Of a DNA stretch of 61,185 bases, positions 1 through 61,185 are shown piece by piece. The stretch lies in assembly GCF_002252565.1 (NCBI RefSeq), contig NZ_NPML01000022.1, positions 1 to 61,185 of the forward strand. Reading direction: 5' to 3'. The notes under the pieces were generated by a model. It was not told the DNA's origin. It searched no databases and saw nothing but the letters and a program-made list of their open reading frames with translations. Each line of letters begins with the position of its first letter. Positions within the stretch are counted from its first letter, which is position 1. This stretch comes from Petroclostridium xylanilyticum (lineage in GTDB: Bacteria > Bacillota > Clostridia > SK-Y3). A program made the translations under genes and the position numbers.

Positions 1-1634
1 GTATAGGTTGGAATATAGCCTTCACATTGAGTATTATAGAATTCTATATTTCGAAGTCCGGAGATAATCTCATGACAAGTAAACTCCTCATGCAGACGCT
101 TTTCAAGCAACCTGTAAATAATCAGAGATATAAAGCAAGTAATAAAATGTGCTTCAATCCTGTCATCATTGCTTAAATACACAGGTCTTGCTTTGAATTC
201 GCTTTTCATAATTCTAAAGCATTCTTCAATCTCCCATCTTCTGTGATTCACCTTGATTATTTCAGATACATCATCCTCAAGGTTTGTGCAAACCCCATAA
301 AAACCATCAAAAGCTTCTTCCTTCTGGATTAGAGCAGAATCAATGCTGTATATCTCGTTTTCTGCAACTTCTCCATCAGCAGTACAGCTTGTTTTGGTAA
401 TAAACCTTTTGTAATCGTTAGCATTGCATTTCTTGATTTTTGTCGGGTTGTTTTCTATTGCCTTTTGAGCTCTTTCTATTTGAGAGTTGCGGATTTTACG
501 CTGATAATCCCTGTATTTGATAGAATACGTTATAATCAGCCTTTGTTCAAAATCTTTTTCTTTAATCCAGCGCTCCTTATAAAATACTTTTGCCCTTATT
601 TTCGTTTTATCTTCAGGAGAAGCTTTATCTATCATTTCATCAAGTTTGGAAATGTCATAGGTTTTATCGCTGCCCGGGAGTTTCCAGCCATTTGGAGCAA
701 GAGCCCATTTTTTTAAATGTTCCTTTAATTTTTTGATAGACTGTGTTGTAATAAATGCCCGGCCATCCTTGTCGTTAAACTTTCGATTATCTTCAGAAGC
801 AAGGCCTGCATCTGTGCAAACAATAAACTTAGAAAGTTCAAAGTCAGAAATAATTTTCTTTTCTAATGGCTTTAAAGTCAGTTGTTCATTCATATTCCCT
901 TTGTTAATGCTGAAAGCCAGAGGGATTCCATCTCCGTCCATAAACAGTCCCATTTGAATGATCGGATTGGGTTTGTGATCTTTAGAAGGACCATATTGCT
1001 TGTTGCCATCCTCCTGTTCAATTTCAAAAAAGTAATTGGTGCAATCATAGTAAAGAATACCGGTATTTCTTTTGGAAACCTTCAGGCTGTTTTCGTATAA
1101 TGAGGATTGAATAAAATCAGTTTCTTTAGCAAGGATTTCAAGAGCCCTGTAGATTTGATGCAAATCAAAATTCGGCTGTTCTAAAAATTTTTTAGAAAGC
1201 TCACAGGTTGCAAGTTTGGAAGAAGGGAAGATCACTCTTGCGTAAATCAATCTTGAAAGAATGGAATTCATGTCAAAATCGAATTTATATTTCTGTGAAA
1301 TTTCTTTGCAAATCTTATGGAGTCCGAGTTCATGGTATATTTTTTGCAGGAATAGGTACCCGCCATTAAAGGCACGCTGTTCTCCTTTGTTGACAAGTTT
1401 TGTAGGCGAATACTTTACAAGTACTTCACGTTTTTCTTCTTTTTCTTTCTTGTTAAGTTCTTCAATATATTTCTTTGCCCATTCGATGGGGTCTTGGCCG
1501 TTTAGTTTCTTAAGAAGTTCATTATAAGTCCCGAGTTTTTCAACAATTTGTGTATGCTCTTTTCCATTGGTATATATAGTTTTTATAACATAAAATGAAG
1601 CTGCATTTTTTGATCTAGATATCTGTAATCTCAT
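1..1634 (-). CDS. IS1634-family DDE transposase (3' end cut by window)
   Basis: The reading frame starts at ATG 1634-1632 (MRLQISRSKN...), preceded by a GGAGGAA ribosome site, and stays open to the left edge. It would cut and paste the element in which it lies. Catalytic motifs of the IS4 superfamily are seen in order: YDCTNYFFE (first Asp) near residues 180-190, FIVCTDAGLAS (second Asp) near 260, and a C-terminal HRRWEIEECFRIMKSEF containing the conserved Y/R...E signature. The length (over 540 aa) fits IS1634 rather than short IS5/IS4 enzymes. No frameshift is seen in the visible part, so the copy may be active. The C-terminus is outside the window. Confidence 0.85.
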   Translation of the reverse strand, partial: MRLQISRSKNAASFYVIKTIYTNGKEHTQIVEKLGTYNELLKKLNGQDPIEWAKKYIEELNKKEKEEKREVLVKYSPTKLVNKGEQRAFNGGYLFLQKIYHELGLHKICKEISQKYKFDFDMNSILSRLIYARVIFPSSKLATCELSKKFLEQPNFDLHQIYRALEILAKETDFIQSSLYENSLKVSKRNTGILYYDCTNYFFEIEQEDGNKQYGPSKDHKPNPIIQMGLFMDGDGIPLAFSINKGNMNEQLTLKPLEKKIISDFELSKFIVCTDAGLASEDNRKFNDKDGRAFITTQSIKKLKEHLKKWALAPNGWKLPGSDKTYDISKLDEMIDKASPEDKTKIRAKVFYKERWIKEKDFEQRLIITYSIKYRDYQRKIRNSQIERAQKAIENNPTKIKKCNANDYKRFITKTSCTADGEVAENEIYSIDSALIQKEEAFDGFYGVCTNLEDDVSEIIKVNHRRWEIEECFRIMKSEFKARPVYLSNDDRIEAHFITCFISLIIYRLLEKRLHEEFTCHEIISGLRNIEFYNTQCEGYIPTY

Positions 1635-1785
1635 GGCAATATTCCTCCAAACACCTATATTATATCAAATAACGCAAAACTACGCAAGTTAAAACACAAA
1701 AAATTGACAAAAAAACAATAAAAAAAGCCCTATTACTAAGGCTTTCAGAAAACTTGTACTTTATTCAACTGTCAAAGACCCGAGA
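1..1785 (-). mobile_element. IS1634-like insertion sequence, left part outside window
   Basis: One end of an insertion sequence is visible. It holds a long minus-strand transposase gene starting at 1634 and about 150 bp of AT-rich DNA between that start and a truncated dehydrogenase gene (1786-1896). The junction is therefore placed near 1780-1788, but the terminal inverted repeat and target duplication cannot be confirmed because the other end lies beyond the window. The family call rests on the long IS4-superfamily transposase. Inference: insertion or a later deletion removed the 5' part of the dehydrogenase gene. Confidence 0.75.
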
Positions 1786-1896
1786 TGGGGAACCCCTAAC
1801 GATATGAAGGGTGTTGCTCTTTTCTTATCAGCTCCTGCATCTGACTACTTAAATGGTGCGATTATCCCTGTTGATGGTGGTTATTTAGGAAGATAA
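1786..1896 (+). pseudogene. 3' remnant of a KduD-like short-chain dehydrogenase
   Basis: The last ~37 codons of an SDR gene survive, reading KDPRWGTPNDMKG, then FLSAPASDYLNG, then VDGGYLGR and stop at 1894-1896. The RWGTP-D-KG, SDY-NG and VDGG blocks are the classic C-terminal segment of 2-dehydro-3-deoxy-D-gluconate 5-dehydrogenase (KduD) and close relatives. The NAD-binding and YxxxK parts are absent and the frame abuts the IS element. KduD acts downstream of pectin lyases, which suits the neighbouring pectin locus, but a gluconate 5-dehydrogenase-like enzyme cannot be excluded from the tail alone. Non-functional as it stands. Confidence 0.75.
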
Positions 1897-1912
1897 TAAT
1901 TCTTTTGTTTCT

Positions 1913-1951
1913 GTACAGGCGTTCCTACTCCAGGAATGCCTGTACTATTTT
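1913..1951 (+). terminator. Intrinsic terminator of the truncated dehydrogenase
   Basis: A 13-bp stem (GTACAGGCGTTCC / GGAATGCCTGTAC, one G.U pair) with a 7-nt loop is followed by TATTTTCT. It sits 17 bp after the remnant's stop codon. Confidence 0.7.
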
Positions 1952-2208
1952 CTATCTCTGTTTCATCCCTTAAACAGTTATGAGCAATGTTTTCCTTTCC
2001 ATAAGGCAGCAACACTATATCTGATACTTGTATTTGTCAAGTGAAAATTGAAATATCGCAAATCCATATTTGGAAAAGATTAGGTGTGAAAAGTTATTGA
2101 TCAAAAATTGTAAAAAAGTACTTGACATTCACACAGCATTAGAATCATTCAATGTAGTTTGAATTACGTGTCTTTTTTGCTTTGTAAAAACTCAAATATC
2201 AAACCGCA

Positions 2209-2237
2209 TTGACCTATGCTTCTAACAATGCTAAGAT
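2209..2237 (+). promoter_or_regulatory. Sigma-A-type promoter of the HAD hydrolase gene
   Basis: TTGACC (2209-2214), a 17-bp spacer and TAAGAT (2232-2237) lie 35 bp before the ATG at 2272, which has GGAGGT as its ribosome site. The rest of 1952-2208 is AT-rich with nothing else recognised. Confidence 0.55.
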
Positions 2238-2271
2238 ATACATAATTGATGTATTTTGATGGAGGTCTTAA

Positions 2272-2916
2272 ATGTTTACAAATTTAAATGCAGTCATATT
2301 TGATCTGGACGGAACATTGATAGATTCCCTATGGATCTGGGACGAGATTGACATTCAGTTTCTGGGTAATAGAGGTATCACTTTACCGGATGATTTGCAA
2401 AAAATTGTTGAAGGAATGAGTTTTACTGAAACAGCTGTATATTTTAAAGAAAGATTTAACTTACAGGAAAGTATAGAGGAAATTAAAGAAGAATGGAATA
2501 CAATGGCCAATCATTACTATAAAGATAAAGTACCCTTAAAAGAAGGTGCTAGAGAGTTCATTGAATTTTTAAGAAGCAAAAATATTAAAATGGGGATTGG
2601 TACAAGTAATTCCAGGGAACTCACCCTGGAAGTATTAAAAAAACATGGTCTTCTCCACTATTTTGATGCTGTTGTAACTTCCTGTGAAGTAAAAAAAGGC
2701 AAACCGCACCCGGATGTGTTTTTAAAAGTGGCTGAGCTTTTAGAGGTAAAGCCTGAAGAATGCCTGGTTTTCGAGGATACTTATGCAGGGGTGCTGGCTG
2801 CCAAAAGAGCCGGGATGAAAGTTTTTGCCGTAGCTGATAGGTTCTCTTTTCCTTACAAGGAGGAAATTGCGGGTTTGGCAGATAAATATGTTGAAAGTTT
2901 CAAAGAAATTGCATAA
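2272..2916 (+). CDS. HAD-superfamily phosphatase, beta-phosphoglucomutase-like
   Basis: A 214-aa cytoplasmic HAD hydrolase that removes phosphate from a small substrate, probably a sugar phosphate. Motif I is DLDGTLIDS (residues 11-19), with both catalytic Asp; motif II is TSN near 105; the lysine of motif III is in VKKGKPHP near 140; motif IV is FEDTYAGV near 165. The four-helix cap between residues 20 and 80 places it in subfamily IA with PgmB/YcjU-like enzymes. It has its own promoter and is the first gene between the IS and the pectin locus. A true phosphoglucomutase would need the cap arginine/lysine checked; a general sugar phosphatase is equally likely. Confidence 0.8.
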   Translation: MFTNLNAVIFDLDGTLIDSLWIWDEIDIQFLGNRGITLPDDLQKIVEGMSFTETAVYFKERFNLQESIEEIKEEWNTMANHYYKDKVPLKEGAREFIEFLRSKNIKMGIGTSNSRELTLEVLKKHGLLHYFDAVVTSCEVKKGKPHPDVFLKVAELLEVKPEECLVFEDTYAGVLAAKRAGMKVFAVADRFSFPYKEEIAGLADKYVESFKEIA

Positions 2917-2924
2917 TATAATAA

Positions 2925-2955
2925 AACAACCACCTTTTTTTAAGAGGTGGTTGTT
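2925..2955. terminator. Bidirectional terminator between convergent genes
   Basis: An 11-bp perfect stem (AACAACCACCT / AGGTGGTTGTT) has A-rich and T-rich flanks. The stop codon of the minus-strand regulator (2940-2942) lies in the loop. Confidence 0.75.
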
Positions 2956-5255
2956 GAGTTGCCCTTTCTTAATGCAGTTGGACTTATGCCATATATTCGC
3001 TTAAATGCGCGTCTAAAGGATTGGGCACTGTTGTAACCTACCATTTCAGCAATATCATTGATGTTAAGCTCCGTATTTTTTAGAAGCTTGCAAGCATGGT
3101 CTAATCTAACCTTTTCAAGATAATCGGTAAAGTTTATTCCAGTTTGCTCTTTGAATAAATGAGAGAAGTATCCCTCTGATAAATTAAATTGGGAAGATAC
3201 TTTATAAAGTCCAAGGTCCTGATGCATATAGTTAGTATCAATATATTTTTTTATATTATTCATAAGCTCTAAATTATTATTGCTCTTTTGCTGTTGGACC
3301 AATTCACACATTTTGCTAAAGATAGTTTCTACTAATTTAAAATTTTGCTCTATCGTATTAGAAACATCTATACTTTTAACTATTTTTTTTATGGCATCCT
3401 GATCTGCAAACTGAGACATTAGCTTGATAATAGTACTTTTCAGTTCATAAATCAGTTCTTTTGACATATAAATTGATAAACTTCTTGATATAAAGTTTTC
3501 TTCATAAATTATAGACAATAGTTTTTGTACTTGTATTAAATCACCTGCTTTTACATAATTAATAAGTCTTTGTTCAAAATCTAATGGATAGTAGTAGATA
3601 TCACTTTCCTTTGGTATATTCTGATACCACACAATTGCGTCATTTGTATCAGTAACATAATTAAGAGCCTGTTCAGCCTGTTCAAAAGAATGCCAAATAT
3701 CCATCGGCCCATCACAGGGCTCACCTATTCCAACAGATATTTTCATATTATAAACAGAAAACAGTTCATTTTTTATGTCATTGATAATTTTTTGGTTATA
3801 ATTAAAAAAATAGGTATTATTCACATTGTTTGCAGTTAGTAAAATGGCTATCGTACGATTATCTACGTCATGAAAAATCATTTTGTCATCCAAATATTTA
3901 AGTAATGTGCTCCTCAAAATAGCTTTTGTCGCATTGAGTTCTTGAATTATTTCCCTGTTTATGCTTATATCCATAGAATCATTATTATATATTCTTAGCA
4001 GCAATACTATAAATTTATTTCCATTAATATTTAAACCAATATAGGAGGAAAAAGCGTTTAATTCTTCCTCATTATATATTTGTCCTTTAAAAAGCTTATC
4101 AAGAAAGCCCGCTTGGATAAGAGGCTTCTGGTTTTTCATATCTTCCTGAAGGGATTTATTACTTGCAATCAACTGCAAAACACTCCCATTAATCACAGAA
4201 AAAGCATCATGTTCTTTAGGTATATCATCACCTAAAAATTCTTTAAGTTGCCTTACAATATTCACCAACGGCTTGCTGTTTTTATATGCTAAAAAAATGG
4301 CTATTGCTACACCAAATATCAGTGTGAAAAAAAATATCGTCCAGTTAATACGTTTAAAATAGTTCAACCTTTCAAATACTATCTCTGAGGGGAGAACGAT
4401 GACATATTTCCAGTGATTATAGCTTGAAGTTGTATAGGTAATAATCATCTCTTTATCAGCAATATGCTTTTTGACAAACCCTTCATCATTTTCCAATCCC
4501 TGTATAGCAACATTATCAATAATATCAGGATTTAATATCCCGGCCATTATTGTCCCATTGCTATCCAGTATATATGCCCAGCCACCTTTTGATAAATCTA
4601 ATGAAGAAAATAGTTTGGTCAGGTACTCCTTGTTAAAGGATATTGCCAAGGCTCCTTGAGATTTTTGCAGATAGCTCAGAGGCAATGACTGAATATATGT
4701 GATGACAGGTGAATCATTTGTTTCTGAATCAACCAGGGTATCGGGAATATATTCGCCTATATAATAGCGGTTTGTCAATATTTCCTTCCATTTTTCATAT
4801 TCATTTTTATTATACTTTAAAACGCTGTCATAGTAAATATCTCCTGGATATAGTGTTTCGTGCGTAACGACATAATTGGTATTTTTTAAATAGATATATA
4901 CACTGCTTATAAAATCTCTATTAATCATGTAACGTGAAAGATCACGTATTGCAACACTGAAATCATAGTATGCTGAATGATTTAATGGCTGTTTTAAATT
5001 TAACAGCGCATTAATTCTAGAATTTGTTGCTATTTGCATAGACAATGTTTCAACTTGCTGAAGTTGATGGTCTACAATCTCCTTAGTTTGATTTAACATA
5101 GAAAGATTGGATTTTCTAATGTCTTCTTTAACAATGGATAGCGCAACTTGATAACTCTGAAGCCCAACAAATAAAGGCAACAATAATATACATATATAAG
5201 AAAGCACGAAGTGCATAAGAAGTTTAGGATTACGTTGATTGTAAAATCTAACCAA
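2940..5255 (-). CDS. YesS-like membrane-anchored AraC-family regulator
   Basis: A 771-aa one-component transcription activator. One transmembrane helix lies at about residues 13-35 and a second near 303-325. They enclose a ~265-residue extracytoplasmic sensor region like the dCache domains of YesS/YesM proteins. The C-terminal ~100 residues are an AraC double helix-turn-helix (FNLSEGYFSHLFKEQTG, then MVGYNSAQSFRRAFKRIYG with the family signature). The size and order match Bacillus subtilis YesS, the activator of rhamnogalacturonan genes. It is divergent from the importer gene at 5731, with a shared 475-bp control region holding three direct repeats. Inference: it senses extracellular pectin fragments and activates the 5.7-17.5 kb operon. 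Confidence 0.85.
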   Translation of the reverse strand: MVRFYNQRNPKLLMHFVLSYICILLLPLFVGLQSYQVALSIVKEDIRKSNLSMLNQTKEIVDHQLQQVETLSMQIATNSRINALLNLKQPLNHSAYYDFSVAIRDLSRYMINRDFISSVYIYLKNTNYVVTHETLYPGDIYYDSVLKYNKNEYEKWKEILTNRYYIGEYIPDTLVDSETNDSPVITYIQSLPLSYLQKSQGALAISFNKEYLTKLFSSLDLSKGGWAYILDSNGTIMAGILNPDIIDNVAIQGLENDEGFVKKHIADKEMIITYTTSSYNHWKYVIVLPSEIVFERLNYFKRINWTIFFFTLIFGVAIAIFLAYKNSKPLVNIVRQLKEFLGDDIPKEHDAFSVINGSVLQLIASNKSLQEDMKNQKPLIQAGFLDKLFKGQIYNEEELNAFSSYIGLNINGNKFIVLLLRIYNNDSMDISINREIIQELNATKAILRSTLLKYLDDKMIFHDVDNRTIAILLTANNVNNTYFFNYNQKIINDIKNELFSVYNMKISVGIGEPCDGPMDIWHSFEQAEQALNYVTDTNDAIVWYQNIPKESDIYYYPLDFEQRLINYVKAGDLIQVQKLLSIIYEENFISRSLSIYMSKELIYELKSTIIKLMSQFADQDAIKKIVKSIDVSNTIEQNFKLVETIFSKMCELVQQQKSNNNLELMNNIKKYIDTNYMHQDLGLYKVSSQFNLSEGYFSHLFKEQTGINFTDYLEKVRLDHACKLLKNTELNINDIAEMVGYNSAQSFRRAFKRIYGISPTALRKGNSTTTS

Positions 5256-5410
5256 TAGTGCTCCCCCTAACCATTGAATTTTTTACTATTATAACATAAA
5301 AAAATGAATATTAACATGGTAAGCGTTATAAACATTTTAACAAATTGATCCTTTTGCACAAAAATCGTGGTGCTTACAAGATAAAATTTTAAAAATTGTA
5401 TCATCATTAT

Positions 5411-5490
5411 ATAAAAAAATGTATTATCATTTCAATAAAAGAATGTATGAGAAACTGAAAAACTGCATTGTTTTTTATAAAAAAATGTAT
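5411..5490. promoter_or_regulatory. Three direct repeats, candidate YesS-like operator
   Basis: The 14-mer ATAAAAAAATGTAT is found at 5411-5424 and 5477-5490, with ATAAAAGAATGTAT (one change) at 5435-5448, all on the plus strand. AraC-family activators usually bind direct repeats upstream of the promoter, so these are the best candidate sites for the divergent regulator. The same gap (5256-5730) also holds GGTAAGCGTTATAA (5318-5331, a weak catabolite-responsive-element match) and a palindrome CGGTTTTAACCG (5559-5570). No convincing -35/-10 pair was found upstream of 5731, as is common for activated promoters. Confidence 0.45.
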
Positions 5491-5730
5491 GTCATACAAT
5501 GAAGTGTTTCTTTACACCAACAGCTCTATCCGTTAATATTAATTCCATAATACAAAAACGGTTTTAACCGGTTTTCCGAAACTACAAAACTTAAAAGCTG
5601 GTTGTGCATAATGAATAATTTATTTTTTATTTGCCAAACTCCAGTTATTTAGTTTGTTGATCGGGAAATCTGTTAATAACTAAACTTTATATTATATCAT
5701 AATACTTATCACTTAAAAGGAGGATTTTTT

Positions 5731-7221
5731 ATGGGAAAACCGCTAGTCAAAAGAACATTGTCGATTTTTATCGCCATCGTTCTTGCATTAAGTGTTGCAG
5801 CATGCACAAAAAAAGCTGAACAACCTGCTGCTCCAGAAAAATCAGAAAAATCAGAAGCATCAAAAGAACCAGAAAAGCCAGCTTCAATTAAATTGATGGT
5901 AGACGGTACTTTCATTACTAAAGAAGCAGGTCAGGACCAATTTGTAGCAGAGTATAAAAAAATGACCGGCGTCGACCTTATTATCAACCAGCCGGCGCAC
6001 AACCAATACTATGAAAAAGTAAATCTTGCTTTTGCGTCTCAAGACATCCCGGATGTACTAATAATCAGCGGTACTACAATGGTCAACTATGCTATAAACG
6101 GTGCATTATATGATATGACTGATTTAGTTGATAAATCTCCAATTATGCAAAAGGTTGGTCAAAAGTACAAAGATGCTGTCAAGATAAATGGCAGACTATA
6201 CGCATTTCCAACACAGGCAGGTAATGGTCCGATTACCTATATGAGAAAAGATTGGTTGGAAAAGAACAATTTAAAAGTACCTACAACCTACGCTGAATAC
6301 TTGGAAGTTTTAAAGGTTTTTGCCAATGATCCAGATCAAAACGGAAAACAAGATACTATTGCTTTTACAGCACCGGGCCTTGTAAGTGATGACCCAACAA
6401 CTCTTCAAAACTATATGGTAGATTTCTATCAGGATGCAAGCCCTGATTTCATAAAGAAAGATGGTAAATGGGTAGATGGAATGCTTGAACCTGAAATGAA
6501 AGCAGCTCTTGAAAGAATGAGAGAAGCATATTCATTAGGTTTAATTGATAAAGAAATAGTAACCAATAAGACATCAACATGCAGAGATAAGTTTAATGCC
6601 GGTAAGGTTGGCGTATTTACTTATTGGGCAGGTACATGGAACATGAATCTTGAAAATGAGCTGAAGAAAGCCGTACGTGATGCCTCAATAGTGGCCATCC
6701 CTGCTATTAAAGAAACGAAATATCTTGAGAGAGTTCCGGCTACAATGGCAATTACAAGTAAAGCCGCAAATCCAGAAGGAATTTTTAAATATTTCTTTGA
6801 ATTTATGCATGATGGTGATAAGGGAACATTATTATTCTCTCATGGTGTTGAAGGAGTACACTACAAAGTAACCGATGGAAAATATGAGAAACTCCCAAGC
6901 TTGCAGGATCCTAAAAAGCCTGCCAACAAGGCATTTATTGATAACGGTCTACAGATAGTGCCATTTAATGACCCAATAACACCGGACCCAAGAATAACTG
7001 AATCTTTAAAAGTATTTAATGCAAATTCAATAGTATCAACTTTGCTTCCTGTATCCGAAAATTATACAAAGAACAGTGCAGACATTTTAACTGCAAGAAA
7101 AGAAACAATATCTAAAATAGTACTAGGACAAATGACAATTGAAGAAGGTTTGGCAAAATATGAAAAAGATACTAAAGCTATTACAGATTTAATTCTTAAA
7201 GACTTTAATGCAGCTAAATAA
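5731..7221 (+). CDS. Sugar ABC transporter substrate-binding lipoprotein (YtcQ/LplA-like)
   Basis: A 496-aa extracellular solute-binding protein that captures oligosaccharides, here probably (rhamno)galacturonan fragments. The N-terminus has a lipoprotein signal (ALSVAAC, lipid-anchored Cys at about 25) followed by a Lys/Glu/Pro-rich linker. The mature protein contains the family-1 solute-binding features PTQAGNGPITYMRKDWL near 165 and YWAGTWN near 300. AGGAGG precedes the ATG. Two permease genes follow after a stable hairpin, giving the YtcQ-YteP-YtcP layout known for rhamnogalacturonan import in Bacillus. No ATPase gene is present; such CUT1 importers share an MsmX-type ATPase encoded elsewhere. 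Confidence 0.85.
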   Translation: MGKPLVKRTLSIFIAIVLALSVAACTKKAEQPAAPEKSEKSEASKEPEKPASIKLMVDGTFITKEAGQDQFVAEYKKMTGVDLIINQPAHNQYYEKVNLAFASQDIPDVLIISGTTMVNYAINGALYDMTDLVDKSPIMQKVGQKYKDAVKINGRLYAFPTQAGNGPITYMRKDWLEKNNLKVPTTYAEYLEVLKVFANDPDQNGKQDTIAFTAPGLVSDDPTTLQNYMVDFYQDASPDFIKKDGKWVDGMLEPEMKAALERMREAYSLGLIDKEIVTNKTSTCRDKFNAGKVGVFTYWAGTWNMNLENELKKAVRDASIVAIPAIKETKYLERVPATMAITSKAANPEGIFKYFFEFMHDGDKGTLLFSHGVEGVHYKVTDGKYEKLPSLQDPKKPANKAFIDNGLQIVPFNDPITPDPRITESLKVFNANSIVSTLLPVSENYTKNSADILTARKETISKIVLGQMTIEEGLAKYEKDTKAITDLILKDFNAAK

Positions 7222-7238
7222 TATTTCTTAATATCATT

Positions 7239-7276
7239 AGATATACAAGCTGAATAACAATTCAGCTTGTATATCT
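7239..7276 (+). other. Stable stem-loop between binding protein and permease genes
   Basis: A perfect 17-bp inverted repeat (7239-7255 with 7260-7276) with loop AACA lies 18 bp after the binding-protein stop. No U-tract follows, so it looks more like an mRNA-stabilising or processing hairpin that lets the binding protein outnumber the permeases than a full terminator. Confidence 0.65.
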
Positions 7277-7309
7277 ACGTGAAATATAAAAAATTTATTC
7301 AGGAGGGGT

Positions 7310-8266
7310 ATGGAATTGTTTGCTAAAACCCAACGCAATAACCTAACACAAGGTACAGCAGTTGTTCCTAAAAAGAAAGATCTTGTGCGCAGGATAATAC
7401 AATACAAGTATTTTTATCTTATGTTTTTACCTGTTTTTATTTTTACAATAGTTTTTAATTATATTCCTATGGCAGGTATCCGATTTGCATTTTATAAGTA
7501 TAATCCTTTTGCTCCGCCAAAGTTTATTGGATGGGAAAATTTTAAAACCCTGCTTGTAAATCCGAAATTTATTGCGGCCTTTAAAAATACAATAACATTA
7601 AGTATTGTAAATCTTGTACTAGGTATGCTTGTTTCTATTATATTTGCATTGCTTTTGAATGAACTTTATAATAAATATTTTAAGAGTTTTGTACAAACTG
7701 TATTATATTTACCCCATTTTATTTCTTGGGTGGTTACCGCATCTATATTTTATTTGATTTTGTCGCCAACCGACGGCTTTATAAATCAAATATTAGGTTT
7801 CTTTGGTATTGAACCAATCTATTTTATGATTGAGGAAAAATGGTGGACTCCTATTTACTATTTTATTAACAGATGGAAGGAAACAGGTTGGGGAACTATT
7901 ATCTATTTAGCGGCATTATCCGGAATTAATCCGGAGTTATACGAAGCTGCGGTGATAGATGGCGCCGGGAGATTAAAGCAGACCTGGTATGTTACAATAC
8001 CTGGTATCATGAGCACGATACTTGTAGTATTTATACTTAATTTAGCTAAAGTTATGAATATATTTGAGTCAGTATTTGTTTTGCAAAACCCGATGGTACT
8101 CAATGTATCGGAAGTTATCAGGACATATAACTATAAGGTTGGTTTGCTTCAAAGTGACTATGGTTATTCTACAGCTGTAGGTCTTTTTAATTCTGTAATA
8201 TCAATGGTATTGGTGATTATTGCAGATAAAGCCAGCCAGAAAATTAAAGGTTCAGGGATACTGTAA
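7310..8266 (+). CDS. CUT1 sugar permease (YteP/LplB-like)
   Basis: A 318-aa inner-membrane permease subunit with six predicted membrane segments, the first at about residues 40-60 (FYLMFLPVFIFTIVF). The ATPase-docking EAA loop is EAAVIDGAGRLKQTWYVTIPG near residue 215. The size and sequence pattern are those of the LplB/YteP group that pairs with YtcQ-type binding proteins. The gene follows the binding protein by 88 bp and precedes the second permease by 18 bp. The ATG at 7310 is close to its GGAGGGG site; a slightly later start is possible. Confidence 0.85.
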   Translation: MELFAKTQRNNLTQGTAVVPKKKDLVRRIIQYKYFYLMFLPVFIFTIVFNYIPMAGIRFAFYKYNPFAPPKFIGWENFKTLLVNPKFIAAFKNTITLSIVNLVLGMLVSIIFALLLNELYNKYFKSFVQTVLYLPHFISWVVTASIFYLILSPTDGFINQILGFFGIEPIYFMIEEKWWTPIYYFINRWKETGWGTIIYLAALSGINPELYEAAVIDGAGRLKQTWYVTIPGIMSTILVVFILNLAKVMNIFESVFVLQNPMVLNVSEVIRTYNYKVGLLQSDYGYSTAVGLFNSVISMVLVIIADKASQKIKGSGIL

Positions 8267-8284
8267 TAGGCAGGAGATGAAAAA

Positions 8285-9151
8285 ATGCAAGAAAAATTAA
8301 GTTTTAAGAAAGGCTATAGAGGAAGAACCATCTTCAGAATTGTAAATGTTGTTTTTTTAATTTTTGTAATGATCTTAATGATAGTGCCAATATTGAAAAT
8401 ATTAAGTGACTCTCTTGATACAGCCGGGACTTACGGGCTTAATATTATACCTAAAAACCCTTCTTTTTTAGCGTATAAAACAATTTTTACAACCACTGCG
8501 CTCTATCGGCCGTTTTTAATTTCAATCTATACAACTGTTGTTGGGACTGCTATTGCCTTATTATTGACTACTTTCGGAGCATATGTTTTAATACAAAAAG
8601 ACATGCCGGGCAGAAAATTTTTCGTTTGGATGATTTTCTTTACAATGATATTTAACGGAGGGCTTGTGCCTACCTATTTATTAATTAGAAATATAAAGCT
8701 TATTAATACATTGTGGGCTGTTATACTGCCACTTGCACTAAATGTTTATAATATGGTTCTGATGAAAAACTTTTTTGAGCAAATTCCGGAAAGTTTGTTT
8801 GAAGCAGCAGAGATAGACGGATGTTCTCCAATGAGAATATTCTGGACCATCGTATTGCCATTATCCAAGCCTGCACTGGCTTCTATTGGATTATTCTTTG
8901 CAGTTGAATATTGGAATCACTTTTTTAACTTTGTAATGTATATTACTGATACTTCAAAATACAATTTTCAGATTAAATTGAGAGAACTAGTATTGGACAG
9001 TCAAAACCTAGCTCCGGGTGCTGAAGCAATTTACGGAAGGACCATACAATATGCGGCTGTTTTAGTTTCAATGCTTCCTCCAATGATTGTCTATCCTTTC
9101 TGTCAAAAGTATTTTGTACAGGGCGTAACAATGGGCGCTGTAAAAGAATAA
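8285..9151 (+). CDS. CUT1 sugar permease (YtcP/LplC-like)
   Basis: A 288-aa second permease of the importer, with six predicted membrane segments starting at residue ~17. The EAA loop EAAEIDGCSPMRIFWTIVLP near 180 would contact the shared ATPase. It ends with the MGAVKE-type C-terminus usual in the LplC/YtcP group. It starts 18 bp after the first permease behind CAGGAGAT, so the two are co-translated, and it is followed 52 bp later by the GH28 gene. The intact importer next to seven pectin-acting genes supports uptake of pectic oligosaccharides. Confidence 0.85.
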   Translation: MQEKLSFKKGYRGRTIFRIVNVVFLIFVMILMIVPILKILSDSLDTAGTYGLNIIPKNPSFLAYKTIFTTTALYRPFLISIYTTVVGTAIALLLTTFGAYVLIQKDMPGRKFFVWMIFFTMIFNGGLVPTYLLIRNIKLINTLWAVILPLALNVYNMVLMKNFFEQIPESLFEAAEIDGCSPMRIFWTIVLPLSKPALASIGLFFAVEYWNHFFNFVMYITDTSKYNFQIKLRELVLDSQNLAPGAEAIYGRTIQYAAVLVSMLPPMIVYPFCQKYFVQGVTMGAVKE

Positions 9152-9203
9152 TAAAAATTGTTCCAATATAAAATATATACACAAGCATAAAGGAAGGAAT
9201 AAA

Positions 9204-10553
9204 ATGAATACCAACAAATTTTCAACAGTTTTTAATATTGCAGAATTTGGCGCTGTGGCTGATGGAGTAACAATTTGTACAAAAGCTTTTGAAGCTGCAG
9301 TCCAAACATGTGTAAAAGCCGGAGGTGGGACCATCTATGTACCATCCGGCAATTTTTTGACTGGCTCTATCCGGTTGGAAAGCAATATCAATCTTTGCTT
9401 GGAAGCAGGCGCAATACTAACATTTATTAATGATATCAATGAATATCCCCTCGTCAACTCTCGATGGGAAGGTGTCCAGCGGGAAGTATATGCCTCCTGC
9501 ATATATGGAGAGAATATAGAAAATGTCTCAATAACCGGTTATGGAACACTTGATGGACAGGGCGAGTTTTGGTGGAAGCTGCATAGAGAAAAGAAAAATA
9601 AATATCCACGACCAAAGCTTATAAGTTTCCATGGATGCAAGAAAGTTCTTATTGAAGGACTAACACTTAAAAATTCTCCCAGCTGGACCATAAATCCTAT
9701 CTGCTGTGAAAACATAACGGTGGATAAGGTTACAATTTTAAATCCGGCAGATTCTCCAAATACAGATGGTATCAATCCAGAATCTTGTAAAAATGTCCAC
9801 ATATCTAATTGCCATGTGGATGTGGGAGATGACTGTATAACTATTAAATCCGGTACTGAGGCTACTTCACCAAGAGTACCGTGTGAAAATATAACAGTAA
9901 CAAACTGCACCATGGTTCACGGACACGGTGGAGTAGTTATTGGAAGTGAAATGAGCGGAGATGTGCGAAATGTTGTAATCAGCAATTGTGTTTTTGAAGG
10001 TACAGACCGTGGAATAAGAATAAAGTCCCGGCGTGGCCGCGGCGGAGTGGTAGAGGATATCCGAGTGACTAACATTATTATGAAAAATGTCATTTGCCCT
10101 TTTATCATGAACCTTTATTATTTCTGCGGACCTGGAGGCAAGGAAAAGTATGTATGGGATAAGAACCCCTATCCTGTCACTGATGAAACACCTGCTTTCA
10201 GAAGAATTCATTTTAGTAACATAACTGCCAGAGAAACAGGTGCATGTGCAGGATTTTTATATGGTCTGGCTGAACAGCCAATAGAAGATATCACCTTTGA
10301 TAATATATCAATATCCATGGCTGAAAATGCCCAACCGGGCTTCCCTGCAATGATGGCCGGTATCGAACCTGTAAAGCAAAAAGGATTCTTTGTCTGTAAT
10401 GTAAAAGATGTCTATTTTAATAATGTAACAGTAAGCGGGCATGAAGGTCCAGCTTTTGAAGTTATAGATTCAACTAATGTTGAATTTAATAGATGTAAAT
10501 CCTTAAATACTAAATCTGAAAGCGATATGATAGTGCTTAAGAATGTAAAATAA
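9204..10553 (+). CDS. Polygalacturonase-type glycoside hydrolase, GH28
   Basis: A 449-aa right-handed beta-helix hydrolase acting on alpha-1,4-galacturonosyl or rhamnogalacturonosyl links. The GH28 catalytic set is complete: NTD (Asp188), GDD (Asp209, Asp210), GHG (His241) and RIK (Arg272, Lys274). The N-terminus reads FNIAEFGAVADGVT, the usual first helix turn, with no signal peptide, so it probably works in the cytoplasm as an exo-enzyme on imported oligomers. The ATG follows AAGGAAGG. It lies directly after the importer and before GH105, a pairing seen in rhamnogalacturonan loci. Substrate (homogalacturonan or rhamnogalacturonan) is not resolved. Confidence 0.9.
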   Translation: MNTNKFSTVFNIAEFGAVADGVTICTKAFEAAVQTCVKAGGGTIYVPSGNFLTGSIRLESNINLCLEAGAILTFINDINEYPLVNSRWEGVQREVYASCIYGENIENVSITGYGTLDGQGEFWWKLHREKKNKYPRPKLISFHGCKKVLIEGLTLKNSPSWTINPICCENITVDKVTILNPADSPNTDGINPESCKNVHISNCHVDVGDDCITIKSGTEATSPRVPCENITVTNCTMVHGHGGVVIGSEMSGDVRNVVISNCVFEGTDRGIRIKSRRGRGGVVEDIRVTNIIMKNVICPFIMNLYYFCGPGGKEKYVWDKNPYPVTDETPAFRRIHFSNITARETGACAGFLYGLAEQPIEDITFDNISISMAENAQPGFPAMMAGIEPVKQKGFFVCNVKDVYFNNVTVSGHEGPAFEVIDSTNVEFNRCKSLNTKSESDMIVLKNVK

Positions 10554-10596
10554 ACAGACAAATTGGGGTGTATATTTTTTAGTTGTGAGGTGTATG

Positions 10597-11727
10597 ATGA
10601 TGGGAAAAAAAATATGTGACAACTGGTCTGTCAAAATGGCCGAATCGGTTATGAAAAGAAATCCTGAGCTTAATGATAAATGGACCTATGATTATGGCGT
10701 AATTTTAAAAGGGTTTGAACTGGTATGGCAAAATACCGGCGACAAGAAATATTTTGATTATATTAAGAAAAACCTTGATTTTTTTGTAGAACCCGATGGA
10801 AACATCAATAGATATCGTGTTGATGAATATAACATTGACCATATTAACAATGGCAAGCTCCTCTTCCCTCTCTATAAAGAAACCGGTGATGAGAGATATA
10901 AAAAAGCTGCTTTTCTTTTAAGAGAACAGTTAAGAAATCATCCCCGTACAAATGAAGGGGCATTCTGGCATAAGAAAATTTATCCGTACCAAATATGGTT
11001 GGACGGATTATATATGGGCTCGCCATTTTATGCAGAGTTTATCAAGGAATTTGGTACTCCAGACCAATTTGATGATGTTACAAGGCAATTTTTAATATGT
11101 GAAAAACATACTAAGGATAAGGTAACAGGTCTTTTATACCATGCTTGGGATGAAACCAGGGAAATGTTTTGGTGTAACAAGACAACAGGATGTTCAAAGA
11201 ATTTCTGGGGAAGGTCCATGGGATGGTTTGTAATGGCTCTTGTTGATGTATTAGATTATATCCCTGAAGACCACAGGGACAGAAATAAAATAATAGAAAT
11301 ATTGAATGAAGTTTTAGAAGCCTTACTAAGAGTTCAAGATAAAGGAACTTATACTTGGTATCAAGTTTTAGACCAGGGGACAAGAAAAGGAAATTACCTG
11401 GAAGCTTCTGCTACCTGTATGATTCTTTATGCTATGGCTAAAGGCTTTAGAAAAGGCTATTTAGAAGAAAAATGGTTTGAAGAAGCAAAGAAGACTTATA
11501 AAGGTATTCTTGAAGAATTTATAACCATCACAGCCGAGGGATTGGTAAATTTGAATAAAAACTGCCAAGTTGCAGGACTGGGTGGCGCAGATAAGAGGGA
11601 CGGATCTTTTGAATACTATATCAGTGAGCCCATCATCACCAATGACCCTAAGGGTGTAGGCGCATTTATTCTTGCAAGTGCCGAAATGGACAGACTTTGC
11701 TCAAAACAATTACCCATAAATCAATAA
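10597..11727 (+). CDS. Unsaturated rhamnogalacturonyl hydrolase, GH105 (YteR/YesR-like)
   Basis: A ~376-aa (alpha/alpha)6-barrel enzyme that removes the unsaturated galacturonyl residue left by pectate or rhamnogalacturonan lyases. The active-site block WLDGLYMGSPF holds the expected catalytic Asp (about residue 136 from this start), and the NIDHINNGK and GRSMGWF blocks are typical of YteR. No signal peptide, so it is cytoplasmic. Start choice: GTG 10585 lies inside the ribosome site GTGAGGTG; ATG 10597 has better spacing (ATG 10594 and 10600 also possible). A terminator-like hairpin follows at 11778. Confidence 0.9.
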   Translation: MMGKKICDNWSVKMAESVMKRNPELNDKWTYDYGVILKGFELVWQNTGDKKYFDYIKKNLDFFVEPDGNINRYRVDEYNIDHINNGKLLFPLYKETGDERYKKAAFLLREQLRNHPRTNEGAFWHKKIYPYQIWLDGLYMGSPFYAEFIKEFGTPDQFDDVTRQFLICEKHTKDKVTGLLYHAWDETREMFWCNKTTGCSKNFWGRSMGWFVMALVDVLDYIPEDHRDRNKIIEILNEVLEALLRVQDKGTYTWYQVLDQGTRKGNYLEASATCMILYAMAKGFRKGYLEEKWFEEAKKTYKGILEEFITITAEGLVNLNKNCQVAGLGGADKRDGSFEYYISEPIITNDPKGVGAFILASAEMDRLCSKQLPINQ

Positions 11728-11777
11728 AAACAAAGGCGCATTTGTTTTTAATACACTTTCCTATGCAATAAATATTG

Positions 11778-11806
11778 CGGTGAATATTTTTATATTCACC
11801 GTTTTT
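11778..11806 (+). terminator. Intrinsic terminator after GH105
   Basis: CGGTGAATA (11778-11786) pairs with TATTCACCG (11793-11801), followed by a T-run. It divides the operon into an importer/GH28/GH105 part and an esterase/lyase part, perhaps with partial read-through. Confidence 0.65.
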
Positions 11807-11829
11807 CACTAAATGGGGGATAAAACGGT

Positions 11830-12915
11830 ATGAATGATGTAGAACTTAAAGAATATTATACTTCAAGTAGATACTTATTAAATCTTTATGACCGAAATTC
11901 GAGAAAATTGGCATTAAAATCTAAAAATATAGAGGAATATAAAACATGGAAAAGGCATTTAAGAGAAATACTCAAAGAAATCACCGGTATCAACACCATG
12001 AACACTTGTCCCCTGCTCCCGCAGCTTTTGGAAAGCGTACAATTAGAAGGATACAGGAGAGATAAAGTTATCATTCAAACAGAACCTGAAATATGGATGC
12101 CCGTATATATTTTAATTCCTGATCACTTGAAAGAAAATGAAAAAAGACCTTGCATCATTGCGCCTCATGGACATGCCAGCGGAGGTAAATATGCAATTGC
12201 AGGCAATACGGATATCCCCGGAATTAGAGAACAAATTGAAAAATATAACTATGATTATGGCTTGAAATTTGTAAAAAAGGGATATATCGTTTTCTGCAGT
12301 GATGCTCGCGGTGCTGGTGAAAGAAGAGAATTATTACAGCAGGGAGATGAACAGAAAGCAATATTAAGCTGTTCCTGTGATACTCTTAATAATGCTGCAA
12401 TAAGTCTCGGTCAGTCATTAATAGGTATGATGACGTGGGACCTTATGAGATTAATCGATTATATCCAGACGCTTGATTATTGCGACAATACTCAAATTGC
12501 TTGTGCAGGTTTTTCGGGCGGAGGACTTCAAACACTCTGGATTTCAGCAATGGATGATAGAGTTAAATGCAGCATCATCAGCGGTTATTTCCATGGATAC
12601 AGAGATACACTGCTTAGAACAAACCTATGCGGTTGTAACTTTGTTCCAGGCCTATGGAAACTGGTCGATATAGGTGATTTAGGAGCGCTTATTGCTCCAA
12701 GGCCACTATTAATTGAAAGCGGAAGTCAAGATCACCTGAATGGTGAACGTGGTCTGGTGGATGTTAAAGAACAGCTGGAAATTACAAGAAAAGCATATAA
12801 GTTATATAATAGAGAAAGTGTCCTTTATCACCATATCTTTGAAGGCGGACATGTATGGAATGGTGAAAAGTCTTATGAGTTTATAAATAATTGGGCTAAA
12901 GGCTTATTTAGATAA
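11830..12915 (+). CDS. Alpha/beta-hydrolase, probable carbohydrate acetylesterase
   Basis: A 361-aa serine hydrolase of the dienelactone-hydrolase/acetyl-xylan-esterase type. The nucleophile elbow is GFSGGG with Ser229; an oxyanion region HGHASGGK lies near 115; the acid is probably the Asp of SQDHLNGERG and the base the His of EGGHVWNG near the C-terminus. The long N-terminal helical part (residues 1-85) is common in Abhydrolase_7-type esterases. No signal peptide. In a pectin cluster the likely job is removing acetyl (or feruloyl-type) groups from imported oligosaccharides; the exact ester is not determinable from sequence. Confidence 0.7.
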   Translation: MNDVELKEYYTSSRYLLNLYDRNSRKLALKSKNIEEYKTWKRHLREILKEITGINTMNTCPLLPQLLESVQLEGYRRDKVIIQTEPEIWMPVYILIPDHLKENEKRPCIIAPHGHASGGKYAIAGNTDIPGIREQIEKYNYDYGLKFVKKGYIVFCSDARGAGERRELLQQGDEQKAILSCSCDTLNNAAISLGQSLIGMMTWDLMRLIDYIQTLDYCDNTQIACAGFSGGGLQTLWISAMDDRVKCSIISGYFHGYRDTLLRTNLCGCNFVPGLWKLVDIGDLGALIAPRPLLIESGSQDHLNGERGLVDVKEQLEITRKAYKLYNRESVLYHHIFEGGHVWNGEKSYEFINNWAKGLFR

Positions 12916-12984
12916 TTTTTAATTGTCAATCCGAAGATATTAGGATATCAAGTTAATAACAAGAGATTTTAGGGAGTGGATAAG

Positions 12985-13959
12985 ATGATCGTATCGCAAG
13001 ACGGAAGTGGAGGTTTTAAAACTATTCAAGAGGCAATAGATACTGTACCTGAGAATAATTCAAACAGAGTGACCATTCACGTTAAAAATGGAATATATAA
13101 GGAAAAGTTAATTATTAATAAGCCCTTTATAACATTAATTGGCGAAATTGCAGAAAAAACAATTATAACCTTTGATGATTATGCTAATAAATTGTTTCCT
13201 AATGGCGAGAAGTACGGAACTTTTAATTCATATACTTCCCTTATAAGCGCTGATGATTTCATTGCTGAGAATATTACTTTTGAGAATTCAGCTGGAGACG
13301 GGCGAATTGTCGGTCAGGCTTTGGCAGCCTATGTTGATGCTGATAGGGTTATATTTAGGAATTGCAGATTTTTAGGGTGCCAGGATACCATTTTTACTGC
13401 CCCGCTGCCTCCCCGTCCGTTAATCGGAAATACTTTCGGAGGGCCGGGAGAAGGAAAAGAAAAAAGAAAGCTGCGACAGTATTTTGAAAGCTGTTATATC
13501 AAAGGTGATGTAGATTTTATTTTTGGTTCTGCCACTGCTGTCTTTCATAAGTGCGAAATATTTTCCAACGACAGAGATGATGAAGTTAATGGATATATAA
13601 CAGCGGCATCAACTCCAGAATGCGAAAAATATGGATATGTATTTATAGATTGCAAATTAATCAGTAATGCTAAACCTAACACTGTTTATCTTGGCAGACC
13701 TTGGAGGGATTTTGCAAAGACTGTTTTTATTAATACTTGGATGGGCGAACATATAAAAAATGAAGGTTGGCATAATTGGAATAAGGAAAATGCTGAGAAG
13801 AATGTATTTTATGCAGAATATAACAGCTATGGGCCAGGGGCACAAATGGATAAAAGAGTGAAATGGGCCAAAATATTAACGAAAGAAGAGGCAAAAGAAT
13901 ATTCAATACATAATGTATTATCAGGTAAAGATAATTGGAATCCATGTTTAGATATATAG
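12985..13959 (+). CDS. Pectin methylesterase, CE8
   Basis: A ~324-aa right-handed beta-helix esterase that releases methanol from methyl-galacturonate. The CE8 signatures are present: GSGGFKTIQEAID at the N-terminus, GQALAAYVDAD (catalytic-region Gln), CQDTIF (Asp), GDVDFIFGSA (second Asp) and YLGRPWR (Arg/Trp). An insert rich in Pro/Gly/Lys (around residues 133-152) lies between the two Asp motifs. It lacks a signal peptide, unlike secreted plant-pathogen enzymes, so it should act on imported oligomers. Start choice: GTG 12976 is inside the ribosome site AGGGAGTGG; ATG 12985 is correctly spaced. The next gene starts 11 bp after the stop. Confidence 0.9.
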   Translation: MIVSQDGSGGFKTIQEAIDTVPENNSNRVTIHVKNGIYKEKLIINKPFITLIGEIAEKTIITFDDYANKLFPNGEKYGTFNSYTSLISADDFIAENITFENSAGDGRIVGQALAAYVDADRVIFRNCRFLGCQDTIFTAPLPPRPLIGNTFGGPGEGKEKRKLRQYFESCYIKGDVDFIFGSATAVFHKCEIFSNDRDDEVNGYITAASTPECEKYGYVFIDCKLISNAKPNTVYLGRPWRDFAKTVFINTWMGEHIKNEGWHNWNKENAEKNVFYAEYNSYGPGAQMDKRVKWAKILTKEEAKEYSIHNVLSGKDNWNPCLDI

Positions 13960-13970
13960 GAGTGAAAATA

Positions 13971-16196
13971 ATGATTAAACTGCACTTTGAAAAGCTATCC
14001 AGATTTGAACGAATTAATGAACCTTGCAACGTTGCTATCCCATTTCCGCAAGGAGAACTTAAAGACTTATCCAATATAGCAATTACCGACGGCAGTAAAA
14101 TAGTACCCTCACAATTCAGGATAACTGCTAGATGGGCTGATGATTCAGTAAAGTGGCTTTTAGCAAATTTTTTAGCAGATTTACCGGGTAATAAAAGCAA
14201 GGATTATTATTTTAGTTTTAATAACACAGGAATAATATCAACAACAGAAATACTTGAAGTTAGTATTAAAAATGAAAGAGTAAATATAAACACCGGCAAA
14301 CTTCAGATTGAATTTTGTAAAAATGGAGAATCAGGTATTTTTCATAGTATCACTCATGAAACCGCTACTTATGAAAAAGGTGAGATCATAGGACCTATCA
14401 TTTATGATAATGTGGGAAAAATATGGAAAGCTCATGTCGGAGAGCAGGGCTGGGAAATAATTGAGGATGGTCCCGTTCGTGCAATTATACAAACAAAAGG
14501 AAAACATTTAAATGCTTCAGGGAAAGATTGGATTGATTACACCTTACGTATTTATGCTTATGCTGGAAAACCTTGGATTAGATTAGATTATCAAATAATT
14601 AATCGTGAGGACGGCAAGGAACAAGAAATAAAAGGAATTGAGCTTAGGTTAAACAGTTGTGAAAGTTCTGTAAACGATATACAAACTGCAATTGCCACAT
14701 CTAATTATAAAAGCAAAATTGTCAAAGGAACCGGGTATGAAAAGTTATATCATTTAATTGATGCAAAAGAGCTTATTTATGAAGCGAATGAACATTTCCC
14801 AGAAACTTTCTATGGAACATTTTGGGCAGACTGGAGAGATGATAAAAAAGGCGGAGTTTGTGCTACCATATTTCAGGCACATCAAAACTTTCCTAAAGCT
14901 ATGGAAGTAGATAAGTCAGGTATTAGTATCAGAATTGTACCTTGTGAAGCTGGCGGTGTGAAGTTCATACAAGGAATGGGAAAGACTCACCGTATATTTT
15001 TACATTTTCATAGTGCTGATGAGGCTATTGAAGAGTTAAATATAAGAAGTCTGCAGTTCCAACTGCCAGACAGACCTGTACTGGAACCGGAAGTATATGA
15101 AAGGGCAAAAGTGTTTGATGATATTTTTGTTAAACAAAAAATAGATAGTGTAGAGATATTTTTAATTAACCTGGCAGACTCAAGAGCAAAGGCTTATGGC
15201 ATACTTCACTGGGGAGATGCACCCGACCCGGGTTATACGCAGCAAGGAAGAGGTAACGGTGAACCTGTATGGACTAATAATGAATATGACTTCCCTCATG
15301 CTGCCATGCTTATGTATGCAAAAAGCGGAGAGAGAAGAATGTTGGACTATATGCTGGTAGCAGCAGAACATTGGATGGATGTTGACGTATGCCATTACAG
15401 TAACGACCCTTTAAGGCATCAAGCACAAATTATCCATTCAACCCGTCATGCAACTGGTGAAGTAGAGGTCAGTCATGAATGGGTAGAAGGATTATTTGAT
15501 TATTATCATCAGACAGGGGAGCAATTTGCCTATGACACCGCTTTAGGAATTGGAGAAAATATATTGCGTCAATTAGCACAACCCAAGTATCAACAAAAGG
15601 GTAAAATAAATGCGAGAGAAACAGGTTGGGCATTAAGAGCACTTGTAGCCCTGTATAAAGAGACATACGATGAAAAGTGGTTAGAACCAGCGGAGAAAAT
15701 TATAAAGCACTTTGAGGCGTGGAAAGAAGAATATGGTGCATGGCTTTCTCCCTATACGGACCACACATCCATTCGAGTACCTTTTATGATATCAATTGCT
15801 GTAGGCAGTTTAATGAGATACTATCGCATAAGACCTCAAGCGACAATTAAAAATATGATTATTGATGCCGTTGACGATATGATAGAAAACTGTATGTTAG
15901 AAAATGGTTTATTCTACTATAAAGAACTTCCCAGTTTAAGAAGAATGGGAAATAATACTTTAACTCTTGAAACACTTACAAATGCTTATGAGTTGACAGG
16001 AAATACCAAGTATCTAAAAGCCGGCCTGCCAACCTTTAAAAACACAATAAACAGCAGCCGCATGAGCTTTGGCTTTTCAAAGCAAATTTCTGGTGATGCT
16101 TTGATTTTACAGGGTCCTGGACCTAAAATGTTTGCTCAATCCTTTTATCCTATAACTGCTTTTTATACTGCCGCTACAAAAGCAGGCATTCTATAA
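13971..16196 (+). CDS. YetA/PcRGLX-like exo-rhamnogalacturonan lyase (PL26-like)
   Basis: A 741-aa protein beginning MIKLHFEKLSRFERINEP with a beta-rich N-terminal part (WADDSVKWLL at ~45-55). It is followed by a central RWY-poor beta region and a C-terminal (alpha/alpha) barrel-like half (HAAMLMYAKSGERRMLDYML, EVEVSHEWVEGLFDYY, ARETGWALRALVALY). This domain order is that of Bacillus YetA and the fungal exo-rhamnogalacturonan lyase PcRGLX, family PL26. No signal peptide. Start choice: an upstream in-frame ATG (13935) overlaps the pectinesterase gene without a ribosome site; ATG 13971 follows AGGAGTGAAAATA. Lyase activity is inferred from family and neighbours. Confidence 0.75.
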   Translation: MIKLHFEKLSRFERINEPCNVAIPFPQGELKDLSNIAITDGSKIVPSQFRITARWADDSVKWLLANFLADLPGNKSKDYYFSFNNTGIISTTEILEVSIKNERVNINTGKLQIEFCKNGESGIFHSITHETATYEKGEIIGPIIYDNVGKIWKAHVGEQGWEIIEDGPVRAIIQTKGKHLNASGKDWIDYTLRIYAYAGKPWIRLDYQIINREDGKEQEIKGIELRLNSCESSVNDIQTAIATSNYKSKIVKGTGYEKLYHLIDAKELIYEANEHFPETFYGTFWADWRDDKKGGVCATIFQAHQNFPKAMEVDKSGISIRIVPCEAGGVKFIQGMGKTHRIFLHFHSADEAIEELNIRSLQFQLPDRPVLEPEVYERAKVFDDIFVKQKIDSVEIFLINLADSRAKAYGILHWGDAPDPGYTQQGRGNGEPVWTNNEYDFPHAAMLMYAKSGERRMLDYMLVAAEHWMDVDVCHYSNDPLRHQAQIIHSTRHATGEVEVSHEWVEGLFDYYHQTGEQFAYDTALGIGENILRQLAQPKYQQKGKINARETGWALRALVALYKETYDEKWLEPAEKIIKHFEAWKEEYGAWLSPYTDHTSIRVPFMISIAVGSLMRYYRIRPQATIKNMIIDAVDDMIENCMLENGLFYYKELPSLRRMGNNTLTLETLTNAYELTGNTKYLKAGLPTFKNTINSSRMSFGFSKQISGDALILQGPGPKMFAQSFYPITAFYTAATKAGIL

Positions 16197-16201
16197 ATGG
16201 T

Positions 16202-16519
16202 AGGAGTGAAGAATGCTTTAAACTTTCAGCTATAAAAGGCTTTGGAGATCTTGAAAGCAGAGAAGAAGCTGAAATGGAAAGCGTTCACTTATCACTTGAA
16301 AAAGATCAAGAAATATTCTTAAAAGTTACTGTTAAAAAAGGAGCAGTTTGCCGATTCAGTTATAGCAAAGATGATGTGCGATATGAAGCTATAGGAGAAA
16401 AGTTTAAAGCTACACAAGGCAGATGGATAGGTGCTAAGGTTGGTATATTCTGTATAAATTCAACGAATGAAAAAAGTGCAGGATATGCAGACTTTGATTG
16501 GGTAAGAATTACAAAATAA
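16202..16519 (+). pseudogene. C-terminal remnant of a GH43-type glycosidase, with decayed tail
   Basis: About 105 codons read in frame up to TAA 16517-16519, starting without a start codon or ribosome site (RSEECFKLSAIKGFGDL...). The segment GRWIGAKVGIFC followed by GYADFDWVRITK is the end of the concanavalin-like C-terminal domain of GH43 beta-xylosidase/arabinofuranosidases. The catalytic five-blade propeller is missing. The next 255 bp (16520-16774) hold only scraps, including a 50-codon frame at 16622-16774 (MIIKLVENGGII...) that I cannot assign. Inference: a GH43 gene was deleted between the lyase and the acetylesterase genes. Confidence 0.65.
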
Positions 16520-16776
16520 TGTATAAATCTAATGTAATTTTAGAAATAAATGATGTAAAACAAAATATAATTTACCTAAAAGTGTCTGCAAATAAGCAAA
16601 GAAGAGAATTTTTCTGCTGTTATGATAATAAAACTTGTGGAAAACGGTGGAATTATTGAAAATGCTACATTCCTAAATAACGAAGGCTCTGTTGAAAAGA
16701 AGAAATTTACTGGAACAATGATAAAACCAGTATTCAATCTAAATAAGATACTTATTACGAGGGTGGGGTATTAACA

Positions 16777-17484
16777 TTGAATAAAAAAATAAAAGTTTTT
16801 ATTGCAGGAGATTCTACTGCTGCAACAAAATTACCCGAAAAGCGGCCAGAAACAGGCTGGGGACAAGTGATTCCGGAATTTTTTCCAGAGAATGTGGAAT
16901 TTCTTAATTTTGCAGTAAACGGAAGAAGTTCTAAAAGTTTTATTGATGAAGGGCACTTGCAAAAGATATTGGATTTAATAGGAGCGGGCGATTTTCTCTT
17001 TATACAATTTGGTCACAATGATGCCAAAACAGAAATGGAAAGGCATACAGACCCCTTTACGACATATAAGTCATATTTGACCAAGTATATTGAAGGAGCC
17101 AGGACTGCAGGGGCACATCCTGTGTTATTAACTTCTATTCATAGGAGGTTTTTTGATGAAAATGGAAAAATTCAAAATACTCATGGTAATTATTTAATTG
17201 CTATGAGAGAACTCTCTTCTGAACTAAATGTACCATTAATTGATATGAGCAAAAAGAGTAAGCTGTTTTTTGAGAAACTAGGTCCTGAAAAAACTAAAAA
17301 AATATTTTTATGGCTTCAGCCTGGCGAATCTGTAAATTATCCGGAAGGTATTCAAGATAATACTCATTTTTCTGAACTTGGTGCAAAAGAAATAGCTAGG
17401 CTTGTAGTTGAAGGAATAATAGAGAAACAAATAAAGCCTCTTTGTGAATTCGTAAAAGTGAAAGAATATAACTTAAATTTATAA
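16777..17484 (+). CDS. Rhamnogalacturonan acetylesterase, SGNH/GDSL (RhgT/YesT-like, CE12)
   Basis: A 235-aa SGNH hydrolase that removes acetyl groups from rhamnogalacturonan. Block I is AGDSTAA (nucleophile Ser13), block II has NGRSSKSF (Gly/Arg oxyanion), block III is FGHNDAK (Asn), and block V is DNTHFSELG (Asp and His). The size and blocks match CE12 enzymes YesT/YesY. No signal peptide. The start is TTG 16777 behind a strong GAGGGTGGGG site. It is the last gene of the pectin locus and is closed by a terminator at 17495. Confidence 0.88.
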   Translation: MNKKIKVFIAGDSTAATKLPEKRPETGWGQVIPEFFPENVEFLNFAVNGRSSKSFIDEGHLQKILDLIGAGDFLFIQFGHNDAKTEMERHTDPFTTYKSYLTKYIEGARTAGAHPVLLTSIHRRFFDENGKIQNTHGNYLIAMRELSSELNVPLIDMSKKSKLFFEKLGPEKTKKIFLWLQPGESVNYPEGIQDNTHFSELGAKEIARLVVEGIIEKQIKPLCEFVKVKEYNLNL

Positions 17485-17494
17485 GTTAAAACTT

Positions 17495-17526
17495 AAGCTC
17501 AGACATTAATGCCTGAGCTTTTAATT
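17495..17526. terminator. Terminator between convergent genes
   Basis: AAGCTCAG (17495-17502) pairs with CTGAGCTT (17513-17520), followed by T-rich sequence on the plus strand. It serves the end of the pectin operon and abuts the stop of the minus-strand YibE/F gene. Confidence 0.7.
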
Positions 17527-18636
17527 TTTTATTTTTATGAAAGCAAAACTTATTGCTGTTATAGGTATGGCAAATAACAAGCCGATACTTCCTGTTACCG
17601 ACCGCATAATTTCTGTTGCAACAAAGTCAAGGTTCAAAATTTCGTTTACCGGCCTCTGGTAAGCAGCAAAAAGCATAATCATTGATAATGCGCCTCCGGT
17701 GTAAGCCAGTATCAACGTATTGGACATTGTACCCATAATATCCTTACCTATATTCATTCCGTGATGTATAATTTGTTTAAAAGACATATGACTATCTTTT
17801 TTATCCAGCTCTGTTAACGCCGACGCTATCGAAATAGACACATCCATGGCTGCTCCTAATGCGCCTATCAATATTCCTGCAAAGAGTAACCCACGGAAAT
17901 CCAACTGCGTCCCCTGCGGTATATACATTAGCATCTGGGCTTCTTCCGTGCCTAGTCCTGTAAGCCGTGCCAATACTCCATATAAATAGGCTATAGCGCC
18001 TCCAACCGAAATACCTCCTACGGTACCAAACACGGCAGATATAGATTTTCTATTCCATCCAGCTATAATGATCATTGTAACAATGGTAGATACAGCACAT
18101 ACAACAATGGAGAGCAATATAGGATTAGTTCCTTTTAATAATAGCGGGATCATAACGTATAACACAAGAAAAACTGTAATTCCCAGGGAAACTACGGATT
18201 TTACACCCTTCCATCCTCCAATAAGCACAAGCAATATAAGAAAAATACCTATTACCTGAAATACGTAGCTTACCCTTTCATATCCTGCTACATAGTAAGT
18301 CTCTTCTCCGCCTTCTGTCTTCTCCACGTGCAAGGCAACAACATCACCCTGCTTTAATTCTATATCATAAGCAGGATTTCCCGAGAGGTTATTTTGAACT
18401 TCTATGATCTTTCCTTTCAGCTCTTTATTAAGAATTTGAACATCTGCCACCTGAGTGATGACAGTAATGTTCCCTTCTTCAAACTTTTCTTCCTTAACTT
18501 CCTTTATCTTTACAACTTTAGCTCTGTATATTTTTACATCATTATTTGTATTTACCGATTCATCGGCGGCAAAGCATATACTCATTGAAAACGATATCAT
18601 TACAACGACACTTATAAATATGAACAGCTTACGCAC
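17521..18636 (-). CDS. YibE/F family membrane protein
   Basis: A 371-aa protein with an N-terminal signal (MRKLFIFISVVVMISFSMSICFA). An extracytoplasmic beta-rich region follows (residues 25-125), then about seven to eight membrane helices from residue ~127 to the end. Conserved YibE/F blocks include GGWKGVKS, GGISVGGAIAYLYG, GALGAAMDVSISIASAL and GTMSNTLILAYTGGAL. The family's transport substrate is unknown. The start is GTG 18636 after GAGGAGGAG. It follows a metal-uptake cluster on the same strand, but a possible Fur-controlled promoter and a terminator lie between, so it is probably separately controlled. Confidence 0.85.
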   Translation of the reverse strand: MRKLFIFISVVVMISFSMSICFAADESVNTNNDVKIYRAKVVKIKEVKEEKFEEGNITVITQVADVQILNKELKGKIIEVQNNLSGNPAYDIELKQGDVVALHVEKTEGGEETYYVAGYERVSYVFQVIGIFLILLVLIGGWKGVKSVVSLGITVFLVLYVMIPLLLKGTNPILLSIVVCAVSTIVTMIIIAGWNRKSISAVFGTVGGISVGGAIAYLYGVLARLTGLGTEEAQMLMYIPQGTQLDFRGLLFAGILIGALGAAMDVSISIASALTELDKKDSHMSFKQIIHHGMNIGKDIMGTMSNTLILAYTGGALSMIMLFAAYQRPVNEILNLDFVATEIMRSVTGSIGLLFAIPITAISFAFIKIKN

Positions 18637-18685
18637 TTACTCTCCTCCTCGATTTTCCTGAATATATGCTTTATTCTCCATACGC

Positions 18686-18857
18686 ATAAAAAAATCCTTC
18701 ATACTTTAATATTTTTTTGGATGAAGGACTATAATCTCATTATCTATCATTCAATTCTTCTATTAATTCCTTCTAGCCGCACCATGATAGTCATTATAGC
18801 TTAATATTTCTTAAAGGTATAAATAATATTTCCCACAATTTTCATACTCTTATTATG
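18686..18857 (-). ncRNA. Candidate Fur-controlled small RNA or terminated leader
   Basis: Reading right to left, a promoter (see 18864-18901) is followed after ~130 nt by an intrinsic terminator: AGTCCTTCAT (from 18729) pairs with ATGAAGGA and is followed by seven U (18694-18688). The interval contains only one tiny frame (MTIMVRLEGINRRIE). It could be a free ~170-nt sRNA or an attenuated leader of the YibE/F gene at 18636. The same terminator could also simply end the ZIP transcript. Confidence 0.4.
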
Positions 18858-18863
18858 CTTAAT

Positions 18864-18901
18864 ATAATATTAGTTGTCGACAATATTGATAATGATTATT
18901 A
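18864..18901 (-). promoter_or_regulatory. Promoter overlapped by a Fur-type box
   Basis: On the minus strand TTATCA (18892-18887), a 17-bp spacer and TATTAT (18869-18864) form a promoter. The plus-strand sequence TGATAATGATTATTA (18887-18901) matches the Fur 7-1-7 palindrome (TGATAAT-N-ATTATCA) at 13 of 14 positions and covers the -35 element, a standard repression position. Confidence 0.5.
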
Positions 18902-18942
18902 TTATTATTTTGTTTTGTAAATAAGGCTTCATTCTTCAAATT

Positions 18943-19755
18943 TTAAATAAACAAAAGTAGACTTACAGCCATTACCATCATCCCTGCAACAAGACCATAA
19001 ATAGAAAGGTGATGTTCCCCGTACTCTCTTGCAGTAGGTAAAAGTTCATCCAGAGAAATAAATACCATAATCCCTGCTACTAAAGCGAATAATATGCCGA
19101 AAACAATATTATTGAAAAAGGGAAGTAAGATTAAATACCCGATTAATGCTCCTACAGGCTCGGAAAATCCAGAAAGAAATGACAATAGAAATGCTTTCTT
19201 TTTGTCTCCCGTGGCATAAAAAACAGGTACGGAAACAGCGATTCCTTCAGGAATGTTGTGAATTGCTATCGCTACTGCAATTGCAATACCAAGCGACGGG
19301 TCTTTAATTGCTGATGTGAAGGTAGCCAGACCCTCAGGAAAATTATGAATAGCAATCGCAAGAGCTGTAAACGCACCCATTCTTAAAAGTTTTTCATCGG
19401 TGCTTTTTTCATTGTATTCCTTCATCTCCTCTACTTTACGTACTTCATGAGGATTTTCACTGGTAGGAATAAATTTATCTATTGCACCAATTAAAAACAT
19501 TCCTGCAAAAAATGCTGCAACTGTTGTCCACGATCCGCCTATTTCCCCCATTTCTTTTACCAGCGAATCTTTTGCCTTAAAAAATATTTCTATCATCGAA
19601 ACGTAAATCATAACCCCAGCAGAAAAGCCCAGTGTCACTGAAAGGAATTTCGTATTTGTTTTTTTTGTAAAAAATGCAAGAATACTACCTATTCCTGTAG
19701 ATAATCCTGCAAAGAGAGTAATGCCGAAAGCAAAAAGAATATTGCTTAATTCCAT
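18943..19755 (-). CDS. ZIP family divalent metal transporter
   Basis: A 270-aa, eight-helix importer of zinc or related divalent metals. The two amphipathic metal-path helices are intact: [10 protein letters not shown] near 137 and [13 protein letters not shown] near 165, both with the HN-PEG signature of ZIPs. A variable cytoplasmic loop ([20 protein letters not shown], residues ~102-121) has one His. The size and motifs fit the ZupT/GufA type. ATG follows AAGGAGGAG. It lies 87 bp after the CbiO gene on the same strand, in a metal-handling cluster headed by a Fur-family gene. Confidence 0.88.
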
Positions 19756-19842
19756 ATTTAGCTCCTCCTTTTATGAACTATCAAATACTATCAGGATAAT
19801 ATTTACCCTTCAAAAATATTCATAAACATTGGATAATTAAGC

Positions 19843-20679
19843 TCACCTATTCATCCCCGCTAACTTGCATATCTCCATTTCTGCCTGGTCAATATTGACA
19901 GGAATATTGACTTCAAGGCCCCTTTGTCTTAGTTTACTAAATAATTGTATCAATATAGGCGGCTCCAGGTTGGCTTCTGTTAAAACATCTATTTGTTTAA
20001 ATATTTCTTCCGGTGTACCACTGCTTACAATATGCCCCTTATTTATAATGTATATAATATCTGCAATATGCGGAACGATATTGATGTCATGAGTAGTAAT
20101 AATGGTAGTTACGCCCATATCCCTATTAAGAGAATTAATAAGTTCTATCATCTCCCTCTTCGCCCTTGGGTCCAGCCCGTCAAAAGGTTCATCCATGATT
20201 AAAAGCTCAGGAGACATAGCCATAGCACCGGCCAGTGCCACCTTTTTCTTTTGTCCTCCGCTTAAGTAATGAGGGATCTTATCTAGAATATGGGTAATTC
20301 CCAGTATTCCTGCAATTTGCTCTACCTTTTCTTTCACTGTTCCTTTGTCCACCCCTCCATTTCGCAGTGAAAAAGCTATATCATCATATACTGTAGGCCC
20401 GATAATCTGTTCATCGACATTTTGAAAAACTACACCAATCTTTTTACGTATCTGTTTAAATTCTTTGGAGGGACTCACACCAAAAACAGAAATCTCCCCA
20501 TCTACCGGCTTTAAAAGTCCTAATATATGGGATAGCAGTGTAGTTTTTCCCGTGCCGTTTGGCCCTAATATTACAACCCTCTCCCCTTTATGTACTACAA
20601 AATCCAGTCCGCAAATACTGACCTCCGTTTTATCCGGATAAACGTGCTTAATACACCTTACCTTTATAATTTCACTCAA
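19843..20679 (-). CDS. cbiO: ECF transporter ATPase CbiO (cobalt/nickel type)
   Basis: A 278-aa ABC ATPase that drives the cobalt/nickel ECF transporter. Walker A is GPNGTGKTT (~39-47), the Q-loop VVFQNVDEQI near 83, signature LSGGQKKK near 140, Walker B LLIMDEPFDGLD near 160, and the switch His in TTHD. The start is TTG 20679, whose bases overlap the TGA stop of cbiQ, so the two genes are translationally coupled. GGCGGTGAT is the ribosome site. Neighbouring cbiM and cbiQ complete the transporter. Confidence 0.88.
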   Translation of the reverse strand: MSEIIKVRCIKHVYPDKTEVSICGLDFVVHKGERVVILGPNGTGKTTLLSHILGLLKPVDGEISVFGVSPSKEFKQIRKKIGVVFQNVDEQIIGPTVYDDIAFSLRNGGVDKGTVKEKVEQIAGILGITHILDKIPHYLSGGQKKKVALAGAMAMSPELLIMDEPFDGLDPRAKREMIELINSLNRDMGVTTIITTHDINIVPHIADIIYIINKGHIVSSGTPEEIFKQIDVLTEANLEPPILIQLFSKLRQRGLEVNIPVNIDQAEMEICKLAGMNR

Positions 20680-21380
20680 AATATCACCGCCACTGCTATT
20701 ATAATTATGCTAACTCCAATAGGAATATAATCTGATTTCTTAAACTTGTACCAGTTATTTTCTTGAGAAAGCTTTCCTTCATACCCTCTCAAAGAATATA
20801 TGTTATACATTCTTTCTGACATGTCAAAGGCGTGGATAAACAATACACCTATCACACCTGCCAGATTTTTTACATTAAAGAGTATGTTGGAAGGTCTAAA
20901 ACCCCCTCTAAGCTTTATAATCGTTAAAGCCTTGTGTAATTTTTCCAGCAATATAAAGAATATCCTGTAAGTAAAAAACATCCCGTCCACCACTACCCCC
21001 GGTAAAAACAAGCGGAAGAAGGAAAATATCCGGGTATAGGGCGTGGTAGTTATTAAAAGAATCATTGCCATAGCCGCATCTACCGCCTTTAATATTACTA
21101 CAAATCCTGCTTCTGCTGAATAAGTAAACCGGGTCAGTGCAAACACCAGGCTGAAAAAAGCAGGATATAAAGCAAAGTGCATTATTCCTCCTATAGGTAG
21201 CTTGCTTATTGCATTTAATAAGATTAAAATTATCAAAATCAACAATAATGGAATTAAATGGTTAGATATAACAATAGATACTATGATACTACCTGTTAAG
21301 AAAATTTTAGAGATGACCGAAGCCCTGTGCAGGCAGCCATCTCCATTGTTTGATAATTGATCAATATAGGCTATATCCAT
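20676..21380 (-). CDS. cbiQ: ECF transporter transmembrane component CbiQ
   Basis: A 234-aa membrane component linking CbiM to the ATPase. Four to five hydrophobic segments lie between residues ~25 and 120 and at the C-terminus. The coupling-helix motifs of CbiQ/EcfT are seen around ALTIIKLRGGF and SERMYNIYSLRGYEG, with an Ala/Ser-Arg-Gly core (LRG twice). Start choice: the frame is open to 21413, but those first 11 codons are a TGCA-rich intergenic repeat. ATG 21380 follows GGAGG at proper spacing, so it is preferred and removes the overlap with cbiM. Confidence 0.85.
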   Translation of the reverse strand: MDIAYIDQLSNNGDGCLHRASVISKIFLTGSIIVSIVISNHLIPLLLILIILILLNAISKLPIGGIMHFALYPAFFSLVFALTRFTYSAEAGFVVILKAVDAAMAMILLITTTPYTRIFSFFRLFLPGVVVDGMFFTYRIFFILLEKLHKALTIIKLRGGFRPSNILFNVKNLAGVIGVLFIHAFDMSERMYNIYSLRGYEGKLSQENNWYKFKKSDYIPIGVSIIIIAVAVIF

Positions 21381-21394
21381 AAGTTCCTCCAAAA

Positions 21395-22132
21395 TCAATT
21401 CTGCATTGTGCATTCTGCATTCTGCATTATTAAATCCGGCCTTACCTTCATGAAGAAGCCAACCACCAAGGACGTTACCAGGGTTTCAATGGCAATTCCC
21501 AGCAGCAATATGACAGCTACTGCACCCCATCCTGAAAATACAAAGATATGTATCTCGGATAGAAGTTCTTCGAGTTCTTCATGCTCAGCCTCAGCGTTAA
21601 GCTGCTCATCTTGATGAGCTTCTTCCTCATGGGGCAGCGCATGCTCCAGTCCTGCACTGGTCCCAATTACAATGCCTGCCATTAGTGTAGTAGATATCAA
21701 TAAAGTAACAATAACCGTAACAGCTACCGCTGTAACCGGTTTGATGTGTTTTGCTATCGCTTTAAATAAAAAGTACCCCACTATAACTTCTGTTCCAATG
21801 ATTAAGGTGTTTAGCCCTATAACCGTAATACCGCCATGCCCTATGAAAGCCAGTATAATATTGACAATAAAGACTGCTATAAATCCTAACCACGGTCCTG
21901 CCAGAATTCCTGCTAGTACGGTAAGGTTCAGGTGAAAAGGTAAAAAACCTAAAGGTACTGACATGGTTATAAGCATTAATGCACCTATAACTCCAATAAA
22001 CGGTACTTTTTTAGATAACTCTTCTTTTTTTACTTTTGTCACTGCAAACCCTAAAACACCCAGGGCCAATACATACCCCAGTATCCACCATACCGGCGCG
22101 ATCACTCCGTCCACAAGATGTAAATGACTCAT
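21395..22132 (-). CDS. cbiM: ECF transporter substrate-binding component CbiM, CbiN not separate
   Basis: A 245-aa membrane protein that binds Co/Ni. It starts MSHLHLVDGVI, the metal-binding CbiM/NikM N-terminus (here with an extra Ser, placing His at positions 3 and 5). Further motifs are PLGFLPFHLNLT and GHGGITVIGLN, the latter with metal-ligand His. A His/Glu-rich loop (HALPHEEEAHQDEQ, residues ~160-190) and a last helix near 205-230 may stand in for CbiN, for which there is no gene. The last ~11 residues (IMQNAECTMQN) are encoded by an intergenic simple repeat and are not family sequence. ATG follows GGTGAGAG. Confidence 0.85.
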   Translation of the reverse strand: MSHLHLVDGVIAPVWWILGYVLALGVLGFAVTKVKKEELSKKVPFIGVIGALMLITMSVPLGFLPFHLNLTVLAGILAGPWLGFIAVFIVNIILAFIGHGGITVIGLNTLIIGTEVIVGYFLFKAIAKHIKPVTAVAVTVIVTLLISTTLMAGIVIGTSAGLEHALPHEEEAHQDEQLNAEAEHEELEELLSEIHIFVFSGWGAVAVILLLGIAIETLVTSLVVGFFMKVRPDLIMQNAECTMQN

Positions 22133-22164
22133 AAAATTCTCTCACCTTTGCTTTTTATTTTAAA

Positions 22165-22277
22165 TTAACTGCCACGCCGGGCGCATCCGGCACAAATAAT
22201 GATGAAAATATGCTAAACCGGACTTTTTCTGTGGTTTCAGTTTTACTCCCCACTGTTCACTTCCCACTATTTTCATA
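22165..22277. repeat. Intergenic structured repeat, copy A
   Basis: This element between the Fur-family gene and cbiM shares blocks with 45561-45673: TTAAC-GCCACG, CACAAAT-ATGATGAAAATA, GTTTTACTCCCCAC and CCCACTATTTTCATA. The small hairpin in it is GCCGG / CCGGC (22176-22180 with 22187-22191). In copy B the same position has a different but still perfect stem. The ends ATGAAAATA and TATTTTCAT can pair. Confidence 0.6.
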
Positions 22278-22700
22278 TTAAATTGCTTGCTGGCAGTCGG
22301 GACAATAACCGTACATTTCCAAACGGTGTCCGGTTATTTTAAACTGGGTTTGGTTTTTAATGCTTTTCTCAAAATCAGCAACCGGACATCCTTCTATCTC
22401 TATCATTTTTTTGCAACCCACACAGATAATATGATGATGATGCAAATTGGAATTTATTTCATATCTATATTTATTATCACCAAAATTTATTTTGTTTAAC
22501 ATGTTATTTGAAGATAATAACTCAATGGTTCTATATACAGTCGTAAGACATGTGCCCGGATTAAGTTTTTTTGCTTCCAGGTATATTTCCTCTGCCGACA
22601 GACATGTATTACTCTGTGAAAGTATATTCAGAATCGCTTTTCTCTGCTTTGTTATCTTACATTTCCGATCTGTAAAAAAGTTTTTCAATCGATTGTCCAT
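22278..22700 (-). CDS. Fur-family metal-responsive repressor
   Basis: A 140-aa DNA-binding repressor with an N-terminal winged helix (QRKAILNILSQSNTCLSAEEIYLEAKK, then TVYRTIELL recognition helix) and a C-terminal dimer domain. That domain carries an HHHHIICVGCKK metal site and a second CPDC pair, so a structural Zn(Cys)4 site is present. Start choice: ATG 22712 has no ribosome site, while ATG 22700 follows GGGGAG. A 7-1-7 palindrome just downstream of its promoter suggests autoregulation. It heads a cobalt/nickel ECF and ZIP cluster, so Zur- or Nur-like sensing is plausible; Fur or PerR cannot be excluded. Confidence 0.85.
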   Translation of the reverse strand: MDNRLKNFFTDRKCKITKQRKAILNILSQSNTCLSAEEIYLEAKKLNPGTCLTTVYRTIELLSSNNMLNKINFGDNKYRYEINSNLHHHHIICVGCKKMIEIEGCPVADFEKSIKNQTQFKITGHRLEMYGYCPDCQQAI

Positions 22701-22718
22701 GTCTCTCCCCATCCTATT

Positions 22719-22774
22719 TGCAAATCATTTGCATTTCCATTTAGCATTATATTCTTTTTTCAAAATTCCGTCAA
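22719..22774 (-). promoter_or_regulatory. Promoter and 7-1-7 operator of the Fur-family gene
   Basis: On the minus strand TTGACG (22774-22769), a 17-bp spacer and TATAAT (22751-22746) form a near-consensus promoter. Immediately downstream, TGCAAAT-C-ATTTGCA (22719-22733, plus strand) is a perfect 7-1-7 inverted repeat, the geometry of Fur/Zur/PerR operators. It lies at about +5 to +20, where binding would block transcription. Confidence 0.7.
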
Positions 22775-22807
22775 TAAAAAAATTTAAAAAATCATCGAAT
22801 TTTATTT

Positions 22808-24724
22808 TCATGCAGTAAAATTTTGCTCCATGGAAGTTCTTTGATCACATGAGGCAATTGGAATAGTTACCGTTACCTTAGTCCCCACATTATATTTGCT
22901 TTTGTATGTTATCCCGTATCCATCCCCATAGCATAATTTTATTCTCTGGTTTACATTTCTGATAGCATAACCATGGTTGCCCGCAGTGCTTTGGAGCAGT
23001 GGATCATTTATTTTTACATTTAGTTCTTCCAACTCTTCCGGTTTCATTCCTATACCGTTATCAGTAATTTCATATGCGATCGTGCGGTCATCACGTTTTT
23101 TTACAATTATTTTTATAAATCCGTTTCCCTCTTTTTTATTTAAACCATGAATGATTGCATTTTCTACAATGGGTTGAAGAATTAATTTCGGGGTCTTTAA
23201 CTGTTCGATTTCCGGTTCTACATCTATTAGGTAATCCATCATTTCCCCACACCGCAGCTTTTGGATAAACAAATAATGTTTGGCATGTTCGACCTCTTCC
23301 TTAATTAGAATTTCTTCGCTGCCCCCGCTCAACCCTATCCTAAAAAATGTTGAAAGAGAAGCTATAAGCTTTGAAGCTTTATGGGCATTCCCTGAAAGCA
23401 CCAGCCATTTTATGGAATCCAGTGTATTGTACAAAAAATGAGGATTGATCTGGGCTCTAAGTGCTTTTAGCTCTGACTTTCTTAAAGCCTTCTGCTCATC
23501 AACAATTTTATCCAGCAAGCTGTTAATTTTATCTATCATAAAATTAAATTCTGTGCTTAACTGATTTACTTCAAGACATCCTTTTACATTAACTTTTTGT
23601 GATAAATTACCATTTCTAATCTCTTTAATAGAAGTAACTATTTTTTTGAGAGGGTGGGATACATTATTGAGTATAAAAGTGCTGATTGATGCTATAACAA
23701 AAAAAGACAGTATCCCTATGGAAATAATCGATAGCAGAGTACTTGAAACAGAATTCTTCAGCTCACTCACCGGAATGGTAATAATAAGCTTCCAGTTGTT
23801 TATTGAAAGAGGTGCAGAAAAAATAAAGCTTTGCTCCTTTCCAACCGTTCCCTCAAAAAAGCTTTGACTGCCGTTGTAACTCATAACCCTGTTCATGGTA
23901 TTTTTATCAAATTCTATTGTCTTTAAAAGCTGTCCCCGGTTTTCACTGGCTAAAATATTCCCGCTTTCATTAATGATATATAGGTTGCCATGTTTACCAA
24001 ATCTAATATTATCAATAAGTCTGGACATATTCTCGAGATTAATGCTTATCGCTATATATCCAATGTCTTTAAAGTTTTTTTCATTAACAATATATCTTAT
24101 TAACATAAATTGATTTAGCTGTGCATTGATATCCGTATTGCTATTTTTTAAAATCTGTTCTGCAGAATTGTTATAAAAACAATTAGTCCATACCAGTTTC
24201 CCTTTAGCTTGGTATGCATTCTGAAACCATTCATTCCCTAGATGGTTTCGAAAGTTATAAGCTGTGAAATGAAGCCTTCGCGCAATAACAGTACTTTCGT
24301 GTGTGACAAATATAATATCATCTATTAAATTTTGTATATATGTGAGCCCCTTATCATGTATATCATACTTATTAAAGTCAATGCAGCTGTTTAAATATTT
24401 ACCTACCTCACTTTCGCTTACGCTTTTCGATGAATCCAAATAATCCTGAATCCTGGAATCAGTAGAAATCATAAGGGCTGTATTTTCAACCAGCTTAAGC
24501 CTGGCATTGATTTTATCCGTTGTTTCCTGAAGGATAAGCAACCCTGTTTCTTTGAAGCTTTCCTTTATATAGTTAAAGGATTTAATATATGTGATCGCTG
24601 TAATGATTGCTATTGTTGCCAATATAATAAAACCAATGATAACATTAATTTGCAAGTTTAGAGGATAGTCATAATATTTTTGTTTGCAGTGTTCATAAAA
24701 ATTACTTATCTTTACATTAAACAT
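22808..24724 (-). CDS. YesM-type sensor histidine kinase
   Basis: A 638-aa membrane kinase. Helix 1 lies near residues 28-50. An extracytoplasmic sensor of ~250 residues follows, then helix 2 near 328-350 and a HAMP linker (VNVKGCLEVNQLSTEFN...). The His_kinase block RAQINPHFLYNTLDSIKW has the phosphorylated His, and the ATPase part has the N-box IVENAIIHGL and G-box DNGIGM. This is the LytS/YesM class. Start choice: ATG 24724 follows GGAGGTCCAT; earlier ATGs lie in that site. The partner is the YesN-type regulator at 26284. The gene lies 31 bp after an orphan sugar-binding lipoprotein, suggesting joint sensing. Confidence 0.88.
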   Translation of the reverse strand: MFNVKISNFYEHCKQKYYDYPLNLQINVIIGFIILATIAIITAITYIKSFNYIKESFKETGLLILQETTDKINARLKLVENTALMISTDSRIQDYLDSSKSVSESEVGKYLNSCIDFNKYDIHDKGLTYIQNLIDDIIFVTHESTVIARRLHFTAYNFRNHLGNEWFQNAYQAKGKLVWTNCFYNNSAEQILKNSNTDINAQLNQFMLIRYIVNEKNFKDIGYIAISINLENMSRLIDNIRFGKHGNLYIINESGNILASENRGQLLKTIEFDKNTMNRVMSYNGSQSFFEGTVGKEQSFIFSAPLSINNWKLIITIPVSELKNSVSSTLLSIISIGILSFFVIASISTFILNNVSHPLKKIVTSIKEIRNGNLSQKVNVKGCLEVNQLSTEFNFMIDKINSLLDKIVDEQKALRKSELKALRAQINPHFLYNTLDSIKWLVLSGNAHKASKLIASLSTFFRIGLSGGSEEILIKEEVEHAKHYLFIQKLRCGEMMDYLIDVEPEIEQLKTPKLILQPIVENAIIHGLNKKEGNGFIKIIVKKRDDRTIAYEITDNGIGMKPEELEELNVKINDPLLQSTAGNHGYAIRNVNQRIKLCYGDGYGITYKSKYNVGTKVTVTIPIASCDQRTSMEQNFTA

Positions 24725-24755
24725 ATGGACCTCCATCATTAATACAAGCCACCAG

Positions 24756-26078
24756 TCAATTATTATTTCTTAAAAGTATTTCTTTCAAATCTTTTTCAAT
24801 ATTTTCTATGGCTGTCCTGGCACTGATTTTACCTAAAACAGCATTCGTAAAATTTACTTGCATTGATTCAGAAATAGAAGCATAGTAGGGAGAAACAGGT
24901 CTGGGTTTTGCAGATTCAAAAATGCCTGTAAAATCAGTTACCCATGGATTTGCCTTTTTCACCTGTTCGTTATGATATACAGCCTTTCTTGCTGGTACGT
25001 ATCCCCCTACCGTGTTATCCAATACCTGTGCATCATAACTGCTCATCCATTCAATGAATTTCCACGCCAGTTCAGGGTTCTTTGAGTGCCGGTTAATTGT
25101 ATAATTCCAACCTCCAAGGGTTCCCCTGCTCATTTTCCCTTTCGGCCCGACAGGTAGTGGTGCTACCCCTACCTTTCCTTTTACTTTGGAATCTTCTCCA
25201 TTTAACCGTTTATATGCATAAGGCCAATTTCGCATGAATATGGCCGTCCCGTCCTGAAATGCTATACGGGCATCTTCCTCCTGAAAGCCTAATACATCAT
25301 GAGAAGATACATCCGAATTGATAATATCGATAAAGAGTTGAAGCCCTTCAATAGATTCAGGGGTGTTGATCACTACCTTCCCATTTTCAAAAACTTCTCC
25401 TCCGTTATTCCATATAAACTCCAGAACGTTGCACACTAATCCCTCATAGGACACCCCCTGAAATATATATCCATACTTTATTCCAGGAAAATTTTTATTT
25501 TTCCTGACTAACGCCATTAACTCTTCATAAGTTTTTGGCGGTTGAGAAATAATGTCACTCCTATAATACAAAAAAGGTGCATCAGTCCTGCTGGGAACTG
25601 CATAGATCCTCCCATTGTACGTGCATGCTTCAATAGCATTTGCAAAGAACTCCTGCTGCTTGGCTTCGTCAAAAAACCTGTCCAAGGGTAGTATCCAGTT
25701 TGCAGAAGCCAGTCCGGCAATCCATATAATATCGGCATTGAATACGTCAAAGCTGCTATCCCCTGCCGACAGAGCAACCTGGTAGGCATTGAACTGATAA
25801 TCCGTAGAATCGGGCAGTTGCTGCAGCTTAACCTGTATATCCGGATTTGCTTTTTGGAAAAGCTCAATATTTCTTTTCATGCTCCCTCCATGGTCATTTC
25901 CTCCATAGGAGTAGATGATGGTCTTTTTATCAACTGTTATAGAATTGTCCTGCTTTTTTTCGGTGGACTGGCCGGATATATCGGTATTATTATACTTAGA
26001 TATGCATCCCGGTATAGAAAAGGTCAAAACAACGACTAGAAATATAAATAACAGCTTTATCCTTGTAATATTTTTCAT
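24756..26078 (-). CDS. Orphan sugar-binding lipoprotein linked to the histidine kinase
   Basis: A 440-aa solute-binding lipoprotein with lipobox SIPGC (Cys at ~25). It is a paralogue of the binding protein at 28089: shared stretches include DVFxxDxIW, a YEGLVCN-xEFI segment, RNWPY, GTLGGW-versus-TLGGW and PRPVSP. It is co-oriented with and 31 bp upstream of the kinase gene and has no permease of its own on this strand. Inference: it presents a sugar to the kinase sensor domain, or feeds the permeases at 29506-31670 as a second receptor. Upstream (26079-26283) is the divergent control region. Confidence 0.82.
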   Translation of the reverse strand: MKNITRIKLLFIFLVVVLTFSIPGCISKYNNTDISGQSTEKKQDNSITVDKKTIIYSYGGNDHGGSMKRNIELFQKANPDIQVKLQQLPDSTDYQFNAYQVALSAGDSSFDVFNADIIWIAGLASANWILPLDRFFDEAKQQEFFANAIEACTYNGRIYAVPSRTDAPFLYYRSDIISQPPKTYEELMALVRKNKNFPGIKYGYIFQGVSYEGLVCNVLEFIWNNGGEVFENGKVVINTPESIEGLQLFIDIINSDVSSHDVLGFQEEDARIAFQDGTAIFMRNWPYAYKRLNGEDSKVKGKVGVAPLPVGPKGKMSRGTLGGWNYTINRHSKNPELAWKFIEWMSSYDAQVLDNTVGGYVPARKAVYHNEQVKKANPWVTDFTGIFESAKPRPVSPYYASISESMQVNFTNAVLGKISARTAIENIEKDLKEILLRNNN

Positions 26079-26186
26079 GAAAGTTTACTACCCCCCCCTT
26101 TAAAAATAATATGCAATTGGAAATCCAAATCTTTTAAAGTTTATTCTCCCAGTTTTTTCTTCTATTAATAAGTATATGGAATATAT

Positions 26187-26215
26187 TTATATTTTATATG
26201 AAAGTATGATATAAT
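26187..26215 (+). promoter_or_regulatory. Possible promoter of the YesN-type regulator gene
   Basis: TATAAT at 26210-26215 is a consensus -10, with a weak -35 (TTATAT, about 26187-26192) 17 bp upstream. It lies ~70 bp before the ATG at 26284 in the 205-bp gap between divergent genes. No repeat resembling the 5.4-kb operator was found here. Confidence 0.4.
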
Positions 26216-26283
26216 TCAACTATACAGTCATAGCTATAACTGGTTGTTTTATGCAGAGTGCATAAAATATGAGGGGGATGTAA

Positions 26284-27927
26284 ATGTATAATATCATGGT
26301 GGTGGATGACGAAACTATCATTAGAGAAGGTCTCGTAAATTCTATTGATTGGAATAAATACGGATATAATGTGGTTGCACAAGCTGAGAATGGAAAAAAA
26401 GCACTGGAGATTGCACAAGAGGTTAAGCCTCATATCATTTTGACAGATATCTATATGCCCATCTTGGATGGAATAGAATTTGCAAAAGGAATCAAGCAAG
26501 TATTACCCGAAACTGTAATTATTTTTCTAAGCGGCTACAATGAATTCACTTATGCTCAAAGAGCAATAGAGCTAGGTGTCTTTAGATATCTTACCAAGCC
26601 TATCGATGAAGAAGAGCTGCTGCTGGTATTGGAGGAAGCATGTAAGGATTTGGAACATAAAGAACTTGAACAAGCACAGATTAATAAATTAAAATTATTA
26701 ATACAGGATAGTTTACCGCTTTTAAAAGAAAGGTTCTTTCTTAGTCTTGTCAAAGGTAAGTTTCAAGAAACTGAAATCATAAATAAACTGAAGTACTTAA
26801 ATATTGACATTCATGCTGACCGATTTTTTTGCTTGATCATAAGTCTAGATGACTATTTTAGTCTGATCGAAAAACAAAATGAGGATGATATCAACTTACT
26901 GAAATTTGCTGTCCAAAATATGTCTGAAGAAATACTATCAGAGTTGGAAAATTCTTTTTTTGTATTTGAAGAAAAACCTAATGAAATTGGAATATTATTT
27001 TGCTATAAAAATGATACCTGTCCAAGTTACCTGTCAATAATACATCCAGTACTGCAAAAGATTCAGGATTCTGTTAGAAGATATTTAGACACAACAGTAT
27101 CTATTGGCATTGGCAGGAGTTATGACACTATGACAAAAATTTGTATGTCCTATAAAGAAGCCGAGGATGCGCTGGAGTACAGGACGACTTTTGGTAAAAA
27201 CAGTATCATATATATTGGTGATATTGAACCCCCATCAAAGCGTACTATTCCCATTAGCGCTTTTGAAAAGTTAAATGGACTGATGAAAGCTGTAAAAAGT
27301 GGAGATACTCAGCTTTCTTTCGCTACTTTACATGAAATATTTGAAATACTTAAGTCAGAAAATACTCTGACTAAAGACTATATGCATCTTTTTATGATAG
27401 AGGTTATCAATAAATTCATAACAATAATCTTGGAATTTAACGGTGATATTAGGGAAGTGTATGACCATAAATTCACGCCTCTCACTTTATTGAACATTGA
27501 TACACTGGAAGATATTCAATCCAAATTACAGGAATTGGTAAATATTGCTATTGAATTTATTCATTCAAAGCGAAAAACTGTCAATAGAAACTTTATTGAA
27601 AAGGCAAAAGAATTTATCAATAACAACTATATGATAGAAGGCTTAAATCTCAGTATGATCGCTGATAGTGTCCATATAAGTCCGGGATATTTAAGCCAGC
27701 TGTTTAAACAAATTGTAGGGGAATCATGCATTGAATATCTTTCCAAGGTCAGAATAAACCAGGCAAAGAAGTTATTAAAAGAAACCAACCTGAAAACCTA
27801 TGAGATTGCATATAAGGTTGGCTACAGCGACCCTCAGTATTTCAGCACCTGCTTTAAGAAATATGTAGGCGTCCCTCCTACCGATTACAGGGATATGCTC
27901 ACAAACGACATTTTTAATGATGAATGA
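26284..27927 (+). CDS. YesN-type response regulator, REC plus AraC HTH
   Basis: A 547-aa response regulator. The receiver domain (1-120) has the acidic pair Asp8/Asp9, phospho-acceptor Asp55 in LTDIYMP and Lys105 in YLTKP. A ~300-residue middle region follows, ending with the AraC-type double HTH: LSMIADSVHISPGYLSQLFKQ, then YEIAYKVGYSDPQYFSTCFKKY (the AraC signature). Such regulators pair with YesM kinases to switch on CUT1 importers. ATG follows GAGGGGGATG. The kinase is divergent at 22808 and the importer genes follow after a terminator, so they probably form its regulon. Confidence 0.9.
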   Translation: MYNIMVVDDETIIREGLVNSIDWNKYGYNVVAQAENGKKALEIAQEVKPHIILTDIYMPILDGIEFAKGIKQVLPETVIIFLSGYNEFTYAQRAIELGVFRYLTKPIDEEELLLVLEEACKDLEHKELEQAQINKLKLLIQDSLPLLKERFFLSLVKGKFQETEIINKLKYLNIDIHADRFFCLIISLDDYFSLIEKQNEDDINLLKFAVQNMSEEILSELENSFFVFEEKPNEIGILFCYKNDTCPSYLSIIHPVLQKIQDSVRRYLDTTVSIGIGRSYDTMTKICMSYKEAEDALEYRTTFGKNSIIYIGDIEPPSKRTIPISAFEKLNGLMKAVKSGDTQLSFATLHEIFEILKSENTLTKDYMHLFMIEVINKFITIILEFNGDIREVYDHKFTPLTLLNIDTLEDIQSKLQELVNIAIEFIHSKRKTVNRNFIEKAKEFINNNYMIEGLNLSMIADSVHISPGYLSQLFKQIVGESCIEYLSKVRINQAKKLLKETNLKTYEIAYKVGYSDPQYFSTCFKKYVGVPPTDYRDMLTNDIFNDE

Positions 27928-27957
27928 TGCTTAATGTAGATTAAGCATCATTTTTTA
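27923..27957 (+). terminator. Terminator after the response regulator
   Basis: AATGATGCTTAAT (27923-27935) pairs perfectly with ATTAAGCATCATT (27940-27952) around a GTAG loop, followed by a T-run. The stem begins inside the stop-codon region of the regulator gene. Confidence 0.85.
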
Positions 27958-28088
27958 TTGTCTAAATTCATAAAAATATCAAACAAAATCATTAGATATT
28001 CTATTAAAAATTGATAATGAAAATTTTAAAATAGTAAATGTAAGTTAGTAAATCTAAAAAATCTAAAAAATAAGGGAGGCAAAGTTTA

Positions 28089-29435
28089 ATGAAAAATTTG
28101 AAAAAAGTAATAGCGGTATTACTTGCATTGACCTTGTCTGTATCTTTGGCAGCATGTGGTCAAAAACAAACAGGGAAGCAAGAACCTGCACAAAAACAGG
28201 AAACAGCACCTAAGACTGAAGAAAAAGCTCCGGCAAATGAAACTAAAGCTGAGCCGGTAAAGATTGTCTATGCAAGAGGTATGGACGCAACAAAAGCAAA
28301 CATCAATATTATCGAGGCATTCAACAAGAAATACGAAGGCAAAATCAAGGTTGAATTCGTAGAAATGCCTTCAGATACTGGTAAACAACACGACCAGTAT
28401 GTTACCAGTTTCTCAGCAGGCGGTACCGAATATGATGTATTTGACGTCGACGTTATCTGGCCGGCGGAATTTGCACAAGCAGGTTACTCGCTTCCGCTTG
28501 ACAAATTGATTGAAAAAGATGGCATCAATATGGATGACTATATGAAAGGTCAGGTAGCTGCAGGTACCTTCAAAGGAAAACTATGGGCATTCCCTAAATT
28601 CATTGACGCCGGACTCTTATTCTATAGAAAAGATATTGTTGATAAAGCACCGGCAACCTGGGAAGAATTAATTGCAGCAGCAAAAGCAAATAAAGGCAAA
28701 AATGGTACAAAATTCGGATACTTAATGCAGGCAAAACAGTATGAAGGTCTTGTATGTAATGCTGTAGAGTTTATCAGTGCTTATGGCGGTTCAGTTGTCG
28801 ATGGCGATGGCAACATCATCATTAACAGTCCTCAAACTATCAAAGGTTTAAAAGTAATGAAGGAAATCGTAAATTCTGACTTCGTGCCTAACAACATTAC
28901 TACATTTGCTGAACCAGAATCTCACACAGCATTTATTGAAGGGCAGTCGGTGTTTATCCGTAACTGGCCATATCAGTGGGCATTAGGAAACGATGAAAAA
29001 CAGTCCAAGATTGTTGGTAAGCTTGCTATGGCTCCACTGCCAAAGGGTGATGCAAGAGCAGCAGCTACTCTAGGCGGTTGGATGACCATGATTAACAAGA
29101 ATACAAAGCATCCTGAAGCTGCATGGGAATTTGTAAAGTTCATGTGCGGACCTGAAGGGCAGAAAATTTCAGCAATCGATGGCGGTCTTTCTCCTACTTA
29201 TCTGCCGCTTTACAAAGATGCAGATGTAATTGCAAAGAATCCACATATGGGAGATCCGGGATTTGTTGAAGGTTTAAAAGCCGCTGTACCTAGACCAGTT
29301 TCTCCAATCTATCCCAAATTGTCTGAAATTATGCAGATTGAAATATCCAAAGCTTTAGCAGGACAGCAATCTGTTGAAGATGCGGTAAAAAAGATGGATG
29401 AACAGATGAAGGCGGCAGTGGCTGCAGCAAAATAA
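28089..29435 (+). CDS. Sugar ABC transporter substrate-binding lipoprotein
   Basis: A 448-aa family-1 solute-binding protein with lipobox SLAAC (Cys at ~23) and a Lys/Glu/Pro/Ala-rich linker to ~residue 57. It is the receptor of the importer formed by the two following permeases. Typical blocks are YDVFDVDVIWPAEFAQAG, LLFYRKDIV and FIRNWPYQW. Its closest relative in the window is the orphan receptor at 24756. ATG follows AAGGGAGGC. It is separated from the permease by a stable hairpin. The MalE-like fold suggests a di- or oligosaccharide; the substrate is unknown. Confidence 0.88.
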   Translation: MKNLKKVIAVLLALTLSVSLAACGQKQTGKQEPAQKQETAPKTEEKAPANETKAEPVKIVYARGMDATKANINIIEAFNKKYEGKIKVEFVEMPSDTGKQHDQYVTSFSAGGTEYDVFDVDVIWPAEFAQAGYSLPLDKLIEKDGINMDDYMKGQVAAGTFKGKLWAFPKFIDAGLLFYRKDIVDKAPATWEELIAAAKANKGKNGTKFGYLMQAKQYEGLVCNAVEFISAYGGSVVDGDGNIIINSPQTIKGLKVMKEIVNSDFVPNNITTFAEPESHTAFIEGQSVFIRNWPYQWALGNDEKQSKIVGKLAMAPLPKGDARAAATLGGWMTMINKNTKHPEAAWEFVKFMCGPEGQKISAIDGGLSPTYLPLYKDADVIAKNPHMGDPGFVEGLKAAVPRPVSPIYPKLSEIMQIEISKALAGQQSVEDAVKKMDEQMKAAVAAAK

Positions 29436-29451
29436 TAACAGCACTAGGTTT

Positions 29452-29485
29452 AAAAGCCATTAAGTGTGACCACTTAATGGCTTTT
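29452..29485 (+). other. Stable stem-loop between binding protein and permease genes
   Basis: A perfect 15-bp stem (29452-29466 with 29471-29485) with a 4-nt TGAC loop lies 16 bp after the binding-protein stop. The layout repeats that at 7239-7276 with unrelated sequence, so a role in setting receptor/permease ratios is likely. Confidence 0.65.
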
Positions 29486-29505
29486 GTCCAAAAGGGGGTA
29501 AAAGT

Positions 29506-30834
29506 ATGGGAAATCGAAAAATGCAGTTGTCGGAAAATGGTCTGGCATATCTGATGGTATTACCAGCTATGATTATTATTTTTATGATCGCACTATGGCC
29601 GGTTATTCGATCTTTTTGGTACAGTATGTTTGAATTACAGCTAAATCATCCTACTAAAAATGCCGTACATTTAAAGTACCAATTAGATGTGGAGAGATAT
29701 GTAGATACACAATTTTACATCAACAGTTCATTCAAAACATTAGCCAAAAGTGTAGAAGAAAGTAAAGCCAATGAGGTAACAGCAATTAAAGCACAACTGG
29801 ATACGCTCCATAATAATCTGATGAAACTGGATGGTTTCTCCTCTCGTTATGAAACAGTAAAAGACTTATTAGATAGCTTTAAGCCGGTAAATGATGAAAA
29901 AATAAGATATTTCAGTATTTCCAAAAAAACTGCCCAGCAATATCTGAATACTATTGCTGAAGTGACAGAACAGTTACAAAAGTTAAGTGAAAAAAGCGAT
30001 GACCCGGCAAAAGAAACCGCCAGTATCATGGAAGATTTAAGAGTTTCCATTTTGAAACCAAACTTTGTTGGGTTTGATAATTATTTATACTATTTGGATG
30101 AATTAAAAATCCGTAATGGTGAATTAGGCAGGTTAGGTAAAGCACTTATAAATACATTTAGCTTTACATTTGTCTCTGTATTTCTTGAATTAATCTTAGG
30201 ACTTGGAATAGCTTTATTAATTAATAAATCTTTCAAAGGACGGGGTCTGGTACGTGCTGCCATACTGGTACCTTGGGCTATTCCAACCGTTGTATCTGCA
30301 ATGATGTGGCAGTTCTTATACGATGGACAAACGGGAATAGTTTCCGCTTTTTTTGCCAAGCTCGGACTGGTAAAAAATCCGGGAATCCTTCTAACTACTA
30401 AAGGCGGGGCATTCTTTTCCATCGTTTTTGCAGACGTATGGAAAACAACACCGTATATGGCTTTACTGCTGCTGGCAGGACTACAGACAATTTCTGCCGA
30501 ATTATATGAAGCAGGACAGGTGGACGGGGCAACAAAGATCCAGCAATTCTTTAAAATTACCCTTCCGCTTTTAAAGCCAACCATACTTGTTGCATTATTA
30601 TTCAGGACGCTTGATGCTTTCAGAATATTTGACCTGGTGTATGTATTAACAGGCGGCGGACCGGCAAATTCTACCGAGACCATCTCGGTATATGCATACA
30701 AAACAATGTTTGCCCAGATGGATTTTGGAAGAGGTTCTACCCTTTCCATTGTAGTGTTTATTTGTATTTCATTGATTAGTATCGGGTATATCAAACTCTT
30801 GGGGGCAGATATCTTAAGAGGCCAGGATAAGTGA
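29506..30834 (+). CDS. MalF-like sugar permease with large extracytoplasmic insert
   Basis: A 442-aa permease subunit, about 150 residues longer than usual CUT1 permeases. Helix 1 (YLMVLPAMIIIFMIALWPVI, ~14-33) is followed by a ~170-residue hydrophilic segment with heptad-like, coiled-coil-prone stretches (~80-180), then the five core helices from ~residue 205. The EAA loop is EAGQVDGATKIQQFFKITLP near 340. An extra periplasmic-side domain after an early helix recalls the P2 loop of Escherichia coli MalF, but no sequence similarity is claimed. The stop overlaps the start region of the next gene, suggesting coupling. Confidence 0.85.
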   Translation: MGNRKMQLSENGLAYLMVLPAMIIIFMIALWPVIRSFWYSMFELQLNHPTKNAVHLKYQLDVERYVDTQFYINSSFKTLAKSVEESKANEVTAIKAQLDTLHNNLMKLDGFSSRYETVKDLLDSFKPVNDEKIRYFSISKKTAQQYLNTIAEVTEQLQKLSEKSDDPAKETASIMEDLRVSILKPNFVGFDNYLYYLDELKIRNGELGRLGKALINTFSFTFVSVFLELILGLGIALLINKSFKGRGLVRAAILVPWAIPTVVSAMMWQFLYDGQTGIVSAFFAKLGLVKNPGILLTTKGGAFFSIVFADVWKTTPYMALLLLAGLQTISAELYEAGQVDGATKIQQFFKITLPLLKPTILVALLFRTLDAFRIFDLVYVLTGGGPANSTETISVYAYKTMFAQMDFGRGSTLSIVVFICISLISIGYIKLLGADILRGQDK

Positions 30835-30848
30835 GAGGAGGTTTGAAG

Positions 30849-31670
30849 ATGCAAAAAAAAGCAGGACCAGGATTTTATATATTTTTGACAGTATTTATAT
30901 TTATTATCATGTTTCCATTTTATTGGGAATTTCTAACATCCATAAAAACGCCGGATGAAATTTTTACATCCTTTAAGTTATATACAACCAGGCCATCCAT
31001 TAATTCCTATGTAACCATTTTTTCAGTAAGACCTTTTGCAAGATATCTGTACAATAGTTTTATAGTAGGCAGTGTGACAACAGTGTTTTCCATTATTATT
31101 GCTTCCTTTACAGCCTATGCAATAGCCCGCTTGAAATTTAAAGGAAAGTCAATTATTTTAGGAATTGTCCTGGCGGTATCAATGTTTCCGCAAATTGCTA
31201 TCATCTCGCCGGTTTATTTGTTTATGAAAACAATGGGGCTTAGAAACACTTATTTAGGTTTGATTATCCCGTATACTACCTTTACACTGCCATTATCTGT
31301 ATGGTATCTAACTACGTTTTTTAAGGAAATTCCCTTTTCATTGGAAGAAGCAGCAAAAATTGACGGGGCAAGTCCATTCCAGGCTTTTATTAAAATCATT
31401 GCACCGCTGGCAATGCCGGGAGTATTTACAACCGCTATTCTTGTGTTTATTGCGGCATGGAATGAATATTTATTTGCGTTAACCATCAATCCCAAAGAGG
31501 AAATGAAGACGGTGCCGGTAGGAATCACCATGTATGTAGGGCAATATACCATTCCATGGGGAGAAATAGCAGCTGCCGCAGTTGTTGTGACAGTCCCGCT
31601 GATTATAATGGTTTTGATATTCCAAAAGCGTATTATTTCGGGTCTTACTTCCGGAGCAGTAAAAGGATAA
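30849..31670 (+). CDS. MalG-like sugar permease
   Basis: A 273-aa second permease of the 28-kb importer, with six predicted helices from residue ~6. The EAA loop EAAKIDGASPFQAFIKIIAPLA near 180 would contact the ATPase, and the C-terminus ITSGAVKG-type ending (ISGLTSGAVKG) is typical of MalG. Start choice: GTG 30831 lies within the ribosome site; ATG 30849 is 7 nt after AGAGGAGG. No ATPase gene is linked, so an MsmX-like ATPase from elsewhere is expected to serve both this and the pectin importer. Confidence 0.88.
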   Translation: MQKKAGPGFYIFLTVFIFIIMFPFYWEFLTSIKTPDEIFTSFKLYTTRPSINSYVTIFSVRPFARYLYNSFIVGSVTTVFSIIIASFTAYAIARLKFKGKSIILGIVLAVSMFPQIAIISPVYLFMKTMGLRNTYLGLIIPYTTFTLPLSVWYLTTFFKEIPFSLEEAAKIDGASPFQAFIKIIAPLAMPGVFTTAILVFIAAWNEYLFALTINPKEEMKTVPVGITMYVGQYTIPWGEIAAAAVVVTVPLIIMVLIFQKRIISGLTSGAVKG

Positions 31671-31684
31671 AAATGTTATATAAG

Positions 31685-31724
31685 AAAAACCTCCCACTCT
31701 ACTTAATATTGGGAGGTTTTTTTA
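31685..31724. terminator. Bidirectional terminator between permease and cimA
   Basis: AAAAACCTCCC (31685-31695) pairs with GGGAGGTTTTT (31711-31721) and has a T-run on the plus strand and an A-run on the other side, serving both convergent genes. Confidence 0.85.
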
Positions 31725-31729
31725 TCTAT

Positions 31730-33295
31730 TTATTCTTGATCCTTTTGAAGTTTATATTCAACTGAATCTACCAGCGCTCTCCAGCTGGCTTCAATAATGT
31801 CGGTGGAAACCCCTACGGTACTCCATACATGTTCACCATCGGTAGATTCTATCAGTACCCTAACCTTTGCAGCTGTTGCAGTCTTGGAATCCAGCACCCT
31901 AACCTTAAAATCAGTAAGGTGCATCTCTTTAAGCTGCGGATAAAAACGCTCCAGTGCTTTTCTGAGCGCCTTGTCAAGTGCGTTAACCGGACCATCGCCC
32001 TCTGCGGCTGTAATTTCCTCTTCCCCATCTACACGTATCTTGATCATTGCCGAAGAACTGTGACTGGCGCCACTGGGTTCACTTACAATTGCCTTAAAGT
32101 GCTCCAACTCAAAGAAAGGTTTATATTTTCCTAATTCTTTTCTTATCACTAATTCAAAAGAGCTTTCTGCACCCTCAAACTGGTAACCCTCATGCTCCAA
32201 TGCCTTTAATTTGTCAATAATCTGCTTGGTTTCGGGAGAATCTTTGGTAAGCTCGGGAGCAACCTCATTAATTCTGGAAAGTATAGTTGCTCTTCCCGCA
32301 ACCTCCGACATTAGGAATCTTCTTTCATTACCCACCAGTCCAGGATTGATATGTTCAAAAGTTTTTGGATTTTTGTTTACACCATCAATGTGCATACCGC
32401 CTTTATGAGCAAAGGCAGAATTACCTACATAGGGTGCCCTTTCGTCGTGGGCTACATTAGCAATTTCACTGACGAACCTTGCGGTAGAAGTAAGTTTCGA
32501 CATATTGTCTGCCGGGATACACTCAATTCCCATCTTAAGCTGTAAATCCGGGATAATAGTACACAAGTTGGCATTGCCGCATCTTTCCCCAAAACCATTG
32601 AATGTACCCTGTATATGAACTGCTCCTGCCTGTACCGCAAGTATGGAATTTGCCACCGCCATTCCGGTATCATTGTGACAGTGAATTCCTATCGGCACAT
32701 TGAACTTTTCACATACTTTTTTTGTTATCTCGTATATTTCCAATGGAAAGCTTCCTCCGTTGGTATCACATAATACAAGACAATCGGCCCCCCCCTCAAC
32801 GGCAGCCTGCAGAGCCTCAAATGCATAACTGCTGTTAGCTTTATACCCATCAAAGAAATGTTCTGCGTCAAAGATTATCTCTTTACCCTTCTGTTTGAAG
32901 AAATTTAACGTATCCCTTATCATGTTTAAATTTTCTTCGAGAGTAGTTTTTAATATATCTGTAACATGTAAGTCCCAGCTTTTGCCGAATATTGCTACTG
33001 CAGGAGTATCTGCCTTGAGTAAGGACTGTACATTATTATCATCTTCAGCCTTGATTCCAACCCTGCGTGTGCTCCCAAAAGCAGTAAGCCTAATGTTATT
33101 TAGTTTCATCTTTTTTACCCGCTCAAAGAACTCCAAATCCTTCGGATTTGAGCCGGGATTTCCTGCTTCAATATAAGATATACCTAGCTTATCCAGCCTT
33201 TCTACTATTTTAAGTTTATCCTCTACTGAAAAGGATATTCCCTCTGCCTGGGCACCGTCGCGTAAAGTGGAGTCAAAGATATATACTTTATTCAT
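31730..33295 (-). CDS. cimA: (R)-citramalate synthase CimA
   Basis: A 521-aa enzyme condensing acetyl-CoA with pyruvate to citramalate, opening the threonine-independent isoleucine route. The N-terminal HMGL-like TIM barrel begins [13 protein letters not shown] and has the [22 protein letters not shown] and [13 protein letters not shown] metal-site blocks. The C-terminal LeuA-type regulatory domain begins near 390. The long N-terminal barrel with AEGIS rather than TPGVN after the LRDG motif separates CimA-type enzymes from LeuA, which lies just upstream as a separate gene. It starts 24 bp after leuA, behind GGGAGGC, as the last gene of the operon. Confidence 0.85.
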
Positions 33296-33319
33296 TATGT
33301 TGCCTCCCTAATTCCAGTC

Positions 33320-34834
33320 TCAACTAATTTCGCTTAACATCCTGTTTATTGCATTAAGATATGCCTTTACGCTGGCTTCAATAATATCGGTACTGATCCC
33401 TCTTCCTATGAAAGGCTTCCCACCATTTTTTGCAACTTTTACGGTAACTTCACCCAAAGCATCTTTGCCACCGGTAACGGCTCTTAAATTATAATCAACC
33501 AGCTTAAGCTCCATGCCTATTGCCCGTTCGATTGCATTAAACGCTGCATCTACGGGACCATCTCCTGTAGCCGCTTCTGTAATCACACTATTTTCTCTAT
33601 TTAATTCAATCACTGCCGTAGAGATTACCTTATTACCGCTGTTAATTTGAAAGCTTACCAGTTGATACATTTCAGGAATTTGAGAAACTCTTTCTTCCAC
33701 CAGGGCTTGGATGTCATCGTCAAGTACTACTTTTTTCTTGTCGGCAAGCTCTTTAAATTTTTCAAAGGCTTTATTGATTGCCTCTTGATCAAGAGTATAT
33801 CCCATTTCCTTTAATCTATCCTCAAAGGCATGCCGTCCTGAAAGTTTGCCTAACACCATCTTATTCTGGGATAACCCTATGGACTCCGGCGTCATTATTT
33901 CATAAGTGCTCTTTTCATTTAAGATGCCATGCTGATGGATACCTGATTCATGGGCAAAGGCATTTGCTCCTACAACAGCCTTATTCGGCTGTACCAATAC
34001 ACCAGTAAGACTGCTGACCAGTTTACTGGTCCTATAGATCTGGGTAGTATCTATGTTATGAGTGATGTTGTAGTAATTTTTTCGTGTGGTCAATGCCATC
34101 ACTACTTCTTCAAGTGACGCATTTCCGGCTCTTTCTCCCAGTCCGTTGATGGTACACTCAATTTGAGTTGCCCCGTTTTCTACAGCAGCCAACGTATTCG
34201 CTACCGCCATTCCAAGGTCATTATGGCAATGTACGCTAATATCTACCTTCTCTATTCCTTTAACATTTTCTTTGATACCTTTAACCAGGTTACCAAATTC
34301 AAATGGAGTAGTATATCCTACTGTATCGGGAATATTGATACAGGTAGCCCCTGCAGCAATCACCGCTTCAAAAATCCTGTATAAAAATTCGGGCCTTGAC
34401 CTTCCGGCATCTTCAGCAGAAAATTCAATATCACTGCAGTATTTCTTTGCATACTTTACCATTGCTGCAGCCCGTTCCAGCACCTCATCTTCGCTCATTT
34501 TAAGCTTATACTTCATATGAATGTCAGAAGTAGCTATAAATGTGTGAATTCTAGGACTTACAGCATTTTTAACAGCTTCCCATGCCCTGTCAATATCCTT
34601 TTCTACAGCCCTGCAGAGACTGGCTACCGTAACATTTTTAATCTCAGCAGCAACAGCTTTTATTGCTTCAAAATCCCCGGGAGATGCAATGGCAAACCCT
34701 GCTTCCATTACATCTACACCAAGCTTTTCTAATTGTTTTGCAATCTCTAACTTTTCTTGAATATTCAGATTTACACCGGGAGTTTGCTCCCCATCCCTTA
34801 ATGTCGTATCAAAAATTTTAATCCTCTTAGACAT
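33320..34834 (-). CDS. leuA: 2-isopropylmalate synthase LeuA
   Basis: A 504-aa first enzyme of leucine synthesis, condensing 2-ketoisovalerate with acetyl-CoA. The signature [15 protein letters not shown] (~8-22), [21 protein letters not shown] near 200 and [15 protein letters not shown] near 232 are complete. The C-terminal dimer/allosteric domain (~370-504) ends with the SGTDIIEAS-like block [17 protein letters not shown] follows GAAAGGGG. It lies downstream of ilvC but across a 396-bp gap that holds a large foldback element, so its expression may be partly independent. leuB, leuC and leuD are not in the window. Confidence 0.92.
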
Positions 34835-34860
34835 ATTAATCCCCTTTCACTAATAATATA

Positions 34861-34900
34861 GTTCGGAGCTCGGAGTCAGGAGCTTGGAGTTTATATTAAC
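34861..34900. repeat. Low-complexity 'phrase' repeat before leuA
   Basis: A short run built on GGAGCT/CGGAGT/CTTGGAGT words lies just upstream of leuA. Similar phrase-like runs with other words occur at 21395-21430, 36245-36275, 36365-36395, 38565-38600, 45510-45535 and 45630-45690, all at gene junctions. Confidence 0.5.
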
Positions 34901-35010
34901 GCTATAAAGCCTCCAGTCCCCAACCCCGAACCATTCTTCAGTATCTTTCCATACTACGCTTTATGACTTTATTCTGTACAGAAAATAATATATAAAATAC
35001 ACTTAGTACG

Positions 35011-35164
35011 TTACATTGCAGTAAGTAGCATCATGCATTCTATATTTTCCCACCGACTTGTACCGGCATTCATGCCGGGATAAGCCTAAAATCACCCTCT
35101 ATGGTGATTTTCCGGCTGCAACATTTCATGCATGATACTATTCACCCGTCACAATGCATGTAAT
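35011..35164. other. Large foldback element between ilvC and leuA
   Basis: An outer stem joins AGTAGCATCATGCAT (35024-35038) to ATGCATGATACTATT (35128-35142), with only wobble-type differences, extended by TTACATTGCA (35011) facing TGCATGTAA (35156-35164). Inside are two perfect hairpins: CCGGCAT / ATGCCGG (35063-35078) and AAAATCACC / GGTGATTTT (35089-35112). The three-way-junction shape suggests a structured RNA in the operon mRNA or a small palindromic mobile element. It lacks the AGGGTGG T-box core. The rest of 34901-35010 shows nothing else. Confidence 0.5.
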
Positions 35165-35230
35165 ATATTGGGAATCCCGAACTAATTGAAAGGTAGAATG
35201 GTGCGCGCTCCCACACTAACTTTCATTAAA

Positions 35231-36289
<1,059 letters not shown>

Positions 36290-36361
36290 TCAAATCTATC
36301 CGCATTCCCCATCTATATTTTTAAATATTATTGTATTTTCATCATTTTTTATGCCGGGATT

Positions 36362-36892
36362 TTACTCCCCACTCCCTACTCCTGTCTCACCACTGCCTTC
36401 CGCTTTAATTACCTGATTCCCTCTTTCAATCGCAATGGTTCCTGTCCTTACCATTTCCTTAATTCCGAATTGTTTAAGCATTTCTTCAAAAGCGGCTATC
36501 TTATCTCCTGAGCCTGTCATTTCTATGGTAAGGGTATTTTTGGATACATCTACAATCTTCGCTCTAAAAATGTCAACGATCTGGATAATTTCTGAACGCG
36601 TCGTTGAATTTGCATTTACTTTTATGAGTGCAAGTTCCCTGCTTACAGAATCCGCTGTATCCAACTGTCTTATTTTAATTACATCTATAAGTTTATTGAG
36701 CTGTTTTGTCACCTGCTCTACAGTATAATCATCTCCGTCAACTACTATTGTCATTCTGGATACATTAGGATCTTCAGTAACTCCAACCGCGAGACTGTCT
36801 ATATTAAAACCTCTCCGGCTGAACAATCCGGCTACTCTTGATAGTACCCCTGGATGGTTTTCTACGAGAACAGCTAAAGTATGTTTCGCCAT
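36362..36892 (-). CDS. ilvN: Acetolactate synthase small subunit IlvN/IlvH
   Basis: A 176-aa regulatory subunit with the ACT domain at the N-terminus ([31 protein letters not shown]), where valine feedback acts, and the conserved second half ([13 protein letters not shown], then [16 protein letters not shown]). Start choice: ATG 36892 follows GGGGAGG; the frame's earlier ATGs overlap the end of ilvB. The natural family end is near IAIERGNQ. The last ~13 residues ([13 protein letters not shown]) are encoded by a GGGAGTGG-word intergenic repeat and appear to be a neutral extension. Confidence 0.9.
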
Positions 36893-36909
36893 TTTAAAAT
36901 ACCTCCCCA

Positions 36910-38544
36910 TCATAGTGTGTTTTCCTCAGGATCCACTTGAAATTCTAATAGGTAGGACCCTTTATAGTTTAATGCCCTTTCGAGCGCTTCTCTTACTTTG
37001 CTATTTTGTGTAATTTTTTCTCCCGGTATCTCATAAGCTGAAGCTAGTTTTATAAAATCAGGACTTCCTTCCAGCGTTACTGAAAAATAATTTGACTTGT
37101 ATTTTAATTTTTGTAACTCACGCACCATTCCCAGGCGGTTATTATTGAAAAGAATTATTTTAATTTCAATGCCCCACTGCCTCATTGTCCCTAATTCCTG
37201 CATGGACATCTGAAAGCTTCCGTCTCCTGAAATTGCGATTACCGTTTTGTCCGGTCTCCCGACCTTTGCACCGACTGCAGCCGGAAGGCCATAGCCCATT
37301 GTCCCCAGTCCTCCGGAAGTCAGAAAATTTCCCGGATGGATAGTGCAATAGTGGTTGGCAGCCCATATCTGGTTCTGCCCTACTTCAGTGGCGACAATAG
37401 CTTCACCCCTGGTAATTTCAGACAATACTTTTAATACATATTTAGGATTTACATACCTGTTATCTTCAAGACTATCCTTACTATCATTTGCCAATCTTGC
37501 ATTCTTCCATCGGGATACGGTAGCTACCCACTGTTCTTTGTAGCCAGTCTGAATATATTTTGTCAGCTGCTGCAGTATGGTTTTAACATCCCCTACGATA
37601 GGTATATGTGTCCCAAGGTTTTTACCTATTTCTGCGGGGTCAATATCTATGTGCACGATCTTAGCTTGCCTTGCGAATTTATCAGTTTTACCAATAGCCC
37701 TATCCGCGGCTCTTGCTCCCATGACAATTAATAGATCTGCCTTTGTTACAGCCTGGTTAGCTGCATGAACTCCATGGGAACCTAACATGCCAAGATAGAG
37801 CGGATGATCTGCCGGTATAGCTCCTATTCCCATTAAAGTTGTTGTTACAGGAATACCCACTAACTCTATAAGTTCTATCAATTCACTGGTTGCGCCGGAT
37901 GTAATTACACCACCTCCTGCGCATATCACAGGGCTGGATGCTTCCTTAATTGCTTCAGCAATTTTCTTTAATTGGAGGGCATGACCCTTATAGGTTGGCT
38001 TATAACCCCTTATTTCGGGTACTTTAAAAGGTTGATATTCCACTTCATCCAGCTGTATATCTATAGGTATGTCAATTAGCACCGGTCCTGGCCTCCCGGT
38101 AGAGGCAATATGGAATGCCTCGCTAACTACTCTCGTCAGGTCTTCTACATTTTTTACCAGATAATTGTGCTTACAAAACGGTGCTGTAGCTCCTGTAATG
38201 TCTACTTCCTGAAAAACATCACGGCCAATCATTTCCGAGGATACCTGACCGGTAATGGCTATGATGGGTATGGAATCCATATATGCGGTTGCAATTCCTG
38301 TAATAAGGTTTGTCGCTCCAGGCCCGGAAGTCGCCATACATACGCCCGTTTTTCTAGTCACCCTTGCATAACCACTGGCTGCATGGGCTGCTCCCTGTTC
38401 ATGTCGTGTAAGTATATGCCTTATACTCGATCTGCTTAATACGTCATATATAGGTGCGTTAGCAGCCCCGGGATATCCGAATATTGTTGTAACACCTTCA
38501 TTTTCCAATGCTTTGATTAAAGCCTCGGCTCCTGTCATTTTCAA
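36910..38544 (-). CDS. ilvB: Acetolactate synthase large subunit IlvB
   Basis: A 544-aa thiamine-diphosphate enzyme forming acetolactate or acetohydroxybutyrate. The catalytic Glu is in [11 protein letters not shown] (~45-50), the FAD-binding middle domain spans ~190-350, and the ThDP motif [14 protein letters not shown] continues to FNNNRLGMV. Start choice: GGAGGTGAT is followed at 8 nt by TTG 38544 and at 14 nt by ATG 38538; the TTG is better spaced, and the longer frame to 38568 includes repeat sequence. It is the first gene after the T-box leader and heads ilvB-ilvN-ilvC-leuA-cimA. Confidence 0.92.
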
Positions 38545-38611
38545 GTTTATCACCTCCAAGCAGTTCATAGTTCACAGTTTACGGTTCACAAGTAACAAAA
38601 TATTGAGCGAA

Positions 38612-38905
38612 TTTATAAATAAAAAACCCCGCACCCTGTACATGCACATGTACAGGGGCGAGGAATGCTTCTTCGCGTTACCACCCTACTTCACTACTGT
38701 TTCACAACAGTAGCCTCAGTGAGTATAAAGTTACTCATACTATAACGGAGTATTCCGATACATCCTACTGTAATTTCAGATGTATAGCTCAAGAGTGAGA
38801 TTATTATATATACCTCCCACCGATTTGCACCAACCACCGGCTCTCTTAAGAGTACAGTATATTTTTTACCTCTTTCATCGCTTTTTACTATTTAAGTATA
38901 ATTGT
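38612..38905 (-). promoter_or_regulatory. T-box leader of the ilv-leu operon
   Basis: On the minus strand the leader has a Stem I with GAGAGCCGGUGGUUGGUG (38844-38827), the antiterminator core AGGGUGGUAACGCG (38688-38675) and a strong terminator (CCCUGUACAUGUG / CAUGUACAGGG followed by GCGGGGUUUUUU, 38658-38621). An uncharged tRNA would pair with UGG of the core and let transcription proceed to ilvB. In the Stem I 3' side, the likely specifier is CUC (Leu) in UAAUCUCAC, with AUC (Ile) one register away. Upstream, 38906-39023 holds nothing recognised apart from AT-rich promoter-like DNA. Confidence 0.9.
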
Positions 38906-39023
38906 CTAACATTTTACCAGCCTGATTTATATTTGTCAACAGAGTTTTTTAATGCAAACTGTTAAATTCGTGTTAAAAAGACTTTGTCCGTTAACATATT
39001 TGATGATTATTTACTAAAAGGTA

Positions 39024-41411
39024 TTAGTAATTAACTGTAATAACCTGCTGTGTTTTTGCATCTTTTAAAGTTATACTTAATATCCTTTTGTGCACATCAT
39101 AGTAATAAGAAAATTCATCTGTGCATTGTATCTTTACCGGCTCTTTATTTATATCATGAAAATTCAACACATATTTTTCCCTTTTGACGTCATAGCCTTT
39201 GTGCACTGGAGTAATGTTAAAAGAGAGTCCATCCTGATTCACCATCAGTTCAAAATTCGTAATACGATATTCACCCTCTTTATACCTGTTGCTTAGTCCA
39301 TCATCCTCATACAGTGAATATGTGGTTTCTTTGTCAGGATAAATTTCCAGTGTTAAAACATCCACTACCTTCTCGCCCACATAATTCATTTCTGGAGCCA
39401 TAGGAATAATGGAGCCACACTTGATAAAGATTGGCAGCGTATCCAGCGGTGCATCTACCAATATATATTGTTTTCCTTCATATACCTTATCTGTCCAGTA
39501 GTCATACCAACCCCCCTCAGGAAGATATACGCATCTCTTATCTGTTGATGGTCGATATACAGGGGCAATCATGATGCTTTCTCCGTACAGGAACTGGTCA
39601 CATAAGTTATGCACATCTTCATCATCTGCATATTCAAGTACCAGAGGTCTCATGATGGGCAGCCCGGTTTGACTGGCTTTGTAAAATTCGTTATAATTGT
39701 AGGGAAGCAGTTTATATCTTAACTTGATATATTTTCTACAGATATCCTCTACTTCTTCTCCAAATTCCCATGGTTCATGAGGCTTTGTATCTATACATGA
39801 ATGTGCTCTAAAAAAGGGAGTGAATGCCCCAAGCTGCATCCATCGGGCAAACAATTCGGGAGTAGCATTATCTTGAAATCCTCCTACATCTCCTCCAACA
39901 AAGGGCACCCCGGAAAGACCGATATTCATATGCATAGGCATGGATGCTGCCAGATGCTCCCACCAACTGTGATTATCTCCTGTCCAAACAGAAGAATACC
40001 GCTGGATGCCTGCATAGGCTGACCTGGTCACCATAAAAGGTCTTTCATTCGGCTTTATCTTCTTAAATCCTTCATAAGTGCCTCTGCACATATTAAATCC
40101 ATAGCTATTATGGTACTTGGCAAAAGTTCTTGGGTGTCCATCATTATCCATGATTACATCATTTGGAACGGTACAAAGCGTCCTATCTTGGGATTCTATT
40201 GAAAAATCGCTGGGTTCATTCATATCATTCCAGATACCCGCAACTCCTTTACCCAATAATTCCTGATGTTTTTCTCCCCACCATTGGCGTGTCTCCTCTT
40301 TTGAGAAATCAGGAAAAGCAGCAACCCCCGGCCATACCTTACCGTGATAGATTTCTCCTGTAACCTGCTTACAGAATAAATCTTTTTTTACTCCTTCGAC
40401 ATATACATCATATTCAGCATCCTTTTTAACACCGGGGTCAACAATTGTAACCACTTTAAACCCTTTTTCCCTCAGTTCCTTTAACATCTTCTCGGGATCT
40501 GGAAAGCGATTGCTGTTCCATGTAAATACACGATACTTATTCATATAGTCAATATCCAGATAAATTACATCACAGGGAATATCCTTCTGCCTAAAGGAAT
40601 CTGCCAAACTTTTGACCATCTCTTCGGGATAATAGCTAAAACGGCATTGCTGGTATCCCAGTGCCCACATGGGTGGTAAACTCATTTTGCCTGTGAGGTC
40701 ACAATACGTGCTTATGACCCTTTTTATACCCGGACCATAGATAAAGTAGTAATCCATCTCAAAATCTTCTGCTTCAAAAGTAAAATATTCATTATTTTCT
40801 TCTCCCAGGTCAAACCACAACTTACACGTCTTATCCACAAATATCCCCGACGCATAATGTCCGTTAAATGTAATCAGCAGCGGAATTGTCTTATACAAAG
40901 GGTCTTTTGTAGGAGTATGTGTAGGTTCATCGGTATTCCACATCACATATTTTCTGCCTTTTTTATCCAGGTATCCCGTTTTTTCACCCAGTCCATAGAA
41001 ATGATCACTGCTGCTCATTTTCTTTTTACATTTTACGGTATCCTTTGTCCAGCTAAACCCGTAGTCAATATCTTCAGATATGATGTTTCCTTTTGAATCG
41101 GATATAATAATTCTTCCATTTTGTTTATCAATACTTGCGGTGATTTCCTTTGTACGTATAAATATTGCCTCATCCTTTTCCTGGACGGAGAAACTCTCTT
41201 CTATAGGTTCATTGACTACAGCAAAGGATGGGATATCTAAGAAAGTTTTTTTGGAGCTAAAAGTAATTCTGATACAGTTAGATGAAAGTACTTTTACTCT
41301 CTGTACCGCCTTTTCGCTATAAAATAATAGCGTATTTCCTTCACGATAAAACTTGTCTATCTTACCGGTGCATTGAACTCTCACATTTTCTTGAGTCTCC
41401 CAAAATCCCAT
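39024..41411 (-). CDS. Alpha-glucosidase-type glycoside hydrolase, GH31
   Basis: A 795-aa intracellular enzyme releasing glucose (or xylose) from alpha-linked oligosaccharides. The N-terminal beta domain (1-230) is followed by the TIM barrel with nucleophile region GIWNDMNEPSDF (~393-404), GGDVGGFQDNATPEL (acid/base side, ~493-507) and ARWMQLGAFTPFFRAHS, then C-terminal beta domains. The WNDMNEPS form favours alpha-glucosidase over alpha-xylosidase. ATG follows AAGGAGAAG, 24 bp after the GH13 gene with which it is co-transcribed under the LacI-type repressor. Confidence 0.88.
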   Translation of the reverse strand: MGFWETQENVRVQCTGKIDKFYREGNTLLFYSEKAVQRVKVLSSNCIRITFSSKKTFLDIPSFAVVNEPIEESFSVQEKDEAIFIRTKEITASIDKQNGRIIISDSKGNIISEDIDYGFSWTKDTVKCKKKMSSSDHFYGLGEKTGYLDKKGRKYVMWNTDEPTHTPTKDPLYKTIPLLITFNGHYASGIFVDKTCKLWFDLGEENNEYFTFEAEDFEMDYYFIYGPGIKRVISTYCDLTGKMSLPPMWALGYQQCRFSYYPEEMVKSLADSFRQKDIPCDVIYLDIDYMNKYRVFTWNSNRFPDPEKMLKELREKGFKVVTIVDPGVKKDAEYDVYVEGVKKDLFCKQVTGEIYHGKVWPGVAAFPDFSKEETRQWWGEKHQELLGKGVAGIWNDMNEPSDFSIESQDRTLCTVPNDVIMDNDGHPRTFAKYHNSYGFNMCRGTYEGFKKIKPNERPFMVTRSAYAGIQRYSSVWTGDNHSWWEHLAASMPMHMNIGLSGVPFVGGDVGGFQDNATPELFARWMQLGAFTPFFRAHSCIDTKPHEPWEFGEEVEDICRKYIKLRYKLLPYNYNEFYKASQTGLPIMRPLVLEYADDEDVHNLCDQFLYGESIMIAPVYRPSTDKRCVYLPEGGWYDYWTDKVYEGKQYILVDAPLDTLPIFIKCGSIIPMAPEMNYVGEKVVDVLTLEIYPDKETTYSLYEDDGLSNRYKEGEYRITNFELMVNQDGLSFNITPVHKGYDVKREKYVLNFHDINKEPVKIQCTDEFSYYYDVHKRILSITLKDAKTQQVITVNY

Positions 41412-41435
41412 TATAAACTTCTCCTTATTTTAATT

Positions 41436-43118
41436 TTATTTTAAACGGTAAACCCTTGCTTCATAGGGCCTTAACTTTAAACCTTTTAATTCTTCTTTAA
41501 CATCGACATCATAATTTGAAATTAATAGTTCTTTATCCTTACAGATAATTTCTTCAGGCAAATTGAATACTGGCATTTCACCAGAAAAGTTCAATATTAC
41601 AAGTAATCTGTCATCATCTAAACATCTTAAATATGAATATATTTCGGGATGTTCTTCTAATATTTGCACATAATTTCCGTATACTATGGTAAGATTTTGT
41701 TTTCTTAATTGAATTAATTTCTTATAATAATGCAGTATGGAATTTGGGTCCTCCTGCGCCTGCTTTACATTAATTTCTTTATAATTTGGGTTCACTTTAA
41801 TCCATGGAGTACCCGTTGTAAAGCCTGCGTTTTTCTCATTGTTCCACTGCATAGGCGTCCTTGCATTGTCTCTTCCTTTTATATAAATTGCATTCAGAAT
41901 TTTCTGGACATCTGCATTTCTTTTAACCACAGTTTCATTATAGTAATTTAATGTTTCAATATCCTTATATTCATCAATGGAATCAAATTTAACATTGGTC
42001 ATTCCAATTTCTTCTCCCTGATAAATATAAGGAGTCCCTTGCAATGTATGCAACATCGTTGCTAACATCTTTGCCGATTCTGTCCTATAAACTGTATCAT
42101 TTCCAAAACGAGAAACCATTCTTGGCTGATCATGATTATTTAAATACAGGCTATTCCAGCCTTTATTGTGCAATTCTTTTTGCCATTTGGTCATGATCCT
42201 TTTGAAATCAGTCAGCTTCCAGGGAACAACATCCCATTTTCCATCTACTCCAGCATCTATATCCATTAATTCAAATTGAAATACCATATTAAGTTCTTCA
42301 CGGTCATCACCAACGTAAAGTAACGCTTCTTCCGGTGTCACACCTGGTGTTTCTCCAACCGTCATGATATCGTACTTTGAAAGCACTGTTTTATTCATCT
42401 CTTGTAAAAATTCATGGACTCTGGGACCATTTAAATAATATTGTCCTCCATCTTGATACGGATCATTATTTTTCCGAGGAGCATCGGGTAATCCTTCTAC
42501 TTTGGAAATCATATTGATAACATCCATTCGGAATCCATCAATACCCTTATCTAACCACCAGGTCATCATATCATATACTTCTTTTCGGACATTAGGGTTC
42601 TCCCAGTTGAGGTCCGGCTGTTTTTTGGAGAATAAATGCAAATAGTATTCACCAGTTTTTTCATCATATTCCCAGGCTGATGGTGAAAAACATGACCGCC
42701 AATTGTTGGGTTCTTTTCCATCTTTGCCTTTTCTCCATATATAATAGTCTCTTTTTTCATTATCTTTAGATGATCTCGACTCTATAAACCAGGAATGTTC
42801 ATCAGAAGTATGATTGACTACCAGGTCCATAATTAGCTTTAAGCCTCTCTTATGCATCTCTTCCAGTAATTCTTCCCAGTCTGCAATGGTTCCAAATTCA
42901 TCCATAATATTATAGTAATCCGAGATATCATACCCATTGTCATCATTAGGCGACTTATAGACAGGATTAAGCCATATAACATCTACTCCTAAATCCTTTA
43001 TATAATCAAGCTTTGAGATAATCCCCCTTAAATCTCCTATGCCATCTCCATTGGAATCATAAAAGCTCCTTGGATAAATCTGATATACCACTGCTTCTTT
43101 CCACCATTTTCTTTCCAT
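41436..43118 (-). CDS. Oligo-1,6-glucosidase/alpha-glucosidase, GH13 (MalL-like)
   Basis: A 560-aa cytoplasmic GH13 subfamily 31-type enzyme cleaving isomaltose- or maltose-type oligosaccharides. Conserved regions are DLVVNHTSDEHSWF (region I, ~98-111), DGFRMDVINMI (region II with nucleophile Asp, ~195-205), VGETPG (acid/base Glu, ~255) and LNNHDQPRMVSRFG (region IV, ~325). Valine in the DVIN segment after the nucleophile is a mark of alpha-1,6-acting members. No signal peptide. An operator resembling that of the LacI gene lies 39 bp upstream of the ATG. Confidence 0.9.
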   Translation of the reverse strand: MERKWWKEAVVYQIYPRSFYDSNGDGIGDLRGIISKLDYIKDLGVDVIWLNPVYKSPNDDNGYDISDYYNIMDEFGTIADWEELLEEMHKRGLKLIMDLVVNHTSDEHSWFIESRSSKDNEKRDYYIWRKGKDGKEPNNWRSCFSPSAWEYDEKTGEYYLHLFSKKQPDLNWENPNVRKEVYDMMTWWLDKGIDGFRMDVINMISKVEGLPDAPRKNNDPYQDGGQYYLNGPRVHEFLQEMNKTVLSKYDIMTVGETPGVTPEEALLYVGDDREELNMVFQFELMDIDAGVDGKWDVVPWKLTDFKRIMTKWQKELHNKGWNSLYLNNHDQPRMVSRFGNDTVYRTESAKMLATMLHTLQGTPYIYQGEEIGMTNVKFDSIDEYKDIETLNYYNETVVKRNADVQKILNAIYIKGRDNARTPMQWNNEKNAGFTTGTPWIKVNPNYKEINVKQAQEDPNSILHYYKKLIQLRKQNLTIVYGNYVQILEEHPEIYSYLRCLDDDRLLVILNFSGEMPVFNLPEEIICKDKELLISNYDVDVKEELKGLKLRPYEARVYRLK

Positions 43119-43156
43119 TCATTGATACCCCTTTCCTGTTTAAATCTTTTCTTTTA

Positions 43157-43170
43157 TGCATACGTGTGCA
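43157..43170. promoter_or_regulatory. Candidate LacI-family operator before GH13
   Basis: TGCATACGTGTGCA is a near-perfect palindrome with central CG, as in LacI/GalR operators. Its reverse complement TGCACACGTATGCA differs at two positions from the site before the repressor gene (44221-44234). Confidence 0.65.
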
Positions 43171-43186
43171 TTTGTAATAAAAGTTT

Positions 43187-44209
43187 TTATTGTCCATATC
43201 CGCAAGACTCTCTTATCACCAGTGTGGGCTGGATAATCTTTTTTGCTTTTCTTTTTTTAGCTTTATCGCTTAGCAGCTCAATCAAGCGTTCACATGCCAG
43301 TGTTGCTATTTCTTCTCTTGGTTGGTGTACGGTGGTCAATTTAGGTGAGAAATATGTCCCCAATTCAATGTCGTCATATCCCACAACTGCTATATCCTGC
43401 GGAACCTTAATATTTAACTGCTGCAATGCCTGTATTGCTCCTAATGCCATTAAGTCACTCTGGGCAAATATGCCGTCAATTTTCTTTAATATTCCGGAAG
43501 TTTGTTTTATCGCTTTATATCCGGAATCAAAAGAACAATCACCTTTTAACACCAGGCTGTCATTAAAAGGTATAGCAGCATCGTTAAGTGCGGCTTTATA
43601 TCCCTCTGTTCTCATTTCAAATTCCTCTCCGTCGGCAGATAGGCATATTATATTTCGACATCCTAGCTTCAATAGATGGTCTGTGGCTAAATAGCCACCT
43701 TTAAAATGGTCGGTGCAAAAAAAATCCACTTCATCATCAATATGCGCAGGTTTTTGATGTAAAAACACGAAGGGAATTCTTGAACTTTTTATATAGTTCA
43801 AGTCATAATAGTCTACTTTGGAATGCACAATAATGAGCCCATCAACCTTTTTTCGGTTAATGAGTTTCTGGATATTACTTTCACCGGTAAACCTGTTCTT
43901 AGGGAATCCGACGATAAGATCCAGAGCTTCTCTTTCTAGTGTCCTCCGGATATGGTTATGCAGTGGACTAAAAAATAGATTAACGTTAAAGTCCTCAAAA
44001 GCTTCAGGATAAATCAAACCTATCGTTCCCGTTTTTCTGATACTCAGTCCCCGTGCGTTGGCATTAAATTCAAACCCTAACTCTTTTGCTATTTGCTGTA
44101 TCCTCTGCTTGGTTTCTGTTGAAATCAACGGACTGTCATTCAAGCTGCGGGATACCGTTGAATGGCTTACCCCTGCTATCTTGGCAATATCTTTAATGGT
44201 AACTGACAT
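43187..44209 (-). CDS. LacI-family transcriptional repressor
   Basis: A 340-aa sugar-responsive repressor. The N-terminal HTH and hinge are classic: MSVTIKDIAKIAGVSHSTVSRSLND (recognition helix at 17-24), followed by a periplasmic-binding-protein-like effector domain (IDGIFAQSDLMALGAIQAL and DIAVVGYDDIELGTYFSPKLTTV). Start choice: ATG 44209 follows AGAGGTGTGAA; the upstream codons have no site. It precedes GH13 and GH31 on the same strand. Matching palindromes in front of itself and of GH13 suggest that it represses both, with an alpha-glucoside or derivative as inducer. Confidence 0.9.
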   Translation of the reverse strand: MSVTIKDIAKIAGVSHSTVSRSLNDSPLISTETKQRIQQIAKELGFEFNANARGLSIRKTGTIGLIYPEAFEDFNVNLFFSPLHNHIRRTLEREALDLIVGFPKNRFTGESNIQKLINRKKVDGLIIVHSKVDYYDLNYIKSSRIPFVFLHQKPAHIDDEVDFFCTDHFKGGYLATDHLLKLGCRNIICLSADGEEFEMRTEGYKAALNDAAIPFNDSLVLKGDCSFDSGYKAIKQTSGILKKIDGIFAQSDLMALGAIQALQQLNIKVPQDIAVVGYDDIELGTYFSPKLTTVHQPREEIATLACERLIELLSDKAKKRKAKKIIQPTLVIRESCGYGQ

Positions 44210-44220
44210 TTCACACCTCT

Positions 44221-44234
44221 TGCACACGCTTGCA
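44221..44234. promoter_or_regulatory. Candidate LacI-family operator before the repressor gene
   Basis: TGCACACGCTTGCA is an imperfect palindrome with central CG immediately upstream of the repressor's ribosome site. It is similar to 43157-43170, which suggests autoregulation. Confidence 0.6.
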
Positions 44235-44388
44235 TATCGTTAGTTATATTATACTGTTTTTTATGAATAATGTAAAGTGGTAATTTAACAAACATTTAAC
44301 CCTCATCCCTAACCCTTTCTCCCAAAATTGGTTCAAGGTAATCCATGCTTGATGAATTATAGCTCCTCCACTGAATTAGAGTGAGAGT

Positions 44389-44589
44389 TTAGGATGAAGG
44401 TTGTGCCATTTTTATTATTTTTTTTATGCTTTTTTCAAATTTAGGACGTGGAATCATTACCTGATGTCCGCATCCAAGACACTTAATCCGGAAATCCATT
44501 CCTGCCCGCAAAATCTCCCATTGTTTACTTCCACATGGGTGCTGCTTTTTCAATTCCACTACATCTCCAACATTTAATTTCATCGGCAT
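44389..44589 (-). CDS. DUF951 family small protein
   Basis: A 66-aa cytoplasmic protein with the DUF951 pattern: a beta-rich start KLNVGDVVELKKQHPCGSKQWEI, then IKCLGCGHQVMIPR. Cys of HPCG and the CLGCGH pair make a likely zinc knuckle. The family is widespread in Firmicutes and often lies near mscS and chromosome-maintenance genes; its function is unknown. ATG 44589 is preferred because AAAGGTGAT precedes it at good spacing. It lies 28 bp after the MscS gene and is probably co-transcribed. Confidence 0.85.
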   Translation of the reverse strand: MPMKLNVGDVVELKKQHPCGSKQWEILRAGMDFRIKCLGCGHQVMIPRPKFEKSIKKIIKMAQPSS

Positions 44590-44617
44590 GTACATCACCT
44601 TTTATCTATATCTTTAT

Positions 44618-45490
44618 CTAATCTTTTTTATTAATTACTACCAAGCGGTTATAGGGTATTTCAATTCCTTCTCTATCAAACGCGTCCTTAATCCTTTTTC
44701 TCAGCTGACGCTCTACTTCCCAATGCGCTCCGGCAATTGTCTTGGCAAATACCCGTATTACCACTCCGGAATCTCCAAGATTTACAACCCCAAGCACTGT
44801 TGGACCTTCTACGATAGATGTCAATTCTTTTGCTGCGGTTTCACAGACTTTATTTAATACATTTATCACCAGGTCCATATTTTCTTCATAAGCTACGGAG
44901 ACATCTACAATCGCTGCCTTGTCTCCCCTGGTATGATTGGTTACCTTTTTGATTTCACTGTTAGGAATAATATATAAATCTCCGGTATAATTCCTTATTT
45001 TGGTAATACGCAAGCCCATTTCCTCTACAGTTCCCATCATGCCGTCTATCGTAATCATGTCTCCTACAGAAAATTGGTCCTCAAGTAATATAAAAAATCC
45101 CGTAATTACATCCTTTACAAGATTTTGGGCCCCAAATCCTATTGCCAGGCCTCCAACCCCGGCAGCAGTAATAATGGTAGTGGGCGTAATACCAAAGACA
45201 TTATCTAATATGGTGATTAATGCAATAAAATACACAGAATATCGAAGTATACTGATACAAAGCGTTGCAAGTGTATCCGTCCTTTTAGCATCCAATTTGT
45301 ATTTGAATTCCCTTTGTTTATCAAAAAACTTTTTAATCGCAATTGTACCAAATTTTATAACTATTAGAGATAGTATTACTATAAGTATGGTTTGTGCAGC
45401 TTTTCCGATAACCTCAAGTACTTGATCCTGGTGGTTTTTTACAAATGATGTAACCAGTGCTTTCACTTTTGTCCAGTCAATATTTCTCAT
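44618..45490 (-). CDS. Small-conductance mechanosensitive channel, MscS family
   Basis: A 290-aa channel that opens under membrane tension to release solutes. Three membrane helices precede the pore helix, which carries the Gly/Ala-rich signature (AAGVGGLAIGFGAQNLVKDVITGFFI, shown here in part: GLAIGFGAQNLVKD). The beta domain QFSVGDMITIDGMMGTVEEM and a C-terminal alpha/beta domain follow. Start choice: the frame extends to 45529 through a CAGTCACGGTTCAC-type repeat; ATG 45490 follows GGGAG and begins MRNIDWTKVK. Confidence 0.88.
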   Translation of the reverse strand: MRNIDWTKVKALVTSFVKNHQDQVLEVIGKAAQTILIVILSLIVIKFGTIAIKKFFDKQREFKYKLDAKRTDTLATLCISILRYSVYFIALITILDNVFGITPTTIITAAGVGGLAIGFGAQNLVKDVITGFFILLEDQFSVGDMITIDGMMGTVEEMGLRITKIRNYTGDLYIIPNSEIKKVTNHTRGDKAAIVDVSVAYEENMDLVINVLNKVCETAAKELTSIVEGPTVLGVVNLGDSGVVIRVFAKTIAGAHWEVERQLRKRIKDAFDREGIEIPYNRLVVINKKD

Positions 45491-45560
45491 TTTATCAACT
45501 CCCATTAATAGTTTGCAGTCACGGTTCACTGTTATAAATCAAATTCTTAGCTCATTCTTG

Positions 45561-45673
45561 TTAACCGCCACGACCTGCCTCTACAGGTCACAAATTATGA
45601 TGAAAATAGCTTGAGCAGCGGTTGCGTGAGTTTTACTCCCCACTCCCCACCGTCCACTCCCCACTATTTTCAT
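45561..45673. repeat. Intergenic structured repeat, copy B
   Basis: Second copy of the element at 22165-22277, in the same orientation. Its small hairpin is GACCTG / CAGGTC (45572-45577 with 45584-45589), different from GCCGG / CCGGC in copy A but still fully paired. Conserved flanks are TTAAC-GCCACG and CACAAAT-ATGATGAAAATA, ending CCCACTATTTTCATA. Confidence 0.6.
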
Positions 45674-45698
45674 ACTGCAACTGTAAACCGTAAACTTT

Positions 45699-46247
45699 TT
45701 ACCCAAAGTATTTAAAGAAAAACGTAATAACGATAAATCCTATTGTCCCGATATTATGCACCCAGAGATACAGTTCGTACAGTCTATCCTTCCATGTAAA
45801 TTCATCATCTTCCCCGGCATCAAAATTCACATTATCATTAGCATTTATCATATTGTCAATAACACCAATAATATCATACATCCAATCAGCAATAAGGATA
45901 ATAGCAATTGCTTTTAGAAAAAGTATATTGACGATAAAAAATGAATATACAAAATAAGTAATGATCATCAAATCCATCGCGATAATAAACCCATATCCTA
46001 ATCTACGGGTATTAATGCCAAGCACTTCTCCTATTTCTGAGAAAGCCTCTTCCACTTCCTCTGGTTCCATCTCATCTTCATCATATACCTCTGCTGCAGG
46101 TGCCACCAAATTGTTCAGGCCTCCTATAGAAAGAAAAATCAGTATACCTGACATAATCAGAAAAAAAGCATTAGCATCATAGCAAAGAATAATTATTGGA
46201 AAAACTATTACCATAAAAATCATCATAAATAGATTTTTAACCGACAT
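45699..46247 (-). CDS. Hypothetical membrane protein
   Basis: A 182-aa protein with two N-terminal membrane helices (residues ~5-50), a strongly acidic cytoplasmic-type segment (EVYDEDEMEPEEVEEAFSEIGE, ~73-94), two central helices (~102-145), an acidic stretch with DAGEDDEFTWKD, and a last helix near 160-180. I do not recognise a family. It lies between mscS and an SLH-domain gene on the same strand, 15 bp after the latter's stop, so the two are probably co-transcribed. Confidence 0.7.
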   Translation of the reverse strand: MSVKNLFMMIFMVIVFPIIILCYDANAFFLIMSGILIFLSIGGLNNLVAPAAEVYDEDEMEPEEVEEAFSEIGEVLGINTRRLGYGFIIAMDLMIITYFVYSFFIVNILFLKAIAIILIADWMYDIIGVIDNMINANDNVNFDAGEDDEFTWKDRLYELYLWVHNIGTIGFIVITFFFKYFG

Positions 46248-46262
46248 AACCTCACATCCAAT

Positions 46263-46847
46263 CTACTTAAGCTCAATGCCCAGGGAATTACTTACCATAA
46301 CCGCTATCTCGCCTCTTGTAACAGGTTTGTTGTAATCAATCTGCAAATATCTTGTAATGCCTAGGTTATTGCCTATTTCCATAAAATTATCCGGCCATTT
46401 CATTCCTTTTACATCTCCGGCATAGCCCAAAGTCCTTACAAGCATCGTTACTGCCTGTGCATATGTAATTTGTTCGTCCGGTTTGAAAGTCCCGTCATCA
46501 AAACCAATCACCAGGTTTAACCCATAAGCCGTAGCAATATACTTATATCCCCAGTAATCCCGCTTAACATCTTTAAAAGGAAAGGTTGAAGGCAGCACAG
46601 GATTTTCTTCATACCCCAGCATTCTTGAAACAATAGCACAAAATTCCACTCTTCTGATAGGTCTTTCCAATCCCAAACTTCCATCATCATATCCTTTTAA
46701 CAGATTTAGTGCTATCAGTTTTTTGGCAGCTTCCTCCTGTAAAGCAACCATACCGCTGTTTTCAACAGATTGGGCAAATGTACTTGAAAATATTAGTATT
46801 ATACAAATTATACCTGCTACCAATATTTTTATTCTAAAGCTTTTCAA
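46263..46847 (-). CDS. SLH-domain exported protein
   Basis: A ~194-aa exported protein: signal peptide (KILVAGIICIILIFSSTFAQS) followed by SLH-type repeats (AAKKLIALNLLKGYDDGSLG, FPFKDVKRDYWGYKYIATAYGLNLVIGFDDGTFKPDEQITYAQAVTML given here only by its key words FKDV...YWGYKYI...GFDDGTF, and a third TRGEIAVMVSNSLG). Such domains hold proteins to secondary cell-wall polymers. There is no catalytic domain. Start choice: TTG 46847 follows AAAGGAG; no ATG is better placed. Confidence 0.8.
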   Translation of the reverse strand: MKSFRIKILVAGIICIILIFSSTFAQSVENSGMVALQEEAAKKLIALNLLKGYDDGSLGLERPIRRVEFCAIVSRMLGYEENPVLPSTFPFKDVKRDYWGYKYIATAYGLNLVIGFDDGTFKPDEQITYAQAVTMLVRTLGYAGDVKGMKWPDNFMEIGNNLGITRYLQIDYNKPVTRGEIAVMVSNSLGIELK

Positions 46848-47005
46848 AATATTTCTCTCCTTTATCAAAATACGCTCTAAATATCATAAATATGTTATCA
46901 TTATACTACTTTTTTGTAAACCACAAAAGTGTATCGGCATTTTTGAATAAAAATTTAATAAATTTGAAATATTAAGTTTGAATGTTATAGAGAGGAGGAA
47001 AATCA

Positions 47006-47503
47006 ATGGCAAAAACAATTGTAGGTATTTTTGATTCCTATGACCTTGCTGAAAAGGCGGCAAGACAGATAAAAGACAATGGGTTGAGGACAGATGACAT
47101 CTCTATTGTCGCCAGGGATAACAACCAACAAGGTGCACAAGAAACCGGAACTTTCACCAATGAAAACCGTGGAATAAACGATAATGTTTCGGATGGAACA
47201 GTTACCGGAGGAGTATTAGGCGGGTTAGCAGGATTGCTTCTCGGAATGGGGACTATGGTAATCCCGGGATTAGGTGTAATCGCAGCTGCCGGCCCTATTG
47301 CAGGCTTATTATCCGGAGCACTTACAGGCGGTATTGTAGGTGGCTTGGTTGACCTTGGCATTCCTGAAGAAGCAGGACGCGAATATGAAAGGGAAGTAAG
47401 GCAGGGAAGAGTTCTCTGGAGTATGAGGACAGAAGAAGCTAACGTTGACAAAGTTTCTAATATTTTAAGAAACTGTGGGGCCAGGAATGTAGAAGTACAT
47501 TAA
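47006..47503 (+). CDS. General stress protein, YflT/GSP17M-like
   Basis: A 165-aa protein with the N-terminal YflT-type fold (AKTIVGIFDSYDLAEKAARQIKDNGLRTDDISIV), a very glycine-rich hydrophobic centre (GGVLGGLAGLLLGMGTMVIPG to GGIVGGLVDLG, ~65-125) that could insert in a membrane, and a conserved end (LWSMRTEEANVDKVSNILRNCGARNVEVH by parts). Related proteins are induced by general stress in Bacillus; the molecular role is unknown. ATG follows GAGAGGAGG. It marks the left border of the accessory island. Confidence 0.8.
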   Translation: MAKTIVGIFDSYDLAEKAARQIKDNGLRTDDISIVARDNNQQGAQETGTFTNENRGINDNVSDGTVTGGVLGGLAGLLLGMGTMVIPGLGVIAAAGPIAGLLSGALTGGIVGGLVDLGIPEEAGREYEREVRQGRVLWSMRTEEANVDKVSNILRNCGARNVEVH

Positions 47504-47535
47504 CAGCGGTCAGTAGATAGTAGCATGAAAATGGA

Positions 47536-47560
47536 GAGGAGCGGCAGTTGACCGCTCCTC
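47536..47560. repeat. Border hairpin, copy 1
   Basis: A 9-bp perfect stem GAGGAGCGG / CCGCTCCTC with loop CAGTTGA. The same sequence in inverted orientation is at 59362-59386 on the other side of the island. No T-run follows, so it is not a clear terminator. Confidence 0.6.
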
Positions 47561-47563
47561 ATA

Positions 47564-47912
47564 GAGCAACGGGAATAGAGCAACGGGGACGGTTCTCACG
47601 GAGCAACGGGGACGGTTCTCCTGACAGCAACCCTATTAATACCCGTTACTCTTGATATCTGTAGAACAGAAAATTCCTCTATTTCCTTGGCTTTCTTCAA
47701 AATACTATTTCTTTTTTCGCTATCTAATCTTTGTATGTCCGATGCGTCTATCCCTATCATCTTCAAAAATGTCTTGTTGATTGATCCCTTTTAGCATAAT
47801 ATGATATATCCCACTGCTGCTTTTTTCTCATGCATGTCTTGCCATGCCAAAACACCTCCATTTCGAAGAATATCATCTCGAAATAAAGGTGTCAACAACC
47901 CCGTCCCCTTGA
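47564..47912 (-). mobile_element. Miniature RAYT-derived element, copy 1 (with tandem left ends)
   Basis: Non-coding ~330-bp element repeated five times in this island, always in one orientation. Read on the minus strand, it begins with a GGGGACGG end, then ATGGCAAGACATGC..., encoding MARHA-stop-EKSSSGIYHIML and KGINQQDIFEDD, the start of a REP-associated tyrosine transposase. It jumps at once to the enzyme's C-terminal tail (DIQRLDSEKRNSILKK, then VLQISRVTGINR) in another frame. The central HUH catalytic part is deleted. Here the right-hand terminal word AGCAACGGGGACGG is tandemly repeated. Confidence 0.75.
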
Positions 47913-47932
47913 TACGTCTCAGGCTGACATTT

Positions 47933-48520
47933 CTAGAATTTGAATTCATCCATTTTTTCATTTAACAATTTAATGAAAATATCTGCATTTTTAGGATCTC
48001 TTCTTATTTCTATTTGTTCATGGTGTTTGAATTTAATAATAATCCTTTTTATTGATTGATACGATATTTTCTCATCTTGTATCTTATAGGATGCTATAGA
48101 TTTTATCTTATATATTTTGTCTTTATAAACAATATAATGTTCTCCTATCAAGAGAGTATTGGACATAAGTAGAGAAACACTCATAGATAGAATAACAATT
48201 ATGCCTAAAATACGATTCCAAAAAAAAGTTATATCTATAAAAAAAATAAAAGCAATATATATTATTAGTGCTAATGAGGGCATAAGCAAGTTGAGAAATT
48301 TTGAAAAACAATAGTAAATTTCTTGCGCATTATCAAATTGTTTAGCATATAATCTAAGTAAAATTTCATTTATAAACAACAAAAGAATAGTCCCAAAGCA
48401 AATAAAAGCAAAAATATTACCAAGTTGCTTTAAACCTAAAATACGTATAAAGTAAGGAAGTATAAAAACTAAAAAGGATAAAATTATTATTGTCGTTTTT
48501 TTTCGTATTGAATTTCGCAT
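47933..48520 (-). CDS. Hypothetical membrane protein with C-terminal PH-like region
   Basis: A 195-aa protein with four predicted membrane helices (~residues 10-30, 35-55, 75-95, 100-120). A cytoplasmic C-terminal ~75-residue part follows (IVYKDKIYKIKSIASYKI, then IIIKFKHHEQIEI), beta-rich like bacterial pleckstrin-type domains in small membrane proteins. I do not recognise a named family. Start choice: ATG 48520 has AAAGGGATG upstream. It lies beside the bacteriocin-like genes, so an immunity or accessory role is possible but unproven. Confidence 0.6.
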   Translation of the reverse strand: MRNSIRKKTTIIILSFLVFILPYFIRILGLKQLGNIFAFICFGTILLLFINEILLRLYAKQFDNAQEIYYCFSKFLNLLMPSLALIIYIAFIFFIDITFFWNRILGIIVILSMSVSLLMSNTLLIGEHYIVYKDKIYKIKSIASYKIQDEKISYQSIKRIIIKFKHHEQIEIRRDPKNADIFIKLLNEKMDEFKF

Positions 48521-48736
48521 ACAAATCATCCCTTTAAAAAATATTTGCATATATAGATTACTTCATTATACAATCGAATTTAAGCTCAAATTTAAACAAA
48601 AATTCAAAACATTATTATAGTTTTAACATTGGCTATCTTTACCTATTTTAGATATAAGGTTTATAACAATCAAAGTATTATGCCAAATTAATCAATTCAC
48701 ATAATGTAAACACATATTGTAGTATGGGTGTATATT

Positions 48737-48910
48737 TTTAGTTGAAGAATATTATTCTAATGACTGAGCTACAAGGCTTAGAGCCTGTAAACTTGCTGCG
48801 AGCCGTATCAAATTCGCTAATACTCAAACAAGTGATGCGGCTTCTCCTCCGCTGCGCTAACAGGTTCTAAACTTTCCGCAATTTCCTTTCCATAATATTC
48901 TTCAACTAAA
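48737..48910. repeat. MITE-like palindromic element with 19-bp perfect ends
   Basis: TTTAGTTGAAGAATATTAT (48737-48755) and its exact reverse complement (48892-48910) bound a 174-bp segment. Inside, AGCCTGT faces ACAGGTT and AGCCGTATC faces GATGCGGCT, so the whole can fold back. It holds no gene. The rest of 48521-48943 is AT-rich spacer upstream or downstream of peptide genes. Confidence 0.6.
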
Positions 48911-48943
48911 TTACATGCACTCTTTTAGTATAAAAAATTATTT

Positions 48944-49159
48944 TTAATCATTTAATCCATCAATTATCATTGCTGTTCCTGATATAGCACCAACAATTCC
49001 CGCTACCACTCCTATTCCACCAGTAGTAGAAGCAACACCAATAGAACCTACAAAGGTTAATACTCCACCAGTAACTTTGCCCCAATGTACTCCACCTTCA
49101 ATGTACATTAATTCATCTAAAGTTAAAGAGTTCATGTTATTATATGCATAAATAGCCAT
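48944..49159 (-). CDS. Double-glycine-leader bacteriocin-like peptide 1
   Basis: A 71-aa precursor. The leader SLTLDELMYIEGG ends at residue 23 with the Gly-Gly cleavage site and the LTxDEL-x-x-I/V-x-GG spacing of class II bacteriocin or peptide-pheromone leaders. The predicted mature peptide (48 aa, VHWGKVTGG... to DGLND) is hydrophobic, rich in Gly/Val/Ala, and has GxxxG-like spacings (GGIGVVAGIVGAISG). Processing would need a C39-peptidase ABC exporter, which is not in the window. It is the leftmost of seven such genes. Confidence 0.75.
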   Translation of the reverse strand: MAIYAYNNMNSLTLDELMYIEGGVHWGKVTGGVLTFVGSIGVASTTGGIGVVAGIVGAISGTAMIIDGLND

Positions 49160-49301
49160 TACTTTTAACCCCCTAAAATATTAATAGCAGTTTTCCAAGG
49201 TACTTTATGGAATTACCATAAAACCACAAAATTCATCGTTAAACCTAATCTTTTTTACTACTCTAAAAACTAAATGCATAGTAACACAATGAATTAAATT
49301 A

Positions 49302-49547
49302 CTATTCTAAAGCAGAGGAAAGATTATATATAGCTGTACCGGCTAACCCTATAGCTGTGTAAACACCTGCTGGACCTGTTAAAGGTATTGAAGCAACAGC
49401 AACAAATGCACCTCCGGCTGCAACTATACCCACAAAAGCATCCATAGCATTATCAATGCTATTTTTACCCCCACCATCAACCAAAAACAACTCATCCTTT
49501 GTTAACTCAATAAAATTCATGTTTTTCAAAATCATTATATTTGTCAT
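49302..49547 (-). CDS. Double-glycine-leader bacteriocin-like peptide 2
   Basis: An 81-aa precursor with leader NFIELTKDELFLVDGG followed by a mature part GKNSIDNAMDAFVGIVAAGG... rich in Ala/Gly/Val. Start choice: the frame opens at 49568, but that ATG lies before the ribosome site GGAGG; ATG 49547 (MTNIMILKN) is correctly spaced. The ~124 bp upstream are nearly identical to those of peptide 4 (50629-50850), so the two genes share a duplicated promoter/leader. Confidence 0.75.
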   Translation of the reverse strand: MTNIMILKNMNFIELTKDELFLVDGGGKNSIDNAMDAFVGIVAAGGAFVAVASIPLTGPAGVYTAIGLAGTAIYNLSSALE

Positions 49548-49550
49548 TTC

Positions 49551-49674
49551 AATCAACCTCCAATTCATTTGTTTTTATTTTTCTTCCATTCCCCGGGTAA
49601 CTTCAGAATATGTATCAACCATAAAGACTGTTTTATGCCGGCAAATGAAGCCTTTATGGTTAATATCACAGAAC
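49551..49674 (-). repeat. Duplicated promoter/leader region, copy 1
   Basis: The segment upstream of peptide 2 is nearly identical to 50854-50976 upstream of peptide 4. Both carry the inverted repeat AACCATAAAG...CTTTATGGTT (about 27 bp between arms) and end with the ribosome site AATTGGAGGTTGATT. The conserved unit suggests common regulation. Confidence 0.7.
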
Positions 49675-49690
49675 AAACGCGTAGACAGAA

Positions 49691-49759
49691 GGACAGGTGA
49701 ATTATCTGCCAATCTTCCCCTAAAATTTATAGAGATAGTAGACAACGTACCTGTGCCCC
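49691..49759. repeat. Small REP-like inverted repeat
   Basis: A 69-bp segment bounded by GGACAGGT and ACCTGTGCCCC. The outward words resemble the GGGACAGG-type ends of other RAYT-associated repeats, but it has no similarity to the five miniature elements. No gene is supported in 49692-49860; frames there have no ribosome site. Confidence 0.35.
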
Positions 49760-49860
49760 TATCTGTGTTGATTTTAAGCCATTTGTGTCTTAATGTAAAA
49801 ATGGCTATTTTCAAGACTTTCAGCCAAAAGTGCAAAACTATAGTATAGTAAAATAAACTG

Positions 49861-50283
49861 CTAATAATTTTTTAAATACTTGTCAATCAAATATCGAGAA
49901 GCACTGATTGTGATTCTATCATTATTTATATTAATAAACACTTTACCATAAAACCATTCTGAAAATTTGTTAGTTGAAAAAACAATCTGTTGATTACTAC
50001 TTTCAATTTTTTCATATTTTGCTTTTTTTAAGCTACTTGAAATATTCTGGAGAGTATTATCAATATTCTTGGGTTCAATTGAAATAGTTAAAGGTGATGC
50101 ATATAAGCTGCCAAAAAAACCCATAATCAAACTATAAAATAAACACATTCCTATTACCGTAGGTATAAAAATTAATTTTAACTCTAATTTTAAGAATCGT
50201 GAAATAATTAAAATAGTTAACGCTATCCCTAAAGAAAATGTAAGTGAATACAAAAAAAACCTAATAAACGTATTGTTAAACAT
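49861..50283 (-). CDS. Small membrane protein, possible immunity protein
   Basis: A 140-aa protein with two N-terminal membrane helices (~8-28 and 36-62) and a ~75-residue extramembrane C-terminal domain (LQNISSSLKKAKYEKIESS, then FYGKVFININNDRITISASRY). I do not recognise a family. The location between bacteriocin-like genes on the same strand and the small size fit an immunity role, which is inference only. Confidence 0.6.
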   Translation of the reverse strand: MFNNTFIRFFLYSLTFSLGIALTILIISRFLKLELKLIFIPTVIGMCLFYSLIMGFFGSLYASPLTISIEPKNIDNTLQNISSSLKKAKYEKIESSNQQIVFSTNKFSEWFYGKVFININNDRITISASRYLIDKYLKNY

Positions 50284-50390
50284 AAAATCACCATTTTAAA
50301 ATATTCGTTCGGATAACTTTACACACTCTACAACTATAGAATAGGTAAAGCTATCAAAAGTTTACAATTCAAAAAATAATTTATTATTTT

Positions 50391-50612
50391 TTAGGGTGTA
50401 GGTATCATTGCTCCTATTCCTGCTCCCCCTAGAGTGCAAGAATAAGTCCATTTCACAAGAGTTTCACCAGAGTATTCTCTAGTAGCTATAGAAGCAATTG
50501 TTCCACCTACAACTCCAACAGCAGCACCTGCAATTCCACCAATTATAGCACCAGCTAAGCCTCCACCATTAACAGAATCTAAATCTTCTAGTTCAATAAA
50601 ATTGTCATTCAT
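50391..50612 (-). CDS. Double-glycine-leader bacteriocin-like peptide 3
   Basis: A 73-aa precursor: leader MNDNFIELEDLDSVNGG, then a glycine-rich mature part (GLAGAIIGGIAGAAVGVVGG...) with repeated GxxxG motifs and a C-terminal segment with one Cys (WTYSCTLGG). Start choice: the apparent GTG start 50621 lies in the ribosome site GGAAGGTG; ATG 50612 is better. It lies only 16 bp after peptide 4's stop, so the pair could act together as a two-peptide (class IIb-like) system. Confidence 0.75.
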   Translation of the reverse strand: MNDNFIELEDLDSVNGGGLAGAIIGGIAGAAVGVVGGTIASIATREYSGETLVKWTYSCTLGGAGIGAMIPTP

Positions 50613-50628
50613 AAACTTCACCTTCCTA

Positions 50629-50850
50629 TTACTTAAATGCCTTATCTATTAATATATAGCCTACACAAGCTATACCTCCACCTATAAATCCACCTATTGG
50701 ACCACCAACTGCAGTTCCAATAAGTGCTCCTCCGCCTGTTGCTGTCCACAATCCCAAGTCATCCCAACCAACTCCACCATCAATTACCATCAACTCATCA
50801 CTTGTCAATTCTACAAAATTTATATTGTGTAAAGCCATTGCATTTGTCAT
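50629..50850 (-). CDS. Double-glycine-leader bacteriocin-like peptide 4
   Basis: A 73-aa precursor with leader NFVELTSDELMVIDGG and mature part VGWDDLGLWTATGGGALIG..., Gly-rich with GGPIGGFIGGG. ATG 50850 (MTNAMALHN) follows GGAGGTTGAT; the ATG at 50871 lies before that site. The leader closely matches peptide 2 (ELTxDELxxxDGG), and both genes share the upstream region, indicating duplication followed by replacement of the mature part. Confidence 0.75.
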   Translation of the reverse strand: MTNAMALHNINFVELTSDELMVIDGGVGWDDLGLWTATGGGALIGTAVGGPIGGFIGGGIACVGYILIDKAFK

Positions 50851-50853
50851 CAA

Positions 50854-50976
50854 AATCAACCTCCAATTCATTTGTTTTTATTTCTCTTCCATTCCCCGGG
50901 TAACTTCAGAATATATATCAACCATAAAGACTGTTTTATGCCGCAAATGAAGCCTTTATGGTTAATATCACAGAAC
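50854..50976 (-). repeat. Duplicated promoter/leader region, copy 2
   Basis: Near-identical to 49551-49674, including the AACCATAAAG/CTTTATGGTT inverted repeat and the ribosome site. Similarity stops abruptly just after CACAGAAC. Confidence 0.7.
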
Positions 50977-51129
50977 AGACGGATTAACTCCAACATATAC
51001 ATAAACTTATATATCGTCAAGTTCCTGTGCAGACCTGGGTTCCTTTACATTGACATTTATTTTATCAGGTATTGTATGCAATGCATTTCATTGTTTGGTT
51101 AATAGTTGTTATTCCTCTATTTAACGGGT

Positions 51130-51454
51130 AGCAACGGGGACGGTTCTCACTGTCAAGCTTTACTGACAGCAATCCTATTAATACCCGTTACTCTTGATAT
51201 CTGTAGAACAGAAAATTCCTCTATTTCCTTGGATTTCTTCAAAATACTACTTCTTTTTTCGCTATCTAATCTTTGTATGTCCGATGCGTCTATCCCTATC
51301 ATCTTCAAAAATGTCTTGTTGATTGATCCCTTTTAGCATAATATGATATATCCCACTGCTGCTTTTTTCTCATGCATGTCTTGCCATGCCAAACACCTCC
51401 ATTTCGAAGAATATCATCTCGAAATAAAGGTGTCAACAACCCCGTCCCCTTGAT
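51130..51454 (-). mobile_element. Miniature RAYT-derived element, copy 2 (complete)
   Basis: The cleanest copy, ~325 bp, from AGCAACGGGGACGG to CCCCGTCCCCTTGAT, so both ends carry a GGGGACGG word in opposite orientation. The content is the same fused start and end of a RAYT gene as in copy 1, including the TGA after MARHA. 50977-51129 shows no feature. Confidence 0.75.
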
Positions 51455-51522
51455 ACGTCCATAGTAGATATTACAGTTCCAATGGTTCCAATAACAGTTA
51501 AAACCAGCATCAGTATTTCCAT
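51455..51522 (-). pseudogene. Small hydrophobic ORF interrupted by miniature element copy 2
   Basis: ATG 51522 opens MEILMLVLTVIGTIGTVIST, then runs into the element end. A GAGGG site lies upstream. The single-helix start recalls small holin-like or toxic membrane peptides, but the rest is gone and the identity is uncertain. Confidence 0.35.
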
Positions 51523-51590
51523 ACACTATACACCCTCTTACCTTTGTTTATTTAAATTTTCGCTATTACTTACTTGTGATATATGATAAT

Positions 51591-51899
51591 CTATCGTATC
51601 AACCACCCATAATCCTGCCTGCAATCCACGATATAATCAACATATACCGTCTGATCCTTAATCTGATACAAAATCAAATATCATTTCTCTACGCACATCT
51701 TGTGATATTTATTCGGAGGGATAAATTCTGCCTCCTGAAATGGAAAACGCTCCGGCATTTGATGCAGGGAACAGATAGCATCCATCAGGTCGTTTTTCAC
51801 CTTGCGGGCAGCAGATGGATTTTTCTGTACCAGAAACCGAACATGGCCCGCCAACATTTGACGGGTACGGTCGGAAACAATCACCTTATTTTGAGGCAT
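51591..51899 (-). pseudogene. RelE/ParE-type toxin gene with in-frame TGA
   Basis: The frame starts at ATG 51899 (MPQNKVIVSDRTRQMLAGHVRF...) and reads a RelE/ParE toxin to KMCVEK. It meets TGA (51675-51677) and continues in the same frame YLILYQIKDQTVYVDYIVDCRQ...GWLIR to TAG 51591. Family members have Arg at the TGA position (VEKRYL-type), so a single CGA/AGA-to-TGA change is the likely lesion. The truncated 72-aa product lacks the last beta-strands and is probably inactive. It overlaps the antitoxin gene by 14 bp, the usual TA layout. Confidence 0.7.
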
Positions 51900-52176
51900 C
51901 TTTTCCATGCTCCACCTCGTCAATAATGCTTTCCAGATAGCTGTCCAGTTCATCCGGTGTCACTCCGGTGCGTCCAGCCAAACGGTCTTCCTCAACGGCC
52001 AGCAGTTCTTCGCGCAGCTTCAGCATTTTTTCGCGGCGAGTAAACGCCTCTATATCCATGACCACAAGATCGCCCTCACCATTTTTGGTGAGATACACAG
52101 GCTCCCCGGTGGACTTGCACAACGCCGCAATCTCGTTGTAATTCTGCCGGATGCTTGCGGACGGCTTAATTTGCAC
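51886..52176 (-). CDS. Phd/YefM-type antitoxin
   Basis: A 96-aa antitoxin: N-terminal DNA-binding Phd fold (IRQNYNEIAALCKSTGEPVYLTKNGEGDLVVMDIEAF, by parts) and a helical C-terminus for toxin binding (YLESIIDEVEHGKDASK). Start choice: GTG 52176 follows AAGGAGCTG; the longer frame to 52209 includes that site. The partner toxin is the broken frame at 51591-51899. Base composition here (51.6-54.6 kb) is visibly richer in G and C than the flanking peptide genes, suggesting acquisition from another source. Confidence 0.8.
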   Translation of the reverse strand: MQIKPSASIRQNYNEIAALCKSTGEPVYLTKNGEGDLVVMDIEAFTRREKMLKLREELLAVEEDRLAGRTGVTPDELDSYLESIIDEVEHGKDASK

Positions 52177-52284
52177 GGTATCAGCTCCTTGTAGCAACAT
52201 TCTGACCATATTATACTTTTTTCATGCTATTAAATCAATGAATACTTCTCATTACAGCAGTTCCTGTTCCTGTGGTTTCACTGT

Positions 52285-53235
52285 TTATCCTCGTGTTTTC
52301 CATATTGCCATCGGATGATTACGGATGCGTTCTAAAATCTGTGCGTCCTGAAAAAGCAATTCTGGATGATATTCACCGTTTTTAAATGTTCTTAAAAACT
52401 CTGCTTCGTTATCATCGAGTTCAGAAAACATGGATAGAAAGTCAATAACCCGCTGCTTTGCCGCTGTCAGATCAAACCGCTCTTTTTTTCGGATTACAGG
52501 GTATAAATCTGTCCGGATCTTATGCTCCGTCAACTCATCAATCTTTTCTAAATTGAAGGTTTCAGAAACCGCTTCACCGCTGATAACATAATAGAATATG
52601 GCACATTTTTTCAGCAGAGGGAGCTCCGATTCATCAAACAATCCAAAGTAGATCATATTGTTGATATCATACAAATCACGAGCTGCTGCTCTTGTGAGCA
52701 GAGCAACAATCTTGCTTGCAAATATCTCAATGGAAGCCAAAGAATTCACCTTAAAAGAATCCAGTATGCCAAGCGTTTCAATTGACTTTTGTTCCAGGGG
52801 AAGAATATGGGAACGCAGGGAATAATTGATTTCCACCTTGATATTATCTTTCATGCCCGCAGCATTTACATAGGAAAACACATAAGAATCAAGACTGTGG
52901 GAGGATTTTGATTTAGGGCTTACTTCGTATCCGCTCATCGCCATATATTTGATGATGCTGTCCGAGATTTTTCGGCGTTCCTCAAACATTTCTTCCCGTG
53001 AACCATTGTGCGTGTAATCAAGGTCAATGTCTACAGATAACCTCGGCAGGTTGAAAATAGTCATATTGATTGCCGTTCCGCCTTTTAAAGCAAGGCTTTC
53101 ACGCAGTAACGGATCGTTGTTTATATATTTCAGTATTTCCGACAACCGGAACACTTTTTCTAATGTATCGCGGATAAACCCTAATTCCCGCGCCTGTTTT
53201 CCAAGCTTGCGCTTATCATAATCAGACAAATTCAT
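52285..53235 (-). CDS. AbiEii nucleotidyltransferase toxin (type IV TA)
   Basis: A 316-aa toxin of the AbiEii/MenT-related nucleotidyltransferase group. The core motif is KGGTAINMTIFNLPRLSVDIDLDY (GG-T and D-D, given in parts: GGTAIN, DIDLD) at ~50-73, with a conserved Lys/Asp block around SKIVALLTRAAARDLYDINNM (~180). The antitoxin gene lies immediately upstream with a 14-bp overlap, the standard abiEi-abiEii order. Such pairs give phage abortive infection or plasmid stability. The frame is intact. Confidence 0.85.
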   Translation of the reverse strand: MNLSDYDKRKLGKQARELGFIRDTLEKVFRLSEILKYINNDPLLRESLALKGGTAINMTIFNLPRLSVDIDLDYTHNGSREEMFEERRKISDSIIKYMAMSGYEVSPKSKSSHSLDSYVFSYVNAAGMKDNIKVEINYSLRSHILPLEQKSIETLGILDSFKVNSLASIEIFASKIVALLTRAAARDLYDINNMIYFGLFDESELPLLKKCAIFYYVISGEAVSETFNLEKIDELTEHKIRTDLYPVIRKKERFDLTAAKQRVIDFLSMFSELDDNEAEFLRTFKNGEYHPELLFQDAQILERIRNHPMAIWKTRG

Positions 53236-53986
53236 TGCCTCCTTCCGATGTGAGGGCTAAAAGCTTCTCCGGCACAAACAGCCTCCACTTTTTGTTATAT
53301 ATGGATTTTTCCTTTTCCAAACCATGGTACAGGTATCGTACACTTTTTGATATTTCGGCTTCGCAGGCTTTAAAAAACGTATCCGATATTTTCAGGGAAT
53401 CCTTGAAGTGCTCCAGGATATATCCTGTTTTCTGAAACAGGATTTGTTTATCGTAGCTTTTCAGATAGCAAAGTAGCTTTGTTTCATCCGTATACGGCAT
53501 CATTTCAAGGCTTCGAAGCAGTTCTTCCAACCCACCGATTTTCTCAAAATCATTAATGCTGTCTATGACAGTGCGTTCCAAATCAGTTACACGGGTGCCG
53601 TCCGGTTTTTTTACAATACCCTCGTTGATACGGGACATTTGATAACGATAGGTTAAACCGTTGAATTCAAACGTATTAAACTTTGTCTTTGAGGATACAT
53701 ACACATCATAAAACACTTGATTGGTGCATCCGTAATATTCTAAAGCGGTATGGTGGGATATATATGCGCTTTCCGTCAAATTGCTGGCTATCACATATCG
53801 GTTGACAACCGGCTCGCCGTCCGCAAGGTTTATGGCAACATACAAATTTCTTTTTACGCTTTTTATATAACCTTTTTTCAGGTAGTTCTGTATCAGACTG
53901 CTTGCACTGTTTCTATTGCCGACCATTTCAGTAACATCATCCCATGTAAAACAACCTTTTTCCAGAAGTTGTTCGTAGTATTTCAT
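53222..53986 (-). CDS. AbiEi antitoxin (type IV TA)
   Basis: A 254-aa repressor/antitoxin with an N-terminal winged-helix part (TWDDVTEMVGNRNSASSLIQNYLKKGYIKSV in parts) and the AbiEi core (NLTESAYISHHTALEYYG, RVTDLERTVIDSINDFEKIGGLEELL). It represses its own operon and counters AbiEii by an indirect mechanism in the known family. ATG follows GGAGGTGGT. Genes of this type usually travel on conjugative elements, which fits the adjacent DUF3991/TOPRIM remnant. 53987-54134 shows no feature. Confidence 0.85.
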   Translation of the reverse strand: MKYYEQLLEKGCFTWDDVTEMVGNRNSASSLIQNYLKKGYIKSVKRNLYVAINLADGEPVVNRYVIASNLTESAYISHHTALEYYGCTNQVFYDVYVSSKTKFNTFEFNGLTYRYQMSRINEGIVKKPDGTRVTDLERTVIDSINDFEKIGGLEELLRSLEMMPYTDETKLLCYLKSYDKQILFQKTGYILEHFKDSLKISDTFFKACEAEISKSVRYLYHGLEKEKSIYNKKWRLFVPEKLLALTSEGGNEFV

Positions 53987-54134
53987 GGCTTTACCACCTC
54001 CATTGTTTTAATTTTAGTATGATGTCGCTGAAAAATCAACCATGCAGAGTGCAAAATAAAATATTTTTTATTTTATTCTTGCTATCACCTTTATTTCAAC
54101 GATAACATGCCGTAAATAAAACTTTACTTTCAGC

Positions 54135-54615
54135 TTATTCGCGCTCCCGCGGCTGCCGTATTCTTAATACAATTTTCAGATAGTCGTTATAATCCTTTCC
54201 GCGTTCGGGTGGCTCATCGGACACGGCGTAGGAGGGCGGGAGGATGGTCTGGATGGTTTTTGCTGCCAGCCGTCCGGCCGTGTCGTTATCCAGATGCAAA
54301 GCAATTTCATTGATTTGCGGGAAATCTTTTAAGTATTGCATGAGTGCGGCAGGCGGGGTGCTTTCCTCTACATTCTTTTTCGGCTTGTAAATTCCCGCAA
54401 GGGACAGGCAGTTTTCCCGCAGCCAGTCCCTGCCAGAAAGCAGTTCCAACGTGCCGTAGGAAAGCAGGTCAATGGCGCTTTCAAACAGATGGAGCTTGTG
54501 GCTTTCCTGCCGTGCCGGTATGGAGAAGGAGAAGTGCTTATTGCTTCCGTTGACTTCTCCCATATACCGCTTGTTGGTTGTACCCTGAAGTGTCGCATAT
54601 TTGGGAACACCCTGC
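54135..54615 (-). pseudogene. 3' part of a DUF3991/TOPRIM (conjugative element) gene
   Basis: About 155 codons remain: KPQGVPKYATLQGTTNKRYMGEVNGS (in parts), then the TOPRIM-like core LFESAIDLLSYGTLEL and IALHLDNDTAGRLAAKTI, ending IRQPRERE and stop at 54135. Such proteins are primase-like factors in Firmicutes integrative conjugative elements. The 5' part is replaced at 54616 by a truncated miniature element, so the gene is broken. An internal ATG at 54563 allows a 142-aa product, but it would lack the upstream half. Confidence 0.75.
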
Positions 54616-54840
54616 GGCTTTCTTCAAAATACTATTTCTTTTTTCGCTATCTAATCTTTGTATGTCCGATGCGTCTATCCCTATCATCTTCAAAAATGTC
54701 TTGTTGATTGATCCCTTTTAGCATAATATGATATATCCCACTGCTGCTTTTTTCTCATGCATGTCTTGCCATGCCAAAACACCTCCATTTCGAAGAATAT
54801 CATCTCGAAATAAAGGTGTCAACAACCCCGTCCCCTTGAT
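54616..54840 (-). mobile_element. Miniature RAYT-derived element, copy 3 (truncated)
   Basis: Only the right-hand 225 bp of the element remain, from CTTTCTTCAAAATAC to CCCCGTCCCCTTGAT. The missing end coincides with the cut in the DUF3991 gene, so one deletion probably removed both. Positions 54841-54910 show nothing else. Confidence 0.7.
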
Positions 54841-54910
54841 ATCCTTACCTCCCTTAAGAGATGCTTTCATTATAGTATGCCTTAAGTGAGAAGTAATAAA
54901 CAATTTTTCC

Positions 54911-55222
54911 CTATCTTACACCTGCTGAATATGGGTCAGAATTATATCTTACAAAAAAAGGTGCTACACAAAATATAAAGCCTGATAATAATAAATAAAT
55001 ACCAATTGAAATAAGTCCTAAATCAAAATATTGGTGTATAAATAAAGTTAAGGGAAAGGGAAAAGCTAAACTTAGCAGCACTAATACTCGTGATGTTCTT
55101 TTAATAATATATTTACTACCACAATAATGACATACAATAGGTGAATAACTTTTTAATAATGAAATTTCAATTTGAGACCATTTAAATTTAGCAAAACATT
55201 TTTCACATTTTTGAATACACAT
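54911..55222 (-). CDS. CXXC-type zinc-ribbon membrane protein
   Basis: A 103-aa protein: an N-terminal rubredoxin-like knuckle (CEKC near 6-9 and CHYCGSKY near 31-38), then two membrane helices (~44-64 and 68-92). It resembles the small 'cxxc_20_cxxc' family, whose members often occur near peptide-export or sensing genes in Firmicutes; the function is unknown. ATG follows GAGGTGGT. It is placed in the bacteriocin-like island and could have an accessory or immunity role, but that is conjecture. Confidence 0.65.
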   Translation of the reverse strand: MCIQKCEKCFAKFKWSQIEISLLKSYSPIVCHYCGSKYIIKRTSRVLVLLSLAFPFPLTLFIHQYFDLGLISIGIYLLLSGFIFCVAPFFVRYNSDPYSAGVR

Positions 55223-55437
55223 AGGATACCACCTCGGTTTTTATCTCAGAATAAACAATTTCAATAAAAAATATTAACATGTAACACGGATTTGAGGACA
55301 ACAGGTCGTGTAAGAATTTGTCCTTTTTTATCTATAGAAGGTTACAATTAACTAAAATACTACTAATCTTTCCATTATTGAATTTTTATACACTCTGTCC
55401 TCTCCTAGCTCATAACATTATGGTTTACAAAACAGGT

Positions 55438-55487
55438 ATTAGAAATGGTGAAATATCATCAAGAATCTTGATATCACCATTTCTAAT
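55438..55487 (-). terminator. Hairpin after peptide gene 5
   Basis: ATTAGAAATGGTGA (55438-55451) pairs with TCACCATTTCTAAT (55474-55487), and the loop contains the palindrome TCAAGAATCTTGA. It lies 55 bp downstream of the peptide-5 stop. The T-run is weak (CCTGTTTT), so it may be a terminator or a stabiliser. The rest of 55223-55437 shows no gene. Confidence 0.5.
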
Positions 55488-55541
55488 CTATCTTACAATA
55501 TTAAAAACAATCAGCATTTATTATTTTAGAAATTTAGAAAC

Positions 55542-55751
55542 TTAATTATTGTCATAAACAGTATCAATTACTATAGCAGTAGCTACTGCTATACCTGCCA
55601 CTGCTCCAAAAACTGGATTAACACTTATTGCAGCAACTGTTACAGCGATCCCCACGCCATACTCTACCCAATCCACATCATTAATACTACCACCGTTAAG
55701 TGACATCAATTCTACATCATTTAATTCTACCATAGAATTATTTGCTATCAT
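55542..55751 (-). CDS. Double-glycine-leader bacteriocin-like peptide 5
   Basis: A 69-aa precursor: leader SMVELNDVELMSLNGG and mature part SINDVDWVEYGVGIAVTVAA... with Val/Ala/Gly-rich repeats (FGAVAGIAVATAIVIDTVYDNN in parts). ATG follows CGGAGGTATAG. An IS begins only 24 bp upstream of the start codon (at 55775), so the native promoter has been separated from the gene and expression now depends on the IS. Confidence 0.72.
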   Translation of the reverse strand: MIANNSMVELNDVELMSLNGGSINDVDWVEYGVGIAVTVAAISVNPVFGAVAGIAVATAIVIDTVYDNN

Positions 55752-55967
55752 AATTCAACTATACCTCCGTATACGGTAGTGTCAAAAATTTTATCAACTT
55801 TTGACCTGTACCCTTTGATTTTATTGACTTTTATTTAAAATTTATCTTACCCCTATAAAATTGGAAATTGAGAATGTATAGATTTGAAAAGAGAAAGGTA
55901 CTTTCCCCCTTTTATCTGGTATAATGTTGTTGTGAAGACTAACACCCCAGAAAGGAGATAAGTACCT

Positions 55968-57398
55968 TTGAACAACATTATATCAGTTTTACTACTATAC
56001 ATTCAATTACAATATCAAATTATTATATATCTTATGTGTTGCGTTCTTGGCAAACACTCTCCCCGCAAGTATTACGATGAGCCTGTTAAAAAACCCTACC
56101 GTAAGCTTGTGGTAGATGAAATGCCTATTATTAAAACCCTTGAGAAACTTGATTACAAAAAGCTTATTGCTGATCAGCTTAAAGCTACTGGCAAACTCAT
56201 TACCCCAGTGAAGAGAAGGAAACCTTCTACTGTCCCTGAAACTATAACCTGCCCCAGATGTAATGCCCCTCATGATTACCTGTACGATAATACAGGTGGC
56301 AGAGGTCAGTATTTATGCAAGGTTTGTGAGTGTACCTTCAATAAGAAGAACTACTATCTCAAAAACCTTTTATTCTGCTGCCCTCACTGTGGTAAGGTTC
56401 TTACTCAACAAAAGCAGCGTAAGGACTTTAATATCCATAAGTGTAAGAATCCTAAATGTCCATATTACCTTAACAAACTTAACTCAATGTCTGCTGAAGA
56501 AAAGCTACGTTATGAAGCTAATCCCCATGACTTTAAGCTGCACTACATCTATAGAGAGTTTAATATTGATTTTGAACCTCTTGCAAAGAAAGCCTCGCAG
56601 CCCAATACTGTGAATTTATCAAGATTATCTGTTTCTCCTCACATTCTTGGTCTTATCCTTACCTACTACGTAAACTTCGGTATGTCTTCAAGGCAGACTG
56701 CTGCATTGATGCGTGAAGTCCATGGTGTAAGTGTTTCCCACCAATCGGTACTAAACTACGCAGATGCTGTTGCCCGTAATATTAAGCCTTTTATCGACAA
56801 CTACAAGTATAGCCCGTCTGGCTCCATCTGTGGCGACGAGACGTATATCAAGGTTAATGGTAAATGGCATTATGTGTTCTTCATCTTTGATGCGGTAAAA
56901 AAGATTATTCTCTCTTATCCGGTATCTCCTAATCGAGATACTGTTACTGCTATCAAGGCATTGGACGATACCCTATCCAAATTTGAAAACATACCTGATG
57001 ATCTTACTCTAATCTTTGATGGTAACCCCATCTATATACTAGCTCAGCATTACTTCGCCCAATACGGTATTCACTTTGATATCAAGCAGGTTATCGGCCT
57101 TTCTAATGATGATCCTGTCTCTGAGGAATACCGCCCTCTCAAACAAATTATTGAGAGACTCAACCGCACCTTCAAACGTGATTACAGGCCTACCAATGGT
57201 TTCAATAGTTTTGATGGTTCTGTGTCGTTCTTAACCCTATTTGTTGCCTATTTTAATTTTCTAAGGCCACACTCAACATTGGAAGGTAAAGTTCCAGTAG
57301 TATTGGAAGAACTATCTGCACTTCCCAATATGCCTGCCAGATGGCAGATACTTATTAAGATGTCACAGGCCTATATTAAAACACAACAATCAGCTTAA
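55968..57398 (+). CDS. IS6/IS1202-like DDE transposase with N-terminal zinc ribbons
   Basis: A 476-aa transposase. Two Cys-rich ribbons lie at ~98-125 (CPRCNAP and CKVCECTF) and ~133-165 (CCPHCGK and CKNPKCPYY). A helix-turn-helix region lies near 225-260 (YYVNFGMSSRQTAALMREVHG). The DDE core follows: first Asp in CGDETYIKVNGKWHYVF (~285), second in LIFDGNPIY (~345), Glu in IIERLNRTFKR (~385), ending with the LRPHSTL-type block. The start is TTG 55968 after AAAGGAG. The frame is intact, so the copy is potentially active. Confidence 0.85.
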   Translation: MNNIISVLLLYIQLQYQIIIYLMCCVLGKHSPRKYYDEPVKKPYRKLVVDEMPIIKTLEKLDYKKLIADQLKATGKLITPVKRRKPSTVPETITCPRCNAPHDYLYDNTGGRGQYLCKVCECTFNKKNYYLKNLLFCCPHCGKVLTQQKQRKDFNIHKCKNPKCPYYLNKLNSMSAEEKLRYEANPHDFKLHYIYREFNIDFEPLAKKASQPNTVNLSRLSVSPHILGLILTYYVNFGMSSRQTAALMREVHGVSVSHQSVLNYADAVARNIKPFIDNYKYSPSGSICGDETYIKVNGKWHYVFFIFDAVKKIILSYPVSPNRDTVTAIKALDDTLSKFENIPDDLTLIFDGNPIYILAQHYFAQYGIHFDIKQVIGLSNDDPVSEEYRPLKQIIERLNRTFKRDYRPTNGFNSFDGSVSFLTLFVAYFNFLRPHSTLEGKVPVVLEELSALPNMPARWQILIKMSQAYIKTQQSA

Positions 57399-57447
57399 TC
57401 ATTTTCTCTATATAAATAAATCAAAAAATGATATAGCAGTAGTCACC

Positions 57448-57594
57448 GGACCTGTGGAGTTTGTGGGTAACCCGCTGCTTTTAGGGGTGTGGGTAACCTG
57501 TGTGCAAAGTGTTGGCAACATGCTTTTCGTTGTCAATGCTTTGTGCACAGGTTATCCATGCCCCGGGCGGGTTATCCATAAACTCCATAGGTCT
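57448..57594 (+). ncRNA. Long G.U-rich hairpin in the 3' region of the IS
   Basis: Three helices stack into one foldback: 57448-57475 with 57567-57594 (28 bp), 57484-57490 with 57558-57564 (7 bp), and 57491-57519 with 57529-57557 (29 bp). They enclose a 9-nt apical loop and one asymmetric bulge (57476-57483 against 57565-57566). Of 64 pairs, 12 are G.U and none is A.C in the plus-strand RNA; the opposite strand would have 12 mismatches. This points to selection on a plus-strand transcript, in the same sense as the transposase. No known RNA family is recognised. Confidence 0.65.
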
Positions 57595-57745
57595 ATTAGA
57601 TAGTACCTCGCCATTCAGGAACATGCCATGGCACATTCCTTCTTCGTGCAAATCTTCAGTATTTAAATCTCAATGTACAACATTACAATTTTTGTTATTA
57701 TTGGTAGCTCAACTTCATGTTTTCATAGAACTTTTGACACTACCC

Positions 57746-57795
57746 CGAAGCATATCATCTCGAAATAAAGGTGTCAACAACCCCGTCCCCTTGAT
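57746..57795 (-). mobile_element. Miniature RAYT-derived element, copy 4 (end fragment)
   Basis: Only the last 50 bp of the element remain (CGAAG-ATATCATCTCGAAATA to CCCCGTCCCCTTGAT), cut by the IS right end at 57744. 57796-57889 shows no gene. Confidence 0.65.
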
Positions 57796-57889
57796 ACGTC
57801 CCCTTGACAAACTTTCAAAATTCATCAAGTTCAAGCAGATCATTTACAGACAAATATCTTAGTATTACTAAACTTCCTCTTCTTCCACA

Positions 57890-58072
57890 TTATTTCTTTC
57901 TTTTGTCAATATTATAACAAATAATAGTAATTATACTTGCAATACTAGTTATAATAAATGCTATCCCCATTGCAGGTATTTCAAATAATATATAGCATAT
58001 CCCTGTTAAAATTGAATTGAAAATGCTTACAATTATCGAAAATTTGTATGCTTTAAATTTATCTTTAAACAT
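57890..58072 (-). CDS. Small two-helix membrane protein, possible immunity peptide
   Basis: A 60-aa protein, MFKDKFKAYKFSIIVSIFNS..., with two membrane helices (~10-30 and 33-53) and a basic tail (NIDKRKK). Start choice: ATG 58072 follows AGGAGAGATGAA; the longer frame to 58105 has no site. Size, topology and position downstream of peptides 6 and 7 fit small bacteriocin immunity proteins, but no family is recognised. Confidence 0.55.
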   Translation of the reverse strand: MFKDKFKAYKFSIIVSIFNSILTGICYILFEIPAMGIAFIITSIASIITIICYNIDKRKK

Positions 58073-58153
58073 TTCATCTCTCCTATATTGTTTCAGACAA
58101 AACATTAGTTTATCGTCACAACGATTCTTGATATTTAATAATAATTAATGTGC

Positions 58154-58232
58154 AAGAAAGAACCTTATCTTAGTCATCACCATCTATCTTACTTGATAAA
58201 CAATGACATCTAAAATTATAAGGCTCTTTCTT
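58154..58232 (-). terminator. Long hairpin after peptide gene 6
   Basis: AAGAAAGAACCTTAT (58154-58168) pairs with ATAAGGCTCTTTCTT (58218-58232), one wobble in 15 bp, with a 49-nt internal region. It lies 34 bp downstream of the peptide-6 stop. No good T-run follows, so its role (terminator, stabiliser) is open. Confidence 0.45.
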
Positions 58233-58265
58233 TAACATTTTAACATATACTATTTGTAATCGTTA

Positions 58266-58520
58266 CTAGATATTACTTGCTATCGTCGCAAGGCCACCAC
58301 CAACTGCGGCTATTCCACCAACTATCATGCCAGCACCAGCAAACTTTGTTGCAGTTGTTGGTTCAGGAGCAGCTATCAATGCTGCACCCCCAACTACACT
58401 TGCAACTCCTCCGATAACTGTAGCTACACCGCCTACAACTCCCCAGAAGGTTCCCCCCTCAATTTGACCTAATGAATATTCATTTAATTCTATAAAATTA
58501 TTACCAATGCACAGTTCCAT
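58266..58520 (-). CDS. Double-glycine-leader bacteriocin-like peptide 6
   Basis: An 84-aa precursor: leader NNFIELNEYSLGQIEGG, mature part TFWGVVGGVATVIGGVASVV... with many GG and GxxxG steps. Start choice: ATG 58520 (MELCIGNN) follows AGGAG; the upstream ATG 58538 starts inside that site. It lies 30 bp after peptide 7's stop on the same strand, so the two are co-transcribed and could act as a two-peptide bacteriocin. Confidence 0.75.
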   Translation of the reverse strand: MELCIGNNFIELNEYSLGQIEGGTFWGVVGGVATVIGGVASVVGGAALIAAPEPTTATKFAGAGMIVGGIAAVGGGLATIASNI

Positions 58521-58550
58521 AATATATCTCCTCTCCATATATAAACTTAT

Positions 58551-58814
58551 TTATTTAGTAGCCCAATCTAACATACTTGCGCCTGCAGCTACCATACCTG
58601 ATGCTGCACCTACACCTATAGCTACTCCAACAACTGGTGTGCCTACTACACTACCACCTATTCCTGCCACTACTCCAACAACCGGAGCTATCCCAATACA
58701 AACCGCACCAGCAGTTGCAGCCGTAACTTGCCAAAAACCGCCACCATCAACAACCATCAGTTCCTCATTTGTTAAGTTAACAAAATTACTATTCTCAACT
58801 AATGCTTTTACCAT
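58551..58814 (-). CDS. Double-glycine-leader bacteriocin-like peptide 7
   Basis: An 87-aa precursor: leader NFVNLTNEELMVVDGG, then a mature part GFWQVTAATAGAVCIGIAPV... with GVVAGIGGSVVG and GVGAASGMVAAG segments. ATG 58814 follows GGGAGGTC. The first mature residues GFW resemble TFW of peptide 6, supporting a recent common origin. A miniature RAYT element begins 44 bp upstream of the start, so it may now lie within or replace the promoter. Confidence 0.75.
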   Translation of the reverse strand: MVKALVENSNFVNLTNEELMVVDGGGFWQVTAATAGAVCIGIAPVVGVVAGIGGSVVGTPVVGVAIGVGAASGMVAAGASMLDWATK

Positions 58815-58858
58815 TTGTTTGACCTCCCTCAATAATCTTTGATTTTCTTTTAATGAAG

Positions 58859-59184
58859 AGCAACGGCGACGGTTCTCACTGTCAAGCTTTACTGACAGCA
58901 ACCCTATTAATACCCGTTACTCTTGATATCTGTAGAACAGAAAATTCCTCTATTTCCTTGGATTTCTTCAAAATACTACTTCTTTTTTCGCTATCTAATC
59001 TTTGTATGTCCGATGCGTCTATCCCTATCATCTTCAAAAATGTCTTGTTGATTGATCACTTTTAGCATAATATGATATATCCCACTGCTGCTTTTTTCTC
59101 ATGCATGTCTTGCCATGCCAAAACACCTCCATTTCGAAGAATATCATCTCGAAATAAAGGTGTCAACAACCCCGTCCCCTTGAT
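58859..59184 (-). mobile_element. Miniature RAYT-derived element, copy 5 (complete)
   Basis: Nearly identical to copy 2 over ~325 bp, with a single change in the end word (AGCAACGGCGACGG). It has the same internal fusion and the same TGA after MARHA. It occupies most of the gap 58815-59468. The remaining 59185-59361 is AT-rich with no gene. Confidence 0.75.
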
Positions 59185-59361
59185 ATCCTTCAAAATTATT
59201 GCCAAAATTATTCAAATGTATGCATAAACTTGAACAAAATTGGCAATACTATCTAATGTAAAGATGTACTTGTAATATTCTGTAAACTAAATGAATATCT
59301 AAACCTCTTGCTTAAGAAGGACTTAGATAAATCAAATACACTTAATTATTTACATTCCCGA

Positions 59362-59386
59362 GAGGAGCGGTCAACTGCCGCTCCTC
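59362..59386. repeat. Border hairpin, copy 2 (inverted)
   Basis: GAGGAGCGG / CCGCTCCTC with loop TCAACTG, the exact inverse of 47536-47560 at the other side of the island. Confidence 0.6.
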
Positions 59387-59468
59387 ATGATGATAGAGGC
59401 CGATTCAATTAAACAATTTCAATTTCTAAATCTCTTCACAACTTAAAGCAGCATATGACTTTATTAGA

Positions 59469-60128
59469 TTACAGCGGCAACATCTCTAATTTTTCTATAA
59501 CAGAATATAGGAATTTCCATTTGCCATCTTCTTTTATAAGCTTATGAATGGAAGTATTCCTGTTATCAGTATAATATAATTCACCTTCCAGCTTTCTGAC
59601 CTCGGTAACAACCCTTATTTCACATGTGTTTCCATCATAAGACAGAATCTCCCGGTCTATCAGTTTAAAATCCAGTACATAGTTATCAAACATGTATTGT
59701 ACGGCCTGCTGCGTAGAATTCCTTGCATACTCACTTACCTTTGCGGACAAATCGTCTAATACACCTTTTATATCCTTTTCGGCCATGTGTTGATAGTTCA
59801 GGTCAATAGTTTTATAGATTGCATCCTTTTCTTCCTCGCTGATTTTAATACCGTCAATCCTGATTGTGCCGGTTACGCCATCCCACTCTACATTTTTGTA
59901 GAAAGATTCAGATATGTACCGTAACGGGACATAGGTCGTACCGTTATAGACAAAAGGCTGTTTGTCCTGTAGAGGAGTTACGTCCGCTCCGTTAATTACA
60001 ATCTTTTTTACCGTATCCAGTGAGACTTCAATAGTTTTTGTAATGGATTGCGCAAACCCGTTAGAACCCATAATAATTGCCATTACAACCATACCTGCCA
60101 AAAATGATTTTACACTCCATCTTTTCAT
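59469..60128 (-). CDS. Exported stalk-domain (copper amine oxidase N-terminal-like) protein
   Basis: A 219-aa protein: signal peptide (FLAGMVVMAIIMGSNGFAQS, ~9-28), then one stalk domain (~33-92, with VNGADVTPLQ-type start VINGADVTPLQDKQPFVYNGTTYVPLRYISE in parts and the WDGVTGTIRIDG end). A C-terminal ~110-residue region follows that looks like an NTF2/SnoaL-type fold (AEKDIKGVLDDLSAKVSEY, and the closing ...HKLIKEDGKWKFLYSV). Stalk domains are common in clostridial surface proteins. ATG follows AAAAGGAG. It lies outside the island. Confidence 0.78.
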   Translation of the reverse strand: MKRWSVKSFLAGMVVMAIIMGSNGFAQSITKTIEVSLDTVKKIVINGADVTPLQDKQPFVYNGTTYVPLRYISESFYKNVEWDGVTGTIRIDGIKISEEEKDAIYKTIDLNYQHMAEKDIKGVLDDLSAKVSEYARNSTQQAVQYMFDNYVLDFKLIDREILSYDGNTCEIRVVTEVRKLEGELYYTDNRNTSIHKLIKEDGKWKFLYSVIEKLEMLPL

Positions 60129-60307
60129 AGTAAATAGCTCCTTTTCTTATAGATTTTCTTTTTCTTAATCTTTCTCTCTAATTCTTACAATTTCACCAAT
60201 TAACAAGTAATCACCCCTTCTGCCTATCCATATCGTACATAATTTGAAATGTCCGGCCTCTTTTCTTTTAATAAATTGAGGATATTTCATAATTCAAAAA
60301 TCAAGAA

Positions 60308-60384
60308 TGTGGATAACATTTGCTAAAATAACTGAAAATGTGCAAAAAAGGGTAGACTATCCCTGCAATAGATAGTTATCCACA
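60308..60384. other. Two DnaA-box-like sites in inverted orientation
   Basis: TGTGGATAA (60308-60316) and TTATCCACA (60376-60384) are perfect matches to the DnaA box TTATNCACA, facing each other 59 bp apart in the 313-bp gap before the transposase. They may belong to the flanking IS end or be DnaA titration sites. No DUE or dnaA/dnaN gene supports an origin here. Confidence 0.4.
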
Positions 60385-60441
60385 ATTATGAAGTTTCTAA
60401 ATTAATGAAATATCATCTCCTGTTCTTTGATAATTAAATTA

Positions 60442-61185
60442 TTAAGCTGCAATATTTTTTGATTGTTCTGCTTTTGCAATTCTTGCAGCAATAATTGCAA
60501 TGCAGGTCAAGTCCACAAATACTTTTGCTTTTTTTAATCCTGCTACTCGTAGATTATACAAAGCATAGTTTTCTTTTCCATTACCAAAGAAACGTTCAAC
60601 AGATGTTCTTTCGTCATATAGATTATCCCATGCTTCTGTTCCTCGTAATGGATAAGAAATAAACCTTGGATTGTCTTTGATTTTAACCTTGCCAACATAC
60701 CCTGATTTTGCAGTGGTACACCAATTTGAACCCATAGGACAATTAGCTTTTCCGCAAGTATGAGGACATAATAACCGAATGGTTCCATTATCATTGCCGC
60801 CATTCACATATGGAAAATTCATGGTGCAAACAAGTTGACCTTCCCAGTTGATGCCTTCAGGCGGAATTTTTGTATTTCTCCAATTAATGGATATGATGGC
60901 TTGAGCACCAAGCAATATGGCATGCTGATAGATGGCTGGTGTATCATAGCCTGTATCCATAATGTAATATGATGGTTTGAATAAGTTTTCATAATCTTCT
61001 TTAAGCTTATTCATGAGTGGTATTGCCATTACCATATCTGCTATATTTGCAGGGGTTATGATATACCCTAATGGTATACCGCTTGTTGTATCAACTACGG
61101 CGTGCATCTTCCAGCCAAACCATTTTATCATATTACCGTTGGTATCTTGCTTGGCACCCCAGTGAGGAAACTCAGGATTGTTTTC
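60442..61185 (-). CDS. DDE transposase, 5' end cut by window
   Basis: The C-terminal ~247 residues of an IS1182/IS5-type transposase are visible and the frame stays open to the right edge (ENNPEFPHWGAKQDTNG...). DDE elements are WFGWKMHAVVDTTSGIPLGY (first Asp region), IMDTGYDTPAIYQHAI (second Asp) and the DERTSVERFFGNGKENY block with the Glu, followed by LRVAGLKKAKVFVDLTCIAI. A Cys-rich insert (CPHTCGKANCPMGSNWC) lies between the second Asp and the Glu. No lesion is seen in the visible part. Confidence 0.82.
   Translation of the reverse strand, partial: ENNPEFPHWGAKQDTNGNMIKWFGWKMHAVVDTTSGIPLGYIITPANIADMVMAIPLMNKLKEDYENLFKPSYYIMDTGYDTPAIYQHAILLGAQAIISINWRNTKIPPEGINWEGQLVCTMNFPYVNGGNDNGTIRLLCPHTCGKANCPMGSNWCTTAKSGYVGKVKIKDNPRFISYPLRGTEAWDNLYDERTSVERFFGNGKENYALYNLRVAGLKKAKVFVDLTCIAIIAARIAKAEQSKNIAA

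Follow-up and report, generated by a model that had tools for sequence, protein, structure and literature searches.

A non-coding segment on the minus strand of Petroclostridium xylanilyticum DNA, located between the genes of a ZIP-family metal transporter (zupT) and a YibE/F-family membrane protein (yibEF), is homologous over positions 18899-18811 to the promoter of a feo operon, has lost the start features and the coding sequence of feoA, and is followed by a real terminator before yibEF. On balance, we favour the interpretation that it is a relic or relocated promoter and leader of a feoA-feoA-feoB ferrous-iron uptake operon, possibly still firing into an attenuated yibEF transcript. As a probable gene-less leftover of an iron-repressed promoter, placed between two genes of metal-transporter type, it is of modest evolutionary interest. 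The whole stretch of DNA analysed, referred to as the window, is 61,185 nucleotides long. In the order of minus-strand transcription the locus consists of a Fur paralog, CbiM-, CbiQ- and CbiO-like genes, zupT, a gap of 306 nt and the YibE/F gene (Table 1). No terminator was found between the zupT stop codon and the Fur box, and in a promoter scan no promoter was seen between the terminator and the YibE/F gene.

Table 1. Positions of the features discussed in the text (numbering of the window)
Feature	Position	Strand	Description
YibE/F-family membrane protein	17521-18636	-	GTG start; downstream of the terminator
Intrinsic terminator	18693-18730	-	10-bp stem AGTCCTTCAT/ATGAAGGATT, 18-nt A-rich loop, then U run
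Segment homologous to feo promoter, 5' UTR and first feoA codons	18811-18899	-	77% over 89 nt
Lost feoA translation start	18818-18834	-	GGGAAA (18834-18829) for GGGAGG; ATA (18820-18818) for ATG
Promoter indicated by homology	18852-18880	-	-35 TCGACA (18880-18875), 17-nt spacer, -10 CATAAT (18857-18852)
Promoter of the first-pass annotation	18864-18892	-	-35 TTATCA (18892-18887), 17 nt, -10 TATTAT (18869-18864)
Fur box, iron type	18887-18901	-	TAATAATCATTATCA on -, TGATAATGATTATTA on +; 13/14 of TGATAATNATTATCA
ZIP-family metal transporter (ZupT)	18943-19755	-	
Fur paralog and CbiM-, CbiQ-, CbiO-like ECF metal transporter genes	19843-22712	-	Upstream of zupT
Fur paralog	22278-22712	-	

A DNA search of 60 relatives returned one strong match (E 5.7e-9), between window positions 18899-18811 and G003:C1:5007849-5007936. 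The latter place, in Petroclostridium sp. X23 (G003), which belongs to the same family as the window genome, comprises the Fur-boxed promoter, the 5' UTR and the start of the feoA-feoA-feoB operon. The X23 promoter contains a Fur box, a second Fur box over the promoter and the hexamers TTGACA-17-TATAAT, followed by the 5' UTR GTATGAAAATTATGGGAGGTATTATT and the start ATGCCGTTAAC; the window counterpart of the 5' UTR and start reads GTATGAAAATTGTGGGAAATATTATTTATACCTTTAA. The two sequences are collinear and have in common the upstream Fur box, the promoter with its 17-nt spacing and a 5' UTR of the form GTATGAAAATTrTGGGA..TATTA.TTAT.CC.TTAA, whereas the second Fur box, the Shine-Dalgarno sequence, the ATG and the feoA and feoB genes are missing from the window, where the terminator and yibEF come next. 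When positions 18800-18905 were compared with 291 genomes of the class, the X23 feo leader was the best match with 58.1 bits and the next one scored 41.9. Such a calibration is needed for single-alignment scores of AT-rich DNA, because in a less stringent test a score of 54 against 14 kb was reached by a single shuffle out of 300. The part after the -10 hexamer (the 5' UTR) alone scored 44, compared with an average of 19 and at most 36 for 5000 shuffles, and in the reverse search with the X23 feo leader the segment was the sole match in the window genome. Plasmid and viral collections contained no match to the segment.

The Fur box reported by the first-pass annotation is present on the minus strand, with one mismatch to TGATAAT-N-ATTATCA. 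Alone, it is not significant genome-wide: with an order-3 Markov model built on about 110 kb of the P. xylanilyticum genome, 6.2 boxes with exactly one mismatch and 0.21 perfect boxes are expected in the whole genome, and 8 and 1, respectively, were observed. Promoter-like sites in the 3-kb region were likewise as frequent as expected (12 observed, 12.1 expected). Since these counts are at chance level, box and promoter by themselves prove nothing, and it is the homology to the Fur-boxed feo promoter that raises the box above chance. Three of the nine best Fur sites of the genome are located at the fbpA and feoA promoters. The single perfect box (C29) lies in front of a gene for an iron(III) transporter, judged fbpA-like from its sequence, and two boxes with one mismatch precede the feoA-feoB-fur operon (C7). 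Like the window box, the boxes in front of these two loci are of the TGATAATNATTATCA type flanked by AATATT, but they directly precede intact iron-uptake genes, which the window box does not. At the feoA-feoB-fur operon (L070, G000:C7:460000-474732, ~6700-7350) a transposase-like fragment abuts the outer Fur box.

Beside the box, and collinear with the feo promoter, is TCGACA-17-CATAAT (10/12), which aligns with TTGACA-17-TATAAT of X23 with five of six positions matching in each hexamer; this is the arrangement of an iron-type Fur-regulated promoter, in which a 7-1-7 box overlaps or adjoins a sigma-A promoter. Because this is the aligned pair, the predicted transcription start is near 18845 and not near 18857. 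The promoter proposed earlier, TTATCA-17-TATTAT, does exist, but it is not special: its score of 9/12 is at chance level and it is not the pair that aligns with the feo promoter. The promoter region also contains a 10-nt palindrome, TTGTCGACAA (18874-18883), of a length that chance alone would be expected to produce in a window of 60 kb.

An intact feo operon leader would possess a Shine-Dalgarno sequence, a start codon and feoA, none of which is preserved in the window segment. The second Fur box has decayed to five mismatches (a by-eye count from the alignment), so iron regulation may be weak or gone. After position 18811 no feoA or feoB coding sequence could be recognised, and the 120 nt following the leader yielded no FeoA remnant, either with Pfam in three frames or in a DNA alignment compared with shuffles; in view of these results, VRLEGINRRIE/MIDNEIIVLHP, which resembles FeoA to the eye, was not retained. 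With no recognisable trace of feoA coding further down, the case for a relic depends on some 90 nt and a single relative. X23 and G004 keep the feoA-feoA-feoB operon elsewhere in the genome. The one FeoA and the one convincing FeoB gene of the window genome are at C7, which, taken with the lack of feo coding sequence after 18811, makes it seem that this genome lost the operon here or never had it intact here.

The claim of an intrinsic terminator with no real reading frame in the segment was borne out. The longest ORF in the segment has about 14 codons, and the terminator (about -9.7 kcal/mol) is well above chance: one of this class was found in only 0.2% of the shuffles of the 306-nt gap, and across the window there are 9 as compared with 1.4 per shuffle. 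An origin of the terminator from the 3' end of the feo operon was rejected, as no convincing match to X23 or G004 was obtained. Another leader with its terminator, a T-box (38627-38887; Rfam RF00230, 126.6 bits), is located ahead of branched-chain amino-acid biosynthesis genes.

If the segment is a relic feo promoter that remains active, Fur would leave the box when iron is scarce, and TCGACA-17-CATAAT would still fire near 18845. The resulting transcript of about 150 nt would mostly stop at 18693, readthrough from zupT would likewise mostly stop there, and the fraction reading past this point would make YibE/F. We infer that the segment is not a trans-acting sRNA but either an iron-responsive leader and promoter for yibEF or a remnant undergoing decay. 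Of the suggestions made in the first-pass annotation, Fur-controlled transcription gains from the homology to a Fur-boxed feo promoter, whereas its iron-sparing sRNA does not hold up (see below). An attenuated YibE/F leader comes closer to the favoured interpretation, but box plus terminator was found upstream of YibE/F in 0 of 80 loci of relatives. The third suggestion, a ZIP gene terminator with an unrelated box, is only partly right, as the box is part of a promoter recognisably of the feo type.

The absence of box plus terminator in the 80 loci makes any role for yibEF lineage-specific at best. The gene order is fur-cbiMQO-rubrerythrin-like-...-zupT-96 nt-yibEF in X23 and fur-cbiMQO-116 nt-yibEF in G001; neither gap before yibEF contains a good Fur box or a strong terminator. 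A conserved leader upstream of yibE/F was not found in the 80 loci, and general Fur control of yibE/F was rejected, since upstream Fur-like sites do not look enriched there. feoA or feoB was located within about 6 kb of yibE/F in six of the 80 loci, compared with ~0.6-1 estimated from feoA density with relatedness ignored; YibE/F loci beside feoA-feoB, often with a DtxR/MntR-like regulator, are L141, L126, L128, L120, L084, L129 and L214. This recurrent neighbourhood suggests a metal-related role of YibE/F, and it makes a feo remnant beside yibEF less odd. YibE/F is a membrane-protein family for which an assigned role was not found in the literature searched: no link of YibE with Fur or feoB was found, and a query for YibE with transporter and Clostridi gave no paper that was on YibE by its title or abstract. 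If the promoter is live, YibE/F would be under iron control in one lineage, which together with the feoAB neighbourhood would hint that YibE/F belongs to metal handling.

The main rival, which we consider rather unlikely although by no means negligible, is pure decay: a dead feo promoter left by deletion or rearrangement, a terminator that ends fur-cbiMQO-zupT, and yibEF expressed by leaky readthrough or from an unseen promoter. The loss of Shine-Dalgarno sequence, start codon and second Fur box, the imperfect hexamers and the lack of conservation upstream of yibE/F would all fit this, as would the hairpins seen by eye in the gaps before yibE of X23 and G001, each within the same operon, as if partial termination were normal there. 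On the other hand, 13/14 positions of the Fur box and the 17-nt length of the spacer have survived family-level divergence, and yibEF needs some transcript source, given that no promoter is seen between the terminator and the gene.

A Fur-repressed, trans-acting iron-sparing sRNA of about 150-170 nt, resembling RyhB, FsrA or IsrR, appears very unlikely. The segment does resemble these systems in its suitably spaced Fur box, promoter and terminator and in a short, ORF-free predicted transcript, but it differs from them in conservation, seed and structure, and in its 5' part it shares homology with an mRNA leader. The conservation of the ~170-nt segment, which the earlier proposal had named as a check, was not observed: in 60 relatives nothing matched the RNA body convincingly. 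Rfam 15, searched with gathering and permissive thresholds, assigned no sRNA or riboswitch family, sub-threshold matches on the segment being at chance level, and the whole leader folds no better than its shuffles (z -0.14). FsrA pairs with its targets through C-rich single-stranded motifs. Such target-pairing motifs are also described for IsrR (PMC9410917). The segment contains 7.5% C, with no run of at least three C, and no C-rich motif. It would be similarly improbable that a young stand-alone Fur-controlled non-coding RNA was born from the feo leader through loss of the coding region and gain of a terminator. As a caution, a Fur box combined with a terminator but lacking an ORF can represent the decayed leader of an mRNA instead of an sRNA gene.

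Least probable is a true attenuator or riboswitch governing yibEF through competing folds at the terminator. Until the 3' arm has been transcribed, pairing is feasible between the leader's 5' end and the 5' arm of the terminator (-16 kcal/mol fold), and an upstream GAAGGA is complementary to the terminator UCCUUC (-8.8 kcal/mol), but the terminator fold is favoured (-24.3), the leader shows neither folding above shuffles nor an Rfam riboswitch, and there are no homologous leaders for covariation.

The Fur paralog encoded upstream is unlikely to control the box at 18887, as its own operon has a different, conserved operator, TGCAAATNATTTGCA. The Fur paralog-cbiMQO(-zupT) operon carries a perfect palindromic 7-1-7 operator, TGCAAATGATTTGCA, at 22719-22733, just after the -10 hexamer, and this operator type is also perfect in two genomes of the same family, G001 and X23. 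Because of this different operator of the neighbouring operon, the box at 18887 gives the impression of a piece of the iron regulon grafted into surroundings that are for the rest controlled by a different member of the Fur family. Sites with at most two mismatches to the operator pattern number 60 in the genome compared with 7 for the reversed control (about 8-fold commoner), and 22719-22733 is probably the autoregulatory site of the (Zur-like?) Fur paralog.
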